Source of the DNA: Melioribacteraceae bacterium
GTDB lineage: Bacteria; Bacteroidota; Ignavibacteria; Ignavibacteriales; Melioribacteraceae
Assembly (NCBI GenBank): GCA_021647785.1
Contig: JAKIUC010000049.1
Location: 1-33,742 of the forward strand
Reading direction: 5' to 3'
DNA: 33,742 nucleotides
Below the pieces are notes generated by a model that worked only from the letters and a program-made list of their open reading frames with translations, made no database searches and was not told the DNA's origin. Positions 1-33,742 of this stretch are shown here, piece after piece. The stretch's first letter is position 1; the number at the start of each line of letters is the position of its first letter. The translations under genes and the position numbers were made by a program.

Positions 1-77
1 CTTTATTGCAGTTCAATTACTTCGCCAGCCTGAGTAGTATGTTTACAGTTACAAGTGGGCTATTCATTTCACCTAAT

Positions 78-182
78 TTAGGGGGTGGAATAAAATAACT
101 CGGCGAATTAAAAGTTGTATAGTTAACAAAAACAATAAGTTAGAAATTCTAAATCAAGGACTTATTCTATTCCACCCCCTTA
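78..182 (-). repeat. MITE-like element copy 1 with terminal inverted repeats
   Basis: The ends form an inverted repeat of about 21 bp (19 of 21 pairs match) whose core is GGGGGTGGAATA. There is no coding capacity. Read on the minus strand the whole element aligns with the element at 1598-1763: about 40/50 identities from the left end and about 33/40 further in. The two are therefore homologous copies in opposite orientation, not two unrelated hairpins. The right end lies 4 bp from the stop of the toxin gene. It could be a non-autonomous transposable element; no transposase is present in the window. Confidence 0.75.
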
Positions 183-186
183 GTAT

Positions 187-480
187 TTATGATATATCTT
201 TATCACTTAGCAATCTGTGTCCTTCAAAAATGGTCAATATTTCTATTTTGTTTTTATTGATTAAATATACAATTCTAAAATTTTTATACAAAAGTTCCCT
301 AATATTTGTTTGTGAAAATTCGGGTACAACTCTCCCTCTTGTTGGAAATTCAGCAAGTGTTTCAGCCATATTTATTAACTCATCCACAAAATCGATAGCA
401 ATTGAAGGATTATCAGCAGCAATAAACTCCTCAATTTGCAAAAGTTCCTTTTTTGCATTTTGAGTCCAAAAGATTTTCAC
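187..480 (-). CDS. ParE/RelE-family toxin of a toxin-antitoxin pair
   Basis: This 97-residue protein has the ParE/RelE fold signature. It starts with an N-terminal WTQNAKKELLQIEEFIA helix, has a central FPTRGRVVPE segment, and ends in the strand-rich ELLYKNFRIVYLI...EILTIFEGHR, with a conserved Arg and a terminal His-Arg. Members either poison gyrase (ParE) or cleave mRNA on the ribosome (RelE); the sequence is closer to ParE, and the biochemical target is inferred. The start is a GTG that overlaps the antitoxin stop by 4 bp, so the two genes are translationally coupled. The gene ends against the copy-1 repeat element. Full length for the family and apparently intact. Confidence 0.9.
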   Translation of the reverse strand: MKIFWTQNAKKELLQIEEFIAADNPSIAIDFVDELINMAETLAEFPTRGRVVPEFSQTNIRELLYKNFRIVYLINKNKIEILTIFEGHRLLSDKDIS

Positions 481-767
481 TTATCTCTTCCAGCTCTTGC
501 TTTAGTTAGCACATTCCTTAACTGCGAAGTTGACAAAACATAACCCTTTTCAGAATCTTTTAATCCTTCAGAAAGAGATGAAAGAAAATCATTAGTATAA
601 TTCAGTCGGTCAAACTCGCTCGGTGAAATTAAAACGCCGGCTGGTTTTCCGTTTTGTGTAATAATTAAAGAGTTTCGTTTTGTGTTTATCTCAGTAAGAT
701 ATTTAGCTAAATCCGTTTTGAATTTACCTACTGGAATAATATCGTTTGCTATTGAAATAGAATTCAT
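477..767 (-). CDS. Phd/YefM-family antitoxin
   Basis: This 96-residue protein resembles Phd/YefM antitoxins. Its N-terminal half (DIIPVGKFKTDLAKYLTEI, then SLIITQNGKPAGVLISPSEF) is the usual DNA-binding and dimerisation fold, and the C-terminal half should be the tail that wraps and neutralises the toxin. The ATG is preceded by an AAGGTG ribosome site. It is first in the operon, the usual antitoxin-toxin order, and probably represses its own promoter, although I see no clear operator palindrome in the roughly 60 bp upstream. Confident family call. Confidence 0.9.
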   Translation of the reverse strand: MNSISIANDIIPVGKFKTDLAKYLTEINTKRNSLIITQNGKPAGVLISPSEFDRLNYTNDFLSSLSEGLKDSEKGYVLSTSQLRNVLTKARAGRDK

Positions 768-1018
768 ACAACACCTTATTTTGTCTATATTACAACCTTA
801 ATTTAGCTCTATATTTGGTGTTAGTCAATCTGTTATAAATAATTTATGCTTAGTTCTCCTAAAAGGATGCCCTTGGCATAATTATTACAGCATTATCAAT
901 TTGTGTAAAACCACGCAGATTGACCGCTTCACTAATCAATCTACATTACAATATGTTGCATAGATTGACTTGTGCTGGGCATTTTAGTTGCTATCAATTT
1001 TGCACAAAATTAATTTCT

Positions 1019-1038
1019 AGACTATAACCAATTGCTTT
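1019..1038. repeat. 20-bp direct repeat, copy 1
   Basis: The sequence agactataaccaattgcttt occurs here and again, without mismatch, at 1552-1571. The flanks differ on both sides. The two copies bracket 513 bp that contain most of the other repeats, as expected for a target duplication or a recombination scar. Confidence 0.8.
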
Positions 1039-1164
1039 CTTGCTTTCCGCACTTTTTTGAAATACTTTTATTTTGGATCAAAAAGCTAGATAATTTAGAA
1101 ATATGGGTGTTGCAAGACTATTTTTTTCATTTGTTTATCCGCAAATTAAAAAAATGGGTATGTA

Positions 1165-1268
1165 GCATTTCAGTTCGATAAACTTATTTCGACAAGCATC
1201 TCAATACACCGCATTTCGATAAACTCAATACAGCGCATTTCGACAAACATAGCTTCTCAATACACCGC
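1165..1268. repeat. Degenerate array of CATTTCGA / CAATACACCGC units
   Basis: Units of the form gcatttcga(t/c)aaac...caatacaccgc recur about three times with variable spacing, interleaved with CGACAAGC. The CATTTCGAC core is shared with the REP-like pair at 23518-23596, so this is probably a degraded cluster of the same genome-wide extragenic repeat. Confidence 0.6.
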
Positions 1269-1301
1269 TGTGCAAGGATTTATTGAGTATTATCATAATT
1301 T

Positions 1302-1369
1302 CGTACCTACGGTACTATTGTTTTTTCATTTATTGCTATGACAAAAAAGATACAAGTACCGTAGGTACG
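1302..1369. repeat. 15-bp perfect inverted repeat
   Basis: CGTACCTACGGTACT (1302-1316) and its exact reverse complement (1355-1369) enclose a 38-bp loop. It has no poly-T tail at the stem base and no neighbouring gene, so it is not an obvious terminator; an extragenic repeat is more likely. Confidence 0.7.
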
Positions 1370-1390
1370 TCATTTGTTGCTGAGCCTGGT

Positions 1391-1457
1391 CGAAGTATGG
1401 TAACAAATCAAAAAACTAATAAACAAAACCCCATCGGGGTGAAAGTATGGTAAAAAA
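1391..1457. repeat. REP-like element with CCCCATCGGGG palindrome
   Basis: Two near copies of GAA(A)GTATGGTAA (1391 and 1441) flank a short palindrome CCCCATCGGGG at 1429-1439, preceded by GAGCCTGGTCGAAG. Motifs of this sort are common extragenic repeats in Bacteroidota genomes. No gene function is implied. Confidence 0.5.
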
Positions 1458-1551
1458 ATAAAAACCAAAAGTACCATACAGATGACATACAAACTGAGTA
1501 GTACCAAATTATTTTGAAAAATCACCTGGGTGTTGCAAAAATGAAAACAGG

Positions 1552-1571
1552 AGACTATAACCAATTGCTTT
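1552..1571. repeat. 20-bp direct repeat, copy 2
   Basis: Exact second copy of the repeat at 1019-1038, ending 26 bp before the copy-2 MITE-like element. Confidence 0.8.
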
Positions 1572-1597
1572 TACATAATTCTCTATAGTTGAAAGTT

Positions 1598-1763
1598 TAG
1601 GGGGTGGAATAAAACAAGTCATTGATCTTAAATTGCTAACTTGTTACCACAGTGCGGTACAGGGCATACGCAGAACTGTACAGGTGTTTTTATTGATTGT
1701 ACAACTTGTAAATCGTCGAGTTATTACACGCTCTTTGCGGTACATGATTATTCCACCCCCTAA
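1598..1763 (+). repeat. MITE-like element copy 2 with terminal inverted repeats
   Basis: Perfect 16-bp terminal inverted repeats (TTAGGGGGTGGAATAA) bound this 166-bp element. It equals the 105-bp copy at 78-182 plus two internal insertions of roughly 40 and 22 bp, each of which carries TGCGGTACA. It is oriented opposite to copy 1, so the pair brackets the toxin-antitoxin operon like a composite mobile unit. It sits 13 bp beyond the stop of the next gene. TA dinucleotides flank both ends, but a target duplication cannot be proven from one sequence. Confidence 0.75.
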
Positions 1764-1776
1764 GAGAAAACAACTT

Positions 1777-1980
1777 TTATTTTTTCCCTTTTTTCAAATC
1801 TTTTACTATTTCCTTAACGGACATTTTACCAAACACTTCCTTTCTTTCCTCTGTGTAGTTTCCATATCCAGTAGTAAACTGATTGAAAAAACGAATAGTG
1901 TTCTCAATACCAAACTCTTTCGTTAAAATATGAATAGCCTTTGTTGTAATTTCATTTAATGGTTTTGTTTGAGTTATCAT
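1777..1980 (-). CDS. Small putative antitoxin partner of the PIN protein
   Basis: This 67-residue protein has the sequence ITTKAIHILTKEFGIENTIRF followed by a conserved FFNQFTTGYGNYTEER block and a Lys-rich C-terminus. Small proteins with a similar F(I/L)NQF-TTGYGNYT block sit next to PIN-domain genes in cyanobacteria and other bacteria as I recall them, so it is probably the antitoxin of the adjacent PIN protein; this is inference, not a named family. Its ATG overlaps the stop of the upstream PIN gene by 4 bp (ATGA), indicating coupling. The order is toxin first, antitoxin second. Its 3' end abuts the copy-2 repeat element. Confidence 0.7.
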   Translation of the reverse strand: MITQTKPLNEITTKAIHILTKEFGIENTIRFFNQFTTGYGNYTEERKEVFGKMSVKEIVKDLKKGKK

Positions 1981-2519
1981 AACTTTAACTCCTCTATCAG
2001 ATTTAGTGGGTTTCCCACTTTTATTTTTAAGTTTTTAATTAACAATAATTTTTTTAGAAATTTATCATCACAAGTACAAAAATAATTAGCTTTACCAATT
2101 TCGGCAGATGCAAAATGTAGTGCATCAATAGCCTTTATACCTTTTTGTTCTAGTTCAGTAGCTCTTTTCTCAATTTTATCAGAAATCTCAATATTTTTAT
2201 TAGCTAAATATAAATATTCGTAAGCGTATTCCTTTCGCGTAATATTAGATATTTTAGAAATTTCATAAATCAAAATATCAGAAGAAATTAATTCTATTTT
2301 ACTTAGTTCACACAAAGCAATAACTCCTAAAATTGCTTCTGCTTCTAACGCTATTCTAATTTGGTTTTTATCATCTAATGGTCTTTGTAATGCACAATTA
2401 TCTATATTAATTACAGCTTTATATCCTTGATAATAAGCATGAAAATGTGGTGGATTATGTTCCTTCGGAGAAAAATACATTCTAACAATAATTCCATAAA
2501 ACATTGATATTGTTGGCAT
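1977..2519 (-). CDS. Chimeric protein: DUF4160 N-terminus joined to a VapC-like PIN domain
   Basis: The protein is 180 residues from the ATG at 2519, which has a strong AAGGAG site 8-9 nt upstream; a TTG 45 nt further upstream is a weaker start. Residues 1-38 (MPTISMFYGIIVRMYFSP, then HNPPHFHAYYQGYKAVI) are the front half of a DUF4160 protein. From about residue 39 it becomes a PIN nuclease: IDNCALQRPLDDK, then IELISSDILIYEIS, KAIDALHFASAE and YFCTCDDKF. The four acidic PIN positions are all present (Asp40, Glu86, Asp132, Asp151 or Asp152). The front of the PIN domain, normally M-x-(I/V)-YLDxC, has been replaced by DUF4160 strand residues that still supply the first Asp. PIN proteins of this class are RNases in toxin-antitoxin pairs. 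Whether the chimera is active is unknown. Confidence 0.8.
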   Translation of the reverse strand: MPTISMFYGIIVRMYFSPKEHNPPHFHAYYQGYKAVINIDNCALQRPLDDKNQIRIALEAEAILGVIALCELSKIELISSDILIYEISKISNITRKEYAYEYLYLANKNIEISDKIEKRATELEQKGIKAIDALHFASAEIGKANYFCTCDDKFLKKLLLIKNLKIKVGNPLNLIEELKL

Positions 2520-2574
2520 TGTAATTTCTCCTTCTTCAGTAAGATAGTAATTAAAATATAGCAAACTATTTAAC

Positions 2575-2661
2575 TAAAAACTTAATAACTCGTCAAACCA
2601 CCTAATCCATATTATAATATTTATACTCGGCAAACCGGCAAATAAATTCGATGTTTTCAAA
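2575..2661 (-). pseudogene. Decayed 3' end of a second glf copy
   Basis: Translated on the minus strand this gives ENIEFICRFAEYKYYNMD, stop, VV, stop, RVIKFL. It matches the last residues of the intact UDP-galactopyranose mutase encoded at 3375-4457 (ENVEFIGRLAEYKYYNMDQV, then VGRVLKNV) almost throughout, with CAG-to-TAG-like and other nonsense changes. Only about 85 bp remain. It shows that a glf paralogue once lay here, before or during the arrival of the ATPase fragment that now separates the two. Confidence 0.85.
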
Positions 2662-2737
2662 TGTTAATGTATTCATTGTTTCAACTTTTTTTTTGGCTCA
2701 TAAAAACATACACTTTCTAAAATAATTAGTTTCATTA

Positions 2738-3262
2738 TCATTTCAAAAACCCAGCGAGAAAGAGTGGTCTTTTAATTCCATCAAATCTATCGCCGTCAGA
2801 AAATATTATCGATTTTTTCATATCAATACCTTTGAATTGTTGAATTCCTTTTCCTTTGCCGCCAACTTCAATAATATATTTTGTTCCATTATCATCAACA
2901 AGATAATTGGGCGTTTTTTTGCCTTTTTTTGTTTTAAGATAGTTAATTTTGTTTCCACTTATGTAGAAATGTATTTCATCAAGAAAAAAGACTTTGTATT
3001 GATAAAATTCATTTAAAGTTTTTACAAGTTCGTATAGGTTTTCTATATCAATAGAATCGATTGAAATGTAAATAGAATCTTTAGTGAGTGCAGATATTTG
3101 TTTAAATAGAACTGATTTACCAACTCCCCTTGCACCAATCAATCCAACAAAATGTTTTCCTGTGTCATTTAGTAGTTTATCAGCAATAAATCGTTTTTGA
3201 GAATACTTTCTATTCTTTTCAATTGCTTGCTTATGTAACTCTAATATTTTATTAATATTCAT
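2738..3262 (-). pseudogene. Internally deleted AAA_14/DUF4143-type ATPase
   Basis: The 174-residue frame keeps both ends of a protein normally about 380-420 residues long. Residues 37-98 hold the P-loop GARGVGKS (43-50) and the Walker B VFFLDEIH (91-98). Around residue 100 it jumps directly into the family's C-terminal region: YLKTKKGKKTPNYLVDD, IIEVGGKGKGIQQFKGID and KRPLFLAGFL, the DUF4143-like part. The rest of the AAA domain and the linker are missing, yet the frame is open, so the deletion was in frame. Intact members are ATPases of unclear cellular role that multiply in Bacteroidota and archaea. Almost certainly non-functional as an ATPase; a short expressed product cannot be excluded. 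Confidence 0.8.
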
Positions 3263-3278
3263 GGTTTTACAAATATGG

Positions 3279-3336
3279 TCATTTTGTCAAATCATTTTGC
3301 GAAATAACCGTCATTTTGTCAAATCATTTTACGAAA
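3279..3336. promoter_or_regulatory. Four tandem TCATTTTGYSAAA operator-like repeats
   Basis: Units lie at 3279-3291, 3292-3304, 3311-3323 and 3324-3336 (TCATTTTGTCAAA, TCATTTTGCGAAA, TCATTTTGTCAAA, TCATTTTACGAAA), paired with a 6-bp gap. They lie 17 bp upstream of the start of the deleted ATPase gene, where a promoter or operator would sit; on the minus strand the TTTGACA within units 1 and 3 resembles a -35 box. A role in autoregulating the ATPase gene is inferred. Confidence 0.55.
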
Positions 3337-3374
3337 TGATACAATAAGTCTTTTGGCTGCTGCAAAATTCTTAT

Positions 3375-4457
3375 TCACACATTCTTCAAAACTCTACCAA
3401 CAACCTGATCCATATTATAGTATTTATATTCTGCAAGACGCCCGATAAATTCTACATTTTCCAGTTTATCCGATTCCTTTTTATATTTGTTAAACAACAA
3501 ACTATTTTCATTATTTGGAATTGGGTAAAATGGGTCGCCATTCATTTGTGGAAATTCTTTACTGATAGTTGTTGAGTTTGCTTTCTGTCCGGTTAAATAT
3601 TTATGTTCTGTAATGCGTGTATATTTTTTTTTGCTGCTAACAAAATTGTAACTTGCTGCTTTAAGATGCTTTTCAACATTCAAATTTTCCCACTTAAATT
3701 TTATTGAGCGATATGGCAATTTTCCAAATTTGTAATCGAAGAAATAATCTATTGGTCCTGTGTAAATCATTTTATCAAATTGGATTTTGTTCACAATATC
3801 TTTGTAATCTATATTCAACAATATTTCAATATTTTTATGCTCTAACATTTTTTCAAACATTTTTGTGTAACCATCTTTTGGCATAAACTGGAATTTGTCT
3901 GTAAAATAGCGGTCATCCGTGTTTGTGCGTATTGGAATTCTTCCACAGACCGATGGCGAGAGTTTGCTTGGGTCTAACTCCCATTGTTTTTTCGTGTAAT
4001 GCTTAAAGAATTTTTCATATAAATCTTGCCCTACTTGGTTAACAATAATATCCTCTGAGTTAAGGATTGGATTTCTCTTTTCTCTAACGCTTTCGTAAAA
4101 CTCTTTTACTTCATTATCTGTTGTAAAATTCTTACTATATAATTTATTAATTGTTGTTCTATTTATTGGTATCGGATAGAGTTTGCCATTTAAGTTTGCC
4201 AACACTCTGTGTTCGTATTCTCTCCATTCTGTGAATTGTGAGAGATACTCAAATACTTCCTTATTATTTGTGTGGAGTATGTGCGGTCCATATTTATGGA
4301 TTAATATTCCATGCTCGTCTAATGCGTCATAAGCATTTCCTCCAATGTGGGAACGCTTTTCGACGAGTAGTATCTTTTTATTATGCTGCGATGCGAGTCG
4401 CTCGGCAGCAACAGATCCGGCAAAGCCAGTACCTATTATTAAGTAATCGTATTTCAT
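3375..4457 (-). CDS. glf: UDP-galactopyranose mutase
   Basis: The 360-residue flavoenzyme interconverts UDP-galactopyranose and UDP-galactofuranose, the Galf donor for surface polysaccharides. The N-terminus is a FAD Rossmann motif (IIGTGFAGSVAAERLA, then LLVEKRSHIGGNAYD). Family landmarks include HKYGPHILHTNNKEVFEYLS, YPIPINRTTI, FFKHYTKKQWELDPSKLSPSV, GRIPIRTNTDDRYF and the C-terminal EFIGRLAEYKYYNMDQVVGR. Length is normal. The ATG at 4457 gives the Rossmann strand its usual position; a TTG 27 nt upstream would add an atypical extension. It lies 73 bp downstream of the flippase gene, which suits a polysaccharide locus. A broken paralogue end lies at 2575-2661. Confidence 0.97.
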   Translation of the reverse strand: MKYDYLIIGTGFAGSVAAERLASQHNKKILLVEKRSHIGGNAYDALDEHGILIHKYGPHILHTNNKEVFEYLSQFTEWREYEHRVLANLNGKLYPIPINRTTINKLYSKNFTTDNEVKEFYESVREKRNPILNSEDIIVNQVGQDLYEKFFKHYTKKQWELDPSKLSPSVCGRIPIRTNTDDRYFTDKFQFMPKDGYTKMFEKMLEHKNIEILLNIDYKDIVNKIQFDKMIYTGPIDYFFDYKFGKLPYRSIKFKWENLNVEKHLKAASYNFVSSKKKYTRITEHKYLTGQKANSTTISKEFPQMNGDPFYPIPNNENSLLFNKYKKESDKLENVEFIGRLAEYKYYNMDQVVGRVLKNV

Positions 4458-4466
4458 AATAATTTT

Positions 4467-4494
4467 GAAACCGCTAAGTCGCAAAGTCGGAAAG
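4467..4494. repeat. CGCTAAGTCGCAAAGTCGG-type short repeat
   Basis: The glf/flippase gap contains gaaaccgctaagtcgcaaag and tcggaaag, a run with an approximately 9-bp period (ctaagtcg / caaagtcgg / aaag). Similar strings recur between genes of many environmental genomes. It has no obvious gene function. Confidence 0.4.
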
Positions 4495-4530
4495 AATTTT
4501 TAGTTATAACAATCTCAAATATCTGCATTC

Positions 4531-5769
4531 CTATTTCCCTTGTATCGTTATACTTTTAAAATGTTTGTTAAAAAGAATAAGCACACCAACAAAAACTACA
4601 ACTTCGGAAAGAAGCGTTGCAAGTGCAGCACCGTTGTACGAGTATTCTGGAATCAGAATTATATTCAAAATAATATTTGCAATAGCACCAAACGTAATTG
4701 CAATTGAATATGCTTTCTGTTTTCCCCATACTGTTAGAGGGTTTCCAAAATACACATTTACTGAAATAACTAATAAATTTAGTGCAAGTATCATCAAAGG
4801 AATTACAGCATTTGTATATTCAATTCCAAAAATTATTTCTATAGAATATTTAGCTGTAAAAAAAACAAAAGTAGAGATTATAATTCCAGCACCAAACATC
4901 ATTATGCCATATTTTTTCAGAGTCTCTTTAAGTTTTACAGAATCTTTGATTTTTGAGAGTGCTGGAAGAAATATTTTAACTATTACTCCAAGTGGAATGA
5001 GTCCTATCAAAAATATTTTGTACGAAGTATTATATATCCCAACTTCTGCTTGAGTTTTCATATTCCCAAGCATTACCATATCAAGATTATAATAGATTGA
5101 AATCATAAATGATGATATGATAAGAGGAAATGATTCAGAGAAAAGAGCTTTTAAAAATTTTCTATCAATTAGCCATTTAAAACTTTCAAAGTATTTATGA
5201 TATATTTTAAGAAGCCAAATGTTCATAATAAAATTAGCAAATACCGAAATTCCCACAACCCACAATACATCCGAAATAGTTTTTACAAAAAATAAAACCA
5301 GCACTAATATTATTATATTTTTTGCAACTACTTTTATAGAAAGATATTTAATCTTTTCAGTTGCTTGGAATACAAACTCTGTTGTAAATGCTTGAACAAA
5401 TAAGTTTACCCCTGTAATAAGTAGAGCAAATTTGATTATCAGGGTTTCATTGAGAAGAAATATAATTAGTGTTAGAAAAAGAAAAATTAGACTTGCTAAT
5501 AAAATCCGAAATGAAATAATATTATTTACATATTTTGAAATAATACTTTTGTTATTGGCAATTTTCTTTACACTTATTATATCAAATCCAAAATCGATAA
5601 AGAGTAGAAAATATGAAACAAATGCGGTTGTGTAACCAAGTATTCCAAATCCCTCAGGGCTAATAACACGTGCAAGATAAATAGTAGTAATAAAGGCGAT
5701 ACCTTTACTAAGCAGCTCACCGCCAGATAGTGAAATGAAATTTGTTAATATGGTTTTCCAGTTTTGCAA
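4531..5769 (-). CDS. Wzx-type polysaccharide/O-antigen flippase
   Basis: This 412-residue polytopic membrane protein has about 12-14 hydrophobic helices and belongs to the MATE/MVF-like polysaccharide transporters. Family cues are GGELLSKGIAFITTIYLARVISPEGFGILGY near the N-terminus and a long run of alternating hydrophobic segments to the end. It would flip undecaprenyl-linked sugar units across the inner membrane, matching the neighbouring glf. The start is probably a TTG at 5769, because an in-frame stop lies just upstream and no ATG precedes the conserved helix; the ribosome site is weak. Identity as a flippase is good; the specific substrate cannot be told. Confidence 0.88.
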   Translation of the reverse strand: MQNWKTILTNFISLSGGELLSKGIAFITTIYLARVISPEGFGILGYTTAFVSYFLLFIDFGFDIISVKKIANNKSIISKYVNNIISFRILLASLIFLFLTLIIFLLNETLIIKFALLITGVNLFVQAFTTEFVFQATEKIKYLSIKVVAKNIIILVLVLFFVKTISDVLWVVGISVFANFIMNIWLLKIYHKYFESFKWLIDRKFLKALFSESFPLIISSFMISIYYNLDMVMLGNMKTQAEVGIYNTSYKIFLIGLIPLGVIVKIFLPALSKIKDSVKLKETLKKYGIMMFGAGIIISTFVFFTAKYSIEIIFGIEYTNAVIPLMILALNLLVISVNVYFGNPLTVWGKQKAYSIAITFGAIANIILNIILIPEYSYNGAALATLLSEVVVFVGVLILFNKHFKSITIQGK

Positions 5770-5819
5770 ATATTAGCTGCTCATTAAGTGGTTCGTTGTG
5801 TGTAATTTATGAATTGTCA

Positions 5820-6122
5820 TTACTCAAAAGGGGATGTTAAAAAATTGCTTTTTAACCAGATTTCAAAAACTGGGTCTAACAACTCAAAACCTTCCTCTGT
5901 TTTATTTATCATATCTTTATTTAATAAAACAGTTTTATTTTTCTTTTTTTGAATATCATTAAATACTTTTGCTACAAGGGATGATTTTCCCCAACGCCGA
6001 GGGGATATAATCATTGTATTAATTCCACTAATTAAATTGGATGTTAATTTTGCACTATCTTTTTCTCTGTTAGTGAAAGACTTTGTGCTTACAACACTTC
6101 CGTAAATAAATGGTGAATTCAT
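5820..6122 (-). pseudogene. Internally deleted archaeal-type (PF01637-like) ATPase
   Basis: From the ATG at 6122 the frame encodes about 100 residues: NSPFIYGSVVSTKSFTNRE and the P-loop region MIISPRRWGKSSLVAKVF, then after about residue 60 it jumps to KDMINKTEEGFELLDPVFEIWLKSNF, the extreme C-terminus of the same family. Intact members run to about 370-400 residues, so the core with Walker B and sensor motifs is gone although the frame stays open. It is a different ATPase family from the remnant at 2738-3262, yet it shows the same damage pattern and also sits behind tandem repeats. A GTG start at 6152 would lie inside those repeats and is less likely. Confidence 0.75.
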
Positions 6123-6147
6123 TTTTCCAACACTCCGTTTACACCGT

Positions 6148-6177
6148 ACCACTTAGTACCGTACTACTTAGTACCGT
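6148..6177. promoter_or_regulatory. Two tandem 15-bp operator-like repeats
   Basis: ACCACTTAGTACCGT (6148-6162) is followed immediately by ACTACTTAGTACCGT (6163-6177), and a weaker third unit may lie at 6133-6147. Across the second unit GTACTA-AG-TAGTAC is an interrupted palindrome on the minus strand. The array starts 26 bp upstream of the remnant ATPase ATG, where an operator would lie. Function is inferred from position and symmetry only. Confidence 0.5.
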
Positions 6178-6220
6178 TTTCTAAAGGCAATGCTTTCTTC
6201 AATAATATGCAATTATGTTC

Positions 6221-7438
6221 CTATTTTCTTACTAGCCACTTTTGCGGGTCTTTATAATTACGTTCGTCCCATATTTCGAAGTGAACAATATTACCCTCGA
6301 GACTTTGATTAACAGTACCAAGCTCAGTACCAGCTTGCACAATATCACCCTCATTAACTTTTATGTTATCTATATGCCCATAGACTGTTCGGTAGTCTCC
6401 TTTATGTGTTATAATAATTATACTTCCGAATCCAACAATCCAATCTATAACAGAGATAACACCTTCAGCAACAGCAAAAACTTTTTCATTCGATTTTGAT
6501 TTTATATCAATTCCATAATTTAGAGTTACTGTTTTTAATTTTTTATTTTTATTCTCACCAAATTTTCTAATAACTTTTCCTGAAGCTACAGGCCAATTCA
6601 TTTTTCCTCTTAGTTCAGAAAAATTTTCAAATTTTGCATAGTTCACTTTTGGAACAATGGGTTCAATTGATTTATTCTTAAATCTTGCCTCTCTTAGTTT
6701 CCTCTCTCTCTCCCTCTCTATTTCTATTAATTTAGCAATTCTCGATTTAATTTCAATTTCGTATCTCCTTTTTTTGTCAATCTCCTTTTCAATATTATTC
6801 TGGTTTTTATTGAGTTGTACAATCAGGTTGCTTTTTTCCAATTCCCTTTTGGATAGTCTGTTTTTCTCTTCAACTTTCTCAGCTTCTAACTTCTTTTTCT
6901 GGATATTTTTATTTTCCAATTGCAACGATAATTTTTCAAATTCCTTTCTCTTTATCACTAAGTTTGCAAGTCGCTCTTCATTCTTTTCAGTAACATAATT
7001 GAAATATTTATAACGAATTACTGCTTGGTTAAATGAATCTGACTTAATTAGAAAATTCCACTTCACCTCTTTCCCATTAACGTATAGCCATTTGATATAC
7101 TCAGCATAATCTAATTTTAATTCCTTAGTTTCAGTCTCCAAAGAATGGATTTGTTTGGAGAGTTTGTTAATCTTTAATTCAATACTTTTCTCTTCCCTAT
7201 CTAAATTCTGGATTATTTTATTTACAAGATGTACTTGATGATTTATTTTTTCTAATACTTTTATAGTTTTCTTCTCATTCTCTTCGCTTGCTTTTAGGTC
7301 ATTCTCCAAATTAATAATTTCAACTTTAATTTTTTCTAACTCGCCGCTCTTCTGTTCAATTTTTTGGTTAGTCTGCCCTAAAGTTATTACTACACCACAA
7401 ATAAAGAGAATGGATATATTTCTAAATATACTTACCAT
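6221..7438 (-). CDS. EnvC-like murein hydrolase activator (M23/LytM domain)
   Basis: The 405-residue protein has an N-terminal signal peptide (ISILFICGVVITLG), a long coiled coil (about residues 24-265, rich in Lys/Glu and heptads) and a C-terminal LytM/M23 domain (about 280-405: GVISVIDWIVGFGSIIIITH, then VYGHIDNIKVNEGDIV and GNIVHFEIW). The first metal-binding His of active M23 peptidases (HxGID) is Asn here (NYGIDI), and HxH is reduced to YGH. The site is therefore degenerate, as in EnvC/NlpD, which activate amidases at division rather than cut peptidoglycan themselves. It overlaps the DUF4292 gene by 7 bp and ends a three-gene operon. It probably acts in the periplasm at the septum. Confidence 0.88.
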   Translation of the reverse strand: MVSIFRNISILFICGVVITLGQTNQKIEQKSGELEKIKVEIINLENDLKASEENEKKTIKVLEKINHQVHLVNKIIQNLDREEKSIELKINKLSKQIHSLETETKELKLDYAEYIKWLYVNGKEVKWNFLIKSDSFNQAVIRYKYFNYVTEKNEERLANLVIKRKEFEKLSLQLENKNIQKKKLEAEKVEEKNRLSKRELEKSNLIVQLNKNQNNIEKEIDKKRRYEIEIKSRIAKLIEIERERERKLREARFKNKSIEPIVPKVNYAKFENFSELRGKMNWPVASGKVIRKFGENKNKKLKTVTLNYGIDIKSKSNEKVFAVAEGVISVIDWIVGFGSIIIITHKGDYRTVYGHIDNIKVNEGDIVQAGTELGTVNQSLEGNIVHFEIWDERNYKDPQKWLVRK

Positions 7439-8223
7439 TCTATCGTTTCAATATCTGTGGGTAAATAGATTGAGAGTGATTTTATTTCTTTATTAACAAT
7501 AATTTTTTTGTATTCAATATTTATGCTTTCCCCTTTCTCTCTATTTCTGATTAGCAATGCCGAAGGGATTGGGACATCCTCATAATCCTTAAATTTTGAA
7601 TACTCACCCGAGAGCAACTCTTTTCCACTTAGTGTTGATACTAAATACTCTGTGATTTTTAATTCATCTTTTGTAATTCTATAAATAGATTTTTTATTTA
7701 TAGCCCTATCAATATAAGTGAGGTTATAAATATCCTCTAATACTTCATAGTCTGTGGGTTCGCTACGTAGTTTAGTTGTTAAGTTAACAGCTCCTGTAAA
7801 TGAATCTAATAAATCTTCAAATGATAAATCTATTTTAAATAATTTTTGCAGAACATCTTTACTCTTGCTACCAGTAAAGACACGGTTTCTAAGAACATCA
7901 TAAAAAATAAAACTTTCCCCCGAAAACAAACCATGAGCAACATCAATTCCGAAAGGTCCATAAATTGATATTTTTATGGAGTCAGGTTTCTTTATGAAAA
8001 TTTCAAAACTGGTTTTCCCAGAAAACTTTTCACTCTTAACACGAATTGTTCCTGTACCTTGAAAAGTTTTTATTTTTCTTCTGTCCCCCTCCATTTTTCG
8101 TAGTAATCTATTTGCCGGAATTATCTTTTCTTCTCTCGATTTAATTTCCTTTTCAGCACTACATCCGCTAATTATGAAAATACTAAATAGAATTATTATA
8201 ATATTTTTTATTTTATTATTCAT
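7432..8223 (-). CDS. DUF4292 lipoprotein
   Basis: This 263-residue lipoprotein has a signal peptide ending in the lipobox IISG-C (Cys about residue 21). The rest matches DUF4292, a LolA/LolB-like fold: GTGTIRVKSEKFSGKTSFEI, FIKKPDSIKISIYGPFGIDV and GLFSGESFIFYD. It may bind lipid or lipoprotein in the periplasm, but no function is established. It overlaps the upstream TPR gene by 4 bp and the downstream EnvC-like gene by 7 bp, so all three are co-translated. The same trio recurs across Bacteroidota, suggesting a shared envelope job. Confidence 0.85.
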   Translation of the reverse strand: MNNKIKNIIIILFSIFIISGCSAEKEIKSREEKIIPANRLLRKMEGDRRKIKTFQGTGTIRVKSEKFSGKTSFEIFIKKPDSIKISIYGPFGIDVAHGLFSGESFIFYDVLRNRVFTGSKSKDVLQKLFKIDLSFEDLLDSFTGAVNLTTKLRSEPTDYEVLEDIYNLTYIDRAINKKSIYRITKDELKITEYLVSTLSGKELLSGEYSKFKDYEDVPIPSALLIRNREKGESINIEYKKIIVNKEIKSLSIYLPTDIETIEW

Positions 8224-10028
8224 CCTTTTCTAATCTTTTCTAATTTCTCATTTACTTTTTCTATTGTTGGGTCTATCTCTAAGGCTTTAAGCCAATACTC
8301 AATTGCTTTCTCCTTATTATCAATCTTTGCATAAATATCCGCAAGGTGATCCATCAATATTGCATTTGAGTCATCCTCTTCTACCGCCATTTTAATAAAC
8401 TCAATAGCTTTATCGTAGTTGCCAAGTTTAAAATGAACCCATCCAATAGTATCTAAATAGGAAGCATTTTTAGGTTCCTGCTCAACTGCATATTCCGATA
8501 ACTCTAATGCTCTGTTCAACCGTATGCCTCTCTCTGATAGGGAATATGCGTAGTTATTAGAGATTAGAACATCGGCTGAATCAATTGCTAAAGCTCTTTC
8601 ATATAACGAATCACTTATTTCATAATCTTCCATCGAGTCATAAATCATTCCAAGTGTACCAATTACTTGGATGTTATCTGGATTAAGATAAAGTGCTTTA
8701 TCCAAATAGACCAACGCAGCATCGTTACGTTTTAGCTGGTTAAGCGTAAAGCCATAAGCATGAAGTGCCGTTAAATCGTTAGGGTTTAGGCGTACTGCAT
8801 GCTCTAAGGCTCGTGCTGCTCCATCAATATCTTTCTGCTGCGAGAGTGAAAGACCAAGAATTAAATTATTAACAAAATCATCCGGAAATTTTAAAATAGC
8901 ATTTTTCATTTCCGCTACTGCTTCTTCATATCTTTTGGATTCGAAGAGCAGAATACCGACACGATTCCAAAGTTGTGGATTCCACGGAGCAAGTTTTGAA
9001 GCATTTTGAAAATATACAATTGCAGCGGAATCATTTCCCTCTTCAACTGATATTTCAGCAAGGAAAGCGTTAACCTGCCAATCTGTTGAATCTTTCTCAA
9101 TCTCTAACAAAAGATTTTTTGCTATCGGAATTATATTAGAATCTCTTGCTGCTTCTGTAACAAATCCTCCAGCAATATTTTTCTTAACTTCAAACGGAAG
9201 TTCCGGACTATGAATTAATTTTTGATATTCAATAGCAGCTTCACCCCATTCATTTTTGTTAGCTTTTACTTTCCCGCGATACTCAATTAAAGTAAGGTCG
9301 TCAGGGAACATTGTTAAAGCATCATCAACTAAGAGAAGGGCTTCATCATTTTTATCTTGCTTAAGATAAGATTCAATTAAAAGTTTTTGCAATTTTAAAT
9401 TGGAAGGATTCAGTTTTAGTAATTTTTCTACCGTATTTATTGTATTATCTACATTTCCCATACGTTCATTTAGTTCAGCAATTTTCACTAACACACTCCA
9501 TTCTGGTCCAGTTAATTTAAGGAGTTTATCATAGATACCTAATGCTTGCAGTGGTTTTTTTGCTTCATTCAATTGTGCTAAACTATAGTATGCCTGAAAA
9601 TAGAGACTATCAAGTTTAATAACTTTTTCAAAATATATTTCTGCAGAGTCTGGTAACTGAACAATTCTATAAATATTCCCTAACAAGAAATTATATTCAA
9701 CATCATCAGACCCTAATTCTACAGCCTTTCGAGAGTGTTTTAATGCTGGAGCTAATTTCTGAAGAATCAAATAATCCTTGCTTAAGGCATAGTGAATACC
9801 TGCTTGCTCATCAAGTACTAACGCATCTTGATACTCCAATATAGCTGCATGAAATTCTCCTTTTAAATCATAGAGTGCTCCTTTAATGAAATGGTCTTGT
9901 GCAAGTTTTTCGTTTTGATGATTTATAACTTTAGTAGTTTCCGATGTAACTTCGGTTTTAGTTGATGTGGCAGAGCAGCCTAACATCAAAAAGAAAGGGA
10001 GTAACAATATATATAGTGTGTTCTTCAT
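8220..10028 (-). CDS. TPR-repeat lipoprotein, first gene of the DUF4292/EnvC operon
   Basis: The 602-residue protein begins with a lipoprotein signal (LLPFFLMLGC, Cys at about 18) and is otherwise almost entirely tetratricopeptide repeats. Typical units are FIKGALYDLKGEFHAAILEY, ALKHSRKAVELG, RAALEHAVRLNPNDLTALHA and NKEKAIEYWLKALEIDPTIE. Such proteins act as docking scaffolds; partners are probably the two downstream envelope proteins, with which it overlaps. The ATG at 10028 has an AGG-type site upstream. About 120 bp of plain non-coding DNA separates it from rsgA. The specific role is unknown. Confidence 0.9.
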   Translation of the reverse strand: MKNTLYILLLPFFLMLGCSATSTKTEVTSETTKVINHQNEKLAQDHFIKGALYDLKGEFHAAILEYQDALVLDEQAGIHYALSKDYLILQKLAPALKHSRKAVELGSDDVEYNFLLGNIYRIVQLPDSAEIYFEKVIKLDSLYFQAYYSLAQLNEAKKPLQALGIYDKLLKLTGPEWSVLVKIAELNERMGNVDNTINTVEKLLKLNPSNLKLQKLLIESYLKQDKNDEALLLVDDALTMFPDDLTLIEYRGKVKANKNEWGEAAIEYQKLIHSPELPFEVKKNIAGGFVTEAARDSNIIPIAKNLLLEIEKDSTDWQVNAFLAEISVEEGNDSAAIVYFQNASKLAPWNPQLWNRVGILLFESKRYEEAVAEMKNAILKFPDDFVNNLILGLSLSQQKDIDGAARALEHAVRLNPNDLTALHAYGFTLNQLKRNDAALVYLDKALYLNPDNIQVIGTLGMIYDSMEDYEISDSLYERALAIDSADVLISNNYAYSLSERGIRLNRALELSEYAVEQEPKNASYLDTIGWVHFKLGNYDKAIEFIKMAVEEDDSNAILMDHLADIYAKIDNKEKAIEYWLKALEIDPTIEKVNEKLEKIRKG

Positions 10029-10150
10029 AATAACCTAATTTTAACTTAAAAAAATATGATTTAGAGACTTTAATAACAAGCAAAAATGAAGTTTTCAAGA
10101 TTGCCTGCATTAAACAACCTCACTTGATATTTGTTCATTAATAAAACGAA

Positions 10151-11115
10151 TTAGTACTTAGGAATATCTTCAAGGTTCTCAAGAATATTTAGATAAGAAT
10201 AGTAGCGTTCTATTGATATTTCTTCTTTCTCCACAGCATCAATAACTGCACAGTTAGGTTCGTGAAGATGGATACACCTGTTAAATTTACAGCCATTAAT
10301 ATATGGAAGTATGTCGATAAAGTAATATCCCAAATCCTCCTTCTTTAATCCAAAGGGTGCAAATTCTCTAATCCCAGGAGAGTCAATGATTATAGTATTA
10401 TTGTCAACTTTTTTCAAAATGGATGCAACAGTTGTATGCTTCCCTTTGTTTGAAGATTCGCTAACTTCACCAACTTTAAAATCTAATTTTGGATAAAGAG
10501 CATTCAAAAGTGATGATTTTCCAACTCCTGATTGCCCACAAAAAAGGTTTGCAGAATTTGAAAGTGACTCCTTTAATTCATAAAGACCAATATTAGAAAC
10601 CACAGAAGTTACAATCACTTGGTAACCACACGATTCGTAAATCTCTTTCCAATCTGCTATCTCTTCCTCACTACCAATATCACTTTTGTTTATAACTATA
10701 TTTACATTTATTTGTGAGCTTTCGGCAGCAACAATAATTCTATCGGTAAGTCTATTGTTAAATATAGGTTGGTCAGCAGAAGTAATAATAACTATACTAT
10801 CTAAATTGGAAGCAAATATTTGTTCAAGTCTTTCACCCTTTCCAGCGGTACCCTTTAGTCTTGGAGCTTTGCGTGAGAAAAAATTATCTCTATCCATAAT
10901 TTTAATAATCTCACCACGCCCGTCTTTATTGAGTGATATCTTAACTCTATCACCAACCGTAACAATATCAAGAACGTATTGCTTGTTTTGTTTTAAATGG
11001 TACTTGTTTTTAAATCGTCCAGGAAGTCTGCAAATAATTGAATTTCCATCTTCATCAATAACGTAATAATCTTTACTCTCTATCTTATAAACTTTACTTA
11101 AAATAATTCTTCCAT
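10151..11115 (-). CDS. rsgA: Ribosome small-subunit-dependent GTPase RsgA (5' frame problem)
   Basis: RsgA is a circularly permuted GTPase that helps mature the 30S subunit. From the in-frame ATG at 10897 (248 aa) the order is G4 NKSD (70-73), G1 GQSGVGKSS (121-129), G3 DSPG (172-175), then the zinc site with Cys203, Cys208, His210 and Cys216. The family's OB-fold lies upstream in the same frame: CRLPGRFKNKYHL, VTVGDRVKI and DGRGEIIKI, between about 11116 and 10898. That frame holds no ATG, GTG or TTG. The well-placed ATG at 11115, with AAAGGA ahead of it, is out of frame and stops after five codons. A small indel near 11105-11115 (real, or a sequencing error) is likely; otherwise a protein lacking the OB-fold is made from 10897. 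Confidence 0.9.
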
Positions 11116-11173
11116 ATTTATTTTTCCTTTATTTAAAAATAGAAGAAGATAAAGAGCTTTGCAACTTAAATTG

Positions 11174-12634
11174 CTAATACATTATTGTTGTAGTAATTAA
11201 AATAGTGTGTGATGATATTTCTTGAAACACTCTCGATTGGTTGGTTCCGTAGTTATCGGAGTATGTATCCCAAAATCCATAAGAATACGCAACATCAAAC
11301 TTGAGTGCATTGCCAGCCATAATTCCGGCTCCGGCTGTAAGATAAACTCTGTCAAAGTTTTGAGGGTCATCTATATATGGAGAGGTATAATACATAATTC
11401 CAGCACGTGCTCTAATTTCTGTAAATGGAATTTTTAATTCAGCACCAAGATTATAGTTCAGTACTCCTTTGAAGTAAGAGTTTATCACTCTGTTATTCTC
11501 TCTAATTATCGATTGGTCAAGATTCCCAGAAAATTTCATTTGAGAATAATCGATAAATGTTGCCTGAGCATTTATGTGAAAAAGACGTAAATCAATTGAT
11601 ACTCCTAAAGAAAATTCTAAAGGGGTTCTAATCTCATACTCAACCCGGCTATCAGTAGGAAGAATATCAATAAAATAATTTCTATCAAATTGTGAATATG
11701 CTTCAAAATAGTAATTCTCTTTTATCCTAAACGTAGTAGGAAGTTTTGTTGAGCCACCAACTCTAATAAAATCAAGCCAATCAATTATAAATCCAAAACG
11801 ATATTCCCACGCACTCATATTCCATGAAATTTCATCGTTAAAGAAAAAGGTTTGAAAATCAACAGTGTTCGGATCCCCAATATCAGTCTGCTCTTGATAA
11901 TAATTATTATTATCATCTTCGTAATATTTTCTATCATTCCTATAGTCACCAGATAAATAATTTATGCTGCCTCCAATATAAACGCCTTCTGCAAGCTCTA
12001 CACCAGCACCAAAACTAAAACGACTTACTCCCCCTTCTTCCAAAATCTCTCCACTCTGTCCTAATCTACCTTTAATAACTGTGGTATCTCCTAAGTATTC
12101 TTCATCGTTTAAGAATAGCGGATAACTAAGACCAAGCAGATATGGAACGTCATCATTCTTATCTGTTAAGTCTTGAATCATAGAATTGTTGTTAGGATTA
12201 AACCCGTTAAAACTCAATGAAGATGAAAAATCTTTATCCTTCTGATAACCAAAACCATAAACCAAACTACCACGAGTAGTGGGGGCTTTGTATAAATATC
12301 CAAGTTGATTTAACTCAGTTGAACTATTTTTATAAGAAGCATTGTTTCCGAAAAAAGTAGATTGATTTTGAAAATATCTGTAATAGAAACTACCCGATAA
12401 TTGTGAAGTTGTTGAAAGAGCTAAACCAGCAGGATTAAAAAGCATTGCAGAGTAATCTCCACTTCTTGTCATGTTGCTATTACCAAGACCTAAAGAGCGT
12501 GCATCTGTTATTATTCCCGGAACAGCTAAGCGTACAGCATCATTTTCATTTTGAGCAAAAAGTGATGAACTTAACACTAATAATACAATTAAATTTGAGA
12601 TGGTTTTTAATATTTTAATTGAATTGTGAGTCAT
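11174..12634 (-). CDS. Outer-membrane beta-barrel protein, FadL/PorV-like
   Basis: The 486-residue protein has a Sec signal peptide (LIVLLVLSSSLFAQ) and a barrel-type body of alternating aromatic strands that ends in a hydrophobic terminal strand (TILITTTIMY). Near the N-terminus DARSLGLGNSNMTRSGDY and AMLFNPAGLA is the motif typical of the OmpP1/FadL and PorV-like families (LG..N...NPAGLA). Such proteins are channels or secretion-machinery attachments; the substrate is unknown. The ATG has an AGGAG site. It follows the Tyr/Ser/Arg-rich lipoprotein gene by only 2 bp, so they form an operon and may interact. Confidence 0.8.
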   Translation of the reverse strand: MTHNSIKILKTISNLIVLLVLSSSLFAQNENDAVRLAVPGIITDARSLGLGNSNMTRSGDYSAMLFNPAGLALSTTSQLSGSFYYRYFQNQSTFFGNNASYKNSSTELNQLGYLYKAPTTRGSLVYGFGYQKDKDFSSSLSFNGFNPNNNSMIQDLTDKNDDVPYLLGLSYPLFLNDEEYLGDTTVIKGRLGQSGEILEEGGVSRFSFGAGVELAEGVYIGGSINYLSGDYRNDRKYYEDDNNNYYQEQTDIGDPNTVDFQTFFFNDEISWNMSAWEYRFGFIIDWLDFIRVGGSTKLPTTFRIKENYYFEAYSQFDRNYFIDILPTDSRVEYEIRTPLEFSLGVSIDLRLFHINAQATFIDYSQMKFSGNLDQSIIRENNRVINSYFKGVLNYNLGAELKIPFTEIRARAGIMYYTSPYIDDPQNFDRVYLTAGAGIMAGNALKFDVAYSYGFWDTYSDNYGTNQSRVFQEISSHTILITTTIMY

Positions 12635-12636
12635 AG

Positions 12637-13812
12637 TTATCTTCTCCTACTTGATCTACCTGCTGTACTTCTGGATGAACCCGACGATCTACTTGATGAC
12701 CTACTAACAGATGATCTTGAAGACGAACTGCTTGTGGAACGGCTAACCGACGAGCGGGAAGCAGAACTTCTCGAAGTGTTTTTTGGCGAACTATAACTAC
12801 TTGAATTTGAACTGCTACTTCTCGATGGTTTTGATACTTTAGAGCTTTTGTTGCTACTCTTAGGTGGTTTATAATAAGTCCGTGAAGAAGTTCTACCTGA
12901 ATTTTTACTTTTTGAAATTCTATTAGAAGAATAAACTCGCTTACTTCTTTTGCTTGCAGATTTTTTATTACTACTAACAAATCTTGACTTCTTTGTTACT
13001 CTTTGATTCTTTTGTTCATTTGAAAATTTTGACTTTCTTATAACTTCTTTGCTTTTTGATTGATTAGAAATTCTTCTTCTCTCTATGTCAGTAGTTCTTT
13101 TAGCTTTAGTTCTACTATTACTATCTCTTGTATATCCAGCAGTTCTTAAACCGCTTTTAGTTGATGACCTACCACTGCTCGCTATTTTGCTTACTTGTAA
13201 ATCTCTATCTAAATCAAATCCTTTAACAGTTCTTGATTTATCCCTTACATACGTATCTTTATCCCTACCATATGTTTCTTTACCAAGTGTACGACCTCTG
13301 TTTACATCTCTGCCACGGGTAACAAGGGCTCTTCCGCCATTGTTTCTTGTACTTGTCCAATGGCTTCTGTTAGTTCTGTAACGTACAGATGAGGGATAAT
13401 TATAGTATCCGTATCCAGAATAATAATCGCCATAAATGTAAAAATTGCTGCCATAACCATAGTGAGAACCCCAAGGATAATAGTAAGGATTATAATAGGG
13501 GTCGTAGAAAGGATCATAATATCCATAAGATGTATAATAGCTTGAGTAGAAAGGTGAGTTATATCCCCATCTCCAATCAGAACCATAGTTGTTGTTTATT
13601 ACAGTTAATCCTTGATTGAAATCATCATAATAAAATTCTTCTTCAGGATAATATTCTGAAGAGTCTGCATTAAGTGCAACATCCTCAGAATCATAATAGT
13701 AATTATCCATTTGTCCGAAAGAATCTTCTTCATAATCTCTTGGTGCAAAACTAGTGTAGCAACCAGTTAATGATATTCCTATCAATGCAACTATCCATTT
13801 TATATTTTTCAT
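12637..13812 (-). CDS. Tyr-rich and Ser/Arg-rich low-complexity lipoprotein
   Basis: This 391-residue protein belongs to no family I recognise. It has a lipoprotein signal (IVALIGISLTGC, Cys at about 18). Residues 20-60 are acidic, and about 60-145 are extremely Tyr-rich with PYYNPYYYPWGSHYGYG-like runs. From about 145 to the end it is strongly basic and Ser/Arg/Lys-rich, closing in dense SRSS repeats. Charge is therefore split: acidic/aromatic at the anchored end, polycationic at the tail. The ATG has a GGAGG site. It precedes the barrel protein gene in an operon. A lipid-anchored, disordered polycation could bind LPS, nucleic acid, polysaccharide or peptidoglycan; this is inference. Confidence 0.75.
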   Translation of the reverse strand: MKNIKWIVALIGISLTGCYTSFAPRDYEEDSFGQMDNYYYDSEDVALNADSSEYYPEEEFYYDDFNQGLTVINNNYGSDWRWGYNSPFYSSYYTSYGYYDPFYDPYYNPYYYPWGSHYGYGSNFYIYGDYYSGYGYYNYPSSVRYRTNRSHWTSTRNNGGRALVTRGRDVNRGRTLGKETYGRDKDTYVRDKSRTVKGFDLDRDLQVSKIASSGRSSTKSGLRTAGYTRDSNSRTKAKRTTDIERRRISNQSKSKEVIRKSKFSNEQKNQRVTKKSRFVSSNKKSASKRSKRVYSSNRISKSKNSGRTSSRTYYKPPKSSNKSSKVSKPSRSSSSNSSSYSSPKNTSRSSASRSSVSRSTSSSSSRSSVSRSSSRSSGSSRSTAGRSSRRR

Positions 13813-13994
13813 AACATCCTCCGTAAATAATTTACAGTGGTAAGTACAAAGATTGTACCAGAATTTTTAATATATTGGATTGAGAAAAGTTTTGAATTCA
13901 TTCAAAAAAAAAAGGAATAAATATGAAAAAGAGTGATGAATTTTATTAAATGTGTAGTGAATTAAGAACAACTGTATAGTGATAAATACAACTA

Positions 13995-14903
13995 TCAGTT
14001 TAATAATGAACGTTTCTTAAAATATGCAAAAAGAGCTTTATCAAATGGAGTTGAAGTATCTATTTGATTATACTCAATTTTATTATTTAAACATTCACTT
14101 TTTAACTTATCCAAAAATGCTTTCATTGCAAGTTGGTATGATTTCTGTATTTGGTGGGGTTGTGTTGTCATCTCCTCTTTAGTCTCTTTATCAACAAAAA
14201 TAGCATCACTGCTAAAAGCAAAATCTTTTTCAATTGGGTCAAGAATTTGAAAGACCAAAACTTCATTTTTCTTATACTTGAAATGCTTCAGTGCAGTTAA
14301 AATAGGTTCAATATCGTCAAAAAAATCAGAAATGATTATTACAATTCCTCTCTTTTTTATTTTTTCAGCAATTGAATTAAGGCAAAGTGCAGTCTCAGTT
14401 TTATTGGATGGTTGAATATTATCAATTGCCTTTAATAATGTTTGCAAATATACTCTGGTCGATTTTGGAGGAAAATAATTCTCTATCCTATCCGAGTAAA
14501 GGGAAAGCCCTACAGAATCTTGCTGAGTTATCATTAGGTAACTTAAACTTGCTGCAAGAATTGAAGCATATTCTAACTTTGTAATTTCCCCCTTCTCTTT
14601 ATAGTCCATTGATGCACTTACATCAAGGAGGATGTTTCCAATTAAATTAGTCTCCTCTTCATACTGCTTTATAAATAATTTGTCACTCTTCCCAAATACT
14701 TTCCAATCAATATTTTTGATTGGATCACCTTGCATATATGCTTTATGCTCACTAAACTCAACACTAAAGCCATGATAAGGTGAACGATGCAATCCAACTT
14801 TAACACCTTCAACAACAGCTTTTGCCTTTAGCTCAAGAGAATTTAACTTTGAAATTAAAGTTGGGTCTAATCTGGTTATTGGTTTTTTATTATCAACTGC
14901 CAC
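13995..14903 (-). CDS. DUF58 / von Willebrand A-like protein
   Basis: The 302-residue protein carries the DUF58 signature (KVGLHRSPYHGFSVEFSEHK, then YMQGDPIKNIDWKVFGKSDK and LFIKQYEEE) followed by a vWA-like domain with a MIDAS-type DxSxS (LLDVSASMDY) and IISDFFDD. DUF58 proteins usually partner a MoxR ATPase and membrane vWA proteins in metal-dependent chaperone or envelope-stress systems; no MoxR is in this window. The start is GTG (codons for MAVDNKK), 3 bp after the stop of the TPR lipoprotein gene, so it is expressed with it. The DUF58 assignment is firm; partners are inferred. Confidence 0.88.
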   Translation of the reverse strand: MAVDNKKPITRLDPTLISKLNSLELKAKAVVEGVKVGLHRSPYHGFSVEFSEHKAYMQGDPIKNIDWKVFGKSDKLFIKQYEEETNLIGNILLDVSASMDYKEKGEITKLEYASILAASLSYLMITQQDSVGLSLYSDRIENYFPPKSTRVYLQTLLKAIDNIQPSNKTETALCLNSIAEKIKKRGIVIIISDFFDDIEPILTALKHFKYKKNEVLVFQILDPIEKDFAFSSDAIFVDKETKEEMTTQPHQIQKSYQLAMKAFLDKLKSECLNNKIEYNQIDTSTPFDKALFAYFKKRSLLN

Positions 14904-14906
14904 AAT

Positions 14907-15410
14907 TTAATTTGCAATTTTATTTTGAAGAATTTCATCAGGCGATAATCCTAAATTTTCAATTTCAGCTTTTGCCGATTCAGCCATTTCAGATTCCGGA
15001 TACAATTCTAAGAATTTAGAATAAGCAGCTTTTGCCGCTTCGGTATTCATCAGTTCGTTTGCCTGAATAAATCCAATCATAAAAAGTGTTTGCGGAGCTT
15101 TAGGATCATCCGAATACTTTTCTTGAAATTCAGTATAAACTTTTACAGCCTTTAATAAAGACTCCTCTTTTGATAAACTTTCATCAACAAGCCCTTGACT
15201 TAACTCGCCAGTTTTTAGAAGTGCCATTTTGTAATGTTCACTTTTAGGGAATTCATCAACAATTTTTTGAAAGTTGACTAATGCTTCAGCATATTCCTTT
15301 GCATCCATCGATTTTTGTGCAGCCTCAAAATAATCTTTATCGTTATCAGTGCTACAGCCAACTACAAATAATGCAATTGATAAAACTAAAAGAGCAGCAT
15401 ATTTTTTCAT
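14907..15410 (-). CDS. TPR lipoprotein, BamD/YfiO-like
   Basis: The 167-residue lipoprotein (lipobox VVGC, Cys at about 19) contains two to three TPR-like helices: FEAAQKSMDAKEYAEALVNF, QKIVDEFPKSEHYKMALLKT and AKAAYSKFLELYPESEMAES. This is the pattern of outer-membrane-anchored TPR lipoproteins (BamD/YfiO, CpoB-like), though it is shorter than BamD (about 240 aa), so a direct BamD role is not claimed. It is the upstream gene of a pair with DUF58, 3 bp apart. A scaffold role at the envelope is likely. Confidence 0.8.
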   Translation of the reverse strand: MKKYAALLVLSIALFVVGCSTDNDKDYFEAAQKSMDAKEYAEALVNFQKIVDEFPKSEHYKMALLKTGELSQGLVDESLSKEESLLKAVKVYTEFQEKYSDDPKAPQTLFMIGFIQANELMNTEAAKAAYSKFLELYPESEMAESAKAEIENLGLSPDEILQNKIAN

Positions 15411-15466
15411 TTTTCACTAACCTATATTTTATTTTTAATAATTAACTCAAATATACAAAATCATAT

Positions 15467-16774
15467 TTATTGATTATAGTCAGAAATCTCGAACTCATAT
15501 AATAAATCAACATCAATAAACTCAAGGGTATCTTTATAAACATTTTGCCCTCTGAAATCATACTTTAATATTGGAATTCTATCAATGAAGTATCTATTTG
15601 CAAAATACTCTTTTTTCAATTTACGAAAATTACTCTTTTCAATACTATCTATTTTAACTTTATCCGATTTACTCTCTAAAATCATTTGAGTGTCAAAATA
15701 ACACTCTTTCATTAAAGCTAAATCCTCATCTGATAAATATTTTTTAGAAGAATCTTGAAGGGCAATTTCTGAGGGTAAAATAATATATTCAGCGCCATTC
15801 TTAGTATATCCTTTATAAACCCAAATTGGTAAATATCTTACTCCAGTTATTTTAACACTATTATTTATATTATTTTTCTGAATGGAAAAATTAAGAATAG
15901 CTCCACCATCTGAATATCGCCACCTCTGATTTGAAATAAAATTTCCGAGAGAATAAGCAACAAAGCCACTATCTACATTTCCATCCTCAGTTTTAAAATA
16001 TTCTATTGGCTGTAAAGAGTGTGGATGAGCACCAAGAATTATATCTGCTCCAAAGGAGATAGATTTATTAACAATATCTATTTGATATCTATTTGCTTCT
16101 GCTGCATATTCAGTTCCAAAATGAAAAAATATAATTATTAGTTCAGCACCAGCATCTCTATGATTTTTAATGTCGTTTTTAATTAATTCTTCATTTATAA
16201 AATTCACTAAATATTCTTTCCCCAATGGAATTTTATATAGATTAACTCCATACGTATAGGATAGGAGTGCAAACTTAATATTATTTTGTTCAAAAATTCT
16301 AACAGAATCTCTTTCAGAATTTGAAAGATGCGTTCCAACATTTTTTAAATTATAGTTTTTAATATGCTCTATTGTACTTTTTACTCCCCTTTCTCTGATA
16401 TCGAAAGCATGGTTATTTGCAGTAGATAAAATATCAAACCCCGCATACTTTAAACCTTCAAGAAAATCTTTGGGAGTATTAAATACTGGATAACCAGCAT
16501 ATTTTAAAGAATCAACTTCAATCACTGTTTCGAGATTTCCAATTACAACATCCGAATTATCTAAATATTTTTTTATTTCTCTATAAACTGGTTTAAAATT
16601 GAAGCTATCTTTTGCTACCTCTGCAAATTTAAACTGAGTAGAGTGACACATTATATCGCCAACTACACTAAACTCGAGCGTAGCTGTGGAATCTTCTGAA
16701 CTGATATTACTATCAGCAATAACTGAAATTGAAGATATGGTAATAAAGAGAAGTGTTTTGAAAATGTTTTGCAT
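15467..16774 (-). CDS. CapA-family (PGA_cap) metallophosphatase-like protein
   Basis: The 435-residue protein has a signal peptide (KTLLFITISSISVIA) then a CapA/PgsA domain: SVVGDIMCHSTQF, SDVVIGNLETVI, TANNHAFDIRERGV, IIIFFHFGTEY, ILGAHPHSLQPIEYF and VAYSLGNFISNQRW. These are the expected Asp, Asn-His and His-x-His metal-site motifs of the calcineurin-like fold. Named for capsule poly-gamma-glutamate synthesis, most CapA homologues have other or unknown roles. No other PGA genes are seen, so a capsule role is not implied. ATG at 16774. Confident family, uncertain function. Confidence 0.9.
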   Translation of the reverse strand: MQNIFKTLLFITISSISVIADSNISSEDSTATLEFSVVGDIMCHSTQFKFAEVAKDSFNFKPVYREIKKYLDNSDVVIGNLETVIEVDSLKYAGYPVFNTPKDFLEGLKYAGFDILSTANNHAFDIRERGVKSTIEHIKNYNLKNVGTHLSNSERDSVRIFEQNNIKFALLSYTYGVNLYKIPLGKEYLVNFINEELIKNDIKNHRDAGAELIIIFFHFGTEYAAEANRYQIDIVNKSISFGADIILGAHPHSLQPIEYFKTEDGNVDSGFVAYSLGNFISNQRWRYSDGGAILNFSIQKNNINNSVKITGVRYLPIWVYKGYTKNGAEYIILPSEIALQDSSKKYLSDEDLALMKECYFDTQMILESKSDKVKIDSIEKSNFRKLKKEYFANRYFIDRIPILKYDFRGQNVYKDTLEFIDVDLLYEFEISDYNQ

Positions 16775-16942
16775 AATAGAATCTTTTGAATAACCTATTT
16801 TGAAAGTCTGTTTCTATAATAATTTCACTAATATTTGTTACACTCGGGGGGGCGTAGCATCAAAAGCGGAGTATAATTAGCATTTAAATTATTAAGTAAA
16901 AATAGAATTCCTTTAACTTCTCGGTTATGCAAAGCCTCCTAA

Positions 16943-16982
16943 TAATAAAAAACCGCCATTTGAACTAAACTCAAATGGCGGT
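16943..16982 (-). terminator. Intrinsic terminator of the histone-like gene
   Basis: On the minus strand ACCGCCATTTGA, a 7-nt loop and TCAAATGGCGGT form a perfect 12-bp GC-rich stem followed by TTTTTTATTATT. It starts 24 bp after the stop of the small histone-like gene, a textbook Rho-independent terminator. Confidence 0.92.
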
Positions 16983-17005
16983 AATTAACATAAAAAACTT
17001 AAGTG

Positions 17006-17191
17006 CTAAGCTTTTCTTTCATTTTTAATATTTTGGATTTCATTTCTCATATCTTGAGATTTCTTTTTAAGTTCACTTAAACCTTTACGAATACGTGTAC
17101 CAGCAGCTGCTTGACCTTTTTCATAAAATTTTTGAATGTCTGTTTCCATTTCTTTCAAATGACTTAGTAAATCTTGGTATGATTGACTCAT
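17006..17191 (-). CDS. Histone H1-like (Hc1) small DNA-binding protein
   Basis: This 61-residue basic, helical protein matches the bacterial Hc1/histone H1-like family of Bacteroidota, recognisable by FYEKGQAAAGTRIRKGLSEL followed by a Lys-rich helix. Such proteins compact or coat DNA. The ATG has a strong GGAGG site 5 nt upstream, and the gene ends in its own strong terminator, consistent with high expression. It lies 31 bp downstream of the Fe-S oxidoreductase gene, probably with an independent promoter or a processed transcript. A longer partner is not expected; this is normal length. Confidence 0.85.
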   Translation of the reverse strand: MSQSYQDLLSHLKEMETDIQKFYEKGQAAAGTRIRKGLSELKKKSQDMRNEIQNIKNERKA

Positions 17192-17222
17192 GAGTCCTCC
17201 ACATAGTTTATTATTAAATAAG

Positions 17223-19220
17223 TTATTTAAGATGTTCTACAATAATTTCAGCAATATCTTTTACTACTACTTCTTCGTTTTTTTCTTCGGCTTTAATACC
17301 GTCGTTAATCATTGTCATACAGAACGGACAAGCTGATGCAATTGTTTTAGCTCCAGTCTTTAACAATTCCTTTGTACGTTCTTCATTAATCCGAGTACCA
17401 ATATCTTCTTCAAGGAACATTCTTCCTCCACCAGCACCACAGCAGAAACCTTCATCTTTAGTCCGTTCAGGTTCTGTTATTTCAATTGTTCCAATACTTT
17501 CAAGAGCATTACGAGGTTCATCATAAATTGAATTATACCGTCCGAGATAACAGGAGTCGTGATAAGTCATTTTATGAACAATATCATCTTTTTTTAAAGT
17601 AATTTTATTTGTTTTTATTAAGTTATCAATAAACTTGGTATGATGCAAGACCTCATATTTTCCACCAAATTGCGGATATTCATTTTTCATTGAATTGAAA
17701 CAGTGCGGACAAGCCGTTACTATTTTTTTTACTCCATAATTATTCATCTTTTCAATGTTTTCCTGCATCAATGTTTGAGCTAAATATTCGTTTCCTAACC
17801 TACGTGCTGTATCTCCATTGCACTTTTCTTCAGTTCCAAGTATTCTGAAATCGACTCCAGCTTTCTGCATTATTTCAGCAAATGCTTGCGATACCTTCTG
17901 ATAACGGGTATCGAAAGAGCCTGAGCATCCAACCCAAAATAAAATTTCTCCATCCGAATCTTCAGCCAATGTTTTGATGTCCATTCCTTCCGCCCAATTT
18001 GCTCTATCTTGTTGATTAAAAGCCCATGGAGAAAAGTTAGTTTCAAGATTTTTGAAAACTGTATTCATTTCAGCGGGAAACTTTGATTCCATCAAAACTA
18101 AATTCTGTCGCATATCTACAATTGTATCAACATGTTCAATAGTTACCGGACATTCATACATACAGGCACCACAAGTTGTGCATGCCCAAAGTTCATCTGG
18201 TTTAATAAAATCATGAATTAAAGTTTTATCAGTAATTCCTTCTTTTTCAACTCCTTTTAGAACTAATGGACCCTTCGATTCCATTCGTTTTCTAACATTC
18301 ACAATTATCTCTCTTGGTGAGAGTGGTTTCCCTGTAATTGCAGCCGGACACACGGATGTACACCTTCCACATTCTGTACAAGCATATCCATCAAGTAATT
18401 GTTTCCACGATAAATCCTCAACATCAGCAACACCAAATTGTTCAACTTCTTCATCCTCTAAATCCAATGGTTTAAGCACCATTTTTTCATTTGGTAATTT
18501 TGAAAAGAACACATTAGGAATTGAAGTATAAACATGAAAGTGTTTAGAATATGGTAGATAATTCATAAATGAAAAAATTACAAGAATATGCCACCACCAA
18601 AATAACTCATAAAAGAATGGAGCACTATTTGTACTGCTTGAATAGAAAAGAGAGCTAAGCCACATTGAAACTGGACGATATTCAAACTCAGCTAATTGGA
18701 AATTATTCATTGCAATGTGTGCAGAGTTTTGTCCGAGCATTGTAATAACAACAGTTAAAATCATTAGAAGAATAAAATTTGCATCAAATTTTTCATCCTT
18801 CCCTTGTGGTAATCTTTCAACTTTTAGTATATATCTTCTATAAAATGCAAAACCGATTGCCGCAATTACCAGAACTGCAAATAGATCGTGCGATAACGAA
18901 ACTAACAAATTTAATTTACCTAAAAACATTAAATTAAATTTAGAATAAAAACCTTGTATTATTCCTTCCAATACAGCCAGAGTGAAAAACATAAATCCCC
19001 AAAAAATGAAGAAATGTATTAAACCAGCAGCTGGGTCTCTCAGTAATTTTGATTGTCCGAAAACAATTTTAATTATATTAAATACTCGTTCATACTTATT
19101 CTCAAAGCGGTTCTCTCTTTTTCCAATTTTAAGTAACGAAAGTTTTTGCTTAAGACTATAAACAAGCAATGAGAATGAGCCAATAAAAATGGCAATAAAA
19201 ATAAAGTTCTTTAGTTCCAT
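17223..19220 (-). CDS. Membrane (Fe-S) oxidoreductase, NarI-like plus HdrD/CCG domains (ETF:quinone reductase-like)
   Basis: The 665-residue protein begins with about five membrane helices (near residues 5-23, 66-90, 105-127, 148-163, 202-222) in a NarI-like arrangement with candidate haem His69, His111, His211. Two 4Fe-4S motifs follow: Cys281/284/287/291 and Cys347/350/353/357. Then come two CCG domains (GCSGSFDTRY from about 431; CHDSC-like YHDSCYLGRYN; GFCCGAGGGRMFLEED; ASACPFCM). This architecture moves electrons between soluble donors, notably electron-transfer flavoprotein, and quinones. No ETF or acyl-CoA dehydrogenase lies in the window, so its partner is elsewhere. A start at ATG 19220 gives the first helix cleanly. 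It lies 15 bp after the hydrolase gene. Confidence 0.9.
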   Translation of the reverse strand: MELKNFIFIAIFIGSFSLLVYSLKQKLSLLKIGKRENRFENKYERVFNIIKIVFGQSKLLRDPAAGLIHFFIFWGFMFFTLAVLEGIIQGFYSKFNLMFLGKLNLLVSLSHDLFAVLVIAAIGFAFYRRYILKVERLPQGKDEKFDANFILLMILTVVITMLGQNSAHIAMNNFQLAEFEYRPVSMWLSSLFYSSSTNSAPFFYELFWWWHILVIFSFMNYLPYSKHFHVYTSIPNVFFSKLPNEKMVLKPLDLEDEEVEQFGVADVEDLSWKQLLDGYACTECGRCTSVCPAAITGKPLSPREIIVNVRKRMESKGPLVLKGVEKEGITDKTLIHDFIKPDELWACTTCGACMYECPVTIEHVDTIVDMRQNLVLMESKFPAEMNTVFKNLETNFSPWAFNQQDRANWAEGMDIKTLAEDSDGEILFWVGCSGSFDTRYQKVSQAFAEIMQKAGVDFRILGTEEKCNGDTARRLGNEYLAQTLMQENIEKMNNYGVKKIVTACPHCFNSMKNEYPQFGGKYEVLHHTKFIDNLIKTNKITLKKDDIVHKMTYHDSCYLGRYNSIYDEPRNALESIGTIEITEPERTKDEGFCCGAGGGRMFLEEDIGTRINEERTKELLKTGAKTIASACPFCMTMINDGIKAEEKNEEVVVKDIAEIIVEHLK

Positions 19221-19235
19221 TGAAGATTTCCCATA

Positions 19236-20081
19236 TTAGTAATTACTGTTTGCAAAATGATTATTAAAAAAATCTAATGTCGATTTAAGTACAAAATCGA
19301 ATTTACTATTTGTTCCTTTAAAAGGATGAACACAACCAAACGTATGTCCAGTATTCTCTATAAGTTTAAATTCTGTAATCTCTTTATCCGACCAACTGTA
19401 GAGCTGTTCAGCCTCATTAACTTTAACAGCCAAGTCTTCACTTCCATGAATAATTAAAAGGGGTTTATTTAATTCTTCAACTTTCTTTTTGATATTTAAT
19501 GTATCACTTTTATTATCTTCTAAATCCTTTAACAGTGTAAGGTTTAGCCTCATCTCTTGTTTTGTTCTCATATTCATTACAGAAAAATATCCTTTTTTAC
19601 GCCATATTTCTTTTTGCCTTTCCGAATATCTATCAAGGGTTGCAATACTTCCCCAAGTTGATACAACTTTAACATTCTCTAATTTGGATGCAGTAAGTAA
19701 AGCAATTGCACCGCCGCGGCTATGCCCAATTAATCCAATACTTGGATTATCTATTATTCCAAATTTATTTTCCTGATACGCTTTTACAACATCCTCAAGT
19801 TCAGTTATTTCGCGGGTAAAAGTGTTATCGGCAAATTTTTCAAGTTCTGTAAATTCATATTTATTTTCACCAATTCCATTATGTGAAAAATTAAAAGTAA
19901 TTACAAAATATCCTTTGTTAGAAAAGTACTCACCCAAGTAAGGGGCATAACCCCAATCTTTAAATCCTTTAAATCCATGAATTAAAATGATGCAGTTTTT
20001 CTGAGAAATATTTTCATTCCCAAAAGTTGTGATGGAAATATTTCCACCAAGCGAGGATTTGATAGTATGGTTTTTAGTCAT
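19236..20081 (-). CDS. Alpha/beta hydrolase (dienelactone-hydrolase/prolyl-oligopeptidase-like)
   Basis: The 281-residue enzyme has an HGFKGFKDWGY oxyanion loop (about 35-45), the nucleophile elbow GHSRGGAI with Ser121, Asp216 in HGSEDLAV, and His246 in ENTGHTFG. A full Ser-Asp-His triad is therefore visible. There is no signal peptide, so it acts in the cytoplasm. The substrate is unknown: an esterase, thioesterase or peptidase would all fit. It is followed 15 bp later by the Fe-S oxidoreductase gene, suggesting co-transcription, but they share no obvious pathway. Confidence 0.9.
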   Translation of the reverse strand: MTKNHTIKSSLGGNISITTFGNENISQKNCIILIHGFKGFKDWGYAPYLGEYFSNKGYFVITFNFSHNGIGENKYEFTELEKFADNTFTREITELEDVVKAYQENKFGIIDNPSIGLIGHSRGGAIALLTASKLENVKVVSTWGSIATLDRYSERQKEIWRKKGYFSVMNMRTKQEMRLNLTLLKDLEDNKSDTLNIKKKVEELNKPLLIIHGSEDLAVKVNEAEQLYSWSDKEITEFKLIENTGHTFGCVHPFKGTNSKFDFVLKSTLDFFNNHFANSNY

Positions 20082-20129
20082 TTACTAAAATTATAATTAT
20101 GCATAATAATTATCAAAAATTTTATTCAA

Positions 20130-21125
20130 TTATTTTTTCAGAATATGCAAATATTCAGTTGTCTTTTTAGCACTATAATTTCTATTTTCATCTCTATCTG
20201 CTTTGAATCTTTGATAGTTTTCAGAAATATCAACTGAGTATTTCCCATATTTAGACATTATATTTTTAATTTGTTCAAAAGGTATTAAACCCTCGTTATT
20301 ATAACTAAGAAAAATATAATCAAATTTTGAACGTTTAATTAGCTCTTCAAATTCTTCAGCAACATTCCGTTTTACACAATATTTAGACCGCTGATATTCA
20401 CGCATCCCTGTCTTACCGTATGGAATAAAATTATCGTATAAAGCAATAGTATTTAATAAATGATAGTTTGCCCCATATTGCCTATGATTATAGGGAGGAT
20501 CAAGATATAAAATATCACCTTCAATTCTATTTATCAGTTTATTAGAATCTTCCATATAAACTTCGTGAGAGTTATCGTTTGTTTCAAAAATAGCTGGGGT
20601 AAACTCTAAGGGTTTTAGTGCTGTTCGTTTAAGTTTTTTTAAATAGGCTCCGTAAACAGACGCTGTATTAGCTACCTTATCTGCAGCTTCAAGTAAAGAT
20701 GCAAGAAGATAGAAATACGAATTCTCATTTATTTTTTTATTATGCTTAAGCTCTTCAATTATAGTTCTAATAGCATCAATTTTTTTTCCATTTTCATCAC
20801 TGAAATAATTTCTTTCTCCGTGCCCACTTTTACAATAATTTTTGTAGATAAACCCTTTTACTCCTTGCAGTTTATTAAGATTTTGGAAAAATGAATCGAA
20901 CTTTATTTCTTTGTGGTTACCAATATAATTTCTCAATAAAACATAACTGTAAAATTCAAAATCATTTGCAATAACTTTTCTAACGCGAGTTTTTAGATTG
21001 CGGGCTACTATTCCTGTTCCACCAAATATTTCAGCATAAACTTTATTACTTAAATCTCCAACATTTTCAGTAATAGAATTTATGATAAAATCAGTTAATT
21101 TATTTTTGGAACCTATATAATTCAT
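20130..21125 (-). CDS. D12-class adenine-specific DNA methyltransferase
   Basis: The 331-residue protein is a Dam-like N6-adenine methyltransferase: YIGSKNKL (motif X, 3-10), AEIFGGTGIVAR (motif I, SAM binding, about 31-42) and the catalytic DPPY (209-212) in YLDPPYNHRQYGANYH, then FLSYNNEGLI. The presence of a putative nuclease 41 bp upstream on the same strand suggests a type II restriction-modification pair. The recognition sequence cannot be read from sequence. A solitary methyltransferase is the alternative. Length and motifs are complete. Confidence 0.93.
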   Translation of the reverse strand: MNYIGSKNKLTDFIINSITENVGDLSNKVYAEIFGGTGIVARNLKTRVRKVIANDFEFYSYVLLRNYIGNHKEIKFDSFFQNLNKLQGVKGFIYKNYCKSGHGERNYFSDENGKKIDAIRTIIEELKHNKKINENSYFYLLASLLEAADKVANTASVYGAYLKKLKRTALKPLEFTPAIFETNDNSHEVYMEDSNKLINRIEGDILYLDPPYNHRQYGANYHLLNTIALYDNFIPYGKTGMREYQRSKYCVKRNVAEEFEELIKRSKFDYIFLSYNNEGLIPFEQIKNIMSKYGKYSVDISENYQRFKADRDENRNYSAKKTTEYLHILKK

Positions 21126-21166
21126 TTTTTCTTTTTCTACCTTATAATTATTTATGTATCTTCATT

Positions 21167-21781
21167 TTATCCCTTTGTAATCCATAATAAACTTGAATAA
21201 ATTTTGCCATTGCCAAAGTCAAACTCATACAAATTATTTTTAGAAAAGTTATCTATATACAAATCTAACTCTTTTTTTAATGATATTATCTCTGATTTCA
21301 TTTTCCAGTGTTGATTATTTATATCATACATTATGATGAATAGTCTATTTTCAAGATGTTTTCTACCTTGCTGACTTTGATTATCATATAACCATTGTAT
21401 TAGCTCTCTTTCATTTTCTCTAGCATATTTATATGGTTGATTAAAACCTTTTGGATAAACAGATGTCTTATGGTCAAATGGAATGTTGTCAATTGTAAAA
21501 TCAATTAACTTATCGAAAGAGTTTTTATTCGCTATAACATTATTATGAGAAGCAAATATGTTTTCTGCAGCCATAGCAGACCAAAAATTATACCATCTGT
21601 TAAGAGCATAATCTCTAAGTTCTTGACTAAAATTATCAGTTTTTCTTAATAGTGATTCAAAACTATAAGTTTGATAAATAAAGTTTGTATCACTATCCCA
21701 CGAATTAGACTGTTTTCGTCCCCATCTATATGGATATAACAATCTCTTTTTCAACTCTCTTTCTATTCTTGGTAAATTCAT
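21167..21781 (-). CDS. Putative PD-(D/E)XK restriction endonuclease partner
   Basis: I cannot place this 204-residue protein in a named restriction family. It has a very conserved-looking core: NRWYNFWSAMAAENIF, then IDFTIDNIPFDHKTSVYPKG. The latter fits a PD-(D/E)XK nuclease core, with Asp94, Asp103 and Lys105 in an IPFDHK strand and Glu73 in the preceding helix. NQSQQGRKHLENRLFIIMYD follows. The ATG has an AAAGGG site. Position directly before an adenine methyltransferase, in a run of short gaps, supports a restriction role. From memory, proteins with a similar NRWYNFWSA...FDHKTS core occur next to methyltransferases; function remains inferred. Confidence 0.65.
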   Translation of the reverse strand: MNLPRIERELKKRLLYPYRWGRKQSNSWDSDTNFIYQTYSFESLLRKTDNFSQELRDYALNRWYNFWSAMAAENIFASHNNVIANKNSFDKLIDFTIDNIPFDHKTSVYPKGFNQPYKYARENERELIQWLYDNQSQQGRKHLENRLFIIMYDINNQHWKMKSEIISLKKELDLYIDNFSKNNLYEFDFGNGKIYSSLLWITKG

Positions 21782-21789
21782 AATACCCT

Positions 21790-21876
21790 TTATATTCTTT
21801 GATTAATTAACCAAAGGGAGTCAACATTTGCATCAATTTCTTTCCAATTATTTAGGTCGAAATCATTAAATTTCAT
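21790..21876 (-). pseudogene. Tiny 28-codon remnant resembling a DNA methyltransferase N-terminus
   Basis: The frame from ATG 21876 encodes NDFDLNNWKEIDANVDSLWL, then INQRI and a stop. The W-K...DSLW(L/I) pattern resembles the start of certain DNA methyltransferases that continue with an SGxHxxDYHGNF-like motif; here it is cut right after the first helix. It sits between the flavoprotein gene and the nuclease gene. It may be a leader peptide, or the stump of a second methyltransferase deleted from the locus. The similarity rests on memory of family starts, so it is tentative. Confidence 0.4.
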
Positions 21877-21905
21877 TTGTGAAAATACCTATAATTTTAT
21901 CTAAT

Positions 21906-23459
21906 TTACAATAAATATTTCGCAACTGCTTCGGCACTTCTTTCTCCATCAATAGCAGCAGATATAATACCTCCTGCGTAACCAGCACCTTCACCAGATG
22001 GGAATAATCCATTTACACCAATGTGCATAAGGGTCTCCTTATCTCTTGGTATTCTAATTGGAGAACTTGTACGAGTTTCTGCTGCAAGTATTTGGGCTTC
22101 GTCTGTATAGTAGCCTTTCATTCGTTTATTAAATTGGAATAAACTTTTTTGTAAACGGGTTACAATTCCACTTGGTAATATTTCATGAAGCGGGCTGCTT
22201 ATTATTCCAGGTATATAGGATGTATCTGGCAAAGTTTGTGACTCTTTATTATTTACAAAATCTGTAATTCTTTGTGCCGGAGCCGTTTGGTTACCGCCAC
22301 CATTTGTAAATGCAATTTTCTCAACTTCCTTCTGGAATTCTAATCCAGCAAATATTCCTTTTTCAGAGTGGTGCTGCCAATCATCTTCTGTAACAGTTAC
22401 AACCAGTCCTGCATTAGCAAAAGGAGAATTGCGTTGAGAAGTTGACATTCCATTTAGAACTAACTCACCTGGCTCTGTTGCTGCTGGAATAATAATTCCA
22501 CCAGGACACATACAGAATGAATAGACTCCACGATTATCAACTTGGCAGGCTAAACGATACTCTGCCGCTGGAAGATTAGAAGTTTGTTTACTAGAGTTAT
22601 ATTGAATTGAATCAATCAACTGTTGTGGATGTTCAACCCTAACACCCATTGCAAAAGATTTAGCTTCCAATTCTATTTTGTGATTATCGAGCAAGTAGTA
22701 AATATCTCTCGCAGAATGTCCAGTTGCAAGAATTACAGAATCGCCAATAAACTCAAGGCTCTCATTCACTATAACACCTTTAATTGTAGAATTATCAACT
22801 ACAAAATCAGTAACCTTACTATCGAAATGAATCTCACCACCGTGGTTTATTATTGTGTTACGGATTTGCTGAATTATTTTTGGCAAATTATTAGAACCAA
22901 TATGTGGATGAGCGTCAATTAGTATATCCTCTTTTGCTCCATGCTGGATAAACAAATTCAGAATTCTTTTTACATCGCCCCGCTTGGTTGAACGTGTATA
23001 TAACTTACCATCGCTATATGTACCAGCACCACCTTCACCAAAACAGTAGTTCGAGTTTGGATTTACAATCCCATCTTGCTGAATTGCTTTTAAATCTTGC
23101 CGGCGTTTTTGAACATCAGAACCACGCTCAATTATTATTGGTTTTAATCCTAATTCTAAAAGTTTAAGTGCTGCAAATAATCCTGCAGGACCACTACCAA
23201 CAATAATTACTCTTTTACCTTTGCTGACATTTTTAAAATTAAATTCATACTTCTCATCAACCGAAAATTCACCAATAAAAACTTTAACTTTTATTTTATA
23301 ATGCGGATATTTCCCTCGTGCATCAACAGAACGACGAAGGACTTGAAGTGATGTTATCTCAGACTCATTAACTTTAAGATTTTTTGCAGCTAATTTTTTG
23401 TAAAGTTTTTTATCTTCCAACTTATTTGGAAAGATCGATATTTCAGTTTCTTTAATCAT
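21906..23459 (-). CDS. FAD-dependent dehydrogenase, COG2509 family
   Basis: The 517-residue flavoprotein has an N-terminal extension typical of COG2509 (LQVLRRSVDARGKYPHYKIK), the FAD Rossmann motif IIVGSGPAGLFAALKLLELG (about 85-104), and NSNYCFGEGGAGTYSDGKL. Further landmarks are a central SFCMCPGG and the C-terminal FAD-closing motif PSGEGAGYAGGIISAAIDG. These proteins are widespread but uncharacterised NAD(P)/FAD oxidoreductases. No signal peptide. It is 29 bp upstream of the methyltransferase-like stump and otherwise stands apart from its neighbours. Full length, well supported family, unknown substrate. Confidence 0.92.
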   Translation of the reverse strand: MIKETEISIFPNKLEDKKLYKKLAAKNLKVNESEITSLQVLRRSVDARGKYPHYKIKVKVFIGEFSVDEKYEFNFKNVSKGKRVIIVGSGPAGLFAALKLLELGLKPIIIERGSDVQKRRQDLKAIQQDGIVNPNSNYCFGEGGAGTYSDGKLYTRSTKRGDVKRILNLFIQHGAKEDILIDAHPHIGSNNLPKIIQQIRNTIINHGGEIHFDSKVTDFVVDNSTIKGVIVNESLEFIGDSVILATGHSARDIYYLLDNHKIELEAKSFAMGVRVEHPQQLIDSIQYNSSKQTSNLPAAEYRLACQVDNRGVYSFCMCPGGIIIPAATEPGELVLNGMSTSQRNSPFANAGLVVTVTEDDWQHHSEKGIFAGLEFQKEVEKIAFTNGGGNQTAPAQRITDFVNNKESQTLPDTSYIPGIISSPLHEILPSGIVTRLQKSLFQFNKRMKGYYTDEAQILAAETRTSSPIRIPRDKETLMHIGVNGLFPSGEGAGYAGGIISAAIDGERSAEAVAKYLL

Positions 23460-23517
23460 TGTATTCTCTATTTATGAAGCAATGGTATTAATTTAAGGAA
23501 TAGAATTGTATTTTTCC

Positions 23518-23596
23518 GTTCATTTCGACTCCGCTCAATGAACTTGTATTAAACAACTTCACCTTCCTTCATTTCGACTTTGTTCAATGAGCTTGT
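23518..23596. repeat. Pair of REP-like GTTCATT...AATGAAC repeats
   Basis: The first copy (23518-23547) has perfect 7-bp arms GTTCATT/AATGAAC around TCGACTCCGCTC. A second copy (23568-23596) matches over 25 of 29 positions. The shared TTCATTTCGACT core also occurs in the array at 1165-1268. Repeats of this sort are common between genes in Bacteroidota. Confidence 0.7.
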
Positions 23597-23645
23597 GCAT
23601 ATTTCCTTAAGTAAACACAATAGACTTATTGTGATATTATAAAAA

Positions 23646-24437
23646 TTAATAAGTTGATTTTATTGCACCACCATCTACTTGAATTGTTGTTCCAGTAATA
23701 TACCCGGCTTGTTCCGATGCTAAATAAACTATCATTGATGCAATTTCATCGGCACTTGCCAAACGCTTCATCGGAACACTCATTGCCATTTCTGCTAAAA
23801 CTTCTTCATGCGAAACACCAGTGTTTTTCTCCTTTGCTAAAGCAAGTTCATATAAACGCGAAGTAAGTGTATAACCCGGTGCCACGTTATTTACTGTGAT
23901 ATTATATTTACCAACATCATTACTTAATGTTTTTGCAAACCCAGTAACAGCACCACGAAGTGAGTTCGAGAGCATTAAGTTATCAACTGGTTGCTTTACA
24001 GAGAGTGATGTAATGTTAATTATCCTTCCCCAGTTTTTCACTTTCATTCCATCAATAACTTCACGTGTCATACGTACAGCACTTAAGAGAACTTGGTCCA
24101 TTGCATCTTGCCAATTCAGATCGTTCAAATCATCAAATGTTCCTGGCGTTGGTCCACCACAATTATTTACAAGAATATCTATTTCACCATAATTGCTTTT
24201 CGTCATCTTAACAATTTCAGCAATATCATCCGGATTGTTAATATTACAAACACCCCAAAGAGGTTCTATTCCTGTAGTCTGTTTTATATCAGCAGCAGCT
24301 TCAATAATGTTCATCTGATTGCTTGAACAAATAATAACTTTACATCCTTCTTTAATAAACAACTCCGCCGTTGCTTTACCTATGCCTTGGCTTGATGCTG
24401 TAATTAAAGCAACTTTATTTTTTAATTTCAAATCCAC
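23646..24437 (-). CDS. Atypical short-chain dehydrogenase/reductase
   Basis: The 263-residue protein has the SDR fold: a Rossmann-like TASSQGIGKA (13-22, replacing TGxxxGIG), NNCGG (91-95), catalytic-position Ser144 in INITSLS, and a late NNVAPGYTLT. The usual YxxxK is lost, the Tyr position being Ser157 and the Lys Arg161 (SNSLR). A related subgroup with LSNxxR in this place exists as 'FabG-like' SDRs, so this is probably inherited rather than damage; classical chemistry is doubtful. The start is a GTG at 24437 with AAGGA upstream. No operon partner; flanked by repeats and a 267-bp gap. Confidence 0.88.
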   Translation of the reverse strand: MDLKLKNKVALITASSQGIGKATAELFIKEGCKVIICSSNQMNIIEAAADIKQTTGIEPLWGVCNINNPDDIAEIVKMTKSNYGEIDILVNNCGGPTPGTFDDLNDLNWQDAMDQVLLSAVRMTREVIDGMKVKNWGRIINITSLSVKQPVDNLMLSNSLRGAVTGFAKTLSNDVGKYNITVNNVAPGYTLTSRLYELALAKEKNTGVSHEEVLAEMAMSVPMKRLASADEIASMIVYLASEQAGYITGTTIQVDGGAIKSTY

Positions 24438-24704
24438 AATACATTCCTTATGATATTTATAGCTACTAATAAGTTCAATTTAAGAGGTATGATTTTTAAG
24501 TTTTGAATCTAAATTTGATGGTTATAAATATACACAATTGGTAGTAAATTATTTGAAATGAATGGATAATTAAAAAGTGAAATGGCAAACGTGAAGTATA
24601 AAAATAGTGATTAGGAGGCAAAGTGTTTTTAATTCTTAAACAGGTGAACCTGTTGTGTTCACTGTTATGGGCTGAAATTTATTTATATCTTGGCTTTATT
24701 ATTT
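24438..24704. other. Non-coding gap with a 16-bp palindrome
   Basis: The only notable structure in this 267-bp gap is AACAGGT-GA-ACCTGTT at 24639-24654, a palindrome with perfect 7-bp arms. A nearby GTGTTCACTGTT partly repeats its half-site. It could be an operator. A plus-strand GTG frame with an AGGAGG at 24613-24618 overlaps it, but runs antisense to the next gene and is not accepted as a gene. Confidence 0.5.
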
Positions 24705-24962
24705 TTACCAAGGTTCGTCAATCATTAAATATTTTTGTCTCTCAGCTTTCAATTTTTCCATTGATATTCTATGATGTATCCTTTGGTGATTGAAATTATT
24801 ATAAACTCCAATTGGGTCAAATTTAGGAGCAACACCTTTATCAAAATATTCTTTACTGAATTCAAGCATAAATTTTTCAAGCTCTAATTTAAGTATCTTG
24901 GTAAGATTCAAATGTACAGTTGATGATAATTCATCTAATGTGCTTTTTATCGATGCAGGCAT
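24705..24962 (-). CDS. Hypothetical protein, probably 5'-truncated
   Basis: The 85 residues from ATG 24962 match no family I know. The C-terminus is NHQRIHHRISMEKLKAERQK, basic and helical, preceded by a Leu/Lys-rich amphipathic helix (LNLTKILKLELEKFMLEFS). The same frame stays open upstream to about 25085 (KFEILKNGEIDIDKIF, then TLTEFISQLSAISYDPF) but has no start codon and then meets TAA. The visible gene is therefore probably the tail of a longer protein whose 5' end was lost, next to the stop of the cyclase gene. It may be a pseudogene. Confidence 0.4.
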   Translation of the reverse strand: MPASIKSTLDELSSTVHLNLTKILKLELEKFMLEFSKEYFDKGVAPKFDPIGVYNNFNHQRIHHRISMEKLKAERQKYLMIDEPW

Positions 24963-25108
24963 AAATGGGTCATAAGAAATGGCACTTAATTGAGATATAA
25001 ATTCCGTTAAAGTTTTTGTCTGAAATATTTTGTCTATATCAATTTCCCCATTTTTTAAAATCTCAAATTTCGGAAAGGAGCTAACTTACATTATAGGGAA
25101 AAGCATAA

Positions 25109-27364
25109 CTACTTACTCTTTAATACAGAGACTCCATTCCAATCATCAGCGGGGGGATTTAAGATAAAATCTGTAGAACGCTTCAAATAAATTTTGGAAA
25201 GTTCATCGTTCGGATTTTCATTCAATGATTTTTGAAAAAGATTTTTTGCATCTTCAAATTCTCTTTCTCTATATTTTTTGTAACCCTCAATATAATTTTC
25301 ATAAATTCTAAATTTATCAGCAGCTTCATTATTCTTATTAAATCCAAGTAGCTCGTAAACAGTTATTGGTTCTGTTTTACCTACAACTACAATATTATCT
25401 ATTACCCTTACAAATACTTCATCTTTTACTTTTGCATATGTAGTTTCGCTTATCATTACTGTAGTTCCATACATTTTGTTTGCACTTTCTAATCGTGCTG
25501 CAAGGTTTACACCATCACCCATTACCGTATAATCGAAACGCTCTACACCACCAATGTTACCTACTACCACATCAGCACTATTAATTCCAATCCGAGTTCT
25601 AACCTTACGTGCAGCCTCAGTGGAAAAAGTGCTTCTTAGTTCATCCATTTTCTTTTGCATTAAAATTGCAGTTTTGCATGCGTGTAATTCTTTATTTTCA
25701 ACCTCAAGTGGTGCCCCCCAGAATGCCATTAGTGAATCCCCCAAATATTTATCCAATGTTCCTTTTTGCTCCAACACAATGGATGTCATAATTGAAAGAT
25801 AATTATTAATAAACTCTACTAATTCTTCCGGTTCCATTTTTTCTGAAATTTTTGTAAAACCCTCTATATCACTGAACATAATTGTAATGTTCTTTTTAAC
25901 TCCACCAAGCGAGAGTTTTTCCGGATTGTTTAAAAGCTCATTTACTAACGATTTGCTTACGTATTGTCCGAACATTCCTTTTATCATAGCATTATGTTTT
26001 CTTACTTTTACAACATGATATGCAGTTGTGGAAAAGTAACCTACAATAAGAGTTGCAATAGGACTAATGATTGATATTATATAATTGTGTTCAACAAAAA
26101 GATAAATACCGAGAAAATAGAATGCCACAAAGAGCATTGTAAGAATTGAAAGATTAATTACTTCAGCCCAAATTAAATTTATTTTTTTGCTTAGTTTAAA
26201 AAATGAAAACATATAAAAAGCAAAAAATGATAATAAAAAGATTAAAAGCACTTCAATAATTTTTGATTCTCTCAATAAAAAATCATTCCAAATTACATTC
26301 TGAATAGCATTGGCGTGTATCTCCACACCCCACATTTGGTTATCCCCTTTTCGTTTACCTTGGCTAAAAGAGACTGGATGGAAATCTCTATCCTCCGGAA
26401 GTGTTGAACCGATAAGAACAATTTTGTCTTTAAACTTTCCCGATTGCAAAAGACCAGAATGCTCATCATCCCATGTATTTATATCTGTTTCATAATAGAG
26501 TTCATCTTTTGTTTGAAAATCTTTATCATCCAAAACATCAGTAAATTTTAGATATTCAAAAGTTCCATTTGGTCCATAATAATTAATAAGCATTGAAGAT
26601 TTATCGTAACGAGGAATTTTTCTATCAGCAAGCTCAAAGTAGGAATCTGAAATTCTTGAAATGTAGTTTGATTTAAGTCCAAAATATTTATTGAGCAGAG
26701 CAAATCCGAATGTTGGCAGAATGGATTCATTAACAGAAGAGATAGCAAGGGGTTCGTAACGGCGGTAAATTCCATCTTCGTCACTACCAATCTGTACAAT
26801 TCCTACAGAGCTATCAACAGCATAAAATTTATTTCTGTAATTATATGAATCTTGCTTTATTGTGTAGCTCCCTTCCTCCATTAGCAACTCAGCCTCCACA
26901 TCAAGCATACCTGCAACCACTACGTTTCTCGAATTAAGTATTGCTTTCTTTAAGAGTTCATCATTTATTGGAGAAAACTTATCATCATTAGACATTAGGA
27001 GATCAATACCAACAGCTTTTGCTCCTGCAATTTTAAGGTTATTTACAATTTTTGCAAAGTAGGAACGTGGCCAGGGCCACGAATTATAAGGCTCCGGAAT
27101 TTGGTCATAATCCTCTTGAGAAATACCAAGAATTATCACATCCGCTTTATCTTTGATGTTAATCACATTTTTGTTAGAGAAACGAATATCAAGATATTTC
27201 AATTCCAATTCTTGCAACGGGGCAATAGAGATAAAATAATTTTGTGTAATTGATAAGACAAAAATTGCAGAGGTAAATGGCACCAGAAATAATGGTAAAA
27301 GAAGTTTAATCTTTCGCCGGTATCTTCGAATATTTCGTAACTTTTGAAAAATTATAAACTCCAA
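25109..27364 (-). CDS. CHASE2-domain class III nucleotide cyclase
   Basis: The 751-residue membrane protein starts with one helix (about 21-40), then an extracytoplasmic CHASE2 sensor (about 43-360), three helices (about 370-390, 402-423, 429-447), and a class III cyclase domain (about 490-675). Metal-binding Asp499 (MFSDIEGFT) and Asp543 (YLGDSLMAFWGAP), Lys539 as a purine-recognition residue, and Asn620/Arg624 (VNLAARLE) are all present. Thr613 replaces the Asp partner of Lys, the pattern of class IIIb cyclases. It should make cAMP in response to a periplasmic signal. A C-terminal helical tail (about 688-735) looks TPR-like. The start is TTG, as no ATG is available upstream. It is last in the FecR/barrel cluster. 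Confidence 0.95.
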   Translation of the reverse strand: MEFIIFQKLRNIRRYRRKIKLLLPLFLVPFTSAIFVLSITQNYFISIAPLQELELKYLDIRFSNKNVINIKDKADVIILGISQEDYDQIPEPYNSWPWPRSYFAKIVNNLKIAGAKAVGIDLLMSNDDKFSPINDELLKKAILNSRNVVVAGMLDVEAELLMEEGSYTIKQDSYNYRNKFYAVDSSVGIVQIGSDEDGIYRRYEPLAISSVNESILPTFGFALLNKYFGLKSNYISRISDSYFELADRKIPRYDKSSMLINYYGPNGTFEYLKFTDVLDDKDFQTKDELYYETDINTWDDEHSGLLQSGKFKDKIVLIGSTLPEDRDFHPVSFSQGKRKGDNQMWGVEIHANAIQNVIWNDFLLRESKIIEVLLIFLLSFFAFYMFSFFKLSKKINLIWAEVINLSILTMLFVAFYFLGIYLFVEHNYIISIISPIATLIVGYFSTTAYHVVKVRKHNAMIKGMFGQYVSKSLVNELLNNPEKLSLGGVKKNITIMFSDIEGFTKISEKMEPEELVEFINNYLSIMTSIVLEQKGTLDKYLGDSLMAFWGAPLEVENKELHACKTAILMQKKMDELRSTFSTEAARKVRTRIGINSADVVVGNIGGVERFDYTVMGDGVNLAARLESANKMYGTTVMISETTYAKVKDEVFVRVIDNIVVVGKTEPITVYELLGFNKNNEAADKFRIYENYIEGYKKYREREFEDAKNLFQKSLNENPNDELSKIYLKRSTDFILNPPADDWNGVSVLKSK

Positions 27365-27435
27365 AAAAAAACTAATTTTAGAAATAACCTTTTTAATTTT
27401 TTCTATTTTACTTACTTACTAATTATATATAATAA

Positions 27436-29841
27436 TTAGAAGCTATATCTTAAAGTCATTCCAGAGATAGTGTTGGTACCAGTATCAGGCATATTGTAGT
27501 AACGCATTTGTGCTCTTAGCCATAAATTCTGAATAACTTGATATGATGCAACTAAATCAACCGCATGTCTGTTAAAGTCGCCAAAACTCGGACTGTAGTT
27601 AAAAGATAGTTCCAAATCATCATTCATCAATCTATATCTTCCACCTGCCATAATTGTTACATATTTGTACTGCACAGTAGTTATTTCACTATTGTAATAG
27701 ATAACACTAAAATTACTCACTAATGTTTTAGTCCAATAACTATTTAAAGTAAATGAAGTTGAAAAATATTTTGAATCATTATTATAATAACTATCATCTT
27801 CTCTATTTGAAGTACTGAAACTTAGAGATGAATTGTGGCGTACAGAAAACTTAAAATCATATCCAAAATTCAATGAAAATCTATTTGTAATATCATCTAC
27901 ACTTGAGATTCTATTGAGTGTATCAGTTAGTTCAATTCCATTTCTATTTTGATTTCGGATATAACTAAGAGTTATGTTCGGTATATCTGCTCTCATAAAT
28001 AATGAAGCAGATGCACGTAAAGTTTGGTAAGTAGTAGTAGCCATTTTTGTACCTTGTAGATTATCATTTAGATTTTCGTAACCAACCGAAAAGAACAATT
28101 GGTTATCTAAAGTTCTGAATCTATCAGTAATATTTAAACCGGCAATATCAGTTCTCGTATATTCCTGTCCAAAAGATTTGAACTGACTCCCTCTATAAAT
28201 ATAGGAACCTTTTAAATTATTATTAAAATAATTTAACTCAATTGATCCTTCTGCAGCTAACGAGGATAGCTCTGTAAAATTAAGAGGTTCTATAAACTGA
28301 TTTACTGTAAAGAAAGGTGATATCATATTCTTAATATTTTTAAAATTTTCAGCATCACTACCAATATCATTTCCAGAGGCAAAGATTGAATCTATCTGCT
28401 CATCACTATATGTACCTGAAGTAATATCAGAATTAATAATTGAAACTGCTGTTATACCTTTTATGATAATATTTTGGTCATCAATAGCCCATCTTAAATC
28501 GGCACTTGTTACAAGATTCTCCTCTGGTTTAGCACCAAATTCAACAGAGTTTACATCATCTTTTGCATGTAAAAACGAGACCCCAAATTCAAATCCATTT
28601 TTACTACCTAATCCAATTCTACCAGAGAGCAAGTCTCTTGAGTAGATACCAAAATCTACTTTTCCAAATGGAGAACCATATTTTATCGAATCAATTCTAA
28701 CTACATTTGTAAGTAAAGGAGCATCATCTTCTGCATAAGTTTCAAGTAAATTACCTTTCACTTCCCTTCTTACTTGACCGTACGAACCTTGCAGTTGAAA
28801 AACACCATAATCAATTTTTCCATCTACACCTCTTACTCTCTTTCCATTCAGTAGTAAATTGTTATAACGCGGGTAGCTATCCCCGCCTCGTAGATTAAGC
28901 CAATCGCTCGATACAGAGACTGAATATCTATTTTGCGGTTGTACATCCACATTCTCTTCAGAAGTAATATAACCGTAACCTTTGAACCTCCAATCGCCAA
29001 CTCTGGCATTTAGAGTTAAAGCTAAATTATTATAAAGCGTATTCTTGCCATTAAACAATTCGTTTCTTACTTCGCCAGCAGCGTTTCCGCTATATCTTAA
29101 CCCTCTTCCTAAATCCATTGCTACTGCACCGTCAACAGTAACAAAATCTCTTTTCATTGTATGATAGAGAGTGCCATCTTTATCATATACTTCTATCTCT
29201 AAACTTTGTTTGCCACTTTCAAGAGAACCCTCAAAATTTTGCGGATAGTAGAGAAGTAGTTCACCAGCAAATAAAACATTTGAAGTTACATCCTCTCCAT
29301 TCAAAATAATTTTTGTTTTTGAAATATCAACATTATCCGAAGCTTTTACCATCGAAATAGAAATGAATAATTCGCTTAAAGATAATGTTTCATTGCTACT
29401 CGGACTTAAGATTAAAACTTCTTCATCCTTTTCACTTTTCGATGATACTGTTAAATCTATTGGCTGTGCTGCTTCAGGTACACCAAGCGGATAAGTTTCG
29501 CTATTTCCATCTTTCATTTCAATAATTAAGTAGTATGTTAAAATTGGTGCAGAAACATCTTCTCCAGCAATTTGATATACTGCAATATCTCCGAGTATCT
29601 CCATCTCCCTAACTCTAACTTCAGTCTCTTGAAATGATTTATAAACTATTTGCACTCGGGAGACTGATAGTGAGTTAATTAAGGATACTTTTACATCTAC
29701 TGGATTTCCGTCTGTTATCTCTCCAAAAGTTATTGAAGATACAGTATTACTAGCTTGTGCAAATATTAAAGTTGAACTGCATAAAAAAAGGATAAGAGTA
29801 AGTATTATCCTTTTCATAAATTTCCGATTATCAAAAAGCAT
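27436..29841 (-). CDS. Large outer-membrane beta-barrel protein of the FecR/cyclase cluster
   Basis: The protein is 801 residues from the ATG at 29841, which has an AGGTG site; an ATG at 29817 would shorten the n-region. The signal peptide is KRIILTLILFLCSS...FAQA. About residues 30-240 form Ig-like periplasmic segments (SSNETLSLSELFISISMVKA; FVTVDGAVAMDLG). From about 250 to the end there are many amphipathic strands with aromatic girdles, closing in GMTLRYSF; the C-terminal Phe is typical of outer-membrane proteins. I recognise no named family. It lies 71 bp before the CHASE2 cyclase and 166 bp after the FecR gene, so it is probably the outer-membrane partner of a signalling unit. Confidence 0.8.
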   Translation of the reverse strand: MLFDNRKFMKRIILTLILFLCSSTLIFAQASNTVSSITFGEITDGNPVDVKVSLINSLSVSRVQIVYKSFQETEVRVREMEILGDIAVYQIAGEDVSAPILTYYLIIEMKDGNSETYPLGVPEAAQPIDLTVSSKSEKDEEVLILSPSSNETLSLSELFISISMVKASDNVDISKTKIILNGEDVTSNVLFAGELLLYYPQNFEGSLESGKQSLEIEVYDKDGTLYHTMKRDFVTVDGAVAMDLGRGLRYSGNAAGEVRNELFNGKNTLYNNLALTLNARVGDWRFKGYGYITSEENVDVQPQNRYSVSVSSDWLNLRGGDSYPRYNNLLLNGKRVRGVDGKIDYGVFQLQGSYGQVRREVKGNLLETYAEDDAPLLTNVVRIDSIKYGSPFGKVDFGIYSRDLLSGRIGLGSKNGFEFGVSFLHAKDDVNSVEFGAKPEENLVTSADLRWAIDDQNIIIKGITAVSIINSDITSGTYSDEQIDSIFASGNDIGSDAENFKNIKNMISPFFTVNQFIEPLNFTELSSLAAEGSIELNYFNNNLKGSYIYRGSQFKSFGQEYTRTDIAGLNITDRFRTLDNQLFFSVGYENLNDNLQGTKMATTTYQTLRASASLFMRADIPNITLSYIRNQNRNGIELTDTLNRISSVDDITNRFSLNFGYDFKFSVRHNSSLSFSTSNREDDSYYNNDSKYFSTSFTLNSYWTKTLVSNFSVIYYNSEITTVQYKYVTIMAGGRYRLMNDDLELSFNYSPSFGDFNRHAVDLVASYQVIQNLWLRAQMRYYNMPDTGTNTISGMTLRYSF

Positions 29842-30007
29842 CTTTTTCACCTAACATTATTTTTATCTGGCATTCACTTTTTTAAATAACAATATACTGG
29901 CAAATCGAAATTCAAATTAGTATTTGTGCTTTCGTTTAACCAGCAATCATAGGTATTACATTCAAATAATCCCGCATGGCAAGATAAATTTGAATAGTGT
30001 ATATAAT

Positions 30008-30706
30008 TTAATCTTCTTCCGGATAGAACTCTAACTCAATTGTTCCATCTTCAGTTTCAATAAATATTTTTTTAACTTTAGTCTTTTTAGTCTTGCTGAA
30101 CTTATTACTTTGTTCAGAAGAGATAGCTCCTTTCAAGATTTCTCCATCTGGACTTATTGATAAAGCAGCACCACCTTCAATAACAGCTTTTCTCTTATCG
30201 CCAATAAGAGATTGAACTTCAATTTTCCCATAATCGCAAACAATTGTGGTTGAGCTATCAGACCCAACTTCTATATATCCTGCTGTACCTCTTATTGCAG
30301 CAACAGCAGTTGGGGTAGTAAACTTAAATTCTTCAGCTTCTTGTTTATTAATATCAAACCCAATTAGACCTTTTTCAATAAAAGTATTTTTGTTTATTTT
30401 TTTATCTTCTCTATCACCATAAATATACATTATAGAATTTTCTCTAACTCTCAAGAGACCTGTTCCATCAGTAAATAGAACTAAAGCTAACGACTTAAAT
30501 CCTGTTTTAACTTGCTCGCCACTTTTTAAAGGTACTCCAGTTTTTGCTACTTCCCAATCTTCAGCATCAATTGTTTTATAAGAAACATCCTTAATTATTT
30601 TCTTTATCAAAGCAATTGGGGTTTCATTATTATCTTCTATTACAAATCCGATTGAGATAAAAGCGGCTATTATTATTGATACGATAAGCAATCTATTATA
30701 ATTCAT
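30008..30706 (-). CDS. Stand-alone FecR-domain protein
   Basis: From ATG 30706, whose GGAGGAG site lies 5 nt upstream, the protein is 232 residues; a start 27 nt further upstream would overlap the previous gene and lacks such a site. It has one N-terminal membrane helix or signal anchor (LLIVSIIIAAFISIGFV), then a FecR fold: GVPLKSGEQVKTGFKSLALV, the hallmark PTAVAAIRGTAGYIEV, and YGKIEVQSL. The tail is charged (TKKTKVKKIFIETED, GTIELEFYPEED). Unlike classic FecR there is no sigma-factor-binding N-terminus and no sigma gene nearby, so it likely acts in the periplasm as a binding module. It lies 13 bp after the upstream secreted protein. Confidence 0.9.
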   Translation of the reverse strand: MNYNRLLIVSIIIAAFISIGFVIEDNNETPIALIKKIIKDVSYKTIDAEDWEVAKTGVPLKSGEQVKTGFKSLALVLFTDGTGLLRVRENSIMYIYGDREDKKINKNTFIEKGLIGFDINKQEAEEFKFTTPTAVAAIRGTAGYIEVGSDSSTTIVCDYGKIEVQSLIGDKRKAVIEGGAALSISPDGEILKGAISSEQSNKFSKTKKTKVKKIFIETEDGTIELEFYPEED

Positions 30707-30719
30707 TTTCTCCTCCAAC

Positions 30720-31826
30720 CTAATTTGCTTCATATAAGAGATTAGTTAGTACATCTGGATTTCGTCTTAGATAATCCAAAATTTCCTGGAATTCTGCATA
30801 AGTCAATTGTCTTCCCCCTTCAAATTTAATTCGGATATCATTAAAATTAATATTGCCGTTTTGTAGGTCTGAGAGGAGGTTTTGTAACCTTTCTGCTGCT
30901 TCCGATTCTCCTTCCCCTTGCTGTTTCATATCATCAATAACTGTAATAATAAGTGTTTCAAAATCTTCAACTCCTTTATCTACAACAGGGCTACCCGAGC
31001 TATTAAGATAAAAATTTATAATATCAGAGTATATAATTGTTGGTCCACCTGGTCCTGGAACTACGCCTCTAACTTGAACAACAATTTCTTCTCCGCCCAC
31101 TAATTCTCTATCTAAAATTTCACGAAGATTTACACTAGTTTTAGTTCCAACACTTGCATTATCAACAATTGGGTTTCCCTTTTGCAAAGCTTCTTCTAAC
31201 GATTCAAGTTTGCTCGATCTAATATTTGCTTTCACAATAAAATCTGCAACTCCAAGTACATCAGTCCAAGTAAGCAAAATACCTGCAACATCTAATTGAT
31301 CTTCAGCACTTGGTTGAATAATTGACAAAGTTTGGGCTGGGTTTAAAAAGTCAAGGTCTTCGGTAGCATCACTTTGGAATTCCATATTACTATCAAAGAC
31401 TTTAATAATTATTTTATAAGTTCCGGTTGGTTTACCTTGTCTTAAATTTTCCTGAAGTAAATCTTCATTTGAATTAGACTCCTCTATTTCTATTCCATCA
31501 ATCGAAGAGAAATCATCATTATAAAAATTTCGTGAGGTAAATGGTTTTGTAGTATAACTAAGGAGTTCATTAAAAGAACTTTCATCAACTTTTCTCCATA
31601 AGATAGAACCTTGAACAATAACCATTCTATCCTGAGGTACCATAATTACTTGTAATATTCGTGGTGTACTCTCTAAAAATGGATTTGTAAGAAAAGCTGC
31701 AAATGATACTTCAGGCAAAGGCTGAAATACATTTAGTGTTACAATTACTCTTTCTTGTGCTGATAAATTTATTCCAAAAATAAAAACAAGAGCAAATAAT
31801 AACTTATTCATAATTCTAATTTTCAT
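30720..31826 (-). CDS. Secreted protein of unknown family, cluster partner
   Basis: The protein is 368 residues from ATG 31826, chosen because GAGG lies 6-7 nt upstream; an ATG 15 nt earlier has none. It has a signal peptide (LLFALVFIFGINLSAQ) and a beta-rich body resembling fibronectin-like or 'DUF-type' surface domains (PTGTYKIIIKVFDSN; LLTWTDVLGVADFIVKANI; EEIVVQVRGVVPGPGGPTII). The C-terminal helical segment contains AERLQNLLSDLQNGNIN and FQEILDYLRRNPDVLTNLL. I recognise no family. It is first in the run secreted protein - FecR - barrel - CHASE2 cyclase, all on the same strand. Confidence 0.7.
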   Translation of the reverse strand: MKIRIMNKLLFALVFIFGINLSAQERVIVTLNVFQPLPEVSFAAFLTNPFLESTPRILQVIMVPQDRMVIVQGSILWRKVDESSFNELLSYTTKPFTSRNFYNDDFSSIDGIEIEESNSNEDLLQENLRQGKPTGTYKIIIKVFDSNMEFQSDATEDLDFLNPAQTLSIIQPSAEDQLDVAGILLTWTDVLGVADFIVKANIRSSKLESLEEALQKGNPIVDNASVGTKTSVNLREILDRELVGGEEIVVQVRGVVPGPGGPTIIYSDIINFYLNSSGSPVVDKGVEDFETLIITVIDDMKQQGEGESEAAERLQNLLSDLQNGNINFNDIRIKFEGGRQLTYAEFQEILDYLRRNPDVLTNLLYEAN

Positions 31827-31926
31827 GATAACCTCATTCATAACTTATAAATTTGACTTGCTCTAAGTTATAAATATAAACAATAGAATAGTGTGATAGC
31901 AATCAATTTTTAGTTTAGTGTAAAAA

Positions 31927-32250
31927 CTAATTAATTTTCTCTTCATTGTTTACATTTGTAAATCCGAACTGCGGATTTGCTTGCCCTTCAATTTTAATCT
32001 CACCAAATCTTGATTCAAATTTATCAATATTATCTTGCAAAGCCTTTAATAACATTTTAGCATGTTGCGGTGTAGTTATTATTCTTGAATGAACTTTAGC
32101 TTTAGGAACACCTGGTACAACACGTGTAAAATCTATTATAAATTCTGCTGGTGAATGTGTAATAATTGCTAAATTAGAGTATATGCCTTCTGCTTCTTTT
32201 TCACCTAATTCTATATTAATTTGTTGTTGTTTCGGATTATTGTTACTCAT
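31927..32250 (-). CDS. DUF3467 protein
   Basis: From ATG 32250, preceded by an AAGAGAG site, this encodes 107 residues; the earlier start at 32286 would fall inside the terminator hairpin stem. The sequence INIELGEKEAEGIYSNLAII, THSPAEFIIDFTRVVPGVPK and KVHSRIITTPQHAKMLLKAL is diagnostic of DUF3467, a small cytoplasmic family of unknown function common in Bacteroidota. Its promoter must lie in the short gap beyond the terminator, or it relies on read-through. It is 100 bp upstream of the secreted-protein gene. Function unknown. Confidence 0.9.
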   Translation of the reverse strand: MSNNNPKQQQINIELGEKEAEGIYSNLAIITHSPAEFIIDFTRVVPGVPKAKVHSRIITTPQHAKMLLKALQDNIDKFESRFGEIKIEGQANPQFGFTNVNNEEKIN

Positions 32251-32269
32251 AATTCTCTCTTTCTTATTT

Positions 32270-32318
32270 AAAAAATAAAAACCCACAATTCATTTTTCAA
32301 TGTAAGAAATTGTGGGTT
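32270..32318 (-). terminator. Intrinsic terminator after the TPR lipoprotein
   Basis: On the minus strand AACCCACAATT (32308-32318) pairs perfectly with AATTGTGGGTT (32280-32290) across a 17-nt loop, followed by a T-rich run. It lies 21 bp beyond the TPR gene stop and 19 bp upstream of the DUF3467 start, insulating the two. Confidence 0.8.
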
Positions 32319-32339
32319 AATAAGATATTAGTTATTTAA

Positions 32340-33500
32340 TTATCTATATAAATCAGCTTTGTCGAAAGCTTCTTGAGATTTATCATTTTCACCTAAGTTA
32401 GCATAAACTTTACCAAGGTAATTCCAAATACCAGCATCTTCCGGAAAATCTTTTAAGTATCTTTCTAAAGGAGCAACTGCCATTCCAAATTTTTCTTTAT
32501 AAGTTAAATCATCAGAGTCAGCTTCAATAGCTTTTTCTTGCAAATCGGCTCCCCATTTTAGATAGCTAACACCTAAGTTATAATATGCACTTGTGTAATC
32601 TTCTTTTATTTCTATTGCTTTATTAAATTGTTTTATAGCTGCACTATAGTCTTCGGCACCTAATAAAAGTACGCCATAGTTGTAACGGTAAACTTCATTT
32701 GTTGGGTCCTTTTCAATTCCTTTTTGGAAAGTTTCCATTGCAACATCCATTCTATCAGCATCCACATAGGCGTTAGAGAGTTGAGCTAATATTTTTGAAT
32801 CCTCAGGATAAAGTTCTTGTCCCTCCTCTAAAAGCTCTATTTGTTTATCATACATCGCCATAGCTTTTATACTGTCATCAATATTTTTTGTATCCTTAAA
32901 TGAATTCATTAAAACAATAGCTTGATTACTATATACTTTACTTAAATCAACATAAGCTTCTGCCGATTTACTTAATTCAATAATTTTTAATAATGGCTTT
33001 TCAAGTTCAGTATCTCGTCCACTATTAATTAACGAATAAACCATATTTTGATATGCACCAACAGAATCAGGTTCAATAAGAGTACAATTCTGGAATCTTT
33101 CAACTGATTTATTATAGAACATTTTACTACTATCTTTCGAGGTTATTTTTGTACCTCTATTAAAAAGACCAACCCCTTTATTAAAGTTATCTTGCCACTG
33201 GAATTTCTTGTAGTCATCAATGTTCTTCTTAAATTTGTTACTAATTGCCAACGATTTATCAAAATTTTCAATCATCGGCTCAAGATTACCTTGTTCACCA
33301 TTAACATAACCCAATAGATAAAATCCTTCATCACTTTTAGGATTTTTTGTGGTCTCTTTTTCTAGTGCGTCTATTGCTTTAGCAAAGTTTTTTTGCTGCA
33401 CATACAGTTTTGCACTTGTTAATTCTGTTGATGAACATGCAAATCCAGAAAGCCCTAAAACCATACTAATTACAACTAAAATACTGAGTGCTTTTTTCAT
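32340..33500 (-). CDS. TPR-repeat lipoprotein
   Basis: From ATG 33500, with AGGAG 6 nt upstream, the protein is 386 residues. A lipoprotein signal (LSILVVISMVLGLSGFAC, Cys at about 22) is followed by about six TPR units, e.g. AKLYVQQKNFAKAIDALEKE, DVAMETFQKGIEKDPTNEVY and YSAAIKQFNKAIEIKEDYTS. It is a likely envelope scaffold or assembly factor, but the partner is unknown. Intact, ends in its own terminator, and is a single-gene unit. Confidence 0.88.
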   Translation of the reverse strand: MKKALSILVVISMVLGLSGFACSSTELTSAKLYVQQKNFAKAIDALEKETTKNPKSDEGFYLLGYVNGEQGNLEPMIENFDKSLAISNKFKKNIDDYKKFQWQDNFNKGVGLFNRGTKITSKDSSKMFYNKSVERFQNCTLIEPDSVGAYQNMVYSLINSGRDTELEKPLLKIIELSKSAEAYVDLSKVYSNQAIVLMNSFKDTKNIDDSIKAMAMYDKQIELLEEGQELYPEDSKILAQLSNAYVDADRMDVAMETFQKGIEKDPTNEVYRYNYGVLLLGAEDYSAAIKQFNKAIEIKEDYTSAYYNLGVSYLKWGADLQEKAIEADSDDLTYKEKFGMAVAPLERYLKDFPEDAGIWNYLGKVYANLGENDKSQEAFDKADLYR

Positions 33501-33742
33501 CACTTCTCCTATTATGTGTTCAAAAAAAAATAAAAAATTTAATTATTAAAGTACAGTATTTGAGTTCTACAATCAAGATTAAATTTGGTAAAATTATCAA
33601 TTAACTTATACCATACAGCAATTCAGAGTCAATTTTAAATTCATAAAAAACAATGATTTATGCAGAAAGCAAAAGATATTTTTCTTGTTAAATGGAAAAA
33701 GTAAAAAAGAAAGGAAATAGAGTTTTATATTAATTTATCACT
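33501..33742. other. 5' region of the TPR gene, no further features
   Basis: The remaining 240 bp upstream of the TPR gene are AT-rich. An AGGAG site lies at 33505-33510 on the minus strand; promoter elements are not obvious and no other gene is visible to the window end. Confidence 0.5.

Follow-up and report, generated by a model that had tools for sequence, protein, structure and literature searches.

A conserved four-gene cassette of Ignavibacteria as a candidate trans-envelope receptor for cAMP production

Layout and components of the cassette

The window, a 33,742-nucleotide stretch of DNA from a Melioribacteraceae bacterium, contains four consecutive genes on the minus strand, here called SEC, FEC, BAR and CYC in their gene order, and all four reading frames are present where the initial annotation had placed them. 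SEC (30720..31841) encodes a 373 amino acid protein with a signal peptide, two FnIII/Ig-like domains and C-terminal helices; position 31826 is an in-frame ATG inside the reading frame that reaches 31841. The reading frame of FEC (30008..30733) overlaps that of SEC by 14 nt and encodes 241 amino acids with an N-terminal signal or anchor helix, followed by a FecR domain (PF04773). BAR (27436..29850) encodes an outer-membrane barrel of about 26–28 strands with two N-terminal Ig-like domains, as judged from a predicted model, and CYC (25109..27364) a 751 amino acid protein with a CHASE2 sensor, further transmembrane helices and a class III adenylate cyclase domain of the K/T type. BAR comprises 804 amino acids when counted from a GTG and 801 from the first ATG; the latter length and the predicted model agree with its earlier description as an 801-residue barrel with an Ig-like part.

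A CRP-type palindrome without strand assignment (31892..31907), which retains 8/10 consensus positions, is located 51–66 nt upstream of the SEC ATG. Beyond it lie a DUF3467 gene (31927..32286, minus strand), which takes the upstream position in 11 of 45 relatives, all members of the same family, and a gene for a TPR protein (32340..33503, minus strand), which accompanies DUF3467 in that family. The DUF3467 gene is probably not core to the cassette, and the same probably applies to the TPR protein gene. Between positions 24450 and 33742, sigma-70-like promoter matches did not exceed the level of shuffled sequences and no terminator-like site was found.

SEC matched no Pfam family, in line with the view that it represents no known family, and when 57 SEC sequences were compared with Pfam, no family matched more than two members (best E-value 0.0049). 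Its predicted structure consists of two FnIII-like domains and helices, and a sequence search of the PDB returned chance-level matches only. Foldseek also matched SEC to transglutaminase and phage tail proteins, which we read as a generic likeness of Ig/FnIII folds.

In FEC, the FecR domain (E-value 1.8e-9) is the only Pfam domain above the cut-off. Hydropathy places a hydrophobic helix, which could be a cleaved signal peptide, from residue 10 onwards and the FecR domain behind it. Because the helix already begins at residue 10, there is no room for an anti-sigma domain, and a cytoplasmic anti-sigma region before the helix is absent. FEC proteins of the f10 loci and of genome G078 bear an extra copy of the first Ig-like domain of BAR. 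The presence of a FecR domain and of 11 sigma-70 region-2 matches on other contigs could be reconciled with classical FecR cell-surface signalling via an unlinked ECF sigma factor, but the missing anti-sigma region and the fact that the constant partner of FEC is a cyclase make this very improbable. In addition, none of the sigma matches is located on the contig of the cassette (C99), which ends shortly upstream of the TPR gene, and FEC is thus, as described initially, a FecR protein without a sigma partner on its contig. The cassette resembles the FecA-FecR-FecI system in combining a barrel with a FecR-domain periplasmic protein, but according to the available part of PMC11637429 that system needs a TonB receptor with a signalling domain, a cytoplasmic anti-sigma domain and an ECF sigma factor, none of which was found for the cassette.

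BAR produced only a sub-threshold Pfam match to Big_7, and its profile matched the PDB weakly, with the Ig region aligning to peptidylarginine deiminase (0.0017). The predicted structure shows a large, wide β-barrel behind the Ig-like domains, and the top structural match of this model is MtrB (6r2q_B; Z 18.2, rmsd 3.4, 433 residues aligned, 14% identity), followed by a match with Z 14.8. This ranking would be expected if BAR were an MtrB that sheaths a cytochrome in a porin-cytochrome electron conduit, or a remnant of one. Such a function is hardly credible, since no CXXCH motif occurs in SEC, FEC, BAR or CYC and the cassette contains no multihaem cytochrome partner.

CYC was recognized by Pfam as CHASE2 (E-value 1.3e-49, 169.6 bits) and Guanylate_cyc (E-value 1.5e-26, 93.6 bits), both above the cut-off, which upholds its earlier designation as a CHASE2 cyclase. 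D499, K539 and D543 are kept in 111/111 cassette cyclases, and T613, N620 and R624 in 110/111, the odd one being a gap. We take D499 and D543 to be the metal-binding aspartates, K539 and T613 the substrate lysine and threonine, and N620 and R624 the transition-state asparagine and arginine. Judged by sequence, the class III adenylate cyclase site of CYC, which lies behind a periplasmic CHASE2 domain, is complete, and the inactive cyclase domain that the initial annotation had considered as an argument against its own proposal was not encountered. When the genome was searched for class I and class III cyclases, CYC was its only class III enzyme and no class I enzyme was found.

Conservation of the gene order

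A genome collection was scanned with an alignment of close BAR relatives. The order SEC-FEC-BAR-CYC is kept in 42 of 45 relatives and in 60 of 76 named loci, a set that overlaps the first and has organisms in common with it; 14 of the other 16 loci are cut by contig ends. Stygiobacter electus is among the relatives that possess the cassette (locus L141). In a comparison by eye, the cyclase directly followed the barrel in 65/75 genomes. Gene order is kept within the class and, outside of it, in the families f19, f30, f45 and f50, with the same cassette order recorded in f19, f45 and f50. The genes flanking the cassette vary while its internal order persists. Since the same order recurs in tens of genomes, the arrangement is not due to chance, and the conservation beyond this strain on which the initial annotation depended was indeed observed.

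Several loci deviate from this pattern. SEC, FEC and BAR are present with the adjacent cyclase missing in L160 and G255, L142 retains BAR-CYC without FEC and SEC, and L078 retains FEC-CYC without BAR and SEC at a locus that partly reads N. In G030, a BAR relative lacks an adjacent cyclase and a long frame matching the SEC profile (E-value 4e-31) is found nearby; neither FEC nor CYC was detected at this locus. BAR relatives without an adjacent cyclase also occur in f22, f37 and f49 (8 genomes), where no SEC or FEC match was found beside them at an E-value of 0.01. A search of BAR against plasmids gave no match at an E-value of 10.

The occurrence of BAR without the cyclase in f22, f37 and f49 favours the idea that the genes form an export or channel operon with local control by cAMP, in which SEC or a nutrient would be secreted or taken up through BAR, FEC would be an accessory periplasmic scaffold, and CYC would regulate the operon via Crp without signal reception by BAR. 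Usher pores (FimD, PapC) and TonB receptors are likewise similar in fold to the modelled barrel, the FnIII make-up of SEC is like that of many exported surface proteins, and a CRP-type operator would provide the local control. Nevertheless, BAR and its relatives matched no TonB-receptor, plug or usher family in Pfam, and the FecR-barrel protein NsrA is reported, in the available part of PMC7529298, as needed for signal perception. We therefore regard an export or channel operon as rather unlikely.

With respect to the neighbourhood, an RseP gene is located upstream of the cassette in part of the class, an LptF/LptG-type gene adjoins the cassette locus L041, and paralogous cyclases adjoin CsgG/LpoB-like and TPR envelope proteins.

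A CRP-type operator and a CRP-like regulator

In dereplicated 150-nt upstream regions, compared with real control regions, the CRP-type operator was detected upstream of SEC in 37/92 regions versus 28/431 controls; the same test gave 6/102 for FEC, 5/128 for BAR and 6/124 for CYC. When one region per genus was considered, 17/31 genera carried the operator upstream of SEC (controls 28/431), while a clear operator within 150 nt is missing in the other 14/31 genera and in the near relative L105. In an earlier test, in which 300-nt regions were compared with plain shuffles and duplicates were not removed, 51/111 regions had at least 8/10 consensus positions when about 14 were expected. By consensus alone, the operator of the window itself does not reach significance (the window contains 8 matches versus 16 expected), and in f30, f45 and f50 the operator was not significantly enriched (2/9 genera, p 0.12; 1/11 by matrix). 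The genome contains 8 instances of the exact CRP pattern and 2 of a control pattern, a difference that is no more than suggestive. In sequence terms, the four genes thus constitute a conserved same-strand cassette with a CRP-type operator upstream.

The genome encodes six cNMP-binding proteins, and the loci of four of these were examined. A candidate CRP-like protein was found on contig C68, with a cNMP-binding domain, a Crp helix-turn-helix and Crp/Fnr-family regulators as best solved relatives. It scores below the NCBI equivalog cut-off for CRP (95.1 versus 266 bits), although CRP is still its best NCBIfam match. Orthologues are present in 37/65 cassette genomes, covering the class (except G097) and f19, and also in 18 genomes without the cassette; none was found at an E-value of 1e-40 in f30, f45 and f50, the same families that showed no significant operator enrichment. 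The enrichment upstream of SEC makes feedback of cAMP-Crp on the cassette probable. According to the available part of PMC8510549, CRP/FNR homologues of Ignavibacteria have been tied to carbon sensing and not to a cyclase.

Proposed signalling route and related systems

The NsrA-CyaK system of Sinorhizobium meliloti consists of an outer-membrane receptor and a CHASE2 adenylate cyclase; as far as described in the available parts of PMC7529298 and PMC13001267, its signal crosses the outer membrane and raises cAMP, which is read by the CRP-family protein Clr. On pSymB, the ORF overlapping the CHASE2 cyclase contains FecR, TPR and a region called a barrel in the literature, and this fusion backs the linkage of FecR protein, barrel and cyclase in the cassette. 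Both systems combine a FecR domain and a barrel with a CHASE2 class III cyclase encoded next to them, here as separate genes and with the barrel deduced from a predicted model. FEC aligned with the FecR part of NsrA with 99.6% probability over 188 columns in a profile alignment, and no sequence or profile match was found between BAR and the barrel region of the one NsrA sequence used. While NsrA unites FecR, TPR and barrel in a single 1219 amino acid protein, the cassette encodes FEC and BAR in two ORFs, neither of which matches TPR, and adds SEC and the Ig-like domains. The cassette is related to the NsrA-CyaK machine of root-nodule bacteria, which is its closest known counterpart together with a cluster of Campylobacterota, but differently built. 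The sequence layout of FEC and the analogy to NsrA would fit a role of its FecR domain as a periplasmic adaptor and not as an anti-sigma factor. This favours the relay proposed initially, although its physical contacts are presumed.

We consider SEC-FEC-BAR-CYC to be a trans-envelope receptor for cAMP production, with a probability of roughly two thirds (0.68). Points against this reading are the BAR relatives and loci that lack part of the set, the lack of a match between BAR and the barrel region of the NsrA sequence used, the genera without a clear operator and the CRP orthologues in genomes that do not have the cassette. BAR, in the outer membrane, would sense either a ligand from outside or the condition of the outer membrane, by itself or together with SEC, and its periplasmic Ig-like part and/or SEC would pass this state on to FEC. 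FEC would be anchored at or near the inner membrane and could dock on the CHASE2 domain of CYC, thereby altering CYC activity. The cAMP may then act through a CRP-like regulator, with the C68 protein as best candidate, which would also bind upstream of SEC and so place the cassette under feedback. The conserved gene order and the intact cyclase site speak for the signalling unit that had been suggested from the initial annotation, whereas the physical contacts, the 'surface or cell-wall' nature of the signal and the cAMP output of CYC are what we infer.

Such a receptor could also have a different input. RcsF-OMP complexes report to IgaA, and in a similar way the CHASE2 cyclase may monitor outer-membrane assembly or integrity via SEC-FEC-BAR, without a specific ligand. 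The RseP gene, the LptF/LptG-type gene and the envelope proteins next to paralogous cyclases would be in line with such an envelope-stress sensor, but RseP and Lpt genes adjoin the cassette in some families only and may reflect housekeeping synteny, and we view this input as possible at best. Equally tentative is the idea that the MtrB-like barrel uses its lumen to hold or present SEC or the FecR protein, that the CHASE2 cyclase reads outside binding across the envelope, and that cAMP-Crp retunes the operon, all independently of TonB and sigma factors. If this is true, a cassette with a lumen-presenting barrel would provide these bacteria with their main or only cAMP input.

The initial annotation did not yet include the operator, the resemblance of BAR to MtrB, the published precedents or the finding that CYC is the sole class III cyclase. 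The cassette bears on what CHASE2 domains sense and on how signals cross two membranes to a cyclase. Because the four co-conserved proteins of the proposed pathway are separate, its steps lend themselves to individual testing. Through the CRP-type operator, the sensor is tied to its own output, and the operator could readily serve as a reporter. The split arrangement also lends weight to the idea that FecR domains act as general periplasmic adaptors, and not just as parts of anti-sigma factors.

Partial likenesses exist in other bacteria. In Campylobacterota, a CHASE2 cyclase is clustered with a FecR-domain outer-membrane protein, and the authors propose a single pathway; a phosphodiesterase and a TPR protein take the place of SEC, and no separate barrel gene is described in the available part of PMC9239204. 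In the BiofilmReg operon of Burkholderia, a secreted FecR-domain protein adjoins a CHASE2 receptor, but the output consists of a histidine kinase and a response regulator, FecR is joined to LysM, and the available part of PMC5192318 mentions no barrel. In magnetotactic bacteria, mtxA comprises a TPR part and an Fn3/Ig-like part, and the next gene shows similarity to cyclases and CHASE2; the available part of PMC4439547 describes neither a barrel nor a separate FecR gene. In a comparison with the PDB, the FEC profile weakly matched an antifreeze protein (3e-4) and MtxA (0.03).

A conserved four-gene cassette

The initial annotation proposed four consecutive same-strand genes for a secreted protein, a FecR protein, a barrel protein and a CHASE2 cyclase, and these genes are present in that order on the window's minus strand; the window corresponds to contig C99 of the 4.25 Mb source genome. 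In transcription order, the secreted protein SEC (31841-30720) comes first and is followed, with a 14-nt overlap, by the FecR-domain protein FEC (30733-30008), then by the predicted outer-membrane barrel BAR (29850-27436) and finally by the CHASE2 adenylate cyclase CYC (27364-25109). A domain-family scan detected CHASE2 and class III cyclase domains in CYC and a FecR domain in FEC. In the same scan, no family matched SEC and none matched BAR above the cut-off; scanning 57 SEC and 58 BAR sequences brought no family assignment either.

The cassette is a real, four-part and widely conserved unit. A CYC search over 296 genomes of the phylum (E 1e-40) matched 83 genomes, the source genome included, and the surroundings of the best match were fetched in 45 of them (loci L041-L085; the 34 best after the source genome, followed by 11 of the 13 ranked next). 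In a six-frame search of these loci with profiles of all four proteins, SEC-FEC-BAR-CYC was found in order in 42/45 relatives, including L074, where the barrel is split across two frames. A second set of 76 loci was obtained by scanning contigs of named genomes with a closer BAR alignment; here the order was complete in 60/76 and interrupted by contig ends in 14/76, the two counts not being independent because several loci stem from the same genomes, with identical upstream regions. The titles of these loci are Ignavibacteria, Ignavibacteriales, Ignavibacterium, Melioribacteraceae, Melioribacter and Stygiobacter, or more vaguely Bacteroidetes, Chlorobiota, Chlorobi, Chlorobiaceae and bacterium, and the top identities of full-length BAR matches were 70-73%. 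All four genes are also present in the family-level groups f19, f45 and f50, outside the class, and in f30. The gene order, whose conservation beyond this strain had been named as a check, is therefore widely kept.

Several loci deviate from the full order, three of them among the 45 relatives (L055, L060 and L078). L055 is truncated by a contig end, and a second contig of that genome (L203) ends with SEC, FEC and the beginning of BAR. The genome of L060 carries SEC-FEC-BAR elsewhere, with no cyclase alongside (L185), L078 contains FEC and CYC only, part of the locus consisting of N. Of the named set, L160 has SEC-FEC-BAR without CYC, and L142 has BAR-CYC beside a restriction-endonuclease-like gene. 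When the BAR profile was run against the same 296 genomes, 75 matched below E 1e-58, and in 65 of these a cyclase lies immediately downstream of BAR, as judged by eye from the match coordinates. No such cyclase follows BAR in the remaining ten, namely G255, G030 and eight genomes from families f22, f37 and f49. BAR homologues at L186-L193 have no cyclase, SEC or FEC alongside; in the f22, f37 and f49 loci read (L189-L191), BAR is preceded by HIT and TPR genes, with a Clp-like gene downstream of it in L190. In G030 (L194), a 1098-residue frame upstream of the BAR relative, on the same strand, matches the SEC profile (E 4e-31), and no FEC or CYC was found beside it.

The flanking genes vary from locus to locus while the cassette stays. 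Upstream TPR and DUF3467 genes occur in 11/45 relatives, every one in the window's family. In most loci of families f4, f5, f8, f10 and f14, SEC is preceded by a pair of ORFs (~385 and ~437 aa). At L069 (11704-14187), where the pair lies directly upstream of the cassette, NCBIfam assigns it to Dxr and the site-2 protease RseP, and the pairs in L062 and L066 resemble it by eye. RseP is involved in the cleavage of FecR-type anti-sigma factors elsewhere, according to the accessible part of PMC11637429. In the window, a 331-aa ORF resembling DNA adenine methyltransferases (by eye, from the translation) adjoins a 204-aa ORF at 20130-21781, perhaps as a restriction-modification pair.

A probable route from the outer membrane to the cyclase

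Most likely, the cassette relays the state of the outer membrane to the CHASE2 adenylate cyclase. The proposed barrel with an Ig-like part is borne out by modelling: the BAR model from 58 sequences (mean pLDDT 85, pTM 0.71) predicts two Ig-like domains (residues 37-240) ahead of a barrel (residues 252-804) with some 26-28 strands by our own count. Among solved structures it comes closest to MtrB from the Mtr complex (Z 18.2, rmsd 3.4, 433 residues), with the runner-up at Z 14.8; the CXXCH motif is absent from all four cassette proteins. The SEC model from 57 sequences (pLDDT 87, pTM 0.56) predicts two FnIII/Ig-like domains (~31-165 and ~169-283) followed by C-terminal helices, with many tied structural matches (Z up to 9.6). 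In FEC, residues 10-35 form a hydrophobic stretch, ahead of which there is nothing able to be an anti-sigma domain. Three f10 loci and L074 encode a longer FecR protein that the BAR profile matches as well; alignment and genome search identified the extra part (L062, L063, L064, L074) as a copy of the first Ig-like domain of BAR.

CYC retains six catalytic residues: the two aspartates that bind metal, the lysine and threonine that contact the substrate, and an asparagine and an arginine for the transition state. Each of the six positions is kept in 110-111 of 111 distinct cassette cyclases, the odd one being a gap; by sequence, the catalytic site is intact, and the inactive cyclase domain considered in the initial annotation was not borne out. 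In class III cyclases, the lysine and threonine pair fits adenylate rather than guanylate specificity.

The closest known system is NsrA-CyaK of Sinorhizobium meliloti, in which nsrA is the gene immediately upstream of cyaK. On pSymB, the end of an ORF overlaps the start of a CHASE2 cyclase, called CyaK in other S. meliloti records, by one base. This ORF encodes 1219 aa; its FecR domain spans 85-179, and TPRs follow as far as about residue 606. Its position and length lead us to identify it with NsrA, the pSymB record being unannotated. NsrA is described, in the accessible part of PMC7529298, as a receptor in the outer membrane whose barrel occupies residues 600-1200 and which is required with CyaK to perceive the signal. 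Its FecR part aligns with FEC at 99.6% probability and the cyclases share 27% identity; BAR and the NsrA barrel region gave no alignment, a single NsrA sequence being used. The two systems are probably alike in their way of working, but differ in how they are built. A Methylocystis plasmid encodes a similar FecR-TPR protein directly ahead of a cyclase matching CYC residues 77-672. Related CHASE2-FecR clusters are already published (PMC9239204 and PMC5192318, as far as their accessible parts go), as is MtxA (PMC4439547, likewise).

Other cyclases in the phylum with a full-length match to the CYC profile adjoin CsgG/LpoB-like or TPR proteins, so such cyclases and envelope partners associate more widely. 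At L087, L088 and L089, a ~390-aa protein, a CsgG/LpoB-like protein (scanned in L087 and L089) and a TPR protein of 830-858 aa lie ahead of the cyclase, replacing FecR and barrel.

Candidate feedback and cAMP output

A candidate CRP-type palindrome (31892-31907) precedes the start of SEC by 51-66 nt and is not significant on its own, with 8 such matches in the window versus 16 expected. Controls were 431 upstream regions of other genes from the same loci, preceded by intergenic DNA. A site agreeing with the consensus at 8 or more of its 10 positions occurs within 150 nt in 37/92 dereplicated SEC upstream regions versus 28/431 controls (Fisher p 6e-15). With one locus per genus, the counts are 17/31 versus 28/431 (p 3e-11), and 2/9 in f30, f45 and f50 (p 0.12). 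The same criterion gave 6/102 upstream of FEC, 5/128 for BAR and 6/124 for CYC. Among unscored positions of the 37 sites, position 6 is T in 22/37 and position 11 is A or G in 33/37. A weight matrix, trained on these consensus-selected sites, passed the 95% control threshold in 37/78 loci of the class, 3/3 of f19 and 1/11 of f30, f45 and f50. With near relatives removed from the matrix, the window site outscores all 431 controls, as do those of L103, L104 and L165; no site was found by this test in the near relative L105. Because the training sites were consensus-selected and relatedness was removed only in part, the p values are too small, but distances and spacers vary among genera. These patterns make cAMP-Crp feedback on the cassette probable in part of its range.

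The source genome contains one class III cyclase domain, that of CYC, and no class I cyclase was found in a search for both classes. The proposed search for cAMP-receptor proteins returned six cNMP-binding proteins; two of the four read match Crp/Fnr regulators (NCBIfam), on contigs C68 and C25, and are candidates. Both score below equivalog cut-offs, with CRP as the best match for C68 and NtcA for C25, and we favour the C68 protein as the candidate CRP-like regulator of cassette output. C68 orthologues (E 1e-40) occur in 56/296 genomes: in 37 of the 65 genomes that have BAR and CYC as a pair (the whole class except G097, plus f19), in G255 and in 18 genomes without the cassette. None was found in f30, f45 and f50 at this threshold, so regulator and cassette are not tied in either direction.

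The second CHASE2 protein of the source genome (L094, contig C13, 7634-10123) combines CHASE2 with a sigma-54 activator AAA+ domain, and may be read as an envelope sensor coupled directly to transcription. Its second FecR protein (L095, contig C74, 6971-16315) has a glucodextranase-B-like and Ig-like part, with a histidine kinase ahead and a 1617-aa PKD-repeat protein after it.
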